Assembly: GCF_000166775.1 (NCBI RefSeq)
Contig: NC_014720.1
Location: forward strand, 1,792,501 to 1,856,500
Source: Caldicellulosiruptor kronotskyensis 2002
Lineage (GTDB): Bacteria > Bacillota > Thermoanaerobacteria > Caldicellulosiruptorales > Caldicellulosiruptoraceae
Reading direction: 5' to 3'
DNA: 64,000 nt
Shown here piece by piece: positions 1 through 64,000 of the stretch (position 1 is its first letter; every line of letters starts with the position of its first letter). The notes under the pieces are model-generated. The model did no database searches. It had not been told where the DNA came from and worked only from the letters and a program-made list of their open reading frames with translations. Both the position numbers and the translations under genes were made by a program.

Positions 1-145
1 TTTGCTTACCTGTAAAGAATGGATGGCATTTTGAGCAAATTTCTACATGAATTTCTTTTTTGGTTGAACCAGTTATAAATGTCTCACCGCATGCACATCT
101 GACAACTGCATCATGGTAATATGTTGGATGGATTCCTTCTTTCAT
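1..145 (-). CDS. rpmE: 50S ribosomal protein L31, C-terminus cut by window edge
   Basis: Structural protein of the large ribosomal subunit. I see 48 residues from an ATG at 145-143, beginning [10 protein letters not shown], with the rest beyond the left edge. Cysteines 17 and 19 (CAC) and 37 and 40 (CSKC) form the zinc site of the C+ type of L31. A strong AGGAGGTG ribosome binding site lies at 152-159 and a promoter at 231-259. In many Firmicutes rpmE directly follows rho; here four genes separate them. Recognition is secure; it is too short for other tracks. Confidence 0.95.
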
Positions 146-230
146 TGCTTTCACCTCCTACAAGATTTATACAAATTTTTGTTGTTTCCTAAAATTAATA
201 ACTTGTTAATACCCATAAAGGTGCAAAAAT

Positions 231-259
231 ATTTTACAACAGTTATTTCCCTTTTACAA
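231..259 (-). promoter_or_regulatory. Putative sigma-A promoter of rpmE
   Basis: On the minus strand, -35 TTGTAA (259-254) and -10 TAAAAT (236-231) are separated by 17 bases. It lies about 85 bases upstream of the L31 start codon, so rpmE can be transcribed independently of the MFS gene upstream. Confidence 0.6.
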
Positions 260-287
260 GAGTTTTTTAAAAACCGGCATTGAAAGA

Positions 288-1559
288 TTAGTCCTCTCTG
301 ACTAAAAAACACAGAATAAAAAATCCGAGCACCATGCAGCTAAATGAAATTAAAAAGAGAATGTTTTTACCAAGAGTATCAATTATACCTCCAGCTATTA
401 TAGAATTAAAAGCAAAAAATGGTCCCATCAAAAAATTTCTAAGACCAATATAAGATGGCTGCTTTAAAGGGTCCTTACAAAGTTTTGCAGCCATATTGCT
501 TTCGTTTACGTTCCTTGCACTTTGAGCAATCCCAAACAGAGCAACAGAAAGATAATAAACGCTTATAGAACTCATAAGGTATGTAAAATATATTGCAGGT
601 AAAAACATCAAAGCAGAAATCAAAAGAGTACTTTTAAACCCATACTTAGAACCGATTATTCCCCATAGCATATATCCTATTGTCTGAGAAAAAAGCAATA
701 TTGTGGTTGCAATTGCAACATGTTGTGTTGAAATACTCAGGCTATTTTTTGCAAATATGGTTTGAAAACCAAATGGCATTTTACCTAGTGCGCCAATAAA
801 TAGAACTGAGAGAAGATAATATGTAAAATTCCTATCCTCCTTTAATATCAAAAACATGTTCCTAAAATAATGTTTGTTGTCAACTTCCTTTTTGGGTTTT
901 TTGATAGACATCTCTATCATCATAGAAGCTATGTACAATGAGATCATCATTATCAAAAATGAAATTAAAAATAAAAGACCATAGTTATAAGGAAAGTGTA
1001 AAAGCCTCAATATTCTTCCCATCAAAAAGGCTCCAAATGTCTCACACAGTCCCCCTATCGAAGACCTTATACCAAAAAACTTGCTCCTTTGTCTTTCAGG
1101 AACAAGCTTTAGTATAAGATTGAACCACGTTATATTGGCAAATGAAGCAAAAAACCCTTGAAGGCTAAAAATGAGATAAAAGAGAATTACAAATAAAAGC
1201 TCATTTGTGGTTGCAAACACAAACACATCAATTGCCAGTAAAAACCACATAAGTCTCATAAGTAAGGCAACTTTAATAAAATACTCTTTGTAGCTATCAA
1301 GCATCTCTAATTTTTTAGCAACAAGAATCTGCGGAGAGTTAGATAAAAGTACATTCAAGGTGGTTAAAAGTCCAATCAGTGTATTTGAGTGAACATAATG
1401 TGAAATAAAATAAACTATCACAGTAGAAACTGGAAGCATACCGCTTCCTATTGCAAATATTGCTCCATCTGCAATCGAAATGATAGAATTTTTCTTTAAA
1501 TTTTTATAGGCAAAAACCTCAAGTCTTTTAAATTCCCGTTCTTGGTCTTCAGATGTCAC
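288..1559 (-). CDS. MFS transporter, 12 membrane segments
   Basis: Integral membrane carrier of the major facilitator superfamily, substrate unknown. The 423-residue protein has about 12 hydrophobic segments and a cytoplasmic loop motif (VPERQRSKFFG near residue 155) in the position of the MFS A-like motif. It starts at GTG 1559-1557, with AAGGAG at 1572-1577 upstream. It resembles the second MFS protein of this window (49348-50688), which has VPMHIRGRFFS at the equivalent place, so the two are probably distant paralogues. No substrate-specific neighbours are present. It ends before the rpmE promoter. Confidence 0.85.
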   Translation of the reverse strand: MTSEDQEREFKRLEVFAYKNLKKNSIISIADGAIFAIGSGMLPVSTVIVYFISHYVHSNTLIGLLTTLNVLLSNSPQILVAKKLEMLDSYKEYFIKVALLMRLMWFLLAIDVFVFATTNELLFVILFYLIFSLQGFFASFANITWFNLILKLVPERQRSKFFGIRSSIGGLCETFGAFLMGRILRLLHFPYNYGLLFLISFLIMMISLYIASMMIEMSIKKPKKEVDNKHYFRNMFLILKEDRNFTYYLLSVLFIGALGKMPFGFQTIFAKNSLSISTQHVAIATTILLFSQTIGYMLWGIIGSKYGFKSTLLISALMFLPAIYFTYLMSSISVYYLSVALFGIAQSARNVNESNMAAKLCKDPLKQPSYIGLRNFLMGPFFAFNSIIAGGIIDTLGKNILFLISFSCMVLGFFILCFLVRED

Positions 1560-1596
1560 TTTTTATCTCATCTCCTTAAATAAAATTCCTACAAGT

Positions 1597-2301
1597 TTAA
1601 AAGTATAACCTTGAAATTTCTTGACTTCTTTTAATTAATCTTAGGCAATAAGCAAACAATATAATCTCATAAATGCCAACAATGGCAAGCGCTCCATAGA
1701 CATTCAACATGAGCACAAAATCATAAAACCCATGCAAAAGCATAGGGATAATTAAAGAAGCTTTGAAATACCAATAACTTCTACTCTCGGGCGCAAATTT
1801 TGCAAAGCCCAAATAATATCCCATTACAATTCCAAACATAGCATGTGCAGGTACTGCCATCACACCTCTTAGAACAAGAACTGAAATTGCAGCGTCATAC
1901 GAGGCTTGAAAAGCTTGATAAACATATCCTACATTCTCAATTGCAGCAAATCCAACTGCAGAGAATACACAGTAAACTATTCCATCAAATGGTTGATTAA
2001 AATGAGGAGTGTCAAAAGCCACTCTTAGCACAACAAGCCTTTTGAAATACTCTTCTGTAAGACCTGCAACAATAAATGCTTCAAATGCAATAAATGAGAG
2101 TCTGCTTGAGGCAGAAATACTTCCATATGCCATTAAAAAATATTCAATTGGCACCACAATAGAGCTAATAAGTATCCCCCATATAAAGGTCTTTAAAAGA
2201 AGATGAAGAGGTTCTTTTTCGAATTTGTCCCTAAAATAGATATAAAGAGCTATGAACAAAGATGGAGCTATGCTCAAAATAATCAGTTTGTAAAGCGTCA
2301 C
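1597..2301 (-). CDS. prsW: PrsW-family intramembrane metalloprotease
   Basis: Multi-pass membrane protein of 234 residues. It carries the family signature EEYFK (E83, E84, K87), FDGIVYC (105-111), a histidine in PAHAMFG (H153) and a C-terminal HGFYD motif. PrsW of Bacillus subtilis cleaves the anti-sigma factor RsiW at site 1, and members of this family are membrane CAAX-like proteases. The start is GTG 2301-2299 with GGAGGTAAAT just upstream. No sigma/anti-sigma pair lies nearby, so the substrate cannot be told. The gap to the MFS gene downstream is 37 bases. Confidence 0.85.
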   Translation of the reverse strand: MTLYKLIILSIAPSLFIALYIYFRDKFEKEPLHLLLKTFIWGILISSIVVPIEYFLMAYGSISASSRLSFIAFEAFIVAGLTEEYFKRLVVLRVAFDTPHFNQPFDGIVYCVFSAVGFAAIENVGYVYQAFQASYDAAISVLVLRGVMAVPAHAMFGIVMGYYLGFAKFAPESRSYWYFKASLIIPMLLHGFYDFVLMLNVYGALAIVGIYEIILFAYCLRLIKRSQEISRLYF

Positions 2302-2331
2302 AGCAATTTACCTCCATTTGTTCACTTGAGT

Positions 2332-3186
2332 TTATTTATTGTTGTTTCTAATGTAGTGAAATAAAAAAAGTTGCGCATACCCGGCAAGTTCTCCAAACGA
2401 CTTTATAAACTGCCTCAGCTGTTTTGTATTTTCAATTCCATAATATTCTCTCAAGGCACGCTTTACCCACACATCCACAGGAAATACATCATACTTTTGC
2501 AGTGAGTAAAGCAATATACAATTAGCAACCTTGTCTCCTATTCCTTTCACCGTTTTTAAAATCTTCCTCGCTTCATCAGAATTCAAAGACCCAAGACTTT
2601 CAAAGTCTATTTTACCTTCATCTAATTTGGCAACTGCATCTTTGATATACTCTGATCTATAACCTAACCCTAAGCGTTTTAAATCTTCTATTGAGACCTT
2701 TTTTAAGTCCTCGATTTCTGGAAATGTCCAAGATGAAAATCCCCTGTATTCTATTTTTTCCCCATAAGCCTGGCAAAGTCTTTCCACCAGAATTTGAATT
2801 CTTTTTATGTTGTTATTCTGAGATATAATAAAAGAAATCATACATTCAAAAGGCTCTTGATTTAAAAGCCTCATCCCTCTGTACTTCTCAACTGCTTTTT
2901 TCAAAATCTCATCATGCTCAGAAAGCTCTTTCAAAATCAAATCATAGTCTTTGTCCAAGTCAAAATACCAGTAAAAAAATTTTTTAAACTCGTCAGGTGA
3001 ACAGTTGTATATATCAAATGTATTGTTATCCTGCGGATATACTAAAACTATTTTTCTGTTTACAACCCCTATGTATCCATATTCTACCTTTTTCCATCTA
3101 AAACACTGCCCGCTAAAAAATGTTGCGTCAAAATTAATCTCTACTCCACTTATGCGAAGAAAATCAGTATACTCTTTTATGTTCAA
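2332..3186 (-). CDS. ogg: 8-oxoguanine DNA glycosylase / AP lyase
   Basis: Base-excision repair enzyme that removes 8-oxoguanine from DNA and nicks the abasic site. The 284-residue protein has an N-terminal OGG-type domain (about 1-105) and an HhH-GPD domain. The hairpin GIGDKVANC contains the probable catalytic lysine K219, and PVDVW the catalytic aspartate D238. Their 19-residue spacing equals K249/D268 of human OGG1. The start is TTG 3186-3184 with AAAGGA eleven bases upstream. It follows the cwlD terminator, but I see no clear promoter of its own. Confidence 0.92.
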   Translation of the reverse strand: MNIKEYTDFLRISGVEINFDATFFSGQCFRWKKVEYGYIGVVNRKIVLVYPQDNNTFDIYNCSPDEFKKFFYWYFDLDKDYDLILKELSEHDEILKKAVEKYRGMRLLNQEPFECMISFIISQNNNIKRIQILVERLCQAYGEKIEYRGFSSWTFPEIEDLKKVSIEDLKRLGLGYRSEYIKDAVAKLDEGKIDFESLGSLNSDEARKILKTVKGIGDKVANCILLYSLQKYDVFPVDVWVKRALREYYGIENTKQLRQFIKSFGELAGYAQLFLFHYIRNNNK

Positions 3187-3228
3187 AAAAATTCATTCCT
3201 TTCCAACTACTTATGTTGTAAAACAAAA

Positions 3229-3251
3229 AGAGCCAACTTATTCTTGGCTCT
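3229..3251 (-). terminator. Intrinsic terminator after the amidase gene
   Basis: Stem AGAGCCAA (3229-3236) pairs with TTGGCTCT (3244-3251) around a 7-base loop. On the minus strand it is followed by TTTTTGTTT. A T-rich run also flanks the other side, so it may work in both directions. Confidence 0.85.
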
Positions 3252-3279
3252 ATTTTTAAATATAAGAATACAGCATTTT

Positions 3280-3852
3280 TTATGCTTTATCAATATTTTT
3301 TTGATAATTCACAATTCCCTTTGCAATTGCCAAACCAATTTGAGTCTGGTAATTTTGATTATTTAGCATCTTTTCTTCTTCAGGATTGCTCAAAAAACCG
3401 CACTCTATTAAGATTGCAGGCATTTTGGTAGCTCTCAACACAAAAAAGTCTGCAAATTTAACTCCGCGATTTATGGTCTTTATTGACTCAACTATGCTTT
3501 TTTGTACCTCAACGGCCAGCAAAAATCCTTTCTGGCTTGTTTTGTAATAAAAAGTCTCTACACCCCTTGCAAACTCATTTTTACTGCTGTTGCAATGAAT
3601 GCTGACAAAAATGTCTACCAAATTCTTGTTTGCTATATCACACCTTGCTTTTAAGTCTTCTTTTACACTTTTTTCTCCCCACGGCAAAATATCAGATTCT
3701 CTTGTCAAAATCACTTTGGCGTTTGTCCCATCTTCCAATATGAATTTTAATTTTTTAGCAATTGCAAGTGTTATATCTTTTTCTCTGGTGTTGTTTTTTC
3801 CTATTGCTCCAGGGTCTTTTCCGCCATGCCCCGGGTCTATACACACTTTCAT
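3280..3852 (-). CDS. cwlD: N-acetylmuramoyl-L-alanine amidase (Amidase_3, CwlD-like)
   Basis: Zinc amidase that cleaves the lactyl-amide bond between MurNAc and L-Ala in peptidoglycan. The 190-residue protein is a bare catalytic domain: IDPGHGG at the start (zinc histidine H9), a glutamate in TREKD, SIHCNS, and the catalytic glutamate in LIECGF. I place the start at ATG 3852-3850 because AAGGAGGTG sits eight bases upstream. A longer frame reaching 3951 would begin inside the rho terminator hairpin and is unlikely. With this start no signal peptide is visible, which is odd for a wall enzyme. CwlD of Bacillus makes muramic lactam in spore cortex; that role is inferred only. Confidence 0.88.
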   Translation of the reverse strand: MKVCIDPGHGGKDPGAIGKNNTREKDITLAIAKKLKFILEDGTNAKVILTRESDILPWGEKSVKEDLKARCDIANKNLVDIFVSIHCNSSKNEFARGVETFYYKTSQKGFLLAVEVQKSIVESIKTINRGVKFADFFVLRATKMPAILIECGFLSNPEEEKMLNNQNYQTQIGLAIAKGIVNYQKNIDKA

Positions 3853-3928
3853 CCTTTTCACCTCCTTAAAATCAGTGTATTCCAAATTCCTCATATTTGT
3901 GAAATTCAAAAAAATGCTCAGAAATAAA

Positions 3929-3966
3929 AAAGTAGCTGCTATTTTGCTCAAAATAGCAGCTACTTT
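3929..3966 (-). terminator. Perfect 17-bp hairpin terminator of rho
   Basis: A 17-base arm at 3929-3945 is the exact complement of 3950-3966, with loop GCTC. On the minus strand the stem runs into TTTTTATTTC. It lies between the rho stop codon (4046) and the amidase ribosome binding site. Confidence 0.88.
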
Positions 3967-3975
3967 CTTAAAAAT

Positions 3976-4013
3976 ATCAATTGGATTTGTTCAAATCAAT
4001 TGGATTTGTTCAA
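3976..4013. repeat. 19-bp tandem repeat, two copies, 3' of rho
   Basis: ATCAATTGGATTTGTTCAA occurs twice head to tail (3976-3994 and 3995-4013), followed by a degenerate partial copy (ATCTCAA). Each junction forms the inverted repeat GATTTG-TT-CAAATC. It lies in the 3' untranslated region of rho, before the terminator. Confidence 0.9.
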
Positions 4014-4045
4014 ATCTCAATTTTTTTAAAAACCACTTTAAATTT

Positions 4046-5719
4046 TTATCTCAAATTTTGTAATATTTTTCTTATAAATTCTTCATTTGACTTTGTTTGA
4101 GAAAGCATGCTAATAATTCTCTCTGTGGTTTCTGCTGTTCCAAAGTTAGAAAGTGCTCTTCTGATAGCATCAACAGCTGCTTTTTCCTCTTCAGACAGCA
4201 AAAGTTCCTCTCTTCGCGTCCCTGACTTGTTTATATCAATAGCCGGGAATATTCGTTTTTCAGAAAGTTTTCTGTCAAGGTGCAACTCCATGTTGCCAGT
4301 GCCCTTGAACTCTTCAAATATAACATCATCCATTCGCGATCCTGTTTCAATCAATGCTGTTGCAAGGATAGTAAGACTACCACCTTCTTTAAGGTTTCTT
4401 GCAGCCCCAAAAAACTTTTTAGGTTTATGAAGAGCATTCGGGTCAAGACCGCCAGAAAGTGTTCTGCCAGAAGGTGGTTCAACTAAGTTATAAGCACGTG
4501 CAAGCCTTGTCAAGCTATCTAACAAAATGACAACATCTTTTTTACACTCAACAAGTCTCATAGCCCTCTCTAAAACCATTTCAGCAACTTTTATGTGGTG
4601 TTCAGGAGTTTCATCAAATGTAGAGTAATGTATCTCTGCTTTTATTGAATCTTGCATATCAGTGACCTCTTCAGGTCTTTCATCAATGAGCAGTACAATC
4701 AAATGCAAATCATCATAGTTTGTCAGAATACTATTTGCTATCTTCTTTAATAGTGTAGTTTTACCTGCTTTTGGTGGTGCTACAATTAATCCTCTCTGAC
4801 CTCTTCCAATTGGCGCAATAAGGTCTATGAGTCTCACCGCTAAATCCTTAGGCTCATTTTTATTTTCCAAAATTATTCTTTTGTTTGGGAAAATAGGGGT
4901 AAGGTCTTCAAAAGGAGTGCGTTTTGCAACTTCTTCTGGTTTCATATCGTTGACGCTCTGAACATACAAAAGCCCTGCAAACTTCTCATTTTCTTTTGGA
5001 AGCCTAATGGGACCTCTAATTTTATCTCCGGTTTTGAGATTGAATTTTCTGATTTGAGATGGCGAAACATATATGTCGTTTGGGCCAGGAACGAACGAAT
5101 CATCGCGCAAAAATCCGTAACCGCCACCGCCACCAGGCTCATAAATTATCTCCAAAACTCCTTCGCCTATGCCGCCTATCTCCACTTTACCTTCAAGTTC
5201 TTTTAATTCTGGCGGAATTTCTATCTGCATTTTATCCTCTCTTTTTTCTTCTTTTTTAGGTTTTAACTCTATGACTTTACTCTCCTCTTTTTTCTCCTCA
5301 TTCAAACTAACATCTGTTGGCATTTCAGTTTTTTCTTCTTCTTTTTGTATGTGCTCAGACAAAGTCTGTTCTTTTATGTTATCTTCTCCTTCTTTATTTT
5401 CCATTTCACTTGGTCTTTCCTCTTCCTTCTCATTGGTCTCTCCAACCTTTGATTGTAGCTCCTCGCTCTTTAATTCAAAAGTCTGCTGAACTTCTGCAAT
5501 TTCTGATTTCTTTTTTCTTCCTCTTCTTCCTTTTTCTTTTTTGCCTATGCCCTCAAGAACTGTGGCATCTTCTTCTGAACTTCCCAGAAAATTTCTAATA
5601 GCTTCCATCAATTCACCTTTTTTGAGCAGAGAATATTTTTGAATACCCAGACTTTTTGCTATTTCTCTAAGTTCAATAATAGACTTTCCTTTTAAAAACT
5701 CATCAAGTGACCCAGGCAC
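4046..5719 (-). CDS. rho: Transcription termination factor Rho with charged insertion
   Basis: Hexameric RNA-dependent ATPase that ends transcription of untranslated RNA. The 557 residues show a Rho N-terminal helical domain (about 5-46), a low-complexity Lys/Glu-rich insertion (about 47-165), a cold-shock-like RNA-binding domain (about 170-255, with YGFLR at 201-205) and a RecA-like ATPase domain. The Walker A motif is APPKAGKTT (314-322), followed by [13 protein letters not shown] and the R-loop region [10 protein letters not shown]. It is longer than the roughly 420-residue E. coli protein because of the insertion. The start is GTG 5719-5717 with AGGAGG upstream. A promoter and leader precede it. 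Confidence 0.97.
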
Positions 5720-5769
5720 TCTTTTCCCTCCTTGTCTACTTACTTCTCATTTCTTGCACTTATATTCTA

Positions 5770-5793
5770 TTAACTTCTGTCTGGGGAAGTTAA
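5770..5793 (-). promoter_or_regulatory. Leader hairpin upstream of rho
   Basis: TTAACTTC (5770-5777) and GAAGTTAA (5786-5793) form an 8-bp stem in the transcribed rho leader, about 50 bases upstream of the start codon. It has no T-run, so it is not a terminator. Rho is autoregulated in several bacteria; a link to this stem is only inferred. Confidence 0.4.
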
Positions 5794-5826
5794 TTGCAAG
5801 AGATGACGTTTAATCTGACATCTTTT

Positions 5827-5855
5827 ATTTTAAAAGTCTAATATTACTTTGTCAA
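5827..5855 (-). promoter_or_regulatory. Putative sigma-A promoter of rho
   Basis: On the minus strand, a perfect -35 TTGACA (5855-5850) and -10 TAAAAT (5832-5827) have 17-base spacing. The transcript would carry a leader of about 100 bases. Confidence 0.75.
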
Positions 5856-5921
5856 TAGTGACATTGTTGAGTTAAAGATAATGTTTCTATTTATAATGAT
5901 AAGATTAGAGATAATAAAAAA

Positions 5922-5956
5922 TCAGAGTTAGGCATCAAAACTTCACCTAACTCTGC
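5922..5956 (-). terminator. Terminator of the glyA-rarA-malic enzyme operon
   Basis: Stem CAGAGTTAGG (5923-5932) pairs with CCTAACTCTG (5946-5955), loop 13 bases, followed on the minus strand by TTTTTTATTATC. It starts 11 bases after the malic enzyme stop codon. Confidence 0.88.
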
Positions 5957-5967
5957 TCTTGACTCTT

Positions 5968-7191
5968 TTATATATTTAACATAGACAAAATCTTTGTTCT
6001 GAGCTCTTCATCATTCAGATCCAGCCGCGCTACCTTTTGTTCCACTGCCTTTTTTGCAACTGCTAAAGCCACCTCAAAGGCTACTTTCTTGTCAAAAGGC
6101 TTTGGAATTACATAATCTTCTGAAAGTTCCTCCTCTGCAACCTTAGCTATAGCCTCAGCAGCTGCTATCTTCATCTCATCTGTTATCCTTGTTGCCATAA
6201 CATCAAGTGCTCCTCTAAAAATACCTGGAAATGCCAACACGTTATTGACTTGGTTATTAAAATCAGACCTTCCTGTGCAAACAATCCTTGCTCCTGCCTT
6301 TTTTGCAATATCTGGCATAATCTCTGGTATCGGATTTGCCATTGCCATCACAATTGCATTGCTTGACATTTTCTTAACATCATCTTCACTCAGGACATTT
6401 GCAACAGAAAGACCAATAAACACATCAGCACCTTCAATTGCTTTTTTAAGAGAACCATTTATTCCTTCTCTATTAGTAATCTTTGCTATTTCTTCTTTAT
6501 ACTTGTTCATATCTTCTTCTCTTCCTTCGTATATGGCACCGTGCTTATCGCAAACAACAATATTTTTTGCTCCATACTTTAACAAAAGCTTTGCAGTGGC
6601 AATTCCAGCAGCACCAGCACCGTTTATGACTATTTTGACCTCTGATATTCTTTTTCCTACAATTTTAAGAGAATTTATCAAAGCAGCTAAGGCTACTACA
6701 GCAGTTCCATGCTGGTCGTCATGAAACACAGGAATATCAAGACTTTCAATTAGCTTTTGTTCAATCTCAAAACATGCTGGTGCAGCTATATCTTCTAAAT
6801 TTATTCCACCAAAAGATGTTTCAATAAGCTTTACTGTCTTTACAATCTCTTCAACATCTTTTGAGTCTATACAAATGGGGAATGCATCAACACCACCAAA
6901 CTGTTTAAACAAAATTGCCTTGCCTTCCATAACAGGCAAAGAGGCATGCACACCAATGTCTCCCAAACCCAAAACAGCTGTACCATTTGTTACCACTGCA
7001 ACCCAGTTGGATTTAGATGTATACTCATACACAAGAGACTTATTCTTTGCAATCTCTCTGCAAGGTTCTGCAACACCGGGTGTATAGTATATACTAAGGT
7101 CGTGCTGATTATCTACGCTAACTTTGCTTTTGAGGGCAATCTTCCCTCTGTGTTGCCTATGAAGTTGCAGTGCAAGCGTTTTTACATCCAT
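5968..7191 (-). CDS. Malic enzyme (NAD(P)-dependent malate dehydrogenase, decarboxylating)
   Basis: Converts L-malate to pyruvate and CO2 with reduction of NAD(P). The 407-residue protein is the short bacterial form without a phosphotransacetylase tail. YTPGVAEPC near residue 31 and GLGDIG with EGKAILFKQFGG near 75-98 belong to the malic N-terminal domain. INGAGAAGIATAK near residue 190 is the Rossmann nucleotide-binding loop. The ATG start is preceded by GGAG in GAGAGGAGAAA. It follows rarA by 51 bases and ends at a strong terminator, so it is the last gene of a glyA-rarA-malic enzyme transcript. Cofactor preference cannot be read safely. Confidence 0.95.
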   Translation of the reverse strand: MDVKTLALQLHRQHRGKIALKSKVSVDNQHDLSIYYTPGVAEPCREIAKNKSLVYEYTSKSNWVAVVTNGTAVLGLGDIGVHASLPVMEGKAILFKQFGGVDAFPICIDSKDVEEIVKTVKLIETSFGGINLEDIAAPACFEIEQKLIESLDIPVFHDDQHGTAVVALAALINSLKIVGKRISEVKIVINGAGAAGIATAKLLLKYGAKNIVVCDKHGAIYEGREEDMNKYKEEIAKITNREGINGSLKKAIEGADVFIGLSVANVLSEDDVKKMSSNAIVMAMANPIPEIMPDIAKKAGARIVCTGRSDFNNQVNNVLAFPGIFRGALDVMATRITDEMKIAAAEAIAKVAEEELSEDYVIPKPFDKKVAFEVALAVAKKAVEQKVARLDLNDEELRTKILSMLNI

Positions 7192-7242
7192 TTTTTATTT
7201 TCTCCTCTCACGCTCTTTTTATGCATGCAAATTTTTGACTTT

Positions 7243-8568
7243 TTAGCTGTCAAGCTGTTCTCTCAACTTTTTAATATATTCAGCTATAAACTTTTCTTTT
7301 CCCATTTCAGTTGGAAAATAGTATCTTCTACCAACAAGCTCATCAGGTAGATATTGCTGAGAAACCCAGTTATTATCAAAATCATGAGGATACAAGTACC
7401 CAATACCATGTCCAAGTTTTTCCTCTCCATGTGTTGCCATTCTAAGATGCATGGGAATACTTTTTATACTCACATTTTTAGCATCTTCCAAGGCTTTTTC
7501 AATTGCCAAATATGCAGAGTTGCTTTTTGGAGCACATGCAAGATAGATTGTCGCCTCAGACAAAATAATTCTTGCTTCTGGCATTCCCACAAATTCACAT
7601 GCCATTGCTGCAGAAACTGCAATTGTGAGCGCCATCGGATCTGCCAAACCAATATCTTCTGCTGCCAATATTATTAGTCTTCTTGCTATAAACTTTATAT
7701 CCTCTCCACTGTCAAGCATCTTTGCCAAGTAAAACAGCGCTGCATCCGGGTCAGAACCTCTCACACTTTTTATAAAGGCAGAAATGGTGTCATAGTGCAT
7801 ATCTCCTGTAGCATCGTACAATGCTGTTTTCCTATTTGAAAGATTAATGACAAATTCCTGGGAAATATAAATCTTGCCGTCATCGCGAGCTTGCGAAGAA
7901 TACACCACAGCTTCTAAGATGTTCAAAGCAACTCTTGCATCTCCACCTGAGAGCCTTGCTATGAGCTTTTTAGCATCCTCTTCTATTTGGATATTCAGCT
8001 CACCAAGTCCATTTTCTTTATCCGAAATTGCTCTTTCAATAATCTTTAATATATCTTCCTCTTTAAGTGGAAAAAGCTCAAATACCAAGGACCTTGACAC
8101 AAGTGCTTTATTGACTTCATAAAAAGGATTTTCAGTTGTTGCCCCAATCAAGATTATTACTCCTTCTTCTACAGAAGGCAAAAGGGCATCCTGCTGAAGT
8201 TTGTTAAACCTGTGTATCTCATCAATAAAGAGAATTGTCTTTTTACCTGTTTGAGTAAACTCAAACTTTGCTTCTTCTATAATCTTCTTAATATCGTTTA
8301 CACCTGCAATTGTAGCATTTATGGTTTTGAAAGTCTTGCCTGTAGCGTTAGCAATCACATGTGCAATTGTAGTTTTCCCAGTCCCAGGTGGCCCATAGAG
8401 AATTATTGAAGTAAGTCTATCGTTTTTAATTAAGTTATAAAGAGGTTTGCCCGGGCTTAATATGTGTTCCTGTCCCACAATTTCCTCAAGGCGTTTGGGT
8501 CTGAGCTTGTAAGCAAGAGGTGATTCCTTTTTTAACCTCTTTCCGCTAAGATATTGGAAAAAGTCCAT
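7243..8568 (-). CDS. rarA: Replication-associated recombination protein A (AAA+ ATPase)
   Basis: RarA/MgsA acts at stalled replication forks. The 441 residues include a clamp-loader-like AAA+ module with Walker A GPPGTGKTT (about 59-67), Walker B LFIDEIHR (about 112-119) and sensor 1 GATTENP, then the helical MgsA_C tetramerisation domain ending near EKFIAEYIKKL. Length and motifs match the family. It sits 17 bases after glyA, so it is co-transcribed with a one-carbon metabolism gene and malic enzyme; this grouping has no obvious functional logic. Confidence 0.96.
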   Translation of the reverse strand: MDFFQYLSGKRLKKESPLAYKLRPKRLEEIVGQEHILSPGKPLYNLIKNDRLTSIILYGPPGTGKTTIAHVIANATGKTFKTINATIAGVNDIKKIIEEAKFEFTQTGKKTILFIDEIHRFNKLQQDALLPSVEEGVIILIGATTENPFYEVNKALVSRSLVFELFPLKEEDILKIIERAISDKENGLGELNIQIEEDAKKLIARLSGGDARVALNILEAVVYSSQARDDGKIYISQEFVINLSNRKTALYDATGDMHYDTISAFIKSVRGSDPDAALFYLAKMLDSGEDIKFIARRLIILAAEDIGLADPMALTIAVSAAMACEFVGMPEARIILSEATIYLACAPKSNSAYLAIEKALEDAKNVSIKSIPMHLRMATHGEEKLGHGIGYLYPHDFDNNWVSQQYLPDELVGRRYYFPTEMGKEKFIAEYIKKLREQLDS

Positions 8569-8585
8569 TTTAATTCACCTTAAGC

Positions 8586-9833
8586 TTATTCATCAAATTC
8601 TTTATACAAAGGATGTTTTTCGCAAAGAGCTTTCACTCTGATCAAAATATTCTCTTTAGTATCAGAATTTGTTAAAGCATCATGGATAATATCTGCAACC
8701 TCAAGCATATCCTCTTCTTTAAACCCTCTGGTTGTGACAGCCGGCGTCCCAAGTCTTATCCCGCTTGTTATCATTGGACTTTGAGTATCAAAAGGAATCG
8801 CATTTTTGTTACATGTTATATTGTGCTCATCCAATATCTTTTCAGCATCTTTTCCTGTAATACCTTTGTTTCTCAAATCTACCAACATTAAATGATTATC
8901 AGTTCCACCACTCACAAGTCTGAATCCTCTTTCAATAAGTCTTGTACTCAGAGCTTTTGCATTTTTCAATATTTGAACCTGGTAGTTTTTGAACTCTTCT
9001 GTCATAGCTTCTTTGAGAGCAACAGCTTTTGCAGCTATTACATGTTCAAGCGGGCCACCTTGTATTCCAGGGAAAATGGTCTTGTCAATTAATTTTGCAT
9101 ACTTTTCTTTGCAAAGAATAAGACCACCGCGTGGACCTCTGAGCGTTTTGTGTGTTGTGGTTGTAACAAAATCAGCATATTCAACAGGTGATGGATGAAG
9201 CCCTGCAGCAACAAGCCCAGCAATGTGAGCCATATCTACCATCAAATATGCTCCAACCTCGTCAGCTATTTCCCTGAACTTTTTGAAATCGATGACTCTC
9301 GGATACGCCGATGCGCCTGCCAAGATAAGTTTTGGTCTGTGCTCCTTTGCAAGTTTTAAAACTTCATCATAATTTATTGTCTCTGTTTCAGGGTCAACCC
9401 CATATGAAACAATATTGTAAAGCTTTCCTGAAAAGTTCACAGGGCTGCCATGAGTCAGATGTCCACCATGCGAAAGATTCATTCCAAGGATGGTATCGCC
9501 CGGATTTAATACTGCAAAATACACAGCCATGTTAGCCTGTGCACCTGAGTGCGGCTGGACATTAGCATGTTCAGCTCCAAACAGTTTTTTAGCTCTCTCA
9601 ATTGCTATAGATTCAACAACATCGATATATTCGCATCCACCATAATATCTCTTTCCTGGATATCCTTCTGCATATTTATTTGTCAAAGGTGAACCCATTG
9701 CTGCCATTACTGCAATTGAAACAAAGTTCTCAGATGCAATAAGCTCAATTTTATTCTGCTGTCTTTTAAGCTCGCTCTTTATTGCCTCAGCTATTTCTGG
9801 ATCTGTATTTTTTACTAAATTGTAAAAATACAT
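8586..9833 (-). CDS. glyA: Serine hydroxymethyltransferase
   Basis: PLP enzyme that converts serine and tetrahydrofolate to glycine and methylene-tetrahydrofolate, the main one-carbon source. The family signature [14 protein letters not shown] contains the PLP-binding lysine, and the [10 protein letters not shown] and [13 protein letters not shown] motifs are present. I choose ATG 9833-9831 because AAAGGGAG then sits six bases upstream; an ATG two codons earlier (9839) abuts the ribosome binding site. This gives 415 residues. First gene of the operon with rarA and malic enzyme, driven by the promoter at 9920-9949. Confidence 0.96.
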
Positions 9834-9861
9834 TTTCATCTCCCTTTCCGAATATTTTATT

Positions 9862-9885
9862 GTAAAGGTATTCGAACGTTCATAC
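9862..9885 (-). promoter_or_regulatory. Imperfect palindrome in the glyA leader
   Basis: The 24-base block reads AAGGTAT (7), GAACGTTCGA (loop region, itself nearly palindromic) and ATACCTT (7). It lies between the glyA promoter and the ribosome binding site. It could be a repressor operator or a short mRNA hairpin; there is no T-run. The SOS (LexA) box of Firmicutes has spaced GAAC/GTTC halves, so this is not a standard LexA site. Confidence 0.45.
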
Positions 9886-9919
9886 CTTATGATTATACAT
9901 CAATTTCTTCTTTGTGTAT

Positions 9920-9949
9920 ATTATATTTTAGTCCAATTTTAAAAGTCAA
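9920..9949 (-). promoter_or_regulatory. Putative sigma-A promoter of glyA-rarA-malic enzyme
   Basis: On the minus strand, -35 TTGACT (9949-9944) and a perfect -10 TATAAT (9925-9920) have 18-base spacing. It leaves a leader of about 80 bases before glyA. Confidence 0.8.
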
Positions 9950-9982
9950 CCATTTGAACATATTTGTGCACAAAGTTTAATG

Positions 9983-10011
9983 TTCACATATTGGCACAAA
10001 TACTATATAAT
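9983..10011 (+). promoter_or_regulatory. Putative sigma-A promoter of the ThrE-type exporter genes
   Basis: -35 TTCACA (9983-9988) and perfect -10 TATAAT (10006-10011) have 17-base spacing. It lies back to back with the glyA promoter, 34 bases apart, and implies a 5' leader of only about 16 bases for the next gene. Confidence 0.78.
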
Positions 10012-10033
10012 CTTACTGTGAAAAATCAAGAAG

Positions 10034-10807
10034 ATGGAGGCTATTCTTAAAAAAATGATGAGCCCGAAACAACTTATAGAGATTGCGCTCTTAGCAGGTG
10101 AGATAATGCTTACAAACGGTGCTGAAACGTACAGAGTAGAAGATACAATGGTTAGAATATGCTCAAAAGGAAAATTAAAGCTTGCCGAAAGTTTTGTAAT
10201 ACCTACAGTGATTGTCGCAACAATTGCAGATGAAAATAATAATCTGGTTACTGTCTCAAAAAGAATTAAAAGTAGAACAATTGATCTTAATAAAATCTCA
10301 CTTGTAAATCAGTTTTCCCGCGATTTTCAAATCAAAGACTTCACTTATGATCAAGCAATTGAAATCTTGAATAAGATTAAAAATAAAAAAGGATATGCTT
10401 CCTATTTGCTACCATTTGCAGCAGCACTTGTGTGTTGTTTTTCCACAATTTTGTTTGGAGGGAAACTGAGAGATGCAATTTCAGCTTTTTTTGTAGGTTT
10501 TATCACTCAAACCATTTTAAACTATACTAACTCTAAAAACTTTTCTTATTTTATTTCATACATCATTGGAGGGGCTATCACTGCTTTGATAGCTATTATC
10601 ACAATAAGTCTCAATATAGGTATTCACTTAGATAAAATAATTATTGGTTCTGTAATGATAATGACACCAGGTGTTGCAATTACTAATGCAATAAGAGATA
10701 CTATTGCAGGTGATCTTTTATCTGGGGTTGCAAGAGGAGTTGAAGCTTTTTTAATAGCTGTGTTCATCGCAACAGGAGCTGGTATAGCACTCAGTCTTTT
10801 TAGATAA
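10034..10807 (+). CDS. Threonine/serine exporter, ThrE N-terminal half (DUF1212, YjjP-like)
   Basis: Membrane protein of 257 residues. A soluble N-terminal part carries the conserved GEIMLTNGAETYRVEDT motif (about 21-37), followed by about five membrane segments from residue 120 to the end. In Corynebacterium ThrE both halves are one polypeptide; here, as in many Firmicutes and in E. coli YjjPB, they are two genes. The start is uncertain: ATG 10034 has only a weak AAGAAG upstream, while ATG 10055 has GGAGG fourteen bases away. It forms a two-gene operon with the next gene, 21 bases downstream. Confidence 0.88.
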   Translation: MEAILKKMMSPKQLIEIALLAGEIMLTNGAETYRVEDTMVRICSKGKLKLAESFVIPTVIVATIADENNNLVTVSKRIKSRTIDLNKISLVNQFSRDFQIKDFTYDQAIEILNKIKNKKGYASYLLPFAAALVCCFSTILFGGKLRDAISAFFVGFITQTILNYTNSKNFSYFISYIIGGAITALIAIITISLNIGIHLDKIIIGSVMIMTPGVAITNAIRDTIAGDLLSGVARGVEAFLIAVFIATGAGIALSLFR

Positions 10808-10828
10808 ATCTCAAAAGGAGGAAAAGAG

Positions 10829-11272
10829 TTGGAAAGAAGTTTGGTATTTCAGCTAATCTCAGCGTTTATTGTAAGTTCTTCTTTTGCCATCCTTACAAAC
10901 TCACCACGCAAAAGCCTGTTGTACTGCGGAATAAATGGAATGTTTGGCTGGCTTGTCAATTTACTTCTGTTGCAATTCGGGTTTTCTCAAATTCTTTCTG
11001 TTTTTTTTGCAGCACTCTTTATAAATGTGCTGTCAGAAATATTTGCAAGATTTCTCAAAAATCCTGTACCAATTTTTCTTATCCCGGGATTGATACCACT
11101 TGTGCCAGGAGCTGGCATGTACAATACAATGATAGCACTTCTCAAAAGCCAGTTTGACATTGCCATTCAAACAGGTATGCAAACCCTTTTGATTGCAGGT
11201 TCAATTGCAGTTGCGATAATGATTGTAACGTCTTTTAACTGGGTGTTCAAGGCCTTTCAGAGAAAATCATAA
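10829..11272 (+). CDS. Threonine/serine exporter, ThrE C-terminal half (YjjB-like)
   Basis: A 147-residue membrane protein with four or five hydrophobic segments and the motif PGLIPLVPGAGMY near residue 85, typical of the ThrE_2 / YjjB family. It begins at TTG 10829 with an excellent AGGAGG site upstream. It is expected to pair with the preceding DUF1212 protein to export small amino acids such as threonine or serine; the substrate is inferred from family. Transcription ends at the hairpin at 11293-11336. Confidence 0.88.
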   Translation: MERSLVFQLISAFIVSSSFAILTNSPRKSLLYCGINGMFGWLVNLLLLQFGFSQILSVFFAALFINVLSEIFARFLKNPVPIFLIPGLIPLVPGAGMYNTMIALLKSQFDIAIQTGMQTLLIAGSIAVAIMIVTSFNWVFKAFQRKS

Positions 11273-11292
11273 ATTTAATTATAAATAAAAAT

Positions 11293-11336
11293 AAAAGAAA
11301 GCATAAGCCACTTGCAAATGGTTTATGCTTTCTTTT
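11293..11336. terminator. Bidirectional terminator between thrE-type genes and pnp
   Basis: An 18-base arm (11293-11310) pairs with 11319-11336 with a single G-T wobble and an 8-base loop. Both outer flanks are T-rich on the relevant strand. The right arm overlaps the pnp stop codon (11335-11337). Confidence 0.9.
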
Positions 11337-13440
11337 ATTTTGCTTTTCTTGAATATGTTACGTTCAATGCTTCTTTTCGTGAAAGCGAAAGTCTGCCAAG
11401 TTTGTCAATCCCTATTACCTTTACAAGCACCAAATCCCCAACTTTTACAACTTCGTCTACAGATTTTAATCTTCTCTCGTCTAACTGAGATATATGCACA
11501 AGTCCTTCCTTGCCAGGATATATTTCAACAAATGCTCCATAAGATGCAGTTCTTGTCACCTTGCCAAGGAAAAATTGCCCAACCTCAATCTCGCGACCGA
11601 TTCCTTCAATCATGCTAATTGCCCTGTTACCAGAGATATCATCAGGTGCCGCAACAAATATTCTTCCATCAGGTTCTATATCAATCTTTACATTTGTCTC
11701 TGCGATGATTTTATTTATCATCTTTCCACCTGGTCCAATTATATCTCTAATTTTCTCAGGGTCAACTGTAGTTTTGAATATCTTTGGAGCATAAGGTGAA
11801 AGCTCGCTTCTTGGTTTGTCAATTACAGTTTGCATAAAATCCAAAATTTTAAGCCTTGCTTCTCTTGCCTGGTAGAGTGCTTTTTCGATAATTTCTTTTG
11901 TAAGTCCATGGATTTTTATGTCAAGCTGAATGGCAGTAATACCTTCTCGGGTCCCTGCCACTTTAAAGTCCATATCTCCAAAGAAGTCTTCTATACCTTG
12001 AATGTCAGTAAGTAAAATAAAACTGCCGTCGTCTTTTGTAATAAGGCCGATAGAAATTCCTGCAACCGGAGCTTTAATTGGCACACCAGCATCCATAAGT
12101 GCAAGAGTACTGCCACATACACTTGCCTGTGACGTTGAACCGTTAGATGTCAAAACCTCAGATACAAGTCGAATGGTGTAAGGAAATTCATCTTCTGAAG
12201 GAATAACAGGTTCAAGAGCCCTTTCAGCTAATGCGCCATGTCCTATCTCTCTTCTTCCAGGACCTCTTACAGGTTTTGATTCACCTGTAGAAAATGGCGG
12301 AAAGTTATAATGATGCATATACCTTTTTGCCTCTTCTTCTTCAAGACCATCTAAAAATTGCATCTCACCTTTTGTACCAAGAGTTGCCACTGTCAAAACC
12401 TGAGTGTAACCTCTTTTGAACAGCGCAGAACCATGTGTTCTTGGCAGAATACCAACCTCAGCATAAAGAGGTCTTATCTCGTCAAATTTTCTGCCATCAG
12501 GGCGTTTCCCTTCCTCTGCAATCATCTTTCTGACAATCTCTTTTTCAAGGCTATAAAGAGCATCATCTACAAGTAAAAGAGTTTCTTCTGTCTCACCTTC
12601 AAAAGCCTTGAATACTTCCTCTTTGAGCTCATCAAGCTTTTTATCCCTCTCAATCTTGTCAGGTATCTGCACATACTGGTAAACCTTGTCGTATGCAATC
12701 TCACGTACCTTTTGTTTTATATCTTCTGGCACAATCCTCTTTTGATATTCCATTTTCGGCTTGCCAACTTCTCTTACTATTCCCTCAATGAATTCAACAA
12801 TCTTCTTTATCTCTTCTTGTGCCCTCATTATAGCCTCAAGCATTATATCTTCTGAAACTTCTTTCGCACCAGCTTCTATCATCATTACCCTATCTTTTGT
12901 TCCTGATACAACAAGATGAAGTTTGCTCACTTCTCTTTCTTTTGCGGTCGGATTTATGACAATTTTATCGTCCACATACCCAACAAGCACTGAACCAGTC
13001 GGACCTTCAAATGGTATATCAGAGATTGACAGTGCAACAGATGAGCCAAGCATTGCAAGGACATCCGGTGGATTGTCAGGGTCAACTGACAGTACTGTGG
13101 CTATAACAGAGACATCATGATAAAAATCCTTTGGGAAAAGCGGTCTTATAGGTCTGTCAATTAATCTTGCAGAAAGAATCGCTTTTTCGGACGGTTTACC
13201 TTCTCTTTTTATAAATCCACCTGGAATTTTACCAACAGAGTACAGCCTCTCTTCATAGTCAACTGTAAGAGGGAAAAAGTTTATACCTTCTCTGGGCTTT
13301 TCAGAAGCACATGCAGTGACAAGCACAGCCGTATCACCATATCTTGCAAGCACAGCCCCGTTTGCTAAAAGAGCGTATTTTCCAATCTCAAAGCTTAGCT
13401 CTCTTCCAGCAAGCTCCATTTTATAAATTTTACTCTCCAA
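11335..13440 (-). CDS. pnp: Polynucleotide phosphorylase
   Basis: Trimeric 3'-5' exoribonuclease that degrades RNA phosphorolytically to nucleoside diphosphates. The 701 residues hold two RNase PH domains joined by a helical linker, then a KH domain ([13 protein letters not shown] near residue 560) and an S1 domain ([19 protein letters not shown] near 640). The active-site region [12 protein letters not shown] is intact. The start is TTG 13440-13438 with AGAGGTGG upstream. It is the last gene of the rimP operon, separated from rpsO by a hairpin, as in many bacteria where rpsO-pnp processing is regulated. Confidence 0.97.
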
Positions 13441-13465
13441 TCCCTACCACCTCTTTCTAAAATAA

Positions 13466-13488
13466 TGGAGCGGAATAATACCGCTCCA
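13466..13488 (-). terminator. Hairpin between rpsO and pnp (weak terminator or processing site)
   Basis: TGGAGCGG (13466-13473) pairs with CCGCTCCA (13481-13488), loop 7 bases. On the minus strand it is followed by TTATTTT, a weak T-run, so partial read-through into pnp is likely. The rpsO-pnp gap of E. coli carries a similar terminator and an RNase III site. Confidence 0.65.
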
Positions 13489-13501
13489 CTTATTCTGCCA
13501 A

Positions 13502-13768
13502 TTATTTTCTCAGTCCTAATTTCTCTATAAGCTCACGATACCTGTTGATGTCATAATTTTTAAGGTAATTGAGAAGTTTTCTTCTCTGCCCTACCATCTT
13601 CAAAAGTCCTCTTCTTGAATGGAAATCCTTTTTGTGAACCTGAAGGTGTTCGTTGAGCCTGTTAATTCTTTCTGTCAAAAGCGCAATTTGTACCTCTGGA
13701 GAACCAGTGTCAGATTCATGGAGCTGATACTTTTTAATAATTTCTTCCTTCTGTTGTTTTGTGAGCAT
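13502..13768 (-). CDS. rpsO: 30S ribosomal protein S15
   Basis: Primary binding protein of the 16S rRNA central domain. The 88-residue length and sequence (starting [47 protein letters not shown]) are diagnostic. GGGAGGTG precedes the ATG at 13768-13766. A long leader hairpin (13799-13846) lies upstream. Confidence 0.99.
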
Positions 13769-13798
13769 ATCTTTACACCTCCCTTTCCTCTAAAAATG

Positions 13799-13846
13799 CC
13801 TGAATCTTTGTCAAAGGCTGGGAGCATCCTCTGACAATGACTCAGG
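13799..13846 (-). promoter_or_regulatory. Long hairpin in the rpsO leader
   Basis: On the minus strand CCTGAGTCATTGTCA pairs with TGACAAAGATTCAGG: five pairs, a G-T wobble, two pairs, one A-A mismatch, then six pairs, closing an 18-base loop rich in GGATGCTCCC. It is followed by CATTTTTAG. It could act as a terminator or attenuator after ribF, or as an S15-binding autoregulatory leader of the kind known in other bacteria. Both readings are inference. Confidence 0.6.
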
Positions 13847-13886
13847 TTAGCACATAGCATATTGTAGCAAAAATCTTCGCTTATGT

Positions 13887-14804
13887 CTATATACTTGCTT
13901 TGCAAAATAAAGCTTTTACATACTCAACATCTTGCGTTATTTGGTTTTTAAGTTCATCTATATTTGAAAATTTTTTCTCTTCACGCACAAAGTCAATAAA
14001 TTCTATTTTAACTCGCTTCCCATACATGTCCTTATCAACACCCAATACGTGCGTCTCTATCTTTATATTATCTGAGGTTGAAACAGTGGGGTTTGTCCCT
14101 ACATTGGTTATGGACAAATACCTCTTATCATCAATAATTGTATTTGTGACATATACACCTTTCTTTGGTACTATCTTTTCTTTATCAAATTTTATGTTAA
14201 TGGTTGGAAAACCCATCTTTTTCCCTAACCTGTTACCTCTTTTTACAGTACCACTAATGAAAAAGTGAAAGCCAAGCATGCAATTCGCAAGTTTTATATT
14301 CCCCTCAAGTATTAACCTTCGGATAAGCGTGCTGCTCACAATGTGCTCTTGGTACATCACCGGGTCAATCACTATACACTCTCGACCAAACTGGTAAAGT
14401 TTTTCACATAGATACTTGCTATCTCCCTCTGCCATGTATCCGAACGTAAAGTCATACCCTACAACTACCACTGATACATTTAACTTATCAATTAGAATTT
14501 CCTCAATAAACCTATCTTTATCCATCTGCATTATCTTTTTATTAAATTCTATAAAATACACATCATCTATGCCATAATTTCTGAAAAATTCTAATCTTTC
14601 CTCATTTGTAAGTATATACTTTGTATCAAAACCAAGAAGGTTGTCAGGATGATTTTTAAAAGTAAAAACAACTTTTTTTATACCGCTGGCATTTGCATTT
14701 AAAACCTCAAACAACTTTTTATGACCTATATGAAAGCCGTCAAAAAATCCAAGCGCAACAGCTGGGTTATCGTATCTTTTTTCTACAATCTCATAAACAT
14801 TCAT
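13887..14804 (-). CDS. ribF: Bifunctional riboflavin kinase / FAD synthetase
   Basis: Phosphorylates riboflavin to FMN and adenylates FMN to FAD. Of 305 residues, the N-terminal adenylyltransferase domain has GFFDGFHIGHKKL (19-31) and a STLIRR motif near 165. The C-terminal riboflavin kinase domain has GNRLGKKMGFPTINI near 190-205. It overlaps the end of truB by 14 bases, showing tight translational coupling within the rimP operon. Confidence 0.95.
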   Translation of the reverse strand: MNVYEIVEKRYDNPAVALGFFDGFHIGHKKLFEVLNANASGIKKVVFTFKNHPDNLLGFDTKYILTNEERLEFFRNYGIDDVYFIEFNKKIMQMDKDRFIEEILIDKLNVSVVVVGYDFTFGYMAEGDSKYLCEKLYQFGRECIVIDPVMYQEHIVSSTLIRRLILEGNIKLANCMLGFHFFISGTVKRGNRLGKKMGFPTINIKFDKEKIVPKKGVYVTNTIIDDKRYLSITNVGTNPTVSTSDNIKIETHVLGVDKDMYGKRVKIEFIDFVREEKKFSNIDELKNQITQDVEYVKALFCKASI

Positions 14805-15663
14805 CTGCAGTTTCCACCTTTAAAATATATTTGAATACATCCCTTTCTCTTTTGTATATAAAGACAACCTTATCATCCCAAATTTTATAAAAGTCTGCAA
14901 ATGCAGTGTCAATCTCTATAATATCTTCTATGTCCTGGGGCACAAGTAGATTTCCATTTAAAATCTTCTTATATGCTTTTCTGCCTACTTTTATCTCATT
15001 TTTAAATAGCCTGTACACAGGAATTATACTTTTTTCCCTGATATCGGTCAAAGCAACTGCATCTTTCAAATCAAAAAAACCGCTTTTTATCCTTCTTAGC
15101 TCAGAAAGCAGACCTACAGTCGAAAGACTTTCTGCAATCTTTTCTGCCAAACTTCTAATATACGTTCCGTGGCTGCACTGAACTTTAAATTCAAGATACG
15201 GATATGAAAAGTTGATTATCTCTATATTATATATGATACTCTTCACCTTTGGAATTTCAATATTTATTCCTTTTCGTGCATACTCATAGAGTTTTTTACC
15301 TCTCAACTTTTTTGCAGAAAAAATTGGAACATCAAGCTCAATTTCTCCTTTTAAATTTTTAAAACATTCTTCTATCTCTTTTTCTTCAACAATCATATTA
15401 TTCTTTTCTTTGATTTTACCAGTTATATCAAGTGTATCGGTCCTTATACCAAATTGCATTGTTGCTATATATGTCTTTTCTTGACTTGTAAAGTAAGAAG
15501 AAAGCTTTGTAGCCTCCCCCAGCAAAATGACCAAAAGCCCAGTTGCAAAAGGGTCAAGTGTTCCTGCATGCCCAGCTTTCACACTGAAAACTTTCCTGAC
15601 AAATTCAACAACATCATGTGAGGTAATACCTACTGGTTTGTCAACAAGTAAAACTCCATTCAT
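14791..15663 (-). CDS. truB: tRNA pseudouridine(55) synthase
   Basis: Makes pseudouridine 55 in the T-loop of tRNAs. The 290-residue protein shows DKPVGITSHD (8-17) and AGTLDPFATGLL, whose aspartate is catalytic, plus the C-terminal PUA-like region. The start codon overlaps the stop of nrnA (4 bases) and the end overlaps ribF. Confidence 0.96.
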   Translation of the reverse strand: MNGVLLVDKPVGITSHDVVEFVRKVFSVKAGHAGTLDPFATGLLVILLGEATKLSSYFTSQEKTYIATMQFGIRTDTLDITGKIKEKNNMIVEEKEIEECFKNLKGEIELDVPIFSAKKLRGKKLYEYARKGINIEIPKVKSIIYNIEIINFSYPYLEFKVQCSHGTYIRSLAEKIAESLSTVGLLSELRRIKSGFFDLKDAVALTDIREKSIIPVYRLFKNEIKVGRKAYKKILNGNLLVPQDIEDIIEIDTAFADFYKIWDDKVVFIYKRERDVFKYILKVETADECL

Positions 15664-16616
15664 CTTAGATCACTTTTTAATCTCCTTAGTAGGTTTTCCT
15701 TTACAGCAGCTAAAGAAGCGTTTCTACTTGAAAAACCAGCTGCCCTCAAATGCCCTCCTCCACCAAATTCCTTAGCAATCTGGGCACAGTCAATATAGTA
15801 TTTCGACCTCAGACTCACCTTTATTTTGTCTTCTTCTTCAATAAATATTGCAGCTATTTCAACATCTTCAATGTTTCTTGCAAAATTTATAATGTTTTCT
15901 GTCTCATCTCGTGAGGCACCATTTTTCTTCAGCATCTCTTTTGTCACTGTCAAAAAAGCAATCTTGTTTCCCTCAAAAAGTTCTAATGTTTGCAAAACAT
16001 CTTTCAAAAGATTAAACTTTGAAAGGCTCATCTCATCAAATACCTTGTTGATAATATACACAAAGTCAATCCCAGTGTTTATTAAATCACCTGCAATCTG
16101 ATGGGTTATTGAAGTAGTGTTTGAATATTTAAATCCTCCTGTGTCGGTAAAAATACTTGTGTAAAGACAGGTTGCAATTTCTTTATCATTATCAATCCCC
16201 ATAAGTTTGACAATCTGGTATATAATTTCACCTGTTGCAGCAGAGGAAGAATTTATATAAAACAGATCTCCTATCCCTTCGCTTGTCACATGGTGGTCTA
16301 TATTTATTAGCTTTGAATAACAATTTTCAATGTTTTCAATTCCCGTCCTCTCAAGCTCACCTGTGTCAAGCAGGACAAGAACATCAAAATTTTCGTCAAT
16401 TCTGTCTACCACCTCTATTTTTTCTGCTGCAGGTAAAAACCTTAAATTTTTTGGAACATTATTCTTTAGAAACATTCTTGCATCTTTACCTTTTCTTTTA
16501 AGTGCCATATAAAGCGCAAGCATTGAGCCGATACAATCCCCATCAGGATTCTCGTGCGATACAATAGCAATCGAATTTGATTCTAAAAGCTGCTGAATAA
16601 TCTTACTCTCTATCAA
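15660..16616 (-). CDS. nrnA: DHH/DHHA1 phosphoesterase, NrnA-type oligoribonuclease
   Basis: Bifunctional nanoRNase and pAp phosphatase of the DHH family, 318 residues. Motifs: SHENPDGDCIGS (metal site) near residue 20, LLDTGE near 81, INIDHHV (DHH motif) near 107, and the DHHA1 glycine-rich GGGGHLRAAG near residue 292. The start appears to be TTG 16616-16614, overlapping the rbfA stop by 4 bases. In Firmicutes it regularly sits between rbfA and truB. Confidence 0.93.
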   Translation of the reverse strand: MIESKIIQQLLESNSIAIVSHENPDGDCIGSMLALYMALKRKGKDARMFLKNNVPKNLRFLPAAEKIEVVDRIDENFDVLVLLDTGELERTGIENIENCYSKLINIDHHVTSEGIGDLFYINSSSAATGEIIYQIVKLMGIDNDKEIATCLYTSIFTDTGGFKYSNTTSITHQIAGDLINTGIDFVYIINKVFDEMSLSKFNLLKDVLQTLELFEGNKIAFLTVTKEMLKKNGASRDETENIINFARNIEDVEIAAIFIEEEDKIKVSLRSKYYIDCAQIAKEFGGGGHLRAAGFSSRNASLAAVKENLLRRLKSDLR

Positions 16617-17011
16617 TTTTCTTCTTCACCTTCACTTTCCTCAATGTTTTCATCTTCTTTTGAAATATTTAGTTGATTCAAAATCTGGGAAATTCGCGCT
16701 CCATACTCAATGGAATTGTCAAGTTCAAATGTTATCTCTGGGGTAAACCTTAAACTTATCCTTTTTGATATTTCCCTTCTAATATATGGTTTTGCATTTT
16801 CTAACGCTTTCATTGTACTTTCAACCTTTTCTTTGTCCTTGTCAAATATGCTAACATAAACCTTTGCATGCCTCAAATCCTTGCTCATATTCACCTTTAC
16901 AATGCTTATAAGCTCTGCACAAAGGCGAGGATCTTTGAGATCATGTTGAATTATATCGCTCAGTTCCTTTTTTATTTCTTCAGAGACCCTATCTGACCTT
17001 TCAAATTGCAT
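16613..17011 (-). CDS. rbfA: 30S ribosome-binding factor A
   Basis: Small KH-fold protein for 16S rRNA 5'-end maturation and cold adaptation. The 132 residues open RSDRVSEEIKKELSDII and contain DLKDPRL, both typical; the tail after residue 117 is acidic (EDENIEESEGEEEN). GAGGGGAG precedes the ATG. Confidence 0.96.
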   Translation of the reverse strand: MQFERSDRVSEEIKKELSDIIQHDLKDPRLCAELISIVKVNMSKDLRHAKVYVSIFDKDKEKVESTMKALENAKPYIRREISKRISLRFTPEITFELDNSIEYGARISQILNQLNISKEDENIEESEGEEEN

Positions 17012-17038
17012 ATTCTGCTCCCCTCACCTTTTTATAAT

Positions 17039-19576
17039 TTAGTTTTCCACTTTCTGCATTTCATATGCTTCCACAATATCCCCTTCTTTTATATCGTTAA
17101 ACTTCTCAAAGGTCATACCACATTCATACCCAGCTGCAACTTCTCTGACATCATCTTTAAAACGCTTGAGCGATGCAAGTTTCCCTTCATAAACAACAAC
17201 ACCGTCACGAATAATTCGCGCGTTTGCTGTCCTTGTTATCTTGCCGTCCAGAACATAACATCCTGCAATTGTGCCAACTGCAGATGATTTGAATATCTGT
17301 CTGACTTCTGCATGTCCTATTACTACTTCTTTGTAGACAGGCTCAAGCAGCCCTTTCATAGCAGCTTCAATGTCATTTATTACATCATAGATTATCCTAT
17401 ACATCCTCACATCAACCTTTTCTTTTTCAGCAAGTGACATTGCACCAACCTCTGGTCTGACATTAAATCCTATTATAATAGCGTCCGATGCAGAAGCCAA
17501 AGTAACATCCGATTCAGTGATAGCACCAACCGCGGCATGTATGACCTTGACAGTAACCTTGTCGTTTGAAAGTCTTTCAACAGCAGATTTTAGTGCTTCC
17601 ACCGACCCTTGAACGTCAGCTTTTATAATAACCCTTAGCTCTTTCAACTGGCCTTTTTGAATTCTTTCAAAAAGCTCATCAAGGGATATCTTTGTGCTTT
17701 GCATTTTTTCTTCTTTGAGTTTTTCTTGCCTTATCTGTGCAACCATCTTCGCTGTCTTTTCATCCTTCACACATACAAGCTCATCACCTGCAATGGGTAC
17801 ATCTTCAAGCCCTAAAATCTCAACAGGCATGGAAGGACCTGCTTCCTTTATTCTCTGACCTTTGTCGTCCATCATTGCACGAATTCTTCCCCATGTGTTT
17901 CCAACAACAACATAATCTCCTACTTTTAATGTTCCTTTCTGAATCAAGACTGTTGCAACAGGTCCTCTACCTTTATCGAGTTTTGCTTCAATTACCCTAC
18001 CACGTGCAGGTCTGTTTGGATTTGCTTTGAGCTCCATAAGGTCAGCAACAAGTAAAATCATTTCAAGCAGATGGTCAATACCTATTTTTTTCTTTGCAGA
18101 GACATTTACAAAGACTGTATCTCCACCCCACTCTTCTGGAATAAGTCCATATTCAGATAACTGTTGCTTTACTCTTTCAGGGTTTGCTTCTGGCTTATCA
18201 ATTTTGTTTATTGCAACTATGATAGTAACATTTGCTGCTTTCGCGTGGTTGATAGCTTCTACTGTCTGCGGCATAACACCATCATCAGCTGCAACTACAA
18301 GCACTGCTATATCAGTAACTTGTGCACCTCTTGCTCTCATCGCAGTAAACGCTTCATGTCCAGGCGTGTCTAAAAATGTTATCTTTCTACCATTTACCTC
18401 TACAACAGATGCACCAATGTGCTGTGTAATTCCACCAGCTTCTTTTTCTGTCACATTAGTTTTTCTTATAGCATCAAGTAATGATGTCTTTCCATGGTCA
18501 ACGTGACCCATTACAACCACAACAGGCGGCCGTGGAACAAGGCTTTCTGGCGGGTCTTCCTGGTCCTCTAAAAGAATCTCTTCTTCAGATTTTATAATCT
18601 CTTTTTCTACTTTAAATCCATAGTCTTCTGCTATTAAAGATGCAATATCAAAGTCTATCTCTTGATTGATATTTGCCATCACACCAAGCATTATTAGCTT
18701 TTTGATAATCTCTGCCGCAGGTTTTCCTATCAAGTTTGCAAACTCGCCAACCACAATCTTTTCTGGTATCTTTATTACCTCTTCTTTTTTCTCCTCCTGA
18801 GCTGGCTTTGTCTGTAATTTCAAAACCTCTTTTTGCTCTTTCGACTTCTTCTTAAGTTTTTCTTTTCTACCGCGTCTGACATGCTTTTCTTGCAAGTATT
18901 CTTCTTCTAAAAGAGTATCTTCAACTTCTCTGTCAACCTTTTCAAGTTCTTCTCTGCCTAATATCACTTCTTCATGATGTTCTTCCTCAATAGCAAAAGT
19001 TTGTTTTTTGTGTTTTGGAGCCTTTTCCTGCTTCTGTTTTGCTTGAGCCTTATCCTGAAATTTCTTCTCTATTTTCTGTTCCTTCGCGACCTCGTATTTT
19101 GGTTTAGAAACCTGTTTTTTTTCTACTTCCTGCTTGAGTTCAATCTCTATAGTTTTTCTACTCTCTTGCACTGTTGTTTTGTCTCTTGCCCCAGACTTTG
19201 CTGGTTTATCTTCTTTTTTATATCTCTCTTCTTTCTGTCTTTCATCTCGTAGCTGTCTACTTTTTTCTTTTTCTTCTACCTTTCTTTCATGACGAGGCTT
19301 TTCATCAAACTTTCGAAGTTTTCTGTCTTCTATTTTTTGCCTCTTTTCTTGAACCTGTTGATCCTTTGAAACATTTCTTCTTTCTGCTCTTCTTTCAGCT
19401 TGTTGTTTGTCCTTCTCTTGCAAAATATATTCAAGTACAAGATTTATATCATTCTCTTCAAGAGCACTCATATGATTTTTGTGTTCAATGTTTAACTTAT
19501 TAAGTACATCCATTAAATCTTTATTTTTCATGTCAAGAAGCTTTGCAAATTCATATATCCTAAGCTTATTAGTCAT
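17039..19576 (-). CDS. infB: Translation initiation factor IF-2
   Basis: GTPase that brings fMet-tRNA to the ribosome. An IF2_N module is at 5-55, followed by a very long Lys/Glu/Arg/Gln-rich region (about 56-275), a second IF2_N-like module (about 276-330), then the G domain. GHVDHGKTS (G1), GGITQHIGA (G2), DTPGHEAF (G3) and NKIDKP (G4) are intact and are followed by domains II-IV. I place the start at ATG 19576-19574 because GGAGG is seven bases upstream; a GTG two codons earlier is less well spaced. It overlaps ylxR by 4 bases. 845 residues. Confidence 0.97.
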
Positions 19577-19866
19577 TCCCACACCTCCGCATCAAAGCTT
19601 TTTACTGCCAATTTTTTTAAAAATTCTTCAAGCTTTTCATAAAAATCTTTTGAAATATTCACTTTTAGCGATTTTTCTAATCCTTTTTTCTTCATAGCAA
19701 GTTTTAAACATTCTAAATCTTTACAAATATATGCTCCTCTTCCTGGCATTTTCTGTTTTGAGTCAATAAAAATTCCTTTATCTGTTCTGACAATTCTCAA
19801 AAGCTCTTTTTTAGGTTTTATACTCATACAGCCAACACATTTTCTATGAGGAATAAACTCTTGCAC
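19573..19866 (-). CDS. ylxR: YlxR-family RNA-binding protein (RNase P modulator RnpM)
   Basis: Small protein of 97 residues with [19 protein letters not shown] and GRGAYIC, the signature of YlxR (DUF448). The B. subtilis member has been reported to bind and modulate RNase P. The start is GTG 19866-19864 with GGGGTG upstream. In most Firmicutes an L7Ae-family gene (ylxQ) follows between ylxR and infB; here it is missing, because ylxR overlaps infB directly. Confidence 0.92.
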
Positions 19867-19879
19867 ATTTTCACCCCAA

Positions 19880-20953
19880 TCAATCTTTACCCTTTATATC
19901 TATTTTCCAACCAGTAAGTTTTGCTGCAAGCCGAGCGTTTTGTCCACCCTTGCCAATCGCAAGAGACAATTGGCTGTTTGGAACAAGGACAAATGCCTTT
20001 TTTTCAATTAAATTTAAATCAATATGGACGACCTCCGCAGGGCTGAGAGCATTCTTTATAAATTCCCCAATGTCACTACTCCATTTTACAATGTCAATTT
20101 TCTCACCATTCAAGTGCTTTAGCACATTCTGAATTCGTATCCCCTTTTCACCTATACAAGCTCCAACAGGATCAACTTTTAAGCTGTTAGAATAAACTGC
20201 TACCTTTGACCTTGACCCTGCCTCTCTTGCAATTGCTTTTATTTCAATTATACCCTCTTGTATCTCAGGCACTTCATTCTCCATAAGCCTTTTTATTAAA
20301 TTTGGATGAGTTCTTGAAAGATAAACAATAGGTTCTTTTTCTTTGGGAGGAATTTTAACATCAACAAGATAAAATTTCATCAATGTCCCTGGTTTGTACT
20401 CTTCACCGGGTATTTGCTCCTCCATTGGAAGTATTGCTTCAACCTTCCCGCCTTCAATTTCTACAATAACATTCTTTTTATCAATCCTCTGTATAATACC
20501 TGTAACTATATTATCAATCTTTGAAGAATAATCTTCAAATATGATGCTCCTCTTTTTTTCTCTTATCTTCCCTATAACTGTCTGCCTGACTGTCATTGCC
20601 GCCTTTCTGCTAAACTGGGAAATGGGAACCTCTATTGCTACAATATCACCAATTTTATATCTCTTATCAATTTTTTGTGCATCCTCAAGTGAAATTTCAT
20701 TTTTTCTATCTTTTACATTTTCGACAACTTTTCTGTATTCATAAATTTTTACACTTCCCTTTTCTGGATCAATGGAAACTTTAACGTTAGAAAGATTTTT
20801 GTCTTTTATTCCTTTTACCTGCTTATAAGCTGTCAAAAGAGCTGATTCTAAAACTGAGTATACATAATCCTTTTCAATCTTATACTCTCTTTCAAGCTCA
20901 TCAATTGCCGAAAACAGCTCCTGAAAATCAAGAGTTTGCTCTTTTTTGGGCAT
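19880..20953 (-). CDS. nusA: Transcription termination/antitermination factor NusA
   Basis: RNA polymerase-associated factor of 357 residues: N-terminal polymerase-binding domain (1-130), S1 domain (about 135-200, IVTGIIQRIDKKN), and two KH domains with GACIGEKGIRI and LAIGKGGQNARLAAKLTGW. It lacks the C-terminal acidic repeats of E. coli NusA, as is usual in Firmicutes. GGGGGAA precedes the ATG. Confidence 0.97.
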   Translation of the reverse strand: MPKKEQTLDFQELFSAIDELEREYKIEKDYVYSVLESALLTAYKQVKGIKDKNLSNVKVSIDPEKGSVKIYEYRKVVENVKDRKNEISLEDAQKIDKRYKIGDIVAIEVPISQFSRKAAMTVRQTVIGKIREKKRSIIFEDYSSKIDNIVTGIIQRIDKKNVIVEIEGGKVEAILPMEEQIPGEEYKPGTLMKFYLVDVKIPPKEKEPIVYLSRTHPNLIKRLMENEVPEIQEGIIEIKAIAREAGSRSKVAVYSNSLKVDPVGACIGEKGIRIQNVLKHLNGEKIDIVKWSSDIGEFIKNALSPAEVVHIDLNLIEKKAFVLVPNSQLSLAIGKGGQNARLAAKLTGWKIDIKGKD

Positions 20954-20983
20954 CTTTCTAAATTCCCCCTTTTCATTCTTTAG

Positions 20984-21439
20984 TTAGAATCTTATTGCAA
21001 GCTTTACCTTTTTTATATTTTCAACAGGTATAACTATCTTCTCTTTATCCACAATCAAAATTAAAGATTTTTCATTCTTCTCCACAAGCTCTCCTGTAAT
21101 CCTTGTACGGTTCAAAAAAGGCTGATTCAAAAATACATCAACAACTTTTCCCTTGTTTCTTATAAAATCCCTGTCAGTGACAAGTGGCCTGTCAACACCC
21201 GGTGATGAAACCTCTAAATAATAGCTAAATGGAATAGGGTCAACAATGTCAAGCTTTTCAGAAAGTTCTTCACTGACAAGCTGACAGTCATCTATTGTAA
21301 TCCCGCCGGGTTTATCTATATACACTCTCAAAAAATGACTTTTTCCTTCCTTTTTAAATTCAATATCCACCAGGTCAAAGCCATACCTTTCTAATATAGG
21401 CTTTACAAGCTCTTCCACTTTCTTTGTTATCTTTGACAT
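20984..21439 (-). CDS. rimP: Ribosome maturation factor RimP
   Basis: Assembly factor for the 30S subunit, 151 residues. It shows FDLVDIEFKKEG, LRVYIDKPGGITIDDC and YYLEVSSPGVDRPL, the family core. First gene of the nusA-infB operon, with its own promoter at 21565-21593 and a leader hairpin at 21504-21524. Confidence 0.95.
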   Translation of the reverse strand: MSKITKKVEELVKPILERYGFDLVDIEFKKEGKSHFLRVYIDKPGGITIDDCQLVSEELSEKLDIVDPIPFSYYLEVSSPGVDRPLVTDRDFIRNKGKVVDVFLNQPFLNRTRITGELVEKNEKSLILIVDKEKIVIPVENIKKVKLAIRF

Positions 21440-21503
21440 GAGAAATACTCTTCTCCCTTCTATTAAAACTTTTTACTACCTAAAACTCCATAAACAATAT
21501 TAA

Positions 21504-21524
21504 AGAGTGGGGGATACCCACTCT
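21504..21524 (-). promoter_or_regulatory. GC-rich hairpin in the rimP leader
   Basis: AGAGTGGG (21504-21511) pairs with CCCACTCT (21517-21524) around a 5-base loop. It is transcribed on the minus strand about 65 bases before the rimP start. TTTAATATTG follows, a poor T-run, so it could be an attenuator, a stabilising 5' stem or a regulatory site; which one is not decided by sequence. Confidence 0.6.
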
Positions 21525-21564
21525 CATGCTAATTCACTTTATGTCAGCACCTCTGATTATAAAT

Positions 21565-21593
21565 ATTATACCACCTTAATTTTATTTTAACAA
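21565..21593 (-). promoter_or_regulatory. Putative sigma-A promoter of the rimP-nusA-infB operon
   Basis: On the minus strand, -35 TTGTTA (21593-21588) and perfect -10 TATAAT (21570-21565) have 17-base spacing. No terminator is visible between rpe and this promoter, so read-through from the yicC-rpe cluster is also possible. Confidence 0.78.
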
Positions 21594-21608
21594 GAAGCGC
21601 AAAAATTA

Positions 21609-22274
21609 TTACCTCAAACTCTGGACCTTACTTCTCAAAACTTGAATAGATTTTGAAACATCACCACTGTCAAATACATATGAACCTGCAACTATCACGT
21701 TTGCACCTGCGTTTACACAATCAACAATGGTCTCTTCATTAATACCACCGTCAACTTCTATCTCAAACGAAAGTCCTTCCTTTTCTCTGAGGTTTGCCAA
21801 CATTTCAATCTTTTTTAGGGTATATGGTATAAATTTTTGTCCTCCATATCCAGGATTTACAGTCATAACTAAAACCATATCAACAATTTCAAGAACATTT
21901 TCTATCATGTATACAGGCGTTGCAGGATTTAGCGCAACACTTGCTTTTTTGCCAAAACTTTTTATTTTACTGATGAGGGCATCCAAGTGGTAGGTTACCT
22001 CTGCGTGAACTGTAATATTATCAGCACCGCTTTGGACAAATTTTTCAATATGCTTTTCAGGATGTAAAACCATTAGATGTACATCAAAAAAAAGTGTTGA
22101 ATTTTTTCTAAGACTGCTTACCACGGGAGCACCAATTGTGATATTGTCTACAAAGTTTCCATCCATAACATCTATATGGACCAAATCAGCTTTAGCTAAC
22201 TCAAGTTTTTTAAGTTCATTTTTCAAATCTGCAAAATTAGAAGATAAAATAGATGGTGCAATCTTTATCTGCAA
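21609..22274 (-). CDS. rpe: Ribulose-phosphate 3-epimerase
   Basis: TIM-barrel enzyme that interconverts ribulose-5-phosphate and xylulose-5-phosphate in the pentose phosphate pathway. The 221 residues show PSILSSNFADL (7-17), HIDVMDGNFVDNITIG (metal and catalytic residues), VHLMV, NPGYGGQKF and EVDGGI. As in B. subtilis, it follows rsgA and prkC, closing the conserved cluster. Confidence 0.97.
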   Translation of the reverse strand: MQIKIAPSILSSNFADLKNELKKLELAKADLVHIDVMDGNFVDNITIGAPVVSSLRKNSTLFFDVHLMVLHPEKHIEKFVQSGADNITVHAEVTYHLDALISKIKSFGKKASVALNPATPVYMIENVLEIVDMVLVMTVNPGYGGQKFIPYTLKKIEMLANLREKEGLSFEIEVDGGINEETIVDCVNAGANVIVAGSYVFDSGDVSKSIQVLRSKVQSLR

Positions 22275-22290
22275 CTTTTAATCCTCTCCT

Positions 22291-23163
22291 TTAATCATAC
22301 TCTTTTTGTGCAGGAAGTTGCATAAATATCTGCTTGTACCTTTCATACCTTTCAAAATTTATCTTTTTTTCAGTCACTGCAGCTTTTACCATACAGTCAG
22401 GTTCAAATATGTGGTTGCACCCCGGAAATCTGCACCCTTCAAAATCATAAAATTCCGGATAATAATATTTTAGATCATTTCTTAAAAGTCCCATTATTTC
22501 AATTGAACTAAAACCTGGTGTGTCTGCAATGTAGGTATCCTCCCCTGCACGTAAAAGTTCTACTACCCTTGTTGTATGTCTACCTCTCTCAATCTTTTTA
22601 GAAATTTCGCCAACTTTTAAGTTTGCTCCCGGAATCAAACAGTTTAGTATAGAACTTTTCCCTACACCAGACTGCCCAGCAAAAACTGAAATCCTTCCTT
22701 GAATATAATTTTTGAGTTTATCAATACCTTCTCCAGTCTTTGCAGACACACCTATTACATCAAATACACTGTACTGTTGCTTTATCATCTCAAATGTCTT
22801 TCCATCATCTAAATCAATTTTATTTACGCAAATTACAGGCTTTACCTTTTCCTTTAATACATTCACTAAAAGTTTATCCAGTGCGATTAAAGATACCTCT
22901 GGCGACACTGATGCTACCACTACTATGGCAATATCCACATTTGCAATTGGTGGACGGATTAGCTGATTTTTTCTTGGTAGAATCTTATCAATAATATATG
23001 AACCTTTGCTTTTCTCTACGATAACAACGTTGTCGCCCACAAGCGGAGTGATATCATCCTTTCTAAAAACTCCTCGTGCCCTACATTCATATATATTTCC
23101 ATCATGGTCATATACATAATAAAAACCAGCAATTAGTTTTCCAATTACTCCATTTATATGCAT
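22291..23163 (-). CDS. rsgA: Ribosome small-subunit biogenesis GTPase RsgA
   Basis: Circularly permuted GTPase for late 30S assembly. After an N-terminal OB domain, the G motifs occur in the order NKIDL (G4), GQSGVGKSS (G1), DTPGF (G3), the hallmark of the family. The zinc knuckle CRFPGCNHIFEPDC is near residue 248. 290 residues; GGTGG precedes the ATG, which lies two bases after the prkC stop. Confidence 0.96.
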   Translation of the reverse strand: MHINGVIGKLIAGFYYVYDHDGNIYECRARGVFRKDDITPLVGDNVVIVEKSKGSYIIDKILPRKNQLIRPPIANVDIAIVVVASVSPEVSLIALDKLLVNVLKEKVKPVICVNKIDLDDGKTFEMIKQQYSVFDVIGVSAKTGEGIDKLKNYIQGRISVFAGQSGVGKSSILNCLIPGANLKVGEISKKIERGRHTTRVVELLRAGEDTYIADTPGFSSIEIMGLLRNDLKYYYPEFYDFEGCRFPGCNHIFEPDCMVKAAVTEKKINFERYERYKQIFMQLPAQKEYD

Positions 23164-23165
23164 AG

Positions 23166-25055
23166 CTATTCCACCGTCTCCTCTGTTGATAATTGGTCGT
23201 TTATATACATCCTAATTGTAGATTGTCCAGTGATAGGAATTTTAACCTGTAAAGGAGTCTCTTCTTTTTTTACTATTCTATCAAATACAATGCTCTCATT
23301 TCCGTTTGAACTTACCACTATTTTAACATTTGCTTCATTTAAATCAGAAGGTAAAATTACTGTTTTTATAATAATCTTTGTTGTAGTTTTTGTCTCAACC
23401 TTTTTGGTCACTATTAAATCAACAGTACTTCCTTTTACAACCTGCTGCCCGTAAGATGGTGATTGACTGATAACAATATCAGACTCTCTATCTGTGACCT
23501 CTTTATAAGTAACGTTACCGGCGTTAAGTCCGTTTTTTAGTAAAACATCCTTGGCATCAACTATATTCATTCCTGTTACATCTGGAACTAATACTTTTTC
23601 TATTTTGGGACCCAAACTTACAGTCAAAATTACAGTACCATTTTTCTCTATGAGCTGGTTTGCAGAAGGCTGTTGATCAATAACTGTATCCACCGGCTTG
23701 TCAGAATAATCTTTCTTTATCTCAACACTCAAACCATTGTTATCAAGCTCTATCTGAGCATCTTTGATATTGAGCCCAACCACATCAGGAACTTTGACCA
23801 TTTCCGGTCCTTTGCTAACTATTAGCTTGACAGTAGTATCTTTTTTTACTTTAATACCTGCAGCAGGGTCTTGATTGATAACCATTCCTTTTTCAGCCGG
23901 GTCGTTTTGCTCTTCAACCGAATATTTTAGTCCCAGCTCATCAAGTTTTGCCTTTGCATCATCAATTGAAAAACCTACAAGGTCTGGCATTGTAATGTCA
24001 TTTTCTTGATAAGTCAAGCTTTTCCCAATAGCATTATAAAATATTAGCCAGCCTATTGCAACAATAATAAGGGCAGTTAGTATTCCAGCCACCACATAAA
24101 TCCAATCTTTTCTCTTTTCTTTTGACTCCTTTTTTTGGTCTACTGAGGTATTATCCGATTTTATCTTTTCAAGCTGAAACTGTTTGGTAGCAGCATTTTC
24201 ATGCGACTCTATCTTGACAAAATCACCCTCTGGTTCAATGAGCGAATTTTTCAAATCTTGAATCATCTCACTGGCTGATTGATACCTCAGCAAAATATCC
24301 TTTTGCATTGCCTTCAAAATTATTGCTTCTAAACTTTTTGGTATATTGGGATTATAAAGTGTAGGTTTTATTGGCTGTTCTTGCAGGTGTTTTAAAGCAA
24401 TAGAAATTGGAGTATCCCCATCAAACGGCAAAACTCCAGTTACCATCTCATAAAGTACAACTCCAAGAGAATACAAGTCCGACCTATTGTCTATATATCC
24501 TCCTCTTGCCTGTTCTGGAGAAAAATAGTGAACAGAGCCAATGGTGAGATTTGTATTTATAATAGTGCCTGTTGAAACTGCTCGTGCAATACCAAAGTCT
24601 GTTACTTTGACAATCCCATTTTCATCAATCAAGATATTTTGAGGTTTTATATCCCTGTGCACAATACCTTTTTTATGGGCATGGTCCAAAGCTCTTAAAA
24701 CCTGTATAGCAATGGTTGTTGCATCTTTTGGACTGAGCCTGCCAGTTTCTTTCATAAACTCTTTTAGAGTTTTGCCATTTACATATTCCATAACTATGTA
24801 GTACATCCCGTCCTGCTCACCAACATCATAGATAGATACAATGTTAGGATGCGAAAGAGATGCTGCTGCCAGCGCTTCTGTTCTGAACCGTTGCAAAAAT
24901 TCCTCGTCTGTTGCAAACTCCGACCTTAAAACTTTTATGGCAACATATCTATTCAAAATTGCGTCTTTGGCTTTATACACAACCGACATTCCACCGCTTC
25001 CTAATTTCTCTTCAACTTTGTATCTGTTTCCTATTATAAACTCATCCATGAACAA
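23166..25055 (-). CDS. prkC: PASTA-domain Ser/Thr protein kinase
   Basis: Transmembrane receptor kinase that senses cell-wall fragments. Cytoplasmic kinase domain (about 10-275) with GSGGMSVVYKA, catalytic HRDIKPQNIL and DFGIA; a linker; one membrane segment near residues 322-345; then three extracellular PASTA domains (beginning near 355, 424 and 492) and a C-terminal beta-rich tail of about 70 residues without a known signature. The start is TTG 25055 with GAGGG six bases upstream, or ATG 25049. It lies directly after prpC, its cognate phosphatase. PrkC homologues influence germination, translation GTPases and wall synthesis. Confidence 0.95.
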   Translation of the reverse strand: MFMDEFIIGNRYKVEEKLGSGGMSVVYKAKDAILNRYVAIKVLRSEFATDEEFLQRFRTEALAAASLSHPNIVSIYDVGEQDGMYYIVMEYVNGKTLKEFMKETGRLSPKDATTIAIQVLRALDHAHKKGIVHRDIKPQNILIDENGIVKVTDFGIARAVSTGTIINTNLTIGSVHYFSPEQARGGYIDNRSDLYSLGVVLYEMVTGVLPFDGDTPISIALKHLQEQPIKPTLYNPNIPKSLEAIILKAMQKDILLRYQSASEMIQDLKNSLIEPEGDFVKIESHENAATKQFQLEKIKSDNTSVDQKKESKEKRKDWIYVVAGILTALIIVAIGWLIFYNAIGKSLTYQENDITMPDLVGFSIDDAKAKLDELGLKYSVEEQNDPAEKGMVINQDPAAGIKVKKDTTVKLIVSKGPEMVKVPDVVGLNIKDAQIELDNNGLSVEIKKDYSDKPVDTVIDQQPSANQLIEKNGTVILTVSLGPKIEKVLVPDVTGMNIVDAKDVLLKNGLNAGNVTYKEVTDRESDIVISQSPSYGQQVVKGSTVDLIVTKKVETKTTTKIIIKTVILPSDLNEANVKIVVSSNGNESIVFDRIVKKEETPLQVKIPITGQSTIRMYINDQLSTEETVE

Positions 25056-25083
25056 TCATCACCCTCACAAAATCTCTTTTTTC

Positions 25084-25821
25084 TTATACCAAGAGATAGA
25101 CAATTGTTATATTGTCAATACCACCTGCCTCAAGAGCTTTTTCAATTAATTTCTTACCTACATCATAAAAATCATTTTTCTTAAATATTTCGTAAATTTG
25201 AGCATCAAAAACCATGTTGGTCAGTCCATCTGTACACATCAAAAAGCAATAATCCTTATTTTGCTCACGTTCAATTTCGTAAAGGTCAACTTCTAATTCT
25301 TCTTCTATTCCAATTGCTCTTGTTATGATGTTTTTCTTGGGATGAGTATAAATTTCCTCTTTTGTAATTTTTCCATCTTTAAACATCTTATAAACCAGAG
25401 AATGGTCCTCTGTAATTTGTCTAATTTCATTGTTATCTATAATGTAGACTCTTGAATCTCCAATGTTGCTCACAAGTATCTTATCCTTGTAGCAAAATAA
25501 TCCCGTTAAAGTGGTCCCCATTCCATACAAAAGGGGATTTTTTATCTGATGGCTTATAATCTTTTGATTTGCATACCTGTAAGCTTCTTTTATGGTTTCT
25601 TTCATAGAATATTTTAACATTTTCTGATTTAGTAATATATAGTCAATTACATACTGACAGGCAAGGCTGCTTGCCACCTCACCTGCACTGTGTCCACCCA
25701 TCCCATCAGCTATCAAAAAAACATTCAATCCTTCTTCTCCCTTGTAAACAATATAATAATCCTCATTGTTTGTCCTTATATTTCCTTTTTCTGTGAGAGC
25801 AACGTATTTCACATACTTCAT
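25084..25821 (-). CDS. prpC: PP2C-family Ser/Thr protein phosphatase
   Basis: Metal-dependent phosphatase that opposes PrkC. The 245 residues contain RTNNEDYYIVY (metal aspartate), IADGMGGHSAGEVAS, VSNIGDSRVYII, TEDHSLV and CTDGLTNMV, all canonical PP2C motifs. 28 bases separate it from prkC. Confidence 0.95.
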   Translation of the reverse strand: MKYVKYVALTEKGNIRTNNEDYYIVYKGEEGLNVFLIADGMGGHSAGEVASSLACQYVIDYILLNQKMLKYSMKETIKEAYRYANQKIISHQIKNPLLYGMGTTLTGLFCYKDKILVSNIGDSRVYIIDNNEIRQITEDHSLVYKMFKDGKITKEEIYTHPKKNIITRAIGIEEELEVDLYEIEREQNKDYCFLMCTDGLTNMVFDAQIYEIFKKNDFYDVGKKLIEKALEAGGIDNITIVYLLV

Positions 25822-25833
25822 CCCCTAATTCCC

Positions 25834-26859
25834 TTATATGTTAAAATACCGTTTTCTCAGCTGTCCACACGCTGCAGATATACTGCTGCCAAGCTCTCTT
25901 CTAATTGTAACATTAATTTGATATGATTTTAAGGTTTCAAAAAATACTTTTATTTTTTCTTTTGAAGGTCTTCTAAACCCTTTTTCTTCAACTGGGTTAA
26001 CAGGTATCAAATTTACATGTACAAGCTTACCTTTTAATATCCTGCCAAGCTCTTGAGCACAGTCAATAGAATCATTTACCCCATCTATCAGAGCGTACTC
26101 AAATGTAACTCTTCTGTTGGTCTTTTGAATATAGTAGTCAACTGCTTTCATGATATCTTCAATAGGATATTTCTTGTTTATCGGAACAAGTTTGTCTCTC
26201 AAACTATTATTTGGGGCATGCAAAGATATTGCAAGGTTTACTTGTTTTGGAAAATCACATAGTCTATAAATCCCTTCAACTATGCCAACTGTTGAAATTG
26301 TGATATGCCTTGCCCCTATGTTCTTTCCATCTTTTGAGTTTATTATCTCTATAAACTTAAACACATTTTCGATGTTGTCAAATGGCTCGCCACTTCCCAT
26401 CAGAACAACATTTGTTATTCTTTTGCCTGTAAAGTTTTCTGCACTGATAATCTGGTCAACCATCTCACCTGGCGTAAGGTTTCTGACAAATCCGCCTATG
26501 GCAGAAGCACAAAACCCACAGTTCATTTTGCATCCAACTTGTGTTGAGACACATACTGCATTTCCATATCGATAAGGCAAAAACACACTTTCAATCCCAT
26601 TTTTATCACAAAGTTCAAACAGAAATTTTATACTCTCTCCATCACTTTGATGCTGTAAAATTTGTAAAGAGTTCATCAAAAATTCATCATAAATCTTCTT
26701 GCGAAGTTCAAGGGGAAGATTTGTAAATTGCATTACATCAGTAGCATTTTTCTTGTAAAGCCACTCAAAAATCTGAGTAGCCCTAAAAGGCTTTTCGCCA
26801 ACACTTTCAAGCCATATCTTAAGCTCATCTATTGTTAAGTCCTTTATAAACCTTTTCAT
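25834..26859 (-). CDS. rlmN: Dual-specificity rRNA/tRNA (adenine-C2) methyltransferase RlmN
   Basis: Radical SAM enzyme that methylates C2 of A2503 in 23S rRNA and A37 of some tRNAs. The 341 residues contain the radical SAM cysteines in CKMNCGFCA, GSGEPFDN, SLHAPNN and the C-terminal catalytic cysteine (SAACGQL). It overlaps no neighbour; rsmB ends 5 bases upstream of its start. Confidence 0.96.
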   Translation of the reverse strand: MKRFIKDLTIDELKIWLESVGEKPFRATQIFEWLYKKNATDVMQFTNLPLELRKKIYDEFLMNSLQILQHQSDGESIKFLFELCDKNGIESVFLPYRYGNAVCVSTQVGCKMNCGFCASAIGGFVRNLTPGEMVDQIISAENFTGKRITNVVLMGSGEPFDNIENVFKFIEIINSKDGKNIGARHITISTVGIVEGIYRLCDFPKQVNLAISLHAPNNSLRDKLVPINKKYPIEDIMKAVDYYIQKTNRRVTFEYALIDGVNDSIDCAQELGRILKGKLVHVNLIPVNPVEEKGFRRPSKEKIKVFFETLKSYQINVTIRRELGSSISAACGQLRKRYFNI

Positions 26860-26864
26860 ATTCC

Positions 26865-28160
26865 TTATCTTTCGCCCTCTTTTCTAAGTTTAGCTATAAA
26901 AAATCCATCACATTCAAACTCGTCGGGAAAAATAGTTGTTTGGGATACCAACGAAAAATCTTTGTGCTTGTCTAAAAACTCTATAACTGTTTCTTCATTT
27001 TCTTTTTTCCCAAGCGTGCATGTAGAATAAAAAAGTATTCCTCCTCTTTTTAAGTAACCTGCTGAATTATCAAGTATTCTTACCTGCAATTCATGAAGAT
27101 TCTCAATATCCTGATAACTTTTATTCCATTTTATATCAGGCTTTTTCCTGATTGCGCCAAAGCCAGTACATGGAAGGTCGGCAATCACAATATCAAATTT
27201 TTCGGCAAAATCAGGGTTAAAAACCTCAGCGTCATTCTTTGCAACTATGATATTATCAAAACCAAGACGCAAAATGTTTTCTCGCAAAATATCAAGTTTA
27301 TGTTCGTTTATATCACATGCAACAACAAATCCATCTATAACCTCTGCACAGTTAAAAGTCTTTCCACCTGGAGCGGCACACAGGTCTAATACTTTCTTTG
27401 CTCTTTCAAAATCTTCTTGATTTGACTTTACAACAAGAGAAGATGCCAAATCCTGAAAATAAAAATAGCCTTTTTTATAAAGTTCTGTTTCCTTTATGTT
27501 GCCCTTCAAAATAAGGACTATTTCATTGTTACGAGAATTAATCTCATACTTAAATCCGTTTTTCTCAAGCTCTTGTGTTAATGTATTTACATTGGTTTTT
27601 TTGGTATTTATCTTTATACTCTGAGGAGGTTTTGTATTTAAAAATTCTAAAATCTTTATAGTTTTTTCAAGTCCATAACTCTCTTCTAAATAATCTATTA
27701 AAAATCTGGGATAAGAAAGCTTTATTGATAAATAACTTTTATAGTTCACGTCCTTAATTCTTTCCAATGACTCTTCTATTTGATTTTTGTTTCTTATTAT
27801 ATTTCTCAAAATTGCATTAACAAAAGCCTTTAAATGTGGATTTATTTTGCTTGCAATCTCACATGCCTCGTTAACTGTTGCATACTCTGGAATCTTTTCA
27901 AGAAAAAGAAGTTCATATGTTGCAACTCTTAAAATGTTTAATATCCTTTTATCCTTTACTCCTTTTTTTGCAACAAAATTAATATAGTAGTCAATAAGGT
28001 TTTTGTATCTCAACACACCATGAACCAGCTCAACAAACAAAGCCCTATCCTTTTCATTTTTTAATTTTTGATGAAATTTCTCTAACAAAGAGTCCACGCC
28101 AGAAAACTTTTTCTTTTCAATCTCAAATAGTAAGAAAAAAGCTGCTTGCCTCGTATTAAT
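26865..28160 (-). CDS. rsmB: 16S rRNA (cytosine-967-C5) methyltransferase, probably AUU start
   Basis: SAM-dependent methyltransferase with an N-terminal NusB-like RNA-binding domain (1-150) and a Rossmann domain with LCAAPGGKT, ADLPCTG and the catalytic cysteine of FYSTCTLG. The first conventional in-frame start is GTG 28097-28095, which has no ribosome binding site. The open frame continues 21 codons upstream as INTRQAAFFLLFEIEKKKFS, just what the NusB-like domain should begin with, up to ATT 28160-28158. GAAGGG lies ten bases before that ATT. A stop codon (TGA) three codons further up excludes an earlier start. I therefore annotate an AUU start, giving 431 residues. Confidence 0.9.
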   Translation of the reverse strand: MNTRQAAFFLLFEIEKKKFSGVDSLLEKFHQKLKNEKDRALFVELVHGVLRYKNLIDYYINFVAKKGVKDKRILNILRVATYELLFLEKIPEYATVNEACEIASKINPHLKAFVNAILRNIIRNKNQIEESLERIKDVNYKSYLSIKLSYPRFLIDYLEESYGLEKTIKILEFLNTKPPQSIKINTKKTNVNTLTQELEKNGFKYEINSRNNEIVLILKGNIKETELYKKGYFYFQDLASSLVVKSNQEDFERAKKVLDLCAAPGGKTFNCAEVIDGFVVACDINEHKLDILRENILRLGFDNIIVAKNDAEVFNPDFAEKFDIVIADLPCTGFGAIRKKPDIKWNKSYQDIENLHELQVRILDNSAGYLKRGGILFYSTCTLGKKENEETVIEFLDKHKDFSLVSQTTIFPDEFECDGFFIAKLRKEGER

Positions 28161-28162
28161 CT

Positions 28163-28858
28163 TTAATCATCCCTTCTTCGTTGAACTAAACTAAGATAAT
28201 ATAATAACTGAAGTATTGCAACAGATACCGCTGCAACATATGTCATAGCAGCCGCACCAAGCACTTTCTTTACTGCTATCTCCTCATCAGGAAGTATAAC
28301 ACCTGATACTTTTAACGCCTCTACAGCTCTTTTGCTGGCATTTAATTCAACAGGCAGTGTAATCAAGGTAAACACAACTGCTAAACTGAAAAGCAAAATT
28401 CCAAGATTTATAAATATATCTCCATTCTTCAGTAAAAGACCTATCAAAATAAGCGGAAAAGCCAAATTCGACCCTATATTCACAACAGGTACCATGGCAG
28501 TTCTAAGGACAAGCCAAGGATATTTTTGGTAGTGCTGAATTGCATGACCTGCTTCATGTGCAGCAACTCCAACTGCAGCAACAGAATTTGAATCAAAAAC
28601 ACCCTGTGATAGTCTGAGCACTCTAAATCGCGGGTCGTAATGGTCTGTCAAAAGTCCCGGTACATATTCTACTCTGACATCATAAATACCGTTGGACCAT
28701 AGTATATTTTTGGCAACCTCGGCACCTGTCAGTCCTGAAAATGTTCTGACTCTGGAATACTTTGAAAATACCATCTGGACCCTCATTTGAGCTATGATGG
28801 ATATCAAAAATGCAGGAATAGCAAACACAAGATACAAAGGGTCAAAATAGTAAAACAC
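28163..28858 (-). CDS. Membrane zinc metallopeptidase (YugP family)
   Basis: 231-residue membrane protein with the zinc-peptidase motif HEAGH (H101, E102, H105) between an N-terminal membrane segment (about 7-25) and two or three C-terminal ones. It matches the Zn-dependent neutral protease 2 / YugP group, whose substrates are unknown. It is inserted between fmt and rsmB, a position seen in several Clostridia. Its stop codon is two bases from the proposed rsmB AUU. Confidence 0.88.
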   Translation of the reverse strand: MFYYFDPLYLVFAIPAFLISIIAQMRVQMVFSKYSRVRTFSGLTGAEVAKNILWSNGIYDVRVEYVPGLLTDHYDPRFRVLRLSQGVFDSNSVAAVGVAAHEAGHAIQHYQKYPWLVLRTAMVPVVNIGSNLAFPLILIGLLLKNGDIFINLGILLFSLAVVFTLITLPVELNASKRAVEALKVSGVILPDEEIAVKKVLGAAAMTYVAAVSVAILQLLYYLSLVQRRRDD

Positions 28859-28879
28859 TTTTCATCCTCTCCCCTGATT

Positions 28880-29824
28880 TTAGGCTAAAACATCTCCTTT
28901 TTTTATTTTATACCCATTGACAAAGTCTCTTGCACTAATCTTTTTTCCACCTTCAAGCTGAAGAAGTCTAAGTCTTATCAGACCATCTCTAACTTTTATT
29001 ATAATGCTGCTGTCATCTATCTCAACCACAGTACCATTTAGTACATTACTATTAATATTGTCTTTATTATCCTGAGCAATTTCAATATCGTGAATTTTTA
29101 AAAGTTTTCCTTTGAAAGTTGTGAAAATTCCTGGCCATATTTTAAGAGCTCTAAATCTATTATAAATTTCCTTCGCACTCATATTCCAGTCAATCTTTCC
29201 TTCTTCCTTTTTGATAGGCGGTGCATATGTTGCTCTGCTGTGGTCCTGTTTTACAGGAGTTATACTTTCGATATTCCTCAAAGTTTCAATTAAAAGCTGG
29301 CTACCCACTTCTGCAAGCTTTTTTGAAAGTGTCAAAATGTCATCATTATTTTCAATTTTAACTTCTTTCTGAAGAAGAATATCTCCTGTGTCTAACCCCT
29401 CGTCCATTTTCATAATAGTAATGCCTGTATATTCCTTGCCATCCATAAGCACCCTTTGAATTGGTGCAGCTCCCCTGTATTCTGGTAAAAGTGAAGCATG
29501 AACATTTATACAGCCATGCTTAGGTATCTCAAGCACTTCTTTGGGAAGAATTTTTCCATATGCAACAACTACGATTGTATCAGGTTCTATCTTTTTTAAA
29601 AGGTCTAAAAAATCCTCATTATTTTTTAACTTTTCGGGTTGAACAACTTCTATTCCAACCTTTTGAGCAAACTCTTTGACAGCCGGTGCTGTCAATATTT
29701 GCTTTCTTCCAACAGGTTTATCAGGTTGTGTAACAACAAGTTTTAAATTTACAAAAGGCTCTTGTATCAGTTTTTGCAAAATATCAACTGCAAAATCCGG
29801 TGTTCCCATAAATACAATATCCAA
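28880..29824 (-). CDS. fmt: Methionyl-tRNA formyltransferase
   Basis: Formylates the initiator Met-tRNA with 10-formyl-tetrahydrofolate. The 314 residues contain FMGTPDFAV (4-12), the catalytic region SLLPEYRGAAPIQR with nearby DTGDILLQ, and the C-terminal tRNA-binding OB-like domain. It follows def by 32 bases; the two enzymes act at the start and end of the formyl cycle. Confidence 0.97.
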   Translation of the reverse strand: MDIVFMGTPDFAVDILQKLIQEPFVNLKLVVTQPDKPVGRKQILTAPAVKEFAQKVGIEVVQPEKLKNNEDFLDLLKKIEPDTIVVVAYGKILPKEVLEIPKHGCINVHASLLPEYRGAAPIQRVLMDGKEYTGITIMKMDEGLDTGDILLQKEVKIENNDDILTLSKKLAEVGSQLLIETLRNIESITPVKQDHSRATYAPPIKKEEGKIDWNMSAKEIYNRFRALKIWPGIFTTFKGKLLKIHDIEIAQDNKDNINSNVLNGTVVEIDDSSIIIKVRDGLIRLRLLQLEGGKKISARDFVNGYKIKKGDVLA

Positions 29825-29856
29825 ATTTATCTTCCCCTTTCTAAAACCCCAACAAT

Positions 29857-30357
29857 TTACTCTAAGTCCATTTTATCGCCTCTTGCTCGCCTTTGTTCAA
29901 TCTCCTCTTCAGATACAAATCTTATAACCTTGTCAACAAACAAAATCCCGTCAAGATGGTCTATCTCATGACACACAGCCCTTGCTAAAAGTCCCTCTGC
30001 TTCAAGTCTAAACTCATTTCCAAACCTATCCTGAGCTTTTACTATTACTTTCTGTGGTCTTTCCACCTCACCCCACACGTTTGGGACAGAAAGACAACCT
30101 TCTACATCTACAGCATTTCCTTCTACTTGTTCTATTTCGGGATTGACAAGTTCAATTGCTCCTTCTCCTATATCAATTACAACCGCTCTTTTGAGTACTC
30201 CCACCTGCGGCGCTGCAAGACCAATGCCGTTTGCTTCATACATAGTGTCTTTCATATCGTCAAGAAGCTGGCAAAGTCGCTGGTCAAATTTCTCAACAAC
30301 CTTAGATTTTTTGCGCAGTATCTCATCTTCATATGTTCTTATTTTTCTCAGTGCCAT
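29857..30357 (-). CDS. def: Peptide deformylase
   Basis: Removes the N-formyl group from new proteins. The three family motifs are present: [15 protein letters not shown] (metal cysteine) and CHEIDHLDG (HEXXH-type metal histidines). 166 residues. Only a distant GGAGGG (about 15 bases) precedes the ATG. Confidence 0.97.
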
Positions 30358-30385
30358 TTGTCTAAGTTTAAACCCTCCTGTTTTG

Positions 30386-32560
30386 TTAAAGTGTATCTAA
30401 AGGATTTACGTCGATGATAAGCGACGCGTTACTATAATTATATCTTTCTTTAATCAGATTTGCTATACTAATCATCTGCCCAGCTCTTTTGAACTTTACC
30501 AGTATGTGATACCTGTACTGGTTTTCTATTTTAAAGATGGGATTTTCACTTGGACCATAAATTTTCATGTCATTCTCCATTTCATACTCCTTGAGCAAAG
30601 CATATACATGCTCTATTCCTCTTTTTGCCATATTCTGTTCCCTTGCTACTGTAACAAAGTTAACTACATAAGAATACGGTGGATATTCCATCATTTTTCT
30701 GAGTTTCATTTCCTGGGCATAAAAGCTTTCATAGTCGTGCTTTGAAGCAAATACAATGCTGTAATCCTCAGGGTTAAAAGTTTGAATTATAACTTTTCCT
30801 GGCTTTTCCCTGCCAGACCTTCCTGCAACCTGTGTAAGTAGTTGAAACGTTCTTTCTCTGCTTCTGAAATCTGGCATGTTCAAAAGAATATCTGCATCTA
30901 TCACACCCACCAAGGTCAAGTCAGGAAAGTGCAAACCTTTTGCAATCATCTGCGTACCAACAAGAATATCAGCCTCTTTTTCCCTGAATTTTTTTAGAAG
31001 CTGCTGTGTCGCATCTTTTTTTGAAGTTGCATCACTGTCCATACGCAAAACCCTTGCATCTTTAAAGTACGCTTTTATCTCTTCCTCTATCTTCTGGGTG
31101 CCACTACCATATTGTCTGACATACCTGCTGTTACATTTAGCACACGCACCTTTATATTCCTCTTTATACCCGCAGTAGTGACATTTCAAATACCCCTCTT
31201 TGTGGTATGTAAGTGAAATACTGCAGTTTTTACACATATAAACGTAGCCACACTCACGGCATATAACAATTGGAGAATAACCTCTCCTGTTTAAAAAAAG
31301 GAGAACCTGATCCCCTTTTTTCAAGTTGTTTTCTATCTCACTAAGTAAAAGCCTGCTGAAAATGGATTTGTTACCTTCTAAGATTTCTTTTTTCATATCA
31401 ACAATTAAAACTTCTGGCAGGGTCTTGTTTACTCTATTTTTCAATATACAAAGAGAATACTTTCCTTTTTTAGCATAATAATAATGCTCAATAGATGGAG
31501 TTGCAGAGCCAAGTATAATGGGTATGTTATTTATTTTAGCTCTCATCTGGGCAACCTCAACAGCATTTATCCGCGGCGATTTTTCAGATTTATAGCTTGG
31601 TTCATGCTCTTCATCGACAATTATAAGACCAAGGTTCTTGACAGGTGCAAAAACTGCTGAACGGGGACCAATTACCACAACTGCTTCTCTGTTTCTAGCA
31701 GCAAGCCAACTGTTTAGCCTATCTATACTTTTCATTTTGCTGTGATATACTAAAACTTTATTACCTATTCTACTTTGAACATTTTCTATCATCTGTGGTG
31801 TGAGTGAGATTTCTGGTACCATGAAAATTACGCTCTTGCCTTTTACAATTGCATATTGTATTGATCTTATATAAACCTCTGTTTTCCCACTCCCTGTGAC
31901 TCCAAATAAGAGAATATTTTTGTAACCTCCTTCATCAAATGCAGAGATTATACTATTTAGGGCTTTGTGCTGTTCGTCAGTTAAATTAAACTCTGGTTCT
32001 ACCCGCGGCAGATTTTTCTCAGCATTTTCTCTTGTATCAAAATTCTTTAAATCAAACTCTAAAAGCCCTTCCAAAAAGAGCTTAGTTATTTTTTCTTTGT
32101 TCTCTTTCACAAGCTTTGAATTTACGCTCACCGGTTTTTTCAAAATACTTTCATACAACTTTTTTAAATCATCATCTAAGTTTCTATTTTCTTCATGCTT
32201 TTTTGCACAGATATTATATATCTGTTTGCTGCTCACAAAAGGAGGTATAACAAGTGACAAAGCCTCGCCCAGATTTAGCGCATAGTAATTTTTCATTGAA
32301 AAAGCAAGTTCTATCTGTTCTTTTGAAACAATAGAAAATTTATCAATTACGGCAAGCACACACTTTAACTTATTTATCTCTATATCAGTTGTTTGCTTTA
32401 TCCCAACAACAAGCCCCTCCACAATTCTATTTGAAACTCCAAAGCTAACATACACTCTTTTACCTATCTCAATGCTGTTTTCAAGATGTGTTGGTACCAA
32501 ATAATCAAATACCTTATCAACATTGGCGTCCTGGTAGTTGATACAAATCTGAGCTATCAT
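30386..32560 (-). CDS. priA: Primosomal replication restart helicase PriA
   Basis: 3'-5' superfamily 2 helicase that reloads the replisome. N-terminal 3'BD domain, Walker [14 protein letters not shown] box in [16 protein letters not shown], and an eight-cysteine zinc insertion ([13 protein letters not shown] ... CHYCG ... CAKC). I prefer ATG 32560-32558 (724 residues, starting [10 protein letters not shown]) over a TTG four codons earlier, which nearly abuts the GGAG sequence; neither has ideal spacing. Confidence 0.96.
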
Positions 32561-32601
32561 CTTAAAACCCAAACTCCATCCATTAAAAATTATTACCTCT
32601 G

Positions 32602-33804
32602 CTACATTTTGCAGAGGTATGTCACTACATGATCAAAAATCCTTTTAGCAACTTCACTTTTGCTCATTTTGGGAAGATTTTCTATCTTTTCTTTTGATAT
32701 GAGTGTTACAATGTTTGTATCAACATCAAAACCTGCTCCTTCTTCAAGCACATTGTTTGCAACAATCAAATCAGCATTTTTCTCTTCTAATTTCTTTTGG
32801 GAGTTTACTAAAACATTCTCTGTCTCTGCTGAAAAGCCCACAATTACTTGACTCGGTTTTTTATTCTCTCCCACAAATTTTAAAATATCTGGATTTTTAA
32901 TAAGTTCAATAGTAAGTTCATTCTTGTTTTCCTTTTTAATCTTGTTTTGGTTTGTAGTTTTAGGTCTATAATCTGCCACAGCTGCAGAAAAGATTAGTAT
33001 ATCATACTGATCGTAAATCTCTTTCACCTTATGATACATCTGAGAAGCAGTTTGCACGTGTATAATTTCTATGTCAGCATAGGTGTTTATACTCACTGGA
33101 CCTGAAACAACTGTAACTTGAGATCCTCTTTTGTATGCCTCTTCAGCTAAAGCATACCCCATTTTACCAGATGATCTGTTTGAAATAAACCTGATGGGGT
33201 CTAAATATTCCCTTGTAGGTCCTGCAGTAATGAGAACTTTCTTTCCTGCCAAGTCTTGACTGCAAAGAAGCTTTTCTATCTCAATCAATATCTTTTGATT
33301 TTCTGGATATCTTCCCTTTCCATACACACCACAAGCCAAAAACCCTGATTCAGGCTCGACAAAATTTATCCCAATCGATTTTAGCTTGTGAATATTTTGC
33401 TTCACAATAGCATTTTCGAGCATGTTTGAATTCATTGCAGGCACTATTAGCACAGGTTTGTCAAATGCCAAAAACGTTGTGGTCAGCAAATCATCAGCAA
33501 TACCACTTGCAAACTTTCCAATTATGTTTGCAGTAGCAGGAGCCACTACAAGAATATCTGCCCACGTTGTAAGAGAGACATGTTCTATATCGTAGAAATA
33601 TTCGCTTTCAAAAGTATCTGTATAGACCCTGTTTTGGGATAGAGTCTGCAGCGTCAAAGGAGTTATAAATTTTTGAGCATTTTTTGTCATTATTACCTTT
33701 ACATTTGCTTCACTCTTCTTTAAAAGTCTTATAAGCTCGCATACCTTGTATGCTGCTATCCCACCGCATATTCCTATTAATACGTTTTTATTTTTTAATC
33801 TCAT
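32602..33804 (-). CDS. coaBC: Bifunctional phosphopantothenoylcysteine decarboxylase / PPC synthetase
   Basis: Coenzyme A biosynthesis: CoaB joins cysteine to 4'-phosphopantothenate, CoaC decarboxylates the product. The 400 residues have GICGGIAAYK (12-21) and PAMNSNM in the CoaC half, then ITAGPTREYLDPIRFISN and AAVADYRP in the CoaB half. The start overlaps the end of rpoZ by 17 bases. Confidence 0.96.
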   Translation of the reverse strand: MRLKNKNVLIGICGGIAAYKVCELIRLLKKSEANVKVIMTKNAQKFITPLTLQTLSQNRVYTDTFESEYFYDIEHVSLTTWADILVVAPATANIIGKFASGIADDLLTTTFLAFDKPVLIVPAMNSNMLENAIVKQNIHKLKSIGINFVEPESGFLACGVYGKGRYPENQKILIEIEKLLCSQDLAGKKVLITAGPTREYLDPIRFISNRSSGKMGYALAEEAYKRGSQVTVVSGPVSINTYADIEIIHVQTASQMYHKVKEIYDQYDILIFSAAVADYRPKTTNQNKIKKENKNELTIELIKNPDILKFVGENKKPSQVIVGFSAETENVLVNSQKKLEEKNADLIVANNVLEEGAGFDVDTNIVTLISKEKIENLPKMSKSEVAKRIFDHVVTYLCKM

Positions 33805-34021
33805 ACTTTTTCACCGGCTTTACGTACTTGTAAGAAATCTTCCCAGAAGCAACTTCATTTACCGCCATTGTAACATACTTGTCAGAGTTAAAATTGGTAA
33901 TGTCAACTTTTTTTTGTGCCTGCTGAAGAAGTTGTCTTGCTCTTTTTGCAACAAGTACAGAAAGTGTGTATTTATTGTCTACAAATTTTAAAAGTTCGTC
34001 AAGCCCTGGTCGCAAAAGCAT
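33788..34021 (-). CDS. rpoZ: RNA polymerase omega subunit
   Basis: 77-residue omega subunit, which helps assemble beta-prime. It contains LDELLKFVDNKYTLSVLVAKRAR and KPVKKYEIKK-like C-terminal residues, with the typical location between gmk and coaBC. Short but clear by sequence and context. Confidence 0.93.
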   Translation of the reverse strand: MLLRPGLDELLKFVDNKYTLSVLVAKRARQLLQQAQKKVDITNFNSDKYVTMAVNEVASGKISYKYVKPVKKYEIKK

Positions 34022-34028
34022 CCTTCAT

Positions 34029-34628
34029 TCACTCCTTCAAAAAACTTTGTATATCAAATCTCCTACTCTTCAGTTTTTCAACTTCAATAATCTTTTGTAT
34101 CTTTTCAGCAGCATCATCCACATTGTCATTTATAACACAATAGTCATACTCTGGCACAAGTTTTATCTCACTTTTCGCAATCTCAAGCCTTGCTCTTATT
34201 TCATCTTCCGACTCAGTGCCTCTTTTTATAAGTCTTTTGTAAAGCTCTTCTATGGATGGTGGCAGTAAAAATATCAGTACTGCATCCGAAAATACTTTTT
34301 TAATCTGAAGTGCTCCTTTTGTCTCAATCTCCAAAATTACATCATAGCCTTTTCCCAATGCTTCAAAGACAAAGTCTTTGGGCGTACCATAATAGTTATT
34401 GTTATACTCAGCATATTCTAAAAATCTTTCATTTTTAATCTCTTCTTCAAATTGCTCGCGCGAGACAAAAAAATAATTCACACCCTCTTTTTCTCCTGGT
34501 CTTGGCTTTCTTGTTGTTTTGGAAATTGAAAGTTTAATATTGGGATTTTTTTCAAGAAGCCTTCCAACAACTGTACCCTTTCCAGTCCCTGCTGGCCCTG
34601 AAATCACAATCAAAAGTCCTTCTTTCAT
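34029..34628 (-). CDS. gmk: Guanylate kinase
   Basis: Phosphorylates GMP to GDP. The 199 residues have the P-loop [11 protein letters not shown] (10-20), [11 protein letters not shown] (GMP-binding) and [13 protein letters not shown]. It overlaps the remA stop by 4 bases. Confidence 0.97.
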
Positions 34629-34933
34629 TTTTTGTCATCCTCATCCTCAACTTCAATGTCTTCTTCTTCAAACTCTTCTTCAGGTTCTATAATTCTGTGT
34701 GCTACAGTCTCTGGCTGAACAGAAGAAAGTATTACATAGTCAGCGTCAGTTATTATTACCGCTCTCGTTCTTCTGCCATATGTGGCATCAATTAACATAC
34801 CTCTTTCTCTTGCTTCCTGGATTATTCTCTTTATAGGTGCTGAATCAGGACTGACTATTGCTATCAGCCTATTCGCTGAAACTATGTTACCAAACCCAAT
34901 GTTTATCAGTTTTATATTACCGCTATTGCTCAA
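34625..34933 (-). CDS. remA: RemA/YlzA-family regulatory protein (DUF370)
   Basis: DNA-binding regulator; RemA of B. subtilis activates extracellular matrix and osmoprotection genes. The core [20 protein letters not shown] and [17 protein letters not shown] is nearly invariant in the family. I place the start at TTG 34933-34931 because AGAGGTG is eight bases upstream and homologues begin here; this gives 102 residues. A longer frame into yicC exists but lacks support. The C-terminus is strongly acidic ([16 protein letters not shown]), which is not typical of short RemA proteins. Confidence 0.9.
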
Positions 34934-34946
34934 AACAAACTCACCT

Positions 34947-35828
34947 CTATTCAATATTTTGAACTTGTTCACGGATTTTTTCAAGCTCATCTTTAAGATT
35001 TACAACACATTGGGAGATTTCAAAAATAGTAGATTTAGCACCAATTGTGTTTGTTTCTCTGTTCATCTCTTGAACTATAAAGTCAAGTTTTTTGCCAATA
35101 CTTCCTCCAGCTTCTAAACACTCAGCAAACTGACTTATATGACTTTTAAGCCTCACAAGCTCTTCTGTTATATCACTTTTGTCAGCAAACAGAGTTATCT
35201 CCAGCATAAGTCTGTTTTCATCAATGTTTTTTAAATCGAAATATTCGCTTACCCGTTTGTAAAGTTTTTCTCTGTAATTTTCAACCAAATCCTTTGAATA
35301 CTCTTCTATTCTACTCACCAAAGCTTTAATGGTTTCTAATCTCATCAGAATATCCTTTTTAAGATTTTCACCTTCTATCTTTTTCATTTTATCTAAATTT
35401 TGAAGTGCCTCTTCAATACAATCCAAAAGCTCAGACTTTACAGTACTGATGTCAAGTTCTTCAGTCTCAATCACAAGGGCATCTGGAAGTTTTATAAAAG
35501 TCGAAAGGCTAAAATCGTCCTGAATTTCCGAAAAGTTTTCCCTAACCCTATTTATTGCTTCCAAGTACTGCTTCATTATCCCTATGTTAGGAATAATCCT
35601 GTAGTCTTTTTCGCTGAAGCTTTTAAAATTAATATATATATCAACCTTTCCACGGCAAATATATTGCGAAACAACATTTTTTATCTCATTTTCAAATTTG
35701 ATAAACTCTTTAGGCATCTTCAAGTTTATTTCTAAGTATCTGTGGTTTACACTTCTTATGTCAACGCTGTATTCCCTCTCATTTATTATTCTTTTACATC
35801 CACCGTAACCCGTCATACTTTTAATCAT
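34947..35828 (-). CDS. yicC: YicC/YloC-family endoribonuclease
   Basis: 293-residue protein starting [10 protein letters not shown], with [13 protein letters not shown] and, near the end, [18 protein letters not shown], the three blocks that define the YicC family (recently assigned endoribonuclease activity in E. coli and B. subtilis). First gene of the cluster that runs to rpe. I did not find a convincing promoter in the 174 bases before it. Confidence 0.93.
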
Positions 35829-35950
35829 GATAATATAATCAATCCTTTCAATGTTATTGTAAAAAAATCCTTATTAGAAGAAAAATAAAAACTCCTACTT
35901 GACTACTATCTATTTTAAAGTATTTTTACCCATAAAATCAAGAAAGGGTT

Positions 35951-35956
35951 ATAATA
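35951..35956 (+). promoter_or_regulatory. Possible -10 element of the hydantoinase-HDAC operon
   Basis: TATAAT at 35951-35956, 47 bases before the first gene; no good -35 lies 16-18 bases upstream, so activation by another factor or an unseen promoter is possible. Confidence 0.35.
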
Positions 35957-36002
35957 TTAGTTGAAATAATATATACTTTTGAAAAGCAAGGTGAAGTTAA
36001 AA

Positions 36003-37643
36003 ATGATAATAGGCCTTGATGTTGGTGGTACAACCATCGACACAGTAGCAATAGAAAATGGAAAAGTTGTTGCATTTAAAAAATTCGAACGTGGTAGAAG
36101 TTTAATAGACTCTGTATTAGAAAGTTTAAATCAGTTTATATCTAAAGAGATGATTTCAAACCTTGAAAGAATAACACTCAGTACAACCGTTACTACAAAC
36201 GCAATAGTTCAAAATAATTTAGATAAGGTTGGAATGATAATAGAAAACGGTATTGGATCAAATCCTGAATTTTTGATGTGTGGCGATATGAATTTTTTGG
36301 CAGATGGATATATAAATAACAGAGGTATAGAGGTAAAACCAGTAAATATTGAAAGCGTAAAGAACGCTTTGCATAGCTTTAAACAAGAAGGTATAGAAAA
36401 CTTGGGCATTGTTGGCAAGTTCTCTGTTCGAAATCCGCAGCATGAACTTGCTGTGTATGAGGCAGCTAAAGAATACAACTTTAAATTTATGTCAGTTGGC
36501 TACAAACTTTCTGGCAAACTCAACTTTCCCCGAAGAGTTTTTTCCACATACTTGAACTGTGCAGTCCACAGTACATTTAACATGTTTTATAAAAGTATTT
36601 TAACATTTTCACAAGAAAGAAAAATTCCTCTTGAGAAGATATTTATTCAAAAGCCAGATGGGGGAATTGTAAATTTACAAGATATTGAAAACTTTCCGAT
36701 ATTCTCTATTCTCTCAGGTCCAGCTGCATCTGCTCAAGGCGGATTTGTCTTATCTAATTTTGCAAAAAATGCAGTCATAATTGACATTGGTGGAACAACA
36801 ACTGACATTGCGTTCTTGTCAAACGGCAATCTTGTTCTTGAACCATATGGAGCAAAAATTGGAAAGTATCCTACTTTGGTAAGATCAATATATTCACGTT
36901 CTGTGGGGCTGGGGGCTGAAAGTATTGTTAAAATAGTAGATAATACAATTAAGATAGGACCAGAAACAAAAAGATGGTATGAACAGGACAAAAATGAGTT
37001 TGCTACTTTGCATGATGTTCTTCAATTTTCAAGTTCACACTCTGAAAGTCCTGTAAATGTTCGATTAAAGTCTTTATCTTCTCAGCTGAATATGAGCCAA
37101 GAAGACTTTTGTAAATTTGTGATAAGCAGGGCAGTAGCAATGATAGAAGAAAAATTGAAAGAGGGAATTGAATACATCAATAATCTTCCAGTTTATACCA
37201 TAAATAAGCTATTGTATGGAGAAAAATTCGCACCTCAGAAGATAATTCTAATTGGTGGACCAGCTCAGCTTTTAAAACCTTATTTAGAGAACAAGTTTAA
37301 AATAAAAGTTGAAGTTCCGAAACATTACATGGTTGCAAACGCAATTGGTTGTGCGATCGGCTCAATCTCAAAAGAGTACAACTTAGTTGCAGACACTATC
37401 CAAGGTAAAATGGTAATCCCAGAGCTAAATATATATCATAATATTCCTGCAGACTTCACTATTGACCAGGCAAAGAATGTTTTAATAGAAAAGGTATTAG
37501 AGTGCAGAGAAGCTAAAAATCAAGACGATATAGAGATTGTAGATGAAAGTTCATTTAATATGATAAGAAATTTTAGATTCTGTGGAAGAATGATTAGAAT
37601 TAAAGCTCAGTTAAAACCCAAGCTTTTAAATTTGAGAGATTGA
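36003..37643 (+). CDS. Hydantoinase/oxoprolinase-family protein
   Basis: 546 residues with an actin-like ATPase fold. It has the phosphate-binding motif GLDVGGTTIDTVAIENGKVV at the start, TLSTTVTTNAIVQN (about 62-75), SGPAASAQGG and the second phosphate loop DIGGTTTDIAFL (about 258-269). HyuA-type subunits are usually longer (about 650-700 residues), and no HyuB partner is present, so a hydantoin or oxoproline substrate should not be assumed. I start at ATG 36003, which has AAGGTG nine bases upstream; a TTG eight codons earlier lacks a site. It is 21 bases before an HDAC-fold gene. Confidence 0.8.
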   Translation: MIIGLDVGGTTIDTVAIENGKVVAFKKFERGRSLIDSVLESLNQFISKEMISNLERITLSTTVTTNAIVQNNLDKVGMIIENGIGSNPEFLMCGDMNFLADGYINNRGIEVKPVNIESVKNALHSFKQEGIENLGIVGKFSVRNPQHELAVYEAAKEYNFKFMSVGYKLSGKLNFPRRVFSTYLNCAVHSTFNMFYKSILTFSQERKIPLEKIFIQKPDGGIVNLQDIENFPIFSILSGPAASAQGGFVLSNFAKNAVIIDIGGTTTDIAFLSNGNLVLEPYGAKIGKYPTLVRSIYSRSVGLGAESIVKIVDNTIKIGPETKRWYEQDKNEFATLHDVLQFSSSHSESPVNVRLKSLSSQLNMSQEDFCKFVISRAVAMIEEKLKEGIEYINNLPVYTINKLLYGEKFAPQKIILIGGPAQLLKPYLENKFKIKVEVPKHYMVANAIGCAIGSISKEYNLVADTIQGKMVIPELNIYHNIPADFTIDQAKNVLIEKVLECREAKNQDDIEIVDESSFNMIRNFRFCGRMIRIKAQLKPKLLNLRD

Positions 37644-37664
37644 TTTTTTAGGAAGTGAGACAAG

Positions 37665-38981
37665 ATGTTAAAAGCAAAAAATAGTTTAGGGCTCATACTT
37701 TTTCCTGCCTTTGACTGGAGAATTTCTCCAACGCATCCTGAAAGAGAAGAAAGACTTTTGTATACAATTGACCAGATAGAAGAAGAGGGACTTTTTGACT
37801 ATGAAAATATAAAAATTTACAATCCCGAAATGATTGACTCAAAATATATAGAGATGACCCATTTTTGCATTCCTACTATTTCTTCAATTGTTACCGTATC
37901 TCACAAGATAGCTGCAGGCTCAGCAATAACTATTGCTAAAAAGGTTCTGTCAAAGGAAGTAGAGAAAGGCTTTGCTCTTATCCGACCACCCGGCCATCAT
38001 GCACACAGAATAACATATGGCGACAGAGGATTTTGTATTATAAACAATGAGGCGATAATGGTGGAATATTTAAGAAAAGAATATAAAATTAAAAAGATAG
38101 CAATAATAGACACTGACTGTCATCATGGTGATGGAACACAGGATATCTTTTGGAACGACAAAGATGTCTTGTTTATTTCTCTGCACCAAGATGGCACAAC
38201 CCTATATCCCGGCACTGGTTTTACTGACGAAATGGGGGGACCATCAGCAATTGGTTATACTTTGAATCTGCCCTTGCCACCGTATACATCTGATGATGGC
38301 TTTTTATATTGCTTAGACAATCTTATCATCCCTGTTTTAGAAGAATTTAAGCCTGATATCATAATAAACTCAGCAGGGCAGGACAACCATTATTCTGACC
38401 CACTAACAAACATGAACTTTTCAGCACAAGGATACGCAAAACTCACAGAAAAGTTAAGTCCAAATATTTCTGTTTTAGAAGGCGGGTATTCTATTGAAAG
38501 TGCTCTTCCTTACGTCAATTTAGGTATAATATTTGCACTTGCGGGTATTGATTATTCAAACATAAAAGAACCTGATTATAATCCTGAAAGACTTAAACAG
38601 TCTCAAAGAACAACTGATTACATCAAACGGCTTTGTGAACATGTATACAGTATATGGAAATCAAAAGAAGAAAGAGAATACAAAATAAAAATGGAAAAAC
38701 AAGATTACTATGTCAGAAAAAAATCCATTTATTACGACACAATGGGATTTAGAGAAAATCAGCTTGAAAGAATAAAAATCTGCAAAAAATGCTCAGGTCT
38801 AATATTAATAGACTCCCTTTGTTTGGGATATAGGGTTTTAGCCATAATAATTCCACACGATGCATGTAATGATTGCGAAAATGAAGGTCACAAGCTCTTT
38901 GAAAATACTGAGGTTGGAGACTATTCTCATATACTTTTGCAAGATAAAAAGAGTTTTGAGTTTTTTAGAAGAACCTCATAA
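37665..38981 (+). CDS. HDAC-family deacetylase with C-terminal cysteine-pair domain
   Basis: 438 residues. The arginase/deacetylase fold is complete: catalytic histidines H111-H112 in RPPGHHAHR, zinc ligands D151 and H153 in DTDCHHGDGTQ, third ligand D240 in SAGQDNH, and the transition-state tyrosine Y275 in LEGGYS. Bacterial relatives deacetylate polyamines, acetoin-related proteins or other acyl-amines; the substrate here is unknown. After about residue 310 comes a non-catalytic extension with CKKC (373-376) and CNDC (401-404), which could bind zinc. GGAAGTGAG precedes the ATG. Coupled to the upstream hydantoinase-family gene; convergent with the DUF89 gene. Confidence 0.85.
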   Translation: MLKAKNSLGLILFPAFDWRISPTHPEREERLLYTIDQIEEEGLFDYENIKIYNPEMIDSKYIEMTHFCIPTISSIVTVSHKIAAGSAITIAKKVLSKEVEKGFALIRPPGHHAHRITYGDRGFCIINNEAIMVEYLRKEYKIKKIAIIDTDCHHGDGTQDIFWNDKDVLFISLHQDGTTLYPGTGFTDEMGGPSAIGYTLNLPLPPYTSDDGFLYCLDNLIIPVLEEFKPDIIINSAGQDNHYSDPLTNMNFSAQGYAKLTEKLSPNISVLEGGYSIESALPYVNLGIIFALAGIDYSNIKEPDYNPERLKQSQRTTDYIKRLCEHVYSIWKSKEEREYKIKMEKQDYYVRKKSIYYDTMGFRENQLERIKICKKCSGLILIDSLCLGYRVLAIIIPHDACNDCENEGHKLFENTEVGDYSHILLQDKKSFEFFRRTS

Positions 38982-38998
38982 AACTTATATTGTTTGTC

Positions 38999-39895
38999 TT
39001 ACTTTAAAAGATATTTCTCTTTTCTCTCTTTTAATTTCTCACCATTTATGAGCACCAAGCTGCCCTGCTTGAATTTTAGTTTTTTGGCTAAGTATTCGCA
39101 TTTTATTTTCAAAAGATAAAAAACATTGGGTTGAACATCTTCAAAGTCATCCACAGTCTCAAAGTTTGCCTGCCCTTTTGAAATAATCACATCAGCAGTA
39201 GATATAAGATTTTTGAGTTGCTCAGAAATAAAGTCTTTTGGAACTCCCAAAAGCCCTGCTCCGCTCTCAACAACATTTGCTATTCTGCTCATAGAAACTT
39301 CCTCTGCATCTTCTAACGTAGCATCGTTAAGTACGGGCTTAGACTTCACAATGTAATAAACATTTTTCCCCATTTTATTTAAAATTTCCACCAATACCTT
39401 ATCAAACACAATCTCACCTGCATTATCACCGACAATCACTACATCTTTTGCCTTCTCAATCTTTTCCTTTAATAGAGGATAGTCATCAATCCAAAATCCA
39501 AAATCAAACGCGTGTTCTAATTCCTTATCAATATCAAAATCTCTCTGAATCCCTAAGTCAATAACATTGCCTGCAACAGAAACTTTCAACGCTTCATAAA
39601 GAGTATCATCAGCTGTTTGTACCTTTTCTTTCACTCTTGGATACAGTTCAAGTGCCAATTTGTTTGAGAATTTTTTCGCTTCATAATATGGGTCTGGATT
39701 ATTTATATACTCATATGTTTTTAGCAATACAAGTGAAGAGTTATACGCCGGTGAGTCAGAAGGCTCCAAAGTTTTTATGAAATCCATGAGATTATAGAGC
39801 ACTTCTATCTTTTTTTCATCGGGAACTTTTATCATCTCCATACACGAAACTGCCTGTTTTAGGTAGCAGTGAATGCAATCAACAAGGCTCTTCAA
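38999..39895 (-). CDS. DUF89 / ARMT1-like damage-control phosphatase family protein
   Basis: 298 residues from TTG 39895-39893, opening LKSLVDCIHCYLKQAV, with the N-terminal CxxC (DCIHC) of the family. VGDNAGEIVFDKVL (metal-binding aspartate and asparagine) and LNDATLEDA follow, and ISKGQANFETV near the C-terminus. Family members are metal-dependent phosphatases proposed to remove damaged or excess sugar and cofactor phosphates. AAAGGGAG lies eleven bases upstream of the TTG. A longer frame running to 40012 would add a hydrophobic stretch across the promoter and tRNA leader; I reject it. Confidence 0.85.
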   Translation of the reverse strand: MKSLVDCIHCYLKQAVSCMEMIKVPDEKKIEVLYNLMDFIKTLEPSDSPAYNSSLVLLKTYEYINNPDPYYEAKKFSNKLALELYPRVKEKVQTADDTLYEALKVSVAGNVIDLGIQRDFDIDKELEHAFDFGFWIDDYPLLKEKIEKAKDVVIVGDNAGEIVFDKVLVEILNKMGKNVYYIVKSKPVLNDATLEDAEEVSMSRIANVVESGAGLLGVPKDFISEQLKNLISTADVIISKGQANFETVDDFEDVQPNVFYLLKIKCEYLAKKLKFKQGSLVLINGEKLKERKEKYLLK

Positions 39896-39947
39896 TTTAA
39901 AGCTCACTCCCTTTGAAGTTAAATTCTTTAGCCAAGATACAAAATAA

Positions 39948-39976
39948 AGTATTAATAACTCTTGATTTGTTGTCAA
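39948..39976 (-). promoter_or_regulatory. Putative promoter of the DUF89 gene
   Basis: On the minus strand, perfect -35 TTGACA (39976-39971), 17 bases, -10 AATACT (39953-39948). It overlaps the plus-strand tRNA promoter, so the two must compete for RNA polymerase. Confidence 0.6.
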
Positions 39977-39991
39977 GAAGAATATTATAAT
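39962..39991 (+). promoter_or_regulatory. Putative promoter of tRNA-Thr
   Basis: -35 TTGATT (39962-39967), 18 bases, perfect -10 TATAAT (39986-39991). Transcription would start near 39998, inside an 18-bp palindrome. Confidence 0.7.
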
Positions 39992-39995
39992 TGTA

Positions 39996-40013
39996 TATGA
40001 CATATATGTCATA
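39996..40013. promoter_or_regulatory. 18-bp perfect palindrome between promoter and tRNA-Thr
   Basis: TATGACATATATGTCATA is its own reverse complement. It sits immediately downstream of the tRNA -10 box and upstream of the mature tRNA 5' end (40017). It may be an operator, or a hairpin at the 5' end of the tRNA precursor. Confidence 0.6.
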
Positions 40014-40016
40014 CGC

Positions 40017-40091
40017 GCTCCATTAGCTCAGTGGCAGAGCAGTCGATTCGTAATCGACCGGTCGGGGGTTCGAATCCCCCATGGAGCTCCA
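40017..40091 (+). tRNA. tRNA-Thr (anticodon CGT)
   Basis: A 75-base cloverleaf with encoded CCA. Acceptor GCTCCAT pairs with ATGGAGC, D-arm around AGCTCAGTGGCAGAGC, anticodon stem GTCGA/TCGAC with loop TTCGTAA (anticodon CGT, reads ACG), T-arm CGGGGGTTCGAATCCCCC-like. Its 3' end is followed by the scar of an integrated element, so it probably served as an attachment site. Confidence 0.96.
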
Positions 40092-40141
40092 AGAAAATCA
40101 AGGGATTTGAGGATAGGTAAAATATAACAAGTGCGTTTTTT

Positions 40142-40180
40142 ACAGCTACCTTACAGCTACCAGAGAACAGCTACCAGAGA
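40142..40180 (+). repeat. Direct repeats ACAGCTACC, arm-site-like, next to tRNA-Thr
   Basis: ACAGCTACC occurs three times in the same orientation (40142-40150, 40153-40161, 40167-40175). The last two belong to a tandem 14-base unit ACAGCTACCAGAGA (40153-40166, 40167-40180). They lie 50-90 bases from the tRNA 3' end and next to an integrase remnant. Tyrosine integrases of phages and conjugative elements bind such short direct repeats as arm-type sites; that assignment is inference. Confidence 0.75.
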
Positions 40181-40210
40181 CTCTGTAAAATTTCGGGGTA
40201 ACTACTCTAT

Positions 40211-40393
40211 CTATTTTAGTGCCTTTGCTATCTTCTGTGCAACTTTTTTCTTAATCTTATCATAGAGATGCTGTCGCTTTTTTCTGGGCCGTTTTCATCT
40301 CTTCCCATTGTGATTTATCCGCACCAAAACCCAGCTTTCCTTATGGTAAATGCTACCCTCATTATTCTCTCTCTTTTTGGGCTTTGCAGACAT
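40211..40393 (-). pseudogene. Remnant of a tyrosine integrase (N-terminus only)
   Basis: ATG 40393-40391 opens a frame reading MSAKPKKRENNEGSIYHKES and NHNGKR, the usual N-terminus of arm-binding domains in phage-type tyrosine recombinases (basic residues, then G-S-I-Y, then N-G-K-R). Codon 33 is TGA; the frame then continues as KRPRKKRQ through Lys-rich codons to TAG at codon 61 (40213-40211). Nothing of the catalytic domain remains before the tRNA. The AGAGGTG site before the ATG overlaps the end of the Uma2 gene. With the direct repeats and the tRNA, it marks an old integration event. Confidence 0.75.
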
Positions 40394-40394
40394 A

Positions 40395-40976
40395 TTATAA
40401 CACCTCTTTGATTTGGGTAAAGTCAATTATAAGGTCTTCAAAAATCCTAACCTTGACCTTGTAATTGAAGGTGTAAACTTCTGGTGGCAGATAATCTTCA
40501 TTGTTTTTGAGTCTGTACACCAAGATTGTTTGATTATTAGGATTGACAATCCAATATTCTTTAATCTTAAATTGTGTATAAAGATTTAGTTTTCGGATAT
40601 AGTCATGCGAAAAATTGCTCTCAGATACAACTTCAATTATCATTTCAGGAGATCCAACACAGCCTTTATCAGTAAGCTTTTTCTTGTCGCAAATAATTGA
40701 AATATCAGGCTGTACAACGTTGATTGCCTGTTTTTCGTCCTGCCCTTCCTCAATTAAGACTACATCAAATGGAGCTGTGTAAACTTTGCAGGGCTTGTTG
40801 TTTTGCTTAATATAATTTCCAATGATTAGTGTAAGTTCGAAAATAATCTCTTGGTGTACCCTTGACGGTGCAGGGCTCAAATCATAGATGACACCTTCTA
40901 TAAGCTCTACTCTTGCGTCTTGTGGCAGTTCAAGATAATCTGCATAAGTATAAACCTTAGATATCCTTGCTTCCAT
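40395..40976 (-). CDS. Uma2-family (DUF820) PD-(D/E)XK nuclease-like protein
   Basis: 193 residues of the Uma2 family, which has a restriction-endonuclease-like fold. Visible motifs are YADYLELPQDARVELIEGVIY near the N-terminus, the acidic motif VQPDISII (about 98-105) and PEMIIEVVSES (about 118-128), the likely metal-binding core. The cellular function of these proteins is not known; they are numerous in cyanobacteria and thermophilic Firmicutes and often lie in mobile regions. The ribosome binding site is AAGGTGATTTAA-like. Downstream, its stop codon is one base from the integrase remnant. Confidence 0.85.
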   Translation of the reverse strand: MEARISKVYTYADYLELPQDARVELIEGVIYDLSPAPSRVHQEIIFELTLIIGNYIKQNNKPCKVYTAPFDVVLIEEGQDEKQAINVVQPDISIICDKKKLTDKGCVGSPEMIIEVVSESNFSHDYIRKLNLYTQFKIKEYWIVNPNNQTILVYRLKNNEDYLPPEVYTFNYKVKVRIFEDLIIDFTQIKEVL

Positions 40977-41125
40977 TTAAATCACCTTTTTCTCAGATTT
41001 TTGTTCATAAGATTTACATTTATCAGCTCTACTTTCCATAATGAAATTACATACTTAAGATATTCTATCATATTGTAAAAAGTCTGTCTTTATCTTCACC
41101 TGCTAAAAATACTTTAAAAACAAAA

Positions 41126-41163
41126 ACCGCCATCTTTGTTGAATTTACAATACAGATGGCGGT
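41126..41163 (-). terminator. Terminator after the CoA-binding protein gene
   Basis: ACCGCCATCT (41126-41135) pairs with AGATGGCGGT (41154-41163). On the minus strand it is followed by TTTTTGTTTTT. It starts seven bases after the stop codon of the gene at 41171. The remaining bases 40977-41125 are AT-rich, with only a weak promoter-like pair for the Uma2 gene. Confidence 0.88.
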
Positions 41164-41170
41164 AAATCTT

Positions 41171-41587
41171 CTAAAAATTATTTTTGTGGTTTAATGCAAC
41201 CAAAACACATGCGTTATAAATTGGAACTATACTATTCTTTTCACATAGCTCAACAAGCTCACTGCTTTCGGCTCCTGGCTGAAACCAAACATACTTTACT
41301 CCTATTTTTGTTGCCTGTTCGATATATAATTTTCCTCTTTTTGGTGAAACAACCATGCTCACGCAATCTATTCTCTGATTTAAATCCAACAATGTCTTGT
41401 ATACCTTGTCATCCTCAATCTCATCATACAAAGGATTTATAGCAAACACATTGTAGCCTTTCTCTTTGAGCTTTTTGTAGACCATGTATCCATATTTTTG
41501 TTTGTTTGGTGTTGCACCTACCACAGCCCAGTTTTTAAAACTCAACGCTGACGCAATAACTTCTGAATTCACATCTTTCCACCTCAT
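41171..41587 (-). CDS. CoA-binding domain protein (YccU-like)
   Basis: 138 residues forming one CoA_binding_2 Rossmann domain. WAVVGATPNKQKYGYMVYKKL (about 20-40) is the nucleotide loop, then FAINP, SMVVSP and WFQPGAES, all typical of the YccU group. Homologues bind CoA or related nucleotides, but no reaction is known. It overlaps the preceding gene by 4 bases and ends at a strong terminator. Confidence 0.88.
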   Translation of the reverse strand: MRWKDVNSEVIASALSFKNWAVVGATPNKQKYGYMVYKKLKEKGYNVFAINPLYDEIEDDKVYKTLLDLNQRIDCVSMVVSPKRGKLYIEQATKIGVKYVWFQPGAESSELVELCEKNSIVPIYNACVLVALNHKNNF

Positions 41588-42228
41588 TTTCTGCTCATAA
41601 TAAAGTTATAAACCACATCCAGCCTGCTATCATCAAATTCAAACGTGTCTTTCCCAATCGAAATCAAAAGCTTGTTCCCCACAACATTCATCCTCAAATC
41701 TTCACCATATTTGTCTTTATACATTTTCTTTAGACTAAGCATGAACTGTTTCACATTTTCTTTTCTGTACTCAAACAAAAACTCATCAACAGCATCAACA
41801 ATATCGTATTCTTTTATAATCACCGGGTCACGCAATACTCCTTCTCCTCTTATTTCGACAGAGTTTGATTTTCTGTCATATATAATCTTAAACTCGTTAG
41901 CTTTTGTTTCGTACATCAATTCTTTAAATCCTTCTGAAACATTATAGGTAATGACAGAGAAGAATCTATCCGACGGATATATTATCCGGGAAATATCGAC
42001 GCAGGCTTCAATAATATTATCTATCAAATAAGTATCCAACTTTTCTGCTAAAGCTGCCTCTTTAAATTTTACTGCAAACTCATTATAATCTTTGTAGGGA
42101 ATATTAGTGAATTTGTCTTTTTCAAGTTCTTTCAAGTCTTCTACGAAAAAGTAAGCAAAACCTGCGTTGCCGTTTTCAATGTCGTATTCCTCAAAGGAGT
42201 AGCCCATAACTAAAGCGTACCTTTTCAT
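41584..42228 (-). CDS. Conserved hypothetical protein, function unknown
   Basis: 214 residues from ATG 42228-42226, where GGAGGGGAG stands five to eight bases upstream. No signal peptide or membrane segment. The sequence is rich in Asp, Glu, Lys, Tyr and Phe, with alternating beta-type stretches (ITYNVSEGF, FKIIYDRKSNSVEIRGEG, LLISIGKDTFEFDD), suggesting a soluble alpha/beta protein. I do not recognise the family. It is translationally coupled to the CoA-binding protein, so a shared process is likely. Confidence 0.75.
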   Translation of the reverse strand: MKRYALVMGYSFEEYDIENGNAGFAYFFVEDLKELEKDKFTNIPYKDYNEFAVKFKEAALAEKLDTYLIDNIIEACVDISRIIYPSDRFFSVITYNVSEGFKELMYETKANEFKIIYDRKSNSVEIRGEGVLRDPVIIKEYDIVDAVDEFLFEYRKENVKQFMLSLKKMYKDKYGEDLRMNVVGNKLLISIGKDTFEFDDSRLDVVYNFIMSRK

Positions 42229-42303
42229 GGCTCTCCCCTCCATTTAAAAAACATTTCTTATATATTATATACCACTCAAACGCACATTTGTATTAAAAAA
42301 TTT

Positions 42304-42684
42304 TTAAAAAATATTTTCAATCCTGAGTAAAGTCATTTCCCTAACATGACGAATATAAAATTTAAGTAGACCAATTTCACTTACTAAAAGAACACGGTTT
42401 TGCTCAAAAAGATATTCCTTTATTTTTGTGAGCTCTTCATCTATCTTGTCTATTTCTTGATGCTCAATAAGCATAGCCCAGCTTTTTTTATATTCACTCC
42501 ATTTCTTCACAATATCAAAGTAGTTTGACTTTGCAAGATTGTAGTTGTTTTTAACAACATTTTCATATAAGTCAGACAGATCATTTTCAATCTTCTCAGT
42601 AGCACCTAATATTATATGCATGGAAATCATTACAAGTACAATTATTAAAATGAGAAAACCTGTAACTGTCGCCCATACCTTCAC
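42304..42684 (-). CDS. DUF4363 family membrane-anchored protein
   Basis: 126 residues: one N-terminal membrane anchor (about 6-28), then a helical extracytoplasmic domain rich in charged residues (KWSEYKKSWAMLIEHQEIDKID). The architecture matches DUF4363. The start overlaps the DUF421 gene by 4 bases, a pairing common in Clostridia. It likely works with that membrane protein; no biochemical function is known. Confidence 0.8.
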   Translation of the reverse strand: MKVWATVTGFLILIIVLVMISMHIILGATEKIENDLSDLYENVVKNNYNLAKSNYFDIVKKWSEYKKSWAMLIEHQEIDKIDEELTKIKEYLFEQNRVLLVSEIGLLKFYIRHVREMTLLRIENIF

Positions 42685-43367
42685 TTGTTTTTTCCCTCCT
42701 TTTTTTGAACAAACCAGTTGCCCTCAGGATCAATGCAGGCAAAAAAAACATCCTGTACGTTATCTATTCCTCTTTTTTTAATCTCTGCGAGCACTTGCTC
42801 CAATGTTAAATTAGCATACTTTAAAGACTCTTCTTTTATCTTGCCATCAACAATTACACTTACTGGAATTCCTTCATACTTTGTTGGTATCCCTAAATCG
42901 GCAGGCGTGACATATCTCTTTTGAGACTTCGGAATCACAGAGATATCTCCATCAGTCTCCAGTATAGCGTATTCTATATCATGAATATTGAAAAATCCTT
43001 TTATTCTCAGCTGTTCCATAAGGTCATTCAAGCTATACTGCGTTTTCCTCAGTGCATCTTCTAAAATTCTACCTTTTGCTATCAAGATTGTGGGACTTCC
43101 ACACACAAGTCTTTTTATAAAATCAGATTTCAAGCTTCCAAATGTGATTAATGTTTGTAGAAATAAAAGAGTCAAAATAGGAATGATACCGTTTATGAGA
43201 GGTACCCCTGTGTTTTGCATTGGGACAGCCGCAAGCTCAGAAATCATTATTGTTATGACAAGTTCAAACGGCTGAAGTTCGCCCATCTGTCTTTTCCCCA
43301 TAAGTCTCATAACCAACACAACCAATATATACAAGATTAACGTTCTAATAAAAATGGTTATAACCAT
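42681..43367 (-). CDS. DUF421 (YetF/YcaP-like) membrane protein
   Basis: 228 residues from ATG 43367-43365, chosen because AAAGGGG is seven bases upstream. Three membrane segments (about 3-22, 35-50, 58-78) include LVMRLMGKRQMGELQPFELVITI, the family signature. A soluble C-terminal domain has SPTILIAKGRIL and TPADLGIP. Members sit in spore and vegetative membranes of Bacillus; function is unknown. Operon with DUF4363. Confidence 0.85.
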   Translation of the reverse strand: MVITIFIRTLILYILVVLVMRLMGKRQMGELQPFELVITIMISELAAVPMQNTGVPLINGIIPILTLLFLQTLITFGSLKSDFIKRLVCGSPTILIAKGRILEDALRKTQYSLNDLMEQLRIKGFFNIHDIEYAILETDGDISVIPKSQKRYVTPADLGIPTKYEGIPVSVIVDGKIKEESLKYANLTLEQVLAEIKKRGIDNVQDVFFACIDPEGNWFVQKKEGKNK

Positions 43368-43430
43368 AAAAATACCCCTTTCTTTGGTATTTCTATTTGC
43401 TATCTTTTCCAAAGATAAGGGGTTTTATTC

Positions 43431-44405
43431 TTAATATTCTTTTTTCGTACGTTGTTTATACCTCACTTTTTTAAACTGTTCTTTATTAGGCCTGCAAAAT
43501 CTAATTGTAATCAAATATTTCTTGAAAACTTTGGGCTTAGAATAAAAACAATTTTCTTTACTTCTTTCTATTATCTGAACAAGATAGTATAATTTTCTTT
43601 TTTCTATTCCTTCATATGTCAAAAACTTTATCTTTCTTTTTAACTGGTTTATATTACCATATTCAAGGATTATTTCAAATACCTTATACGCACTTTTTAG
43701 TTCACGGAAATTCAAAAGATGAAAATACAAATAAATAAGAAGATCAATAATTTCTCCTAAAAAGATTTTGTCATTCTTCATCTCTGCTAAAATCTTTATG
43801 GTTTCGTTACTTACAAGAATAGGTTCTAAAAAATCTTGATTAAAACGATTAGAGTAACTTTGGAGAAACTGTTTCAAAATTAAAAGCTTTTCGTTGATTT
43901 CTTCTTTATTATTCTCCTTGGCAGCCATTTTTAAAGCTTTTAACAGGGCATTAAGAAAATTGACAGGATAACTATTTTTATATAACCCCCAAAAATAAAC
44001 AACAACTACAGCTATGTTTGCTACAGAAAGCATAATATCAAAGTTTATACCTTTTACCACCCACCTGTATGAGCTTCCTATGACATTCACAATTGTTAGC
44101 ATAAATATAATATGTGTAGTTGTTAATAGCATCGTCAGAATAAGCATATCATTTAAACAAAGAGAAAAGATAAATGAACAAACCTTTTGAGAATATTTTA
44201 TTCTCAGTAATCGTAGTATAAATGAAATAGTAATTGCCACACTAAAGAATATAAATAGTTGCAACGCAAAAAGCCACGTAAGTATTCTATTTGCACTTAG
44301 TTTGTCGTAAGAAACTGAAGTTGGAGACAAGATGTAAATTATTACAACAAGCAAAATAGAGGAAAGCATCTGCTTCCCTCTATCTGACTTAATCTTTTTT
44401 ACCAT
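43431..44405 (-). CDS. Hypothetical membrane protein with helical C-terminal domain
   Basis: 324 residues. Five or six hydrophobic segments fall in the first 165 residues; the rest is a soluble, leucine/lysine-rich helical region (for example EILKQFLQSYS-like and FEIILEYGNINQLKRKIKFL) ending in a basic tail. No family recognised. GAGGC precedes the ATG within the end of the paaK gene, 8 bases away, so it is translated from the ior-paaK transcript or a promoter I cannot see. Lower GC than its neighbours. Confidence 0.7.
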   Translation of the reverse strand: MVKKIKSDRGKQMLSSILLVVIIYILSPTSVSYDKLSANRILTWLFALQLFIFFSVAITISFILRLLRIKYSQKVCSFIFSLCLNDMLILTMLLTTTHIIFMLTIVNVIGSSYRWVVKGINFDIMLSVANIAVVVVYFWGLYKNSYPVNFLNALLKALKMAAKENNKEEINEKLLILKQFLQSYSNRFNQDFLEPILVSNETIKILAEMKNDKIFLGEIIDLLIYLYFHLLNFRELKSAYKVFEIILEYGNINQLKRKIKFLTYEGIEKRKLYYLVQIIERSKENCFYSKPKVFKKYLITIRFCRPNKEQFKKVRYKQRTKKEY

Positions 44406-44412
44406 TTTTCTT

Positions 44413-45660
44413 TCAGCCTCTCAAATCAAATATGCGTTTTGTCTTTTTTTCGCTTCGAGGAAGTTCACCTACCCTGCACAAAATGACCTCAGGCGATACT
44501 CCTATCTTATTTTTAAACTCATGAGAGATTAACTCTTTCATCTCAGAAGTAAAATATTCATCTTTAACCTCAACCTTTAATGTAAGTTTATCCCTGTAAT
44601 CAATCCTCTCTATAATCACTTGATATTCACTTCCAACACCATCTACATCATTCAAAAATGTGTCTATCTGAGCAGGAAAGATATTAACACCTTTGACCTT
44701 TATCATGTCGTCAGTTCTACCAACAATCCTATCAATACGTGGATACTTAGAACCACAACTGCACTCACCTGGAATTTTTCGTGTGATGTCTCTTGTTCTG
44801 TATCTTATAAGAGGAGCACCTTCTTTTCTCAAAGTGGTAATAACAAGTTCACCAAACTCTCCATCAGGCACATTCTCTCCTGTTTGAGGGTCAATTATTT
44901 CAAAATACAGAAAATCATCAAAATAATGAAGGCCTGTATGTTTTTTGCAATCTATTGCAATTCCCGGTCCATAAATCTCTGTTAACCCATAAATATCAAA
45001 ACTTTCTATGCCCAGATACGCCTCAATAGTTTTTCGCTGTTTTTCTCCCCATCTTTCTGAACCAAATATCCCAATTCTTAAATGTATCTTGTCTTTTAAC
45101 CCTCTTTTAACTACCTCTTCAGCAAGCAAAAGCCCGTAAGATGAAGTCGCAATAATGACTGTTGACTTTAAATCCACCATCATCTGAAGCTGTTTTTCTG
45201 TATTTCCGGGCCCCATAGGAATTGTCATCGCACCCAAAAACTCAGCACCAAGCTGAAATCCAATACCTGCTGTCCAAAGGCCATATCCAGGAGTTATCTG
45301 GACTCTATCCAGCTCTGTTACACCTGCTAACTGATAACTCCTTTTCATCATTTCTTTCCAGTCATCAACATCTTTTTGAGTGTAAGGAATAATTACTGGC
45401 ATTCCAGTTGTTCCTGACGAAGAGTGAATCCTCACAACCTTTTTCTCATCAACAGCCATAAGCCCTAAGGGATAAGCATCTCTTAACTCTTCTTTTGTTG
45501 TAAATGGAAGTTTTTTGATATCATCTAAGTCCTGTATCTCACTAAGTTTTACCCCTGTTTCTTTGAATTTTTTTTGATAAAAAGGACTGTTTTTAAAGAC
45601 ATTTTCGAGCTGGCTCAAAAAAAGTTCACTTACATTTTCTCTCATCTCAACACTTTCCAT
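44413..45660 (-). CDS. paaK: Phenylacetate-CoA ligase family protein
   Basis: Adenylate-forming enzyme of 415 residues that activates aryl acids (phenylacetate, indoleacetate) to CoA thioesters. ATP-binding loop SSSGTTGMPV (about 79-88), YGLTEIYGPG (about 232-241), RYRTRDIT, and a C-terminal lid ending PRSEKKTKRIFDLRG with the catalytic lysine. It follows iorAB: the aryl-acyl-CoA made by indolepyruvate oxidoreductase can be used by the ligase in reverse to make ATP plus aryl acetate, as in archaeal amino-acid fermentation. That direction is inferred. Confidence 0.93.
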   Translation of the reverse strand: MESVEMRENVSELFLSQLENVFKNSPFYQKKFKETGVKLSEIQDLDDIKKLPFTTKEELRDAYPLGLMAVDEKKVVRIHSSSGTTGMPVIIPYTQKDVDDWKEMMKRSYQLAGVTELDRVQITPGYGLWTAGIGFQLGAEFLGAMTIPMGPGNTEKQLQMMVDLKSTVIIATSSYGLLLAEEVVKRGLKDKIHLRIGIFGSERWGEKQRKTIEAYLGIESFDIYGLTEIYGPGIAIDCKKHTGLHYFDDFLYFEIIDPQTGENVPDGEFGELVITTLRKEGAPLIRYRTRDITRKIPGECSCGSKYPRIDRIVGRTDDMIKVKGVNIFPAQIDTFLNDVDGVGSEYQVIIERIDYRDKLTLKVEVKDEYFTSEMKELISHEFKNKIGVSPEVILCRVGELPRSEKKTKRIFDLRG

Positions 45661-45716
45661 AATCTCTTCTCCTCTCTTCTTTTCTCTTCTTAATTTGATT
45701 GCTAATATATGAAATT

Positions 45717-46277
45717 TTAATATTTCTCATAAATTTTTTCAACAAGAATTTTATTCATTTCGTACATCTGGGGACTCAAAACCAGCTTTAAAGCTGTCAT
45801 AATTTCTTCTTTTGAAAAAGGGAAAATTTCTTTTTTACATATCAAAGTTAACATTGTAATATTTTCTGCTTTTGGCATATCCAATTCTAAAGCAATGTCA
45901 TATGCATTTAATATATAAAATTTTGAAATATTTGACTCAATGAGGTTGAGTATTTCTTGTTTTTTTAAATCTGAGTTTTTAGGTCTTACAAACTTATTAT
46001 TTAGAACAACTACAGAATCTTTATTAATTTTATTAACATTTCTTGCTGCTTCAGACATCTCAAGTCCTATTAGAATGTCAGCTTTACCATCTGGCACAAT
46101 TGGTCCAACTTCATCTCCTACTCTGATATAACTTACAACAGAACCGCCTCTTTGGCTCATTCCAATATTCTCAGCTGACTTTACATCAAAACCTCTGTTC
46201 ATGAAAAGTTGACAGATCACCCTTGAAAGAAGAATATTTCCCTGTCCACCTATTCCCGCTATTATAATATCATTCAT
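45717..46277 (-). CDS. iorB: Indolepyruvate:ferredoxin oxidoreductase, beta subunit
   Basis: 186 residues, gamma-type domain of 2-oxoacid oxidoreductases: IAGIGGQGNILLSRVI (5-20), MSQRGGSVVSYIRVGD (about 40-55) and LIGLEMSEAAR. Partner of IorA in oxidative decarboxylation of aryl-2-oxoacids to aryl-acyl-CoA with ferredoxin as acceptor. It overlaps iorA by 8 bases. Confidence 0.95.
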   Translation of the reverse strand: MNDIIIAGIGGQGNILLSRVICQLFMNRGFDVKSAENIGMSQRGGSVVSYIRVGDEVGPIVPDGKADILIGLEMSEAARNVNKINKDSVVVLNNKFVRPKNSDLKKQEILNLIESNISKFYILNAYDIALELDMPKAENITMLTLICKKEIFPFSKEEIMTALKLVLSPQMYEMNKILVEKIYEKY

Positions 46278-48066
46278 TTTCCATCACCTTTTCAATCGCA
46301 TAATAAGGACAAAAATTTTTGCAAAGCCCACAGCCTTTACACAAAACTGAATCTATGAAAATATTCCCATTTTCATCTTCATCTATTGCAGGGCAGCCTG
46401 TCACATTCAAGCATACCTTACATTTTAAACAGTTTTGATTTATTTTAAAGTAGCCTTCTCTTGATTTTAAGTTGGCACATTCTCTTCGAAAAACTATTAC
46501 CCCAAGTTGGTCGTTATTTAAAAATTCTCTTACTTTGTCTACATTTTGTGTAAAATCTGAATAAGGGTCAATCACTAAAACTTTTTCAACACCTATTCCT
46601 TTTACAATACTTTCAATACTCACCTTTCTTCCTTCTTCCCCATAAATCTTCTTTCCTGTTCCGGGATGAGGCTGAAATCCTGTCATACCAGTTGTCAGAT
46701 TGTCTAAAATGCATATGGTTATGTTGTGTCTATTGTAGTAGCTATTTACAAGTCCTGTAATGCCGCTGTGAAAAAAGGTTGAATCCCCTATAAAGGCAAT
46801 AACCTTTTTTGAACCATCTGTAATTTTAAGACCTTGTGCCATAGTAATACTTGCACCCATACAAAGACAAGTGTCTGTTGTTGAAATGGGTTTAGCAAAT
46901 CCAAGAGTGTAACAACCAATATCTCCTGTAAAGATTACATCCTGCCCTTTAGTTGCATATTTGACAATCAAAAAAGAATTTCTGTGAGGACATCCAGCAC
47001 AAAGTTGTGCTTGTCTTTTTGGAATTTGCAGAACATCCGTAAATGTATTTTTCATTAAGAATCGCTTGTCAGAAAGTACCTTGTAAAAAATGCCCTTTAC
47101 TTTGTCAACATCAAGTTCACCCGCAAATGGAACATAACCATTTCGTTTTCCATATGTTGAGATGATTCTACCATTCTCAAAAAGTAATAGTTTAACTTCT
47201 TCTTCCAAAACAGGGTCAAGCTCTTCGATGAATATTAGTATTTCTTTATCCTTTACAAATTCCAATATAAGTTCTTCATCTAAAGGATGGGCAACTGTAA
47301 TCTTTAAGATTGAAAACAAATCCTCAAAACCCTTTATAGCTTCTTTCACGTAAAAATATGATACTCCACCCGTTACAATTCCTATTTTCCCTTTACCTTC
47401 AACTTTGTTGTAAACAGAAAGTTCTTTTTTCATGTCCTGAAGCTTTTGTTCAAGTTCCATATGTTTTTTGTACGAAAGAGCTGGTAAAATAACCCACTCC
47501 GGCTTTTTTCTGAATCCTTTAATCTTCCTCTTTTCTCTTTTTAATTCAAACTCAACTGACTGATTGGAATGACAAACTCTTGTTGTCATTCGAAAAAGCA
47601 CAGGCAGCTTGTATTTTTCTGAAATCTCAAAAGCAGGTTTTATGAGTTCAAATGCCTCTTTTGGAGAAGAAGGGTCAAAAACTGGCAGGTTGCAAAACCT
47701 TGCAAAGTTTCGAGTGTCTTGCTCTGTCTGAGAGGAATGAGGTCCAGGGTCATCCGCCACAAACACTATAAGTCCGCCTTCTACACCTACAACCGAAAGT
47801 GATAAAAGAGGGTCTGCTGCAACGTTCAAACCAACTTGTTTCATCGCAGCCACAGTTCTTGCACCTGCAAGGCTTGCACCTGCTGCTACCTCAAGTGCTA
47901 CTTTTTCGTTTGTCGACCATTCTACATAAAAATCATCATCTTGAAAGTCTTTCAACGTCTCTATGACCTCTGTTGAAGGCGTACCTGGATATCCAACAGC
48001 AACATTTACGCCATTGATAAAAAGAGAATATGCTACAGCTTCGTTGCCCATTAAGACTTTTTTCAT
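46270..48066 (-). CDS. iorA: Indolepyruvate:ferredoxin oxidoreductase, alpha subunit
   Basis: 598 residues from ATG 48066-48064 (GAGGAG seven bases upstream). N-terminal pyrimidine-binding domain (GNEAVAYS, GYPGTPSTEV, QVGLNVAADP), a central domain, a TPP-binding domain (GDIGCYTLG, GDSTFFHSG, DNLTTGMTG) and a C-terminal ferredoxin module with CLKCKVC...GCPA and CKGCGLCKNFCP for two [4Fe-4S] clusters. Oxidises transaminated aromatic amino acids (indolepyruvate, phenylpyruvate). Operon iorA-iorB-paaK. Confidence 0.96.
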   Translation of the reverse strand: MKKVLMGNEAVAYSLFINGVNVAVGYPGTPSTEVIETLKDFQDDDFYVEWSTNEKVALEVAAGASLAGARTVAAMKQVGLNVAADPLLSLSVVGVEGGLIVFVADDPGPHSSQTEQDTRNFARFCNLPVFDPSSPKEAFELIKPAFEISEKYKLPVLFRMTTRVCHSNQSVEFELKREKRKIKGFRKKPEWVILPALSYKKHMELEQKLQDMKKELSVYNKVEGKGKIGIVTGGVSYFYVKEAIKGFEDLFSILKITVAHPLDEELILEFVKDKEILIFIEELDPVLEEEVKLLLFENGRIISTYGKRNGYVPFAGELDVDKVKGIFYKVLSDKRFLMKNTFTDVLQIPKRQAQLCAGCPHRNSFLIVKYATKGQDVIFTGDIGCYTLGFAKPISTTDTCLCMGASITMAQGLKITDGSKKVIAFIGDSTFFHSGITGLVNSYYNRHNITICILDNLTTGMTGFQPHPGTGKKIYGEEGRKVSIESIVKGIGVEKVLVIDPYSDFTQNVDKVREFLNNDQLGVIVFRRECANLKSREGYFKINQNCLKCKVCLNVTGCPAIDEDENGNIFIDSVLCKGCGLCKNFCPYYAIEKVMENE

Positions 48067-48113
48067 AGTTTTACTCCTCACCCTTTCTACTACATAAAGC
48101 TGACTTGTAGTTT

Positions 48114-48119
48114 ATTATA
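48114..48119 (-). promoter_or_regulatory. Possible -10 element of the ior operon
   Basis: On the minus strand TATAAT (48119-48114), 48 bases before the iorA start; the expected -35 position reads TTTTAA, a poor match. No T-box or other leader is visible. Confidence 0.4.
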
Positions 48120-48215
48120 CAGTAATTTTGTTTGATTTAAAATCATTTTTAAGATTAAAACTATATTCATTTGTAAAAAATACTAAGTAGAATATTTTAT
48201 TCAAAGGTGAAAACG

Positions 48216-48587
48216 ATGAAAGATGACCTTCATATAAACAAACGCAGATTTGATCATTTTAAAAACCTTGTTGAAAATTATACCAGAACAAAACGTCATC
48301 TTGAAGAGTATGGTGAGATTTTGCCATATGAAAAGATTCAACAGGTTATTCAAAAGCAAAGGCGAAGAGAAGAACAAATAGAAAATATACAGAAAGCCAT
48401 ATTAAACGAACACGATAGGGAAGATGAAGTCAGAAATTTAGTTAAAAACTATCTCTATACAGAAGGATATTTGAAACATTATAAAGATAAGTTACCAAAA
48501 CAAATTGTGAATAACATGCTTAGAAAGCAGACATTTAGAAAAATTCAACTGGAAAATTTAATAAAAAAGGTTGATGATGAAAAGTAA
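48216..48587 (+). CDS. Small helical protein with an internal duplication
   Basis: 123 residues from ATG 48216 (AAAGGTG six bases upstream), nearly all helix-forming, no Cys or Trp, rich in Lys, Glu, Arg and Gln. Residues 16-62 and 73-119 align without gaps: both begin NLV-N-Y, share Y-x-x-x-L-P and end QxEN; I count 17 identities in 47. It is thus two copies of a 57-residue helical hairpin. No family recognised; it resembles small spore or coiled-coil proteins only in composition. It lies 66 bases before spoVT on the same strand. Confidence 0.78.
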   Translation: MKDDLHINKRRFDHFKNLVENYTRTKRHLEEYGEILPYEKIQQVIQKQRRREEQIENIQKAILNEHDREDEVRNLVKNYLYTEGYLKHYKDKLPKQIVNNMLRKQTFRKIQLENLIKKVDDEK

Positions 48588-48653
48588 AGAATAAGGCTGC
48601 AAAAAATTATCAAAACTAATTATAGAAATATTTAAAAAAGGAGCTGAAATAAA

Positions 48654-49205
48654 ATGAAGGCAACAGGGATTGTAAGAAGAATTGATGATTTGGGAAGAGT
48701 TGTAATCCCGAAAGAAATAAGAAGGACTCTTAAAATCAGAGAAGGTGACCCGCTTGAAATATATACCGATAACGAAGGTGAGGTAATCTTAAGGAAATAT
48801 TCACCGATAGGCGAAATGGGAGCATTTGCCAAAGAATATGCTGAAACTCTTTATCAGGTAAGTGGACATATCATAATTATCACTGATAGAGATAGAGTAA
48901 TTGCTGTTGCAGGTGCTTCTAAAAAGGATTATATGGATAAGCCTTTGAGCCAAGAACTGGAAAGGGTTATGGAAGAAAATTCTATTGTTGTTGTGAAATC
49001 TGAAAATGACATGAGCAGCATACCGATTGTCGAAGGTGACACAACAAGATATACTGCTCAGATAGTAAGTCCTATACTTTCCGAAGGAAGTGTAATCGGT
49101 AGCGTGATTATGTGTTCAACACAATCCAATGTTGTTATGGGTGACTCAGAGTACAAGCTTGTTCAAGCTGCAACATCTTTTTTCGGAAAACAGCTTGAAC
49201 AGTAG
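48654..49205 (+). CDS. spoVT: Stage V sporulation protein T
   Basis: Transcriptional regulator of 183 residues: N-terminal AbrB-type DNA-binding domain (MKATGIVRRIDDLGRVVIPK through EIYTDNEGEVILRKY, 1-50), then a GAF-like domain (about 55-180). In Bacillus it is made in the forespore under sigma-G and tunes spore coat and germination genes. The AAAGGAG site precedes the ATG. A strong terminator follows. Confidence 0.95.
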   Translation: MKATGIVRRIDDLGRVVIPKEIRRTLKIREGDPLEIYTDNEGEVILRKYSPIGEMGAFAKEYAETLYQVSGHIIIITDRDRVIAVAGASKKDYMDKPLSQELERVMEENSIVVVKSENDMSSIPIVEGDTTRYTAQIVSPILSEGSVIGSVIMCSTQSNVVMGDSEYKLVQAATSFFGKQLEQ

Positions 49206-49231
49206 TTGTTTTTAACAAAATTTTAAGGTTA

Positions 49232-49263
49232 AACTGTAGGTTTTTAAACCTACAGTTTTTTTT
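49232..49263 (+). terminator. Terminator of spoVT
   Basis: AACTGTAGGTTT (49232-49243) and AAACCTACAGTT (49246-49257) form a tight hairpin followed by a run of T to 49263. Confidence 0.92.
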
Positions 49264-49347
49264 AATGAAATATTCAAGTATAATAATCTGTGTAAAAAAA
49301 ATTAATTTACTACAACGTAAACAATGCAACATGTTGGGGGTCATTAG

Positions 49348-50688
49348 ATGTTCAAATTAAACGCAGACTTGACATCAGACAATTCACTGCGCAAAAGTCT
49401 CAATTTTGTAATACTTGGCATCACATTTGGCATAGTTTTTTTCAATGTAACAACAGGGTCTCCAGTTGCAGGATTTGCAAAGGCTATAGGATTTGGCGAT
49501 CTGATGTATGGTGTGATGCTTGCACTGCCAGTGCTTGGTGGTGTAGCGCAAGTTTTTGCATCTTATTTTCTTGAAAAGTCAAAAAAAAGAAAGTTTATAT
49601 TTTTAATAAGCGGATTTATTCACAGACTACCATGGGCATTAATTGCCATTTTGCCACTGATTTTAGGAAAAGGCTCGTATATTTTGTTATTCTTTCTGGT
49701 ACTATTGATGACAATATCTTCAATATCTAATTCGTTTACAAATGTTTCTTTCTGGTCATGGATTAATGACTTGGTTCCAATGCACATAAGAGGTAGGTTC
49801 TTTTCCAGAAGAGCAACAATCTCTACCATAGTTGGAATGATCAGCGGACTTGCTATTGGTAAATTTCTGGACATTTATAATAACCTTTTAGGATTTTCTA
49901 TAGTTTTTGTGTTTGCTGCTATAATGGGAATGCTTGATATTGCTTGTTTTTTCTTTGTAAAAGATATTCCTATGAAGGTCCAAAATCAACAAACCGATCT
50001 GAAAAATATGTTTGTTTCAACACTTAAAAATAATCATTTTAAAAAATTTATGGTCTTTTTTATCATTTGGAATTTTGGACTTAGCATTGCAGGTCCGTAC
50101 TTTAATATGTATATGATAAAAAACCTCAAAATGAGTTATTTTGATATAATTCTCCTGACCCAGATTGTAAGCAACATTGTAACCATACTCACATTACCAT
50201 ACATAGGAAAAGTGGTAGATAAAATAGGTAACAGACCCATGCTCCTTTTTGCAGCAAGTATTTTGTCGTTCTTGCCTATTGTATGGTGCTTTACTAATGA
50301 AAACAATTACAAGTATTTAGTAGCTATAATAAGTATTTTTGCAGGACTGTTGTGGCCTATAATTGATATGAGTAACAATAATTTAATCCTAAAACTATCT
50401 GATCAAACCCAAACATCTATGTATGTTGGTGTTATAAACATGTTCAATGCAATATTTGGATCGGCTATTCCAATTATACTTGGAGGCTATCTTATAGAAG
50501 ATATCGCACCTTATGTTGTTACCTTTTTTAAAAATTATATGCATTTGGATATAGCTACATATCATGTTGCATTCTTTGTATCAGGCTTTTTGAGATTTTT
50601 ATCTGTGATTTATCTTAAAAAGAACGTAAAGGAACCTGGTGCAAAGAGTCTCAAAAATGTTATTAAGAGTAAAATAAAAAAATCATAA
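49348..50688 (+). CDS. MFS transporter, 12 membrane segments
   Basis: 446-residue membrane carrier with about 12 hydrophobic segments. VPMHIRGRFFSRRATI near residue 146 is the loop motif; VDKIGNRP near 293 repeats the pattern in the second half. Substrate unknown. It is of the same general type as the protein at 288-1559. TTGGGGGT precedes the ATG. A terminator lies 17 bases after the stop codon. Confidence 0.85.
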   Translation: MFKLNADLTSDNSLRKSLNFVILGITFGIVFFNVTTGSPVAGFAKAIGFGDLMYGVMLALPVLGGVAQVFASYFLEKSKKRKFIFLISGFIHRLPWALIAILPLILGKGSYILLFFLVLLMTISSISNSFTNVSFWSWINDLVPMHIRGRFFSRRATISTIVGMISGLAIGKFLDIYNNLLGFSIVFVFAAIMGMLDIACFFFVKDIPMKVQNQQTDLKNMFVSTLKNNHFKKFMVFFIIWNFGLSIAGPYFNMYMIKNLKMSYFDIILLTQIVSNIVTILTLPYIGKVVDKIGNRPMLLFAASILSFLPIVWCFTNENNYKYLVAIISIFAGLLWPIIDMSNNNLILKLSDQTQTSMYVGVINMFNAIFGSAIPIILGGYLIEDIAPYVVTFFKNYMHLDIATYHVAFFVSGFLRFLSVIYLKKNVKEPGAKSLKNVIKSKIKKS

Positions 50689-50704
50689 AACGTACAAAAT
50701 GCAT

Positions 50705-50741
50705 AAATGCCCAAAGCAAAATGAAGCTTTGGGCATTTTTT
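50705..50741. terminator. Terminator between the MFS gene and rnpB (convergent)
   Basis: AAATGCCCAAAGC (50705-50717) pairs with GCTTTGGGCATTT (50726-50738), followed on the plus strand by TTTTTT. The minus-strand flank is also T-rich, so it can stop both transcripts. Confidence 0.88.
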
Positions 50742-50760
50742 GAATTATCTATTTTTGATG

Positions 50761-51113
50761 TGCGACCAGGTCTGTAAGCCGAGTTCTGTCGAGAACGGCT
50801 ATTTCTCTTTGGGTCTGATGTTGCCATCAGACCTCTTGCGACCAACCCGGGAACGCAGCGGGCCACTGCATTGTTCCCCTATTTGGTCTTGCTCCGGGTG
50901 GGGTTTGCACAGCCAGTCAGTCGCCTGACTGCTGGTGAGCTCTTACCTCACCTTTTCACCCTTACCATCCATGAAAAAATGGATGGCGGTTCTTTTCTGT
51001 TGCACTTTCCTTGGAGTCGCCTCCACTGGGTGTTACCCAGCACCCTGCCCTGTGGAGCTCGGACTTTCCTCACAAGGGAAACTACCCTTGCGCAGCCGTT
51101 CGACCTGCTCGCA
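50761..51113 (-). ncRNA. rnpB: RNase P RNA (M1-type)
   Basis: Catalytic RNA that trims tRNA 5' ends. On the minus strand it opens TGCGAGCAGGTC and closes GACCTGGTCGCA, which pair as P1 with one mismatch. The universal core GAGGAAAGTCCGAGCTCC follows the 5' part, and ACAGAACTCGGCTTACAG near the 3' end completes P4. About 353 bases. The start is fixed by a promoter whose -10 box ends seven bases upstream. On the plus strand several apparent reading frames exist; they are antisense to this RNA and not genes. Confidence 0.95.
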
Positions 51114-51119
51114 TATTCT

Positions 51120-51147
51120 ATTATAAATTTTATTTAAATTATGTCAA
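51120..51147 (-). promoter_or_regulatory. Promoter of rnpB
   Basis: On the minus strand, perfect -35 TTGACA (51147-51142), 16 bases, perfect -10 TATAAT (51125-51120). The predicted start near 51113 matches the first base of P1. It begins 4 bases after the ispA stop codon. Confidence 0.88.
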
Positions 51148-51150
51148 CTG

Positions 51151-52050
51151 CTACTTTTCTCTGTTTATCAAATAATTGGTAAGCTCTATAAGAAGTTCTG
51201 AATTGTCATACTTTTTTATCACATCTATGGCTTTCTGAGAATAATGTTCAACAAGCTGTTGTGCTTTTTCCAAACCATAAAAGGTTACAAAGGTATTCTT
51301 CTTTTCTTTTATATCCTTTCCTATGCTCTTGCCCACTTTTTTACTGTCACCAATAACATCCAAAACATCATCTCTTATTTGAAAGGCAAGACCAAGATTT
51401 TTCCCGTATTCCTCCAAATCAAATACAACATCATCTTCTGCGCCTGCTACAAGAGCTCCGCACACACAGGAGGCTTGAATCAATCTTGAGGTTTTCTTCA
51501 AGTGCATCTCAAACAAAAGTTCTTCACTTTTAATATCCTGTCCAGAGTTTGTTATATCAATAACCTGACCACCTATCATACCTTCCACACCAGATGCCCA
51601 GAAAAGGTATTTAGCTGCTTTTACTAAATTTTTATCACAGCCATAACGCAATATCCAGTCCATGCAAACTTCTGCTGCTAAATTTAAAAGTGCATCTCCT
51701 GCTAAAATAGCTATTGCTTCTCCAAACACAACATGATTTGTCGGTTTTCCTCTGCGCAAAATATCATTGTCCATCGCCGGCAAGTCGTCGTGAATAAGAG
51801 AATAAGTGTGAATAAGTTCTATTGCAGATGCAATATCCAGAACCTTTTGATTTATTTCCTGGTCCTTTGAAAGCATTTGATATGAAAGCAAACACAGCAA
51901 AGGTCTTAGCCTTTTTCCCCCTGCAAAAACGCTGTATCGCATAGCCTGATATATTATTTCTGGAGACCTTTCTTTTAAAATTTTTTCTAAATGCTCTTCT
52001 ATTTTCTTCTGTGAAAGGTTTATATATTCTTCTAATTCCCTGCTTATCAT
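51151..52050 (-). CDS. ispA: Polyprenyl diphosphate synthase (IspA-type)
   Basis: Prenyltransferase of 299 residues that condenses IPP with allylic diphosphates. The first aspartate-rich motif is DDLPAMDND (about 88-96), followed by LRRGKPTNH; the second is FQIRDDVLDV (about 226-235). The product is probably farnesyl or geranylgeranyl diphosphate; chain length is not certain. It overlaps xseB by 4 bases. Confidence 0.94.
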   Translation of the reverse strand: MISRELEEYINLSQKKIEEHLEKILKERSPEIIYQAMRYSVFAGGKRLRPLLCLLSYQMLSKDQEINQKVLDIASAIELIHTYSLIHDDLPAMDNDILRRGKPTNHVVFGEAIAILAGDALLNLAAEVCMDWILRYGCDKNLVKAAKYLFWASGVEGMIGGQVIDITNSGQDIKSEELLFEMHLKKTSRLIQASCVCGALVAGAEDDVVFDLEEYGKNLGLAFQIRDDVLDVIGDSKKVGKSIGKDIKEKKNTFVTFYGLEKAQQLVEHYSQKAIDVIKKYDNSELLIELTNYLINREK

Positions 52051-52307
52051 TCTTTCTGCCCTAAGCCTCCATAAATATCATTGGTAATGTCATCTTGAAT
52101 GTATTCTCCATTTAGTTTTTCAATTAACACTACTCTCTTTTCAACGCTACGAAGTATATCATTACAAATTTTTGTAAGCCTAATCCCCTCTTCGTAAAGC
52201 TCTATAGCCTCTTCAAGAGAAAGATTACCATCTTCCAAACTCTTTACAATCTCCTCTAATCTTTTCATCGCATCTTCAAATTTTATATCTTTTTGCACTT
52301 CACACAT
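52047..52307 (-). CDS. xseB: Exodeoxyribonuclease VII small subunit
   Basis: 86 residues with FEDAMKRLEEIVKSLEDGNL and LEEAIELYEEGIRL, the family repeat. Forms a complex with XseA. ATG 52307-52305 (AGGAG nine bases upstream) or GTG one codon earlier; either overlaps the xseA end. Confidence 0.93.
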   Translation of the reverse strand: MCEVQKDIKFEDAMKRLEEIVKSLEDGNLSLEEAIELYEEGIRLTKICNDILRSVEKRVVLIEKLNGEYIQDDITNDIYGGLGQKE

Positions 52308-53664
52308 CACTTTCAGCTCCTTTTTGCTTGAAAAACACCTTAGATTTTATTATACCATCTGAAAGCTGAGTAACTATCTCATCTCCATTACTTACCTGCG
52401 AAATGGAAGTCAAAATCTTAGAATTATGTAATGTTATAGAATACCCCCTCTTTAAAACATTAAGAGGATTTAGAGCAATTAATTTTTCCAGATTTACCTT
52501 ATATACAAACTCTTTTTGCTGAAAAATTTTCTTGAAAGCTTCCCCAAGCCTTTTCCTACATATATCAAAATTTGTTCTCGCAATCGAAAGCCTTGATTCA
52601 GGATTCAAATCAGCCAATCTTTTTTCAAAATTCTTCAAATTCTTATGAGCTTCATGAAGCTTTTTACTGATTGCAAAAGAAAGTTTGTGGCTATACAAAT
52701 CAATATCTTGTGCACATTTTGCAATGGTATTTGATGGCGAATTTTGGTATAATTTGTATTGAAGTATTCCTACTTTCTCTTTGACATTATTAAATTTCTT
52801 TTCAATTGCACTTTTAATTCTCTTTTGATATTCAATCAGTTTCTCCAGTGCTTGTTTCTGAAAACTCACCACCATTTCGCCGGCATTTGTAGGAGTTATA
52901 GCCCTCATATCTGCAACAAAGTCACTTAAAACATAGTCCCTCTCATGCCCTACCGCTGATATAATAGGAATTTTAGATTCAAATATCTTTCTTACTACCA
53001 TCTCACTGTTGAACGCCATTAAATCTTCAAATGCACCACCACCACGTCCAACAATAATAACCTCCACAGGCTCCTCGGTGTTAAAATATTCTATTCCTTC
53101 GCAAATCTCATATGGAGCGTTCTGTCCCTGAACTGAACAGCTGTAAATATATACCTGAATGTTTTCAAATCGGGTATAAATTGTATTAAGAATGTCTCTT
53201 ATTGCTGCGCCATTTTTTGAAGTAACTATTCCCACTTTTTTAGGATAACGTGGAATTTCTTTTTTGTATTTTGAATCAAAGAGCCCTTCCTGTCTTAGCT
53301 TTTCTTCTAATTGCTTTAATTTTACAAACAGCTCTCCAAGACCTATATCAGTAATTTCGCTTACCTTTAGCTCAATTATCCCTTCTTTTTCATAAAAAAT
53401 GACATTCCCCTTTACAAGCACTTTTGAGCCATGCTTTATCTCAACATTTTTGTCAAACCAAAAAAATACACACTTTATTTTTGCATCATATTCTAAATCT
53501 TTCAGTTCAAAATAAAGATGGTCACCTGAAACTGAAGGTCTTATAACTTCACCTTTTAGGTATATGTTCTTCAAAAGAACATCCATTTCAACTTTCTTTT
53601 TTAAATAGCTTGTAAGTTCATAAACACTCCATTCTTTCTTGGAAACTATATTGTTTATCATCAT
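52300..53664 (-). CDS. xseA: Exodeoxyribonuclease VII large subunit
   Basis: 454 residues: N-terminal OB-fold (about 10-105, LKGEVIRPSVSGDHLYFELKD region) and the catalytic exonuclease domain with GIVTSKNGAAIRDIL, VGRGGGAFEDLMAFN and SAVGHERDYVLSDFVAD. Degrades single-stranded DNA to oligonucleotides. It overlaps nusB by 4 bases. Confidence 0.95.
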   Translation of the reverse strand: MMINNIVSKKEWSVYELTSYLKKKVEMDVLLKNIYLKGEVIRPSVSGDHLYFELKDLEYDAKIKCVFFWFDKNVEIKHGSKVLVKGNVIFYEKEGIIELKVSEITDIGLGELFVKLKQLEEKLRQEGLFDSKYKKEIPRYPKKVGIVTSKNGAAIRDILNTIYTRFENIQVYIYSCSVQGQNAPYEICEGIEYFNTEEPVEVIIVGRGGGAFEDLMAFNSEMVVRKIFESKIPIISAVGHERDYVLSDFVADMRAITPTNAGEMVVSFQKQALEKLIEYQKRIKSAIEKKFNNVKEKVGILQYKLYQNSPSNTIAKCAQDIDLYSHKLSFAISKKLHEAHKNLKNFEKRLADLNPESRLSIARTNFDICRKRLGEAFKKIFQQKEFVYKVNLEKLIALNPLNVLKRGYSITLHNSKILTSISQVSNGDEIVTQLSDGIIKSKVFFKQKGAESDV

Positions 53665-54098
53665 GATTTCTGGCCTCTTTTCACCTCATTTGCAGCAATC
53701 CTGCCAAGTATACCGTTCACAAAGCTCGGCGCCTTTTCTATCCCAAATATACTTGCCATGTCAACAGCCTCGTCAATTGCAACAGAAACAGGCACTTCCT
53801 CTTCAAATAAAAGCTCATACACAGCAATTCTCATAAGTTCAAGCTCAACCATTGGAAGTCTGCTAAGTGGCCAATCTTTTGAGTACTTTTCAATAAGGTT
53901 ATCTATTCTCTGCTGGTTTTGAATAACTCCTTTTAATAATTTTTCAAGATACTTCTCATCTATGTCCTTGAAATCTTCATCTTGATTTAATTCCCTAAAC
54001 CTTTTGTAAAACTCTATTATGTCTTGTGTATCATCTTCAAATCTGTAAGCATACAAGATTTTCATGCAGAGTTCTCTTGTCTTCCTTCTTCTGTGCAT
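53661..54098 (-). CDS. nusB: Transcription antitermination protein NusB
   Basis: 145 residues starting MHRRRKTRELCMKILYAY; W-x-x-x-R-L-P-M-V (WPLSRLPMVELELMRIAVYE) and VAIDEAVDMASIFG are diagnostic. Works with NusE on rRNA transcripts. The ribosome binding site is weak (GAAG). Confidence 0.95.
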   Translation of the reverse strand: MHRRRKTRELCMKILYAYRFEDDTQDIIEFYKRFRELNQDEDFKDIDEKYLEKLLKGVIQNQQRIDNLIEKYSKDWPLSRLPMVELELMRIAVYELLFEEEVPVSVAIDEAVDMASIFGIEKAPSFVNGILGRIAANEVKRGQKS

Positions 54099-54122
54099 TT
54101 TTCTTCATTTTCAACCCCTTTT

Positions 54123-54332
54123 TTACCATGGTAAGTGTTTGTCTAAAAACTCAATTAGTCTCTTTTTTTCAAAATATCGTCCACCTATAAATATCCCCAC
54201 CGCTATACAAATGAAGATAAACAGTGTTTTAAAAAAACCAAAAATAAGCACAAATATTGCAAATACAAGACCAATCAGCCCGCCTATTACTTCTCCTAAA
54301 TGTTTTACTAAAAATTCCTTTAACAAATCCAT
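54123..54332 (-). CDS. DUF2273 small membrane protein
   Basis: 69 residues with two membrane segments (about 12-34, 36-50) and a basic C-terminus (RYFEKKRLIEF). DUF2273 proteins accompany AmaP and Asp23 and are thought to help anchor Asp23-type proteins at the membrane. Placed between amaP (11 bases upstream) and nusB. Confidence 0.85.
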   Translation of the reverse strand: MDLLKEFLVKHLGEVIGGLIGLVFAIFVLIFGFFKTLFIFICIAVGIFIGGRYFEKKRLIEFLDKHLPW

Positions 54333-54342
54333 TTTAACATCC

Positions 54343-54882
54343 CTACCTCAAATGCGTAATAGGTATTTGCGGGGCAACCATATCTTTCACGTGAAAGTTA
54401 ATAGCTTTAACTGGGATACCTATTGCCACTTCCACATGACTCTTTATAGCATTTTGAACCTCTTTTGTCAACTCAGGCACATTGATATCATTTGTGACAA
54501 TAGCATCAATGTAATATATAACGCCAGTTTCGTCAAACTCTATCTCAATTGAGGCATCTTTTATTCCCTTTATATCCTTTACTGCATTGTACCCTGCAGA
54601 TTCAAATGTTTTTGGTGAGATTAAAAGATTCCCAAACTCGTTTGTGTGAATTATCCCAAGCCTTGCTTTTTTCTTCTTAACACCAATAAACATTACTGAA
54701 AACCCCATTACTATCAGAAGTAGCGGTATGATGGCATATATGGGTGTGTTCATATAATTATATACTGCAGCCTGAACTGTATCTAAGTCAAAGATGTTGA
54801 GTGGAAGCAAAATAGCAATTACCGAAAAAAATATTACAATTAACGTAAATATGGTCAAAAGTATTCTCTCACCGATTTTCAT
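54343..54882 (-). CDS. amaP: Alkaline-shock response membrane anchor AmaP
   Basis: 179 residues with two N-terminal membrane segments (about 5-30, 48-68) and a cytoplasmic Asp23-like tail (residues about 85-175). AmaP of Staphylococcus anchors Asp23 to the membrane. ATG 54882-54880 is ten bases after GGAGG; a GTG two codons earlier is possible. It follows the Asp23 gene and a hairpin. Confidence 0.85.
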   Translation of the reverse strand: MKIGERILLTIFTLIVIFFSVIAILLPLNIFDLDTVQAAVYNYMNTPIYAIIPLLLIVMGFSVMFIGVKKKKARLGIIHTNEFGNLLISPKTFESAGYNAVKDIKGIKDASIEIEFDETGVIYYIDAIVTNDINVPELTKEVQNAIKSHVEVAIGIPVKAINFHVKDMVAPQIPITHLR

Positions 54883-54908
54883 TTGCACCTTTCCTCCTCA
54901 CAAAAATG

Positions 54909-54941
54909 AGAGTAAATCTCTGTTGACCAGAGATTTACTCT
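54909..54941 (-). terminator. Hairpin after the Asp23 gene (partial terminator)
   Basis: AGAGTAAATCTCTG (54909-54922) pairs exactly with CAGAGATTTACTCT (54928-54941), loop 5 bases, then CATTTTTG on the minus strand. The stem contains the Asp23 stop codon. Limited read-through would set Asp23 in excess over AmaP. Confidence 0.8.
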
Positions 54942-55321
54942 GCCACCTCTTCTTTTTGCTCTTCTTTTTCAAACTTTATTCCCTGAACATGTATATTGAC
55001 TTCAACAACTTTCAAACCTGTCATGCTCTCAACAGCACTCTTTACTCTCTCCTGAATCTCCCATGCGACCTCTGGAATTCTGACACCATACTCTACTGTT
55101 ATGTAGATGTCAATTGCCGCTTCTTTTTCTCCAACTTGGACTTTTACACCTTTTGCTAAGTTCTTTTTACCCAGAGCTTCTGTAATATTGCCTGTCCAAG
55201 ATCCAACCATTGATGCAACGCCTTTTACTTCAGAGGCTGCAACAGCTGCTATTATAGCCACAACTTCTTCTGCAATCTTTACAACCCCACCCATTGTTTC
55301 GCCAATAGTGTTTTCTGACAT
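54935..55321 (-). CDS. Asp23/Gls24-family envelope stress protein
   Basis: 128 residues from ATG 55321-55319, where GAGGAGG lies nine bases upstream. Core: GVVKIAEEVVAIIAAVAASEVKGV, VQVGEKEAAIDIYITVEYG and LKVVEVNIHVQGIKF, then a Lys/Glu tail. Cytoplasmic face of the membrane, alkaline/envelope stress role by family. Own promoter at 55370-55399. Confidence 0.92.
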   Translation of the reverse strand: MSENTIGETMGGVVKIAEEVVAIIAAVAASEVKGVASMVGSWTGNITEALGKKNLAKGVKVQVGEKEAAIDIYITVEYGVRIPEVAWEIQERVKSAVESMTGLKVVEVNIHVQGIKFEKEEQKEEVAE

Positions 55322-55369
55322 ATTAAAATACCTCCTCAATCTTTTAAGAATTTTCATTCTATGTTATAT

Positions 55370-55399
55370 ATTATACCCTATACTTTTTTGTTTTAACAA
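55370..55399 (-). promoter_or_regulatory. Putative sigma-A promoter of the asp23-amaP-nusB cluster
   Basis: On the minus strand, -35 TTGTTA (55399-55394), 18 bases, perfect -10 TATAAT (55375-55370). It lies just after the spoIIIAH stop codon (55411), so the vegetative genes are uncoupled from the sporulation operon. Confidence 0.72.
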
Positions 55400-55410
55400 C
55401 ATCAGTTAAT

Positions 55411-55947
55411 CTAATTTATGTTTTTACTTTGAGATACTCTTATCCTGTTAAAATCTACCTTGAACACGTTCATTATCACATTTTGAACCTGAATTAACTC
55501 TCTCTTTTCAAGCTTCTTTTTTACCACAATATATATTGTATCATCTGTATAAAACACTACACACTCTCCCAAACCTTTAGAACTTAAAACATTTTCGCAT
55601 GTCATTTCCTTGTTGCTTATATCAATAATTTTAGCTATCTTCTCATCAACCTTTTTCTGAACATTTGCATCAGCTTGGTCATTTAAAAGAGACTTTAAAA
55701 GGTTGATTTCTTTAGAGCGTTCTATTTCTCTTTTTAGCTTCATTTCATCAATTGTACCTTCTTCAGCATCGCTTCCACTTTTGTGTACAGTCGGATTACT
55801 TACTTCAATTACAGAAGGGTTAATCTTCTTTTTATTTCCAAGCTCCACTCTTGAATTTATAATTCCTACTACTATTAGTAAGATGACAAGCGAGATTGTC
55901 ATCAGCTGTCTTTTGCTGTATACTTTTACAAATATCTTCTTGTTCAC
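55411..55947 (-). CDS. spoIIIAH: Stage III sporulation protein AH
   Basis: 178 residues: one membrane segment (about 15-30) and a YscJ/FliF-like extracellular domain in the C-terminal half. It pairs with forespore SpoIIQ to form the feeding-channel. Start is GTG 55947-55945 with GGAGG ten bases upstream. Last gene of the spoIIIA operon; it overlaps spoIIIAG by 4 bases. Confidence 0.9.
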   Translation of the reverse strand: MNKKIFVKVYSKRQLMTISLVILLIVVGIINSRVELGNKKKINPSVIEVSNPTVHKSGSDAEEGTIDEMKLKREIERSKEINLLKSLLNDQADANVQKKVDEKIAKIIDISNKEMTCENVLSSKGLGECVVFYTDDTIYIVVKKKLEKRELIQVQNVIMNVFKVDFNRIRVSQSKNIN

Positions 55948-56498
55948 TTAACAAACACCTCCACTTTATCAGGAGTTATACCAAGCACAGTTGATGCAGC
56001 CTTAACAAGACCTATATATACTCTCTTATCCCTTGCTCCTTTGGAGACTATAGCCACTCCTCTGACTTTCGGGTATATCTTTTTCACCACAAAAGGTTTT
56101 GATTCACCTTGCTGCTGCAACACTACTACTTTGCTATCTATCTCTTCTTCAGAGATGGTTGTATTTTGGTTTTGTTTTTCACTTCGCCTATTCTCTCTTG
56201 TTTCAGTAGCAAGCACGTATTCATAGCAATCGTCAAAAGTTATCATCACTGAAACATCTCTTGTTGGGTCTATTTCCCTTAATATACCCTCAAGTTTTTT
56301 CTCAATTAGCTGTTCATACTGCTGCCCATCCTCTTGAATTTCTTGTTGTTTTATAGTAGCACTTGTTTGTTTTGACGATGTCGAAAAGTTTGCTGAAACT
56401 ACAAGAAGAAATATTCCACATACGCCCAAAAAAATAATCAAATCTTTGTTTTTCATAACATTTTCAAGTAAATCTTTTATCTTTCTCAAATCGGCCAT
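55944..56498 (-). CDS. spoIIIAG: Stage III sporulation protein AG
   Basis: 184 residues: membrane segment (about 19-35) and a ring-forming domain with PTRDVSVMITFDDCYEYVLATE and VRGVAIVSKGA, characteristic of SpoIIIAG. GAGGTG precedes the ATG. Confidence 0.93.
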   Translation of the reverse strand: MADLRKIKDLLENVMKNKDLIIFLGVCGIFLLVVSANFSTSSKQTSATIKQQEIQEDGQQYEQLIEKKLEGILREIDPTRDVSVMITFDDCYEYVLATETRENRRSEKQNQNTTISEEEIDSKVVVLQQQGESKPFVVKKIYPKVRGVAIVSKGARDKRVYIGLVKAASTVLGITPDKVEVFVK

Positions 56499-56504
56499 TT
56501 TTCT

Positions 56505-56999
56505 TCACCTCAGCTTTTGAAAATAAATTTTGTCTTTGCGCACATGATACTTGTTTGAAATTATCTCAACCACCTTACCATCATATTCACCTTCAATTTT
56601 TATTTCATTTATCTTACCAAAATCAGGTGAATCCATGTTTTCATAGATGTTCATTTCAACAATCTGTATCTCTTTTCCACAGGTAGAACTAACATCATCT
56701 TTAATTTCATCTTGCAATTTACTTTTATACTCTTGTACAAGAGCTTCCCTGTAGATGTCTTGAGAGTAAATTCCCTGCTGGTTAAATTCGCTCTCTATCC
56801 TCTGTAGACTTTTCTGAAACTCAAACTTTAAAAAATCTGATTTTTGGACAATGGGCGCTATTAATACCATACTTACTATCAGTCCCAGAAAAACATTTAT
56901 GTATTTTCTGTATCTTTCATTTACTAAGTTTTCAATTAAAATTGCAATTATTACTATATAAAACAGAGAGAGGCTAATTTCGTTTAGAACCTCCTGCAT
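56505..56999 (-). CDS. spoIIIAF: Stage III sporulation protein AF
   Basis: 164 residues from ATG 56999-56997 (GGAAGGTG upstream). Two N-terminal membrane segments (about 7-24, 33-52) precede a soluble domain with EYKSKLQDEIKDDV. SpoIIIAF is part of the SpoIIIA channel base. Confidence 0.9.
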   Translation of the reverse strand: MQEVLNEISLSLFYIVIIAILIENLVNERYRKYINVFLGLIVSMVLIAPIVQKSDFLKFEFQKSLQRIESEFNQQGIYSQDIYREALVQEYKSKLQDEIKDDVSSTCGKEIQIVEMNIYENMDSPDFGKINEIKIEGEYDGKVVEIISNKYHVRKDKIYFQKLR

Positions 57000-57003
57000 G
57001 TTC

Positions 57004-58113
57004 TCACCTTCCAACCTGAAGCAAAAAGAGGGATGAGGAAAACGTAACAACAAACATACACAAAGCTGTAAATGCTATTGCAAAAATCAATATAAGCACA
57101 TCTGCATAGTCATCCAAAAACTGGGCAAGCTTTGTATCCCCAACTAAACCTACAAAAATAGCTGCCACTCTGAATACCACAAACACTGCTAAAATTTTTA
57201 ATAGGGAAACTCCAATCCCTATCAGCAAAACTATCAAGCCTACTACACCAAGAGAATTTTTCACTATCGCAAGGCTTGTCGCAAGAGTATCAGCCGCATC
57301 GGATAATATCTTTCCTACAAATGGCACAAAGTTACCAACGCTGTATTTTATTGATTTTGTAATTAAGCTGTCCACTGTAACATTTGCAATACCTTCGACA
57401 GAAACAATAGCCACAAACACAACAATCCCAACTACTGTACACCACATCAACGCAGTTTTACAGAACCCCAGAACCCTTCTCAATCCTAATCTTCCACTAT
57501 CAATATTCGATAAAATACTAATAAGTATGTAAGTATATGCAAAGGGGGAGATGATGTTTTTCAAAAATTCAGATGAGAATACAATGGCAAACATTATCTT
57601 GGGGCTTATTGTAGCCGCATATGTTGGATATCCCATAGAGGCTATCAGAGAAACAAAAAGAGGGAAAAATACTTCAGCAAAATTGCACGCATTTTGAACT
57701 GTCTGCTGAGCATCTAAAAGAACATCTTTTAAATTTTGAAGTACAATCAAAACCTCTGTAAAGAAAAAAGCTAAAAATGTTACACTTGCAACCGATTGAT
57801 TCTTAAGACCTGTTTGAACGCTTGCAATGAGTATATATAATAGGGCTATAATAAGTATCAAACTTATTTGACGAAAAGTAGAAAAAATCTGTCCCATTAT
57901 TTTCTCTTTTAAAACATTTACCATATCTAAGGTTGCTCTTTTTTGTTTTACAATGCTTTCCAGATAACTACTTATATCTTTTTCAGTGTAGTCATTTATA
58001 ATTTGTTTCGTTTTCTTGATGTATTCTTGTGAAATCTGGGATGCTTGGCAACATTCAAGTGCTACTATGAAAAATACAAGTATACACACTGAAACTAAAC
58101 TCTTTTGTCTCAT
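57004..58113 (-). CDS. spoIIIAE: Stage III sporulation protein AE
   Basis: 369-residue polytopic membrane protein with an N-terminal signal-like segment and about seven further hydrophobic stretches; GNFVPFVGKILSDAADTL and GLRRVLGFCKTALMW are typical. GAGGAATGA precedes the ATG. Confidence 0.93.
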   Translation of the reverse strand: MRQKSLVSVCILVFFIVALECCQASQISQEYIKKTKQIINDYTEKDISSYLESIVKQKRATLDMVNVLKEKIMGQIFSTFRQISLILIIALLYILIASVQTGLKNQSVASVTFLAFFFTEVLIVLQNLKDVLLDAQQTVQNACNFAEVFFPLFVSLIASMGYPTYAATISPKIMFAIVFSSEFLKNIISPFAYTYILISILSNIDSGRLGLRRVLGFCKTALMWCTVVGIVVFVAIVSVEGIANVTVDSLITKSIKYSVGNFVPFVGKILSDAADTLATSLAIVKNSLGVVGLIVLLIGIGVSLLKILAVFVVFRVAAIFVGLVGDTKLAQFLDDYADVLILIFAIAFTALCMFVVTFSSSLFLLQVGR

Positions 58114-58125
58114 TATTCATTCCTC

Positions 58126-58512
58126 TTATCTTAAAAATTTGGTAATTAAATCAAATAGGCTCATTATTAAAGGAAGTGATAAAAACAAGATTATAACTTT
58201 TGCTGCAAATTCTACTTTTTCAGCAATTGCATTTTCACCACTGTCTTTACATACACTTGCTGTATACTCTGAGATTAGTGCAATACCAGTCATTTTTACC
58301 AGCGTCTTTACATAGCCGCTTGCAAATGACACTCTGTTTCCCATCTCAACAATCTTTTCCACAACATACACAAGTTTATCAATCACCATCAAAAAAATGA
58401 GTATCCCAACCATGACCGCCACAGCAAGTCCAACTTCTTTTTGAGTTCTTTTCAATAAACTTACAACAAAAACTGAAATAATACCCAGCGCAATGATATT
58501 CAATATTTCCAT
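58126..58512 (-). CDS. spoIIIAD: Stage III sporulation protein AD
   Basis: 128 residues, four membrane segments; KTQKEVGLAVAV-like and VKMTGIALISEYTASVCKDSGE are the SpoIIIAC/AD signature. It is 12 bases before spoIIIAE. Confidence 0.92.
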   Translation of the reverse strand: MEILNIIALGIISVFVVSLLKRTQKEVGLAVAVMVGILIFLMVIDKLVYVVEKIVEMGNRVSFASGYVKTLVKMTGIALISEYTASVCKDSGENAIAEKVEFAAKVIILFLSLPLIMSLFDLITKFLR

Positions 58513-58532
58513 TTTTTAAGTCCCTCAGCATC

Positions 58533-58733
58533 TCAGTAGAGATTGAAAACTGATTTAACAGTATCAAAAAACCTTCTTATGAGGTCAATTATGAGAAAAA
58601 GTACAATTATAACTCCTACAAGGGTTGTCATCATCGCAAGTTCTTCCTTTTCAGCTTTTATAAGCACCTGATTTACAAGGTACAGGATGATACCTATCAC
58701 TGCTATCTTGAAAATCAAATCTATTCCATTCAT
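58533..58733 (-). CDS. spoIIIAC: Stage III sporulation protein AC
   Basis: 66 residues, two membrane segments; FKIAVIGIILYLVNQVLIKA and the short loop KAEKEELAMM match SpoIIIAC. GAGGTG is nine bases before ATG 58733; a TTG one codon earlier is also possible. Confidence 0.92.
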   Translation of the reverse strand: MNGIDLIFKIAVIGIILYLVNQVLIKAEKEELAMMTTLVGVIIVLFLIIDLIRRFFDTVKSVFNLY

Positions 58734-58755
58734 CAATTCTTACACCTCAACCCAT

Positions 58756-59241
58756 TTATAGAAGTAATATACAGATAGACACTCCACAAAAAATTCCAAG
58801 CAGTGCAAACATCTTTCTATTTTTTTTGTACTTGAGTTTGTAAACATCGTAGTATTCTCTAAGTTCTCTGATTCCTTCATCCAAAACCTTTTCTATCTCG
58901 CTTATAGAATAAAAAGCTATGACATTAAAAAGGCTAACAAGAAGGCTATGAAGTTCTCTATCGAGTTGATAAACATTTTTAACATCACTTTGATTTTTCC
59001 CTATGGACAAAAAGTAGTATTCAATTACCTGATTAAACTTACTTTCCTCTTTGAGCTTAAAATTTTCCAAAATCTCGGCAAACGTCAGACGTGCTGCAAT
59101 TACATTTGCTTTTGTATATGTAAAAAATACTATCATATGGTTTACAATCTTTACCTGCTGCCACAGCTTCAAGGTTTGATAGTACCCAATCATGCAAGAT
59201 GAAAAAATAATTAAAACTGAACCAATTATCTTAACCACCAT
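58756..59241 (-). CDS. spoIIIAB: Stage III sporulation protein AB
   Basis: 161 residues from ATG 59241-59239 (GAAGGG upstream): N-terminal membrane anchor, a central T2SS-F-like helical domain, and a C-terminal membrane segment (about 143-161). It overlaps spoIIIAA by 11 bases, so the first two genes are coupled. Confidence 0.9.
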   Translation of the reverse strand: MVVKIIGSVLIIFSSCMIGYYQTLKLWQQVKIVNHMIVFFTYTKANVIAARLTFAEILENFKLKEESKFNQVIEYYFLSIGKNQSDVKNVYQLDRELHSLLVSLFNVIAFYSISEIEKVLDEGIRELREYYDVYKLKYKKNRKMFALLGIFCGVSICILLL

Positions 59242-60172
59242 TTTTCCCTTCACCCAGCGACAGTATTTTTTCAATGGTTCCTGGCCCGTTTCTGGAACTT
59301 AAGACAATCACCTTTTCAAACACGCCCTGATTGATTATCTTTCTTGAAAACTCTCTCATATAGATGTCTTTTATCGACTCTGCGTGCATTGTTGCAATTA
59401 TTCTAACACCCATTTTTGATGCTTCACAAACTGCCAAATAATCAGAAGGCGACCCAAGCTCATCCATCGCAATTATCTGAGGATTTAAACTTCTCACAGC
59501 CATTAAAATCCCTCTCAGCTTATCCACTCCGTCCAATACAAAGGTTCTGATACCAATCTCCCTTCTGTCATTATTCTTTGGACAAATCTCAGACCTTTCA
59601 TCAATTACCACCACTCTAAATCCTTTTCCTGCTAAAATTCCTTCACCAGAACTTAAGATTCTTATAATGTTCCTGAGAAGTGTAGTTTTCCCACAGCCAG
59701 GGGGGGAAATTATGAGAGTGTTATAGATACTATCAAGACTATCTTTCATTATACTTTTCAAAATTTTTTCAGATTCTATTCTAACTGTTTTCGCCACTCT
59801 AATATTAAGCCCACTGATTGAACTGACAAAACCCTGTTTGTTCCCATTTTCGAACGTGAATTTTCCAGCAACTCCAATTCTGTGCCCACCGTCAACTGTA
59901 AAATATCCCTGGAGTATATTTTTTTCGTATGTAAACAGTGAGTTGTTTGTCAGCCTGCTTATACATTTGTTTAAAATATCTTTTGTAATTATCAAACTGT
60001 CAAAGACATATTCCCTTTTACCAATGACAATTAGTGGACAGTTTAAGTTTATTTTTATCTCACAAATTTCATGAAGATTTTCTTCAAAGGTTGTTTTGAT
60101 TGTGTAAACAATCTCGGCAGGAAGTCTGTCAAGAAGTTTCTCAACTTCTGTATTTATACTTAAAGCTGCCAT
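59231..60172 (-). CDS. spoIIIAA: Stage III sporulation protein AA (secretion-type ATPase)
   Basis: 313 residues, RecA/T2SS-E-like ATPase with Walker A SPPGCGKTTLLR (near residue 164) and Walker B-like IIAMDELGSP, then HAESI. Energises the SpoIIIA-SpoIIQ channel from the mother cell. ATG 60172-60170 has GAGG five bases upstream; an ATG eight codons earlier has none. First gene of an intact eight-gene operon. Confidence 0.95.
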   Translation of the reverse strand: MAALSINTEVEKLLDRLPAEIVYTIKTTFEENLHEICEIKINLNCPLIVIGKREYVFDSLIITKDILNKCISRLTNNSLFTYEKNILQGYFTVDGGHRIGVAGKFTFENGNKQGFVSSISGLNIRVAKTVRIESEKILKSIMKDSLDSIYNTLIISPPGCGKTTLLRNIIRILSSGEGILAGKGFRVVVIDERSEICPKNNDRREIGIRTFVLDGVDKLRGILMAVRSLNPQIIAMDELGSPSDYLAVCEASKMGVRIIATMHAESIKDIYMREFSRKIINQGVFEKVIVLSSRNGPGTIEKILSLGEGKNGG

Positions 60173-60248
60173 TAAGACCTCACATTCTTTTCTCATTTGT
60201 TCTATATTAAATTATTATTATGTTACCCAGAAGATTATGAGAAAAAAA

Positions 60249-60283
60249 TAAGAGCTGCAAATTTTGATTACTTGCAGCTCTTA
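60249..60283 (-). terminator. Terminator of ymdB
   Basis: TAAGAGCTGCAA (60249-60260) pairs with TTGCAGCTCTTA (60272-60283), loop 11 bases, then TTTTTTTC on the minus strand. It separates ymdB from spoIIIA. Confidence 0.92.
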
Positions 60284-60305
60284 AAAAGTGTGTACAAATC
60301 TTTAT

Positions 60306-61085
60306 TTACTCTTCCAGCGTAAAGTTTATCCTCTCAATAGAAACTGCTTTTCCATTGTTGTTGTCCACTTCAAACACAATTCCGTTGAATTGAGCTTTAC
60401 CTTTGGCAACCTCAAATCTGACAGGAAGAAGGGTTGTGAATTTTTGAATCACAATATCCTTGTCGACACCCAAAACAGAGTCATAAGGTCCCGTCATACC
60501 AATATCTGTTATATAAGCAGTACCGTTTGGAAGTATTTTTTCATCTGCTGTTTGCACATGTGTGTGAGTCCCATATACGCAAGACACACGACCATCAACA
60601 TAAAATCCAAGGGCTATTTTTTCTGATGTGGCCTCTGCATGAAAATCAACAATAATTATTGGACATTCTATTTTTTTCAAAATCTCATCAATTTTCCTAA
60701 AAGGACAGTCCAAATTTTCCATAAATACTCTGCCACACAAGTTAATAACCGCAAATTTTACATTATTTTTTTCAAAAACATTATATCCTCTGCCCGGAGT
60801 AGTACCCTCGGGATAATTTGCAGGTCTTATTATCCTAGTCTCATTTTCTATGAATGAAAAAATCTCTTTATTTGCCCACACATGATTTCCCATTGTCATA
60901 ACATCAATTCCTATAGAAAAAAGCTCATCAGCAACCTTTTTAGTAAGTCCATTGCCGCCAGCAGCATTCTCACAGTTAGCAATCACAACGTCTATCTTGT
61001 AGTTTTCCTTAAGTTTAGATAGGGTGCTCTTTAGAATGTTTCTTCCTGGTCTTCCAACAACGTCCCCTATAGCCAAAAATCTCAT
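60306..61085 (-). CDS. ymdB: YmdB-type metallophosphoesterase
   Basis: 259 residues from ATG 61085-61083 (GGAGG six bases upstream). IGDVVGRPGR (5-14), NCENAAGGNG, TMGNHVWANKE, VDFHAEATSEK and GTHTHVQTADE supply the metal ligands of the TIGR00282 family. The B. subtilis protein is a 2',3'-cAMP phosphodiesterase needed for biofilm cell fates. Located right after rny, as in Bacillus. Confidence 0.93.
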   Translation of the reverse strand: MRFLAIGDVVGRPGRNILKSTLSKLKENYKIDVVIANCENAAGGNGLTKKVADELFSIGIDVMTMGNHVWANKEIFSFIENETRIIRPANYPEGTTPGRGYNVFEKNNVKFAVINLCGRVFMENLDCPFRKIDEILKKIECPIIIVDFHAEATSEKIALGFYVDGRVSCVYGTHTHVQTADEKILPNGTAYITDIGMTGPYDSVLGVDKDIVIQKFTTLLPVRFEVAKGKAQFNGIVFEVDNNNGKAVSIERINFTLEE

Positions 61086-61120
61086 TCCATACCTCCAGAT
61101 ATTTTCCAAAATAAATTTAT

Positions 61121-61176
61121 AAAAAGCGTGTCTTGTTCAAAGCTTTTAAAAGCCATGAACAAAACACGCTTTTTTT
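61121..61176. terminator. Hairpin between rny and ymdB
   Basis: AAAAAGCGTGTCTTGTTCA (61121-61139) pairs with TGAACAAAACACGCTTTTT (61156-61174) apart from one mismatch. T-runs flank both outer ends. On the minus strand it ends or reduces rny transcription before ymdB. Confidence 0.88.
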
Positions 61177-61177
61177 C

Positions 61178-62743
61178 TCATTTTGCATATTCAACTGCTC
61201 GAACTTCTCTGATTACGTTTACCTTTATCTGACCTGGATAATCAAGTTCACTTTCAATTCTCTTTACTATCTCTCTTGCCATTATAACAATATCATCGTC
61301 ACTTACATGGTCAGGCTTTACCATTATTCTTATCTCTCTTCCTGCCTGAATTGCATAAGCCTTTTCAACACCATCAAAAGAATTCGCAATCTCTTCAAGT
61401 TTCTGAAGCCTTTTGATATAAGATTCAAGAGATTCTCTTCGAGCTCCTGGTCGTGCCGCTGAAACAGAGTCAGCAGCCTGAATTAACACATTGTAAATTG
61501 ATCTTGTTTCCATCTCACCGTGATGCCCACCAATCGCTTCAAGGACATCCGGGTTTGTCTCCTTGTATTTTTTAGCAAGCTCATAACCAATCAGGGCATG
61601 TGACCCTTCCATTTCATGGTCAACTGCTTTGCCAATGTCATGCAAAAGACCTGCACGCTTTGCAATGCTCTGGTCAAGACCGAGCTCTGCTGCCATGATA
61701 CCTGCTATATTTGCTACCTCAATAGAATGTGCAAGAACATTTTGACCGTAGCTTGTTCTGTACTTAAGTTTTCCTATGAGCTTAATGAGTTCTGGATGCA
61801 AGTTGTGAATTCCAAGCTCAAATACAACCCTTTCTCCTTCTTCTCGAATCTTATTTTCAACTTCTCGTTTTGCTTTTTCGTACATTTCTTCAATTCGCGC
61901 AGGATGTATTCGCCCATCTAAAATGAGTTTTTCAAGCGTCAATTTTGCTATCTCACGCCTTATCGGGTCAAACCCTGATAATATTACTGCCTCGGGGGTG
62001 TCGTCAATTATAAGGTCAATTCCTGTAACAGTCTCAAATGTCTTTATGTTTCTTCCTTCTCTACCTATGATTCTACCTTTCATTTCATCATTTGGCAGTG
62101 TAACAACAGATACAGTGTTTTCTGCAACATAGTCTGACGAATAGCGCTGGATAGCAGTAGCAATAATTTCTCTGGCTTTTTTGTCAGCCTCTTCTTTTGC
62201 TTGCTGTTCAAGCTCTTTTATCATGAGTGCAACATCATGTTTGACATCCTGCTCAACACTCTTGAGTATAATTTGTTTTGCTTCTTCCTGAGTGAGCCCA
62301 GAAATTCTTTGTAGCTCTTCCTGCTCTTTTTGTTTTAAAAGTTCAATCTCCTCTTGAAGTTTTTGAATATCTTTCAGCTTCTGATTGAGCTGCTCTTCTT
62401 TTTCTTCTACAGAAGCCATCTTTTTGTCAAGCATCTCTTCTTTTTGGATAAGTCTTCTTTCGAACCTCTGGAGCTCTGCTCTTCGTTCTCTTACCTCTCT
62501 GTCAAATTCGCTCCTTGCTCTGTGTATCTCTTCTTTGGCAAGGAGTGTTGCCTCCTTTTTGTATGCCTCAGCCTGTTTTTTGGCCTCCTCAACAATTCTT
62601 TGGGCTTCTTGTTCAGCACTTTTTATGGTCTTTTCTGCAATCTTCTTTCTATATAAATAGCCCAAGAAAAAGGCAACCATTGATGCTACCAAAACAATTG
62701 CTCCAATAATTACAAACTTCAATGTCTCACTAATCTTTTGCAC
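61178..62743 (-). CDS. rny: Ribonuclease Y (start codon GTG as drawn; AUU at 62734 more likely)
   Basis: Membrane-anchored endoribonuclease that starts mRNA decay. Up to 521 residues: membrane segment (about 11-28), a long coiled coil rich in Glu/Lys/Gln/Ala (about 35-190), a KH domain ([15 protein letters not shown] near 218-232) and an HD domain (HSIEV ... LLHDIGKA). As drawn the frame begins at GTG 62743-62741, but the AAAGGAGGTG site overlaps this codon. The only other well-placed codon is ATT 62734-62732, eight bases after GGAGG, so AUU may be used (518 residues). A promoter lies at 62796-62824. Confidence 0.96.
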
Positions 62744-62795
62744 CTCCTTTGTGTTGAATAAGTTAAAATTAAATTATAAAAACTGCTTCAATTAA

Positions 62796-62824
62796 ATTTT
62801 ATTACTTTTTGCATACAGTGTCAA
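62796..62824 (-). promoter_or_regulatory. Putative sigma-A promoter of rny
   Basis: On the minus strand, perfect -35 TTGACA (62824-62819), 17 bases, -10 TAAAAT (62801-62796). Confidence 0.8.
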
Positions 62825-62837
62825 CAATGGCGTTTTC

Positions 62838-63440
62838 TCAATAATCTAAGAATTCTCTAATTTTTTCAACCACTGTATTGTAGTCATATCCTCTTGCCAC
62901 AAACCACTTAATAACCTTTAAAATCTCTTTGCTATCCTTATTATTTACTCTTCTTAACTTCTTTTGTAAAAGCTTTACAAGAATTTCTTTATCATTTTCA
63001 GATTTTAAACTTAGCTTTGAAATTGTGGATGATTTGAACCCATTTTTCCGTAAAAGCTGTAATATCTCAAAGCTTGACTTTTTCTTCTGATACTTATTTA
63101 CAAGCCTTTTTGCAGCTTCCAGCTCATCAATGTATCCGCTATTAACAAAATAAGCTACCGCTTTCAAAGCAGTAGCTGAGTCATATCCACGTGAAAGCAA
63201 ATACTTGTAATACCCATATTCAGATTTGAGAGGATATTTTTGAATGTACCCTACAAGAATCTTTTTAGCACTTTTGAGACTGCTCTCAAATAAAACCTCT
63301 TCCAATTCTTTTTGGTTTATCTCATCTTTTGCATACAATCTTTTTTCAAGATAGACCTCTCTGTCTATCTCAACTTCTTTGCCATCGTCAAAAACAAGCA
63401 AAGCTCTGTTCCCAACTATCTTTTTATCCAATATCCTCAT
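62838..63440 (-). CDS. recX: Regulatory protein RecX
   Basis: Modulator of RecA filaments. 200 residues from ATG 63440-63438 (GGTG six bases upstream), overlapping the 3' end of recA by 17 bases. Three-helix repeats are visible: [34 protein letters not shown] and [16 protein letters not shown]. The N-terminal part with [16 protein letters not shown] is usual in Firmicutes RecX. Confidence 0.9.
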
Positions 63441-64000
63441 TAATTTCACCACTCAACAACAAATCTTCATCAGAAATCTCTGCTGTTGTCTTTATTTTCT
63501 CAAATGCAAGGTTTGCATTCTGCCTTATCTTTTCAATTATCTCCTGCATTATGTCAGGATTTTCTTTCAAAAACTGTTTTGCGTTTTCTCTACCCTGCCC
63601 AATCTTCTGACCGTTGTAAGTATACCACGCGCCACTCTTTTGAATTACATCAATGTTAACTGCAACATCTAAAACATTTCCTTCTTTTGAGATTCCTTCT
63701 CCATAAATCAAATCAAACTCAGCCTCTTTAAACGGTGGCGCAACTTTATTCTTCACAACCTTAACCTTTACCTTGCTGCCTATTGGTTGACCTTGAGACT
63801 TGATAATCTCACCTTTTCTAACTTCTAATCTGACAGATGCATAGAACTTAAGCGCTCTACCACCTGGTGTTGTCTCAGGATTGCCAAACATTATCCCAAC
63901 CTTTTCGCGAAGCTGGTTTATGAATATGACTGTGGTCTTTGTCTTGCTTGTAATACCGGCAAGCTTTCTGAGCGCCTGTGACATGAGCCTTGCCTGAAGC
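63424..64000 (-). CDS. recA: Recombinase RecA, N-terminal part beyond window
   Basis: The visible part is the C-terminal 191 codons of RecA. It shows [13 protein letters not shown] at the edge, the L2 region [29 protein letters not shown] and the C-terminal domain with [19 protein letters not shown]. Its acidic tail ends EDIG. Followed directly by recX, an arrangement conserved in Firmicutes. Promoter and ATP-binding site are outside the window. Confidence 0.98.

Follow-up and report, generated by a model that had tools for sequence, protein, structure and literature searches.

The window analysed here is a stretch of 64,000 nucleotides (positions 1792501-1856500 of NC_014720.1) from the closed 2.84 Mb genome of the heat-loving bacterium Caldicellulosiruptor kronotskyensis 2002, labelled G000 in what follows. 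ARAGORN identifies on its forward strand a tRNA-Thr(CGT) gene (40017..40091) which is still whole. Upstream lies an ARMT1-like open reading frame (38999-40012) whose start may be placed too early; the aligned stretch carries a stop in four congeners. The 3' part of the tRNA gene, 45 bp that take in everything from the anticodon loop onward (40047..40091, forward strand), forms an attL/attB core, copied as attR in Caldicellulosiruptor bescii and in genomes G003 and G011. Directly downstream, positions 40092..40207 (forward strand) align with the left ends of intact elements, at 84% identity with that of C. bescii, so that the locus displays what is expected of a tRNA-targeted element: a tRNA gene at one end, with an element left end behind it.

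Within this arm a motif search combined with comparison of relatives finds ACAGCTACC three times, at 40142, 40153 and 40167 (40142..40175, forward strand), and no further copy exists anywhere in the 64 kb. Shuffled sequence contains the motif 0.23 times on average, and three copies in 0 of 100 shuffles. The first-pass annotation of this DNA, made from its letters alone, had described arm-site-like direct repeats at this place. Very probably they are integrase arm sites, because the motif is present at both ends of the intact elements, in two copies at the left end and three at the right. A motif arranged at two ends in this way is the typical look of the arm sites of tyrosine integrases. The third copy of the window (40167), however, is a tandem duplication of 14 bp private to this genome; the other left ends in the alignment all lack it. 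Arm sites shared by both ends are seen in relatives that have both ends, while the window keeps the left set only.

On the reverse strand, positions 40215..40393 hold what is left of an integrase gene, codons 1 to about 59, recognized by congener homology and alignment. Compared with the corresponding part of intact congener integrases (404-410 residues), the fragment shows 47-50% identity (E from 1e-8 to 1.7e-9), so the reading of an integrase N-terminus was correct, and its DNA is about 80% identical to that of intact elements. The first-pass annotation had named, as what would refute it, a failure of the remnant to match tyrosine integrases in a protein search with stop codons allowed; this check was made and the reading survived it. 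This identification rests on congener relatives and not on profiles: searched against Pfam and PHROGs, the 60-residue fragment finds no integrase, because it is too short and frame-shifted, whereas a full-length relative matches PF00589. A tyrosine integrase does stand next to attL, as the first reading supposed, but as codons 1-59 only, and dead. Three lesions disable it, an insertion (+1), a change of CAA to TAA that is nonsense in the restored frame, and another insertion (+2); to these a deletion of about 1.03 kb must be added. The internal TGA that had been taken as its lesion is an artefact of frame; in intact copies the same bases lie out of frame. A search of phage DNA gave no match and a scan of genome contigs with the integrase found nothing. 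Had the resemblance to an integrase arisen by chance, next to repeats unrelated to any element, the silence of Pfam and PHROGs would be natural. Yet to either side of a single deletion the DNA aligns collinearly with intact elements, and the arm motif stands at both ends of those elements, which reduces the probability of such a coincidence to practically nothing.

That deletion has its junction at 40207..40215. In the alignment it runs from about codon 60 of the integrase to just beyond its stop codon, removing codons ~60-400, and the remnant, interrupted at codon ~59, continues into a stop created by the junction. In C. bescii and G003 the heptamer TACTCCA is found at both ends of the segment that the window has lost. 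This microhomology is suggestive only, because the junction of the window has mutated since.

What follows is not dead. Positions 40395..40976 (reverse strand) code for an intact protein of 193 residues of the Uma2 family, established by domain match and by comparison with relatives: it matches PF05685 over its full length (E 1.5e-29, 103 bits for a cut-off of 27) and PDC-S03, a candidate single-gene defence family of PADLOC (E 2e-54). By its annotation, Uma2 is a family of putative restriction endonucleases; from this membership, the most likely job of the protein would be that of a stand-alone nuclease directed against incoming DNA. The family is large, and no tested function was found in the literature searched under that name; it merits a direct test. 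Matches in the PDB to TAL effector repeats were discarded as spurious, being driven by repeats over a stretch of 40 residues. A scan of viral contigs with Uma2 found nothing, and promoter-like matches do not exceed chance.

Upstream of Uma2 there remain 139 bp (40977..41115) before the chromosomal backbone resumes, with a hairpin and a gene for a CoA-binding protein (41116..41587), which in C. bescii come directly after attR. The 139 bp are common to G004, G005, G006 and G009 (79-91% identity), and in part to G001; a convincing match in the intact elements was not found. They are probably the residue of an older element, and the junction on this side of Uma2 is old. The scar extends over about 40092-41115, larger than first described, and it is partly alive, since it contains Uma2.

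The key to this arrangement is found in a sister species. Genome G002, whose plasmid is identical to NC_012036.1 of C. bescii DSM 6725, harbours at the orthologous tRNA-Thr(CGT) (locus L069) an intact element of about 12 kb. Its integrase is a complete frame of 409 codons with a PF00589 match, accompanied by Uma2, an XRE-type regulator, a primase/helicase (DUF927 with a Cch helix-turn-helix domain), a weak match to a small terminase, a sigma factor and an antitoxin of the HicB type. Some 12 kb beyond the tRNA gene its 3' part, starting with the anticodon loop, recurs as a 45-bp copy that marks attR, after which the chromosome resumes; about 100 bp inside attR lies CTACAGCTACTACAGCTACACTACAGCTACC, three copies of the arm motif, of which the left end has two. 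G003 and G011 carry elements of this kind too, both with attR and both with a frame-shifted integrase, while G008 is an empty site where the tRNA is followed directly by the hairpin and the backbone gene. The first-pass annotation had recommended looking for an intact element in related genomes, and the C. bescii copy, together with G003 and G011, bears out the order it had proposed, namely tRNA with the attachment site, then arm sites, then integrase. Its analogy with phages and integrative conjugative elements was too specific: among the ten main proteins that the C. bescii element encodes there is no capsid, tail or large terminase, apart from the weak small-terminase-like match, and no relaxase or gene for mating-pair formation or conjugation.

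Window and C. bescii element share the tRNA, the left end, the arm sites and the order of integrase and Uma2. The window is without integrase codons ~60-400, the XRE regulator, the Cch-like primase/helicase, the small-terminase-like protein, the sigma factor, HicB and attR, and its Uma2 is only 77% identical to that of the C. bescii element. It had also been suggested to search the window's own genome for a second 3' end of the tRNA; this genome-wide search returned no second core, so that the window holds a remnant and not an element. The first-pass view that nothing more of the element remains holds for attR and some 10 kb, but not for Uma2, a whole gene that survives next to the integrase. 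Scars at tRNA genes are common, and this one is of a well-known kind. Genomic islands of tRNA genes with tyrosine integrases have been catalogued by Islander (PMC4383910), and the window resembles them in that the target is restored, the displaced 3' fragment serves as the mark of the far end and the integrase stands by the tRNA; unlike them, it keeps only the near end, having lost the far end and most genes. An earlier description of this particular element family was not found.

Does Uma2 belong to the element, or did the element merely settle beside a resident gene of the host? In G000, G005, G006 and G009 Uma2 does border the chromosomal backbone, as a resident would. However, the copies of C. 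bescii, G003 and G011 are enclosed by attL and attR and have the integrase as neighbour, Uma2 adjoins the integrase at other tRNA genes too, and the empty site of G008 has no Uma2. A resident origin is for these reasons very improbable, and the window gene belongs to the element.

We find it very likely that the locus records the following succession of events. An element of about 12 kb with a tyrosine integrase entered the part of tRNA-Thr(CGT) that begins at the anticodon loop and reaches the 3' end, restoring the tRNA, as the intact relatives show. One deletion, visible in the alignment, took the catalytic part of the integrase, and a separate one, also visible there, the whole stretch that begins upstream of Uma2 and includes attR. 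The first-pass annotation had left a choice between a decayed end and a deletion junction; the locus combines both, with at least two deletions. Because the integrase and attR are lost, this end of the element would no longer be able to excise by itself. Since then the integrase fragment has decayed freely, and the adjoining Uma2 has been kept by purifying selection, probably through some benefit to the cell.

The last step can be examined within the scar itself by comparing integrase and Uma2 with one common set of six reference loci, restricting the count to sites where the references agree and scoring the changes private to the window. At codon positions 1 and 2 the integrase remnant has 15 such changes in 105 sites, and Uma2 8 in 304 (Fisher p 4e-5); at third positions the rates are equal (3 in 27 and 7 in 65). 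With rates that differ at positions 1 and 2 and are equal at the third, the remnant has decayed freely and Uma2 has been held under purifying selection. Equal third-position rates also mean that both genes accumulated changes over a similar time. Some of the constraint on Uma2 may predate its stranding, from the time when the copy was mobile; the equality at third positions makes this less probable for the window copy. Among the Uma2 copies of the tRNA-Thr site, pairwise dN/dS lies at 0.08-0.19, near-identical pairs excepted; the G005/G006 pair gives 0.53, based on six changes only. We have here a control inside one scar, two adjacent genes of an element, one decaying and the other constrained.

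A purely neutral scar, where Uma2 would simply be the last gene yet to decay, must be weighed against this. The site is a hotspot that is often refilled, so that copies may be young, and Uma2 is broken at several sites (the tRNA-Thr locus of G010, G002 near 2138k and G006 near 839k, with 12 residues missing from the tRNA-Arg(TCT) copy of G004). Nevertheless, position-specific rates differ between integrase and Uma2 within the same scar; three disabling lesions in about 180 nt of integrase would scale to about ten in the 582 nt of Uma2, which has none; and Uma2 is intact at most of the copies flanking a tRNA. Neutral survival is accordingly improbable, and Uma2 is probably kept because it is useful to the cell.

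The age of the scar is less easily read. Its right junction is common to G000, G005, G006 and G009, yet the copies of G005, G006 and G009 are not the nearest relatives of the window's Uma2, which differs from them by a dS of 0.61-0.76, against 0.21-0.51 for the backbone. Because of this, the left and right parts of the scar may have different histories, and with part of the locus exchanged its age becomes uncertain. A single ancestral scar in these four genomes was considered and set aside: all have the junction in common, but simple vertical descent of the left part finds no support in the tree of Uma2 or in its dS values. C. bescii, a sister species with a backbone dS of 0.045, has a Uma2 of another lineage here (dS 1.2), and the tRNA-Thr locus has therefore been refilled or recombined. 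G005 and G006 differ in Uma2 by a dS of 0.017 for a backbone dS of 0.337, and a value so far below the backbone suggests a recent exchange of Uma2 between the two species. Their tRNA-Thr loci (L072, L073) have an ABC-transporter-like insert between tRNA-Thr and Uma2. In G010 the tRNA-Thr (L077/L078, G010:C1:898000-937800) is occupied by a prophage of about 28 kb, with terminase- and structural-gene-like frames and its own 379-residue integrase, in tandem with an older element whose integrase is intact and whose Uma2 is interrupted.

How general this outcome is was explored by searching 12 genomes with the C-terminal tail of the integrase alone (its last 28 codons), which uncovered 16 loci in 11 of them. 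The integrase retains a full-length open frame at four of the 16, and the Uma2 next to the tail is intact at ten. Damaged integrase with intact Uma2 occurs at seven loci, the reverse at one and both intact at three, in a tally that is small and drawn from related genomes that are not independent. Loss of the integrase by deletion with retention of Uma2 is observed at tRNA-Thr(CGT), tRNA-Arg(ACG) and tRNA-Arg(TCT). Counted from the Uma2 start as 1, the deletion endpoints are 762|1794 in the window, 991|1688 in G009, 653|1688 in G007, 1058|1661 in G006, 648|1427 in G005, 582|1716 in both G000 and C. bescii, and 635-639|1732-1762 at tRNA-Arg(TCT); since the endpoints within the integrase gene differ, several of these deletions are independent. 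At tRNA-Arg(ACG) of G005, G008, G009 and G010 the integrase has gone altogether, and Uma2 ends some 10-50 bp from the tRNA.

The interest of the locus lies in a live gene beside a scar and in its repetition across the genus: a set of a dozen species shows the same fate, integrase lost and Uma2 kept, at three tRNA genes. This makes it testable which cargo a host keeps once a mobile element has been disarmed. One might go further and view these elements as one-way vehicles, bringing a stand-alone candidate defence nuclease to tRNA-Thr(CGT), tRNA-Arg(ACG) and tRNA-Arg(TCT), where selection would repeatedly favour deletions by which the integrase is destroyed and Uma2 becomes fixed in the chromosome. 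This is a tentative idea, which we rate as rather unlikely. If it were true, defence genes would build up tRNA by tRNA across the genus.

Other loci deserve mention. The window's own genome has a second scar by tRNA-Arg(ACG) (L111, G000:C1:854907-855557), with an intact Uma2 joined directly to the last 23 codons of the integrase; C. bescii shows the same junction near 2138422, there with two stops in Uma2. At tRNA-Arg(TCG) of the same genome (L081, G000:C1:918000-936000, at 4128-4175 and 14212-14287 of that locus) lies an apparently complete element of about 10 kb; at its far end the 3' end of the tRNA is repeated perfectly over 48 bp, and inside it is the tyrosine integrase of L005. Finally, L083 of G004 (6945-9678) contains a second integrase, about 57% identical to that of C. 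bescii and placed back to back with the family integrase, and at L089 of G002 (8920-10491) an integrase of that same kind adjoins the integrase tail.
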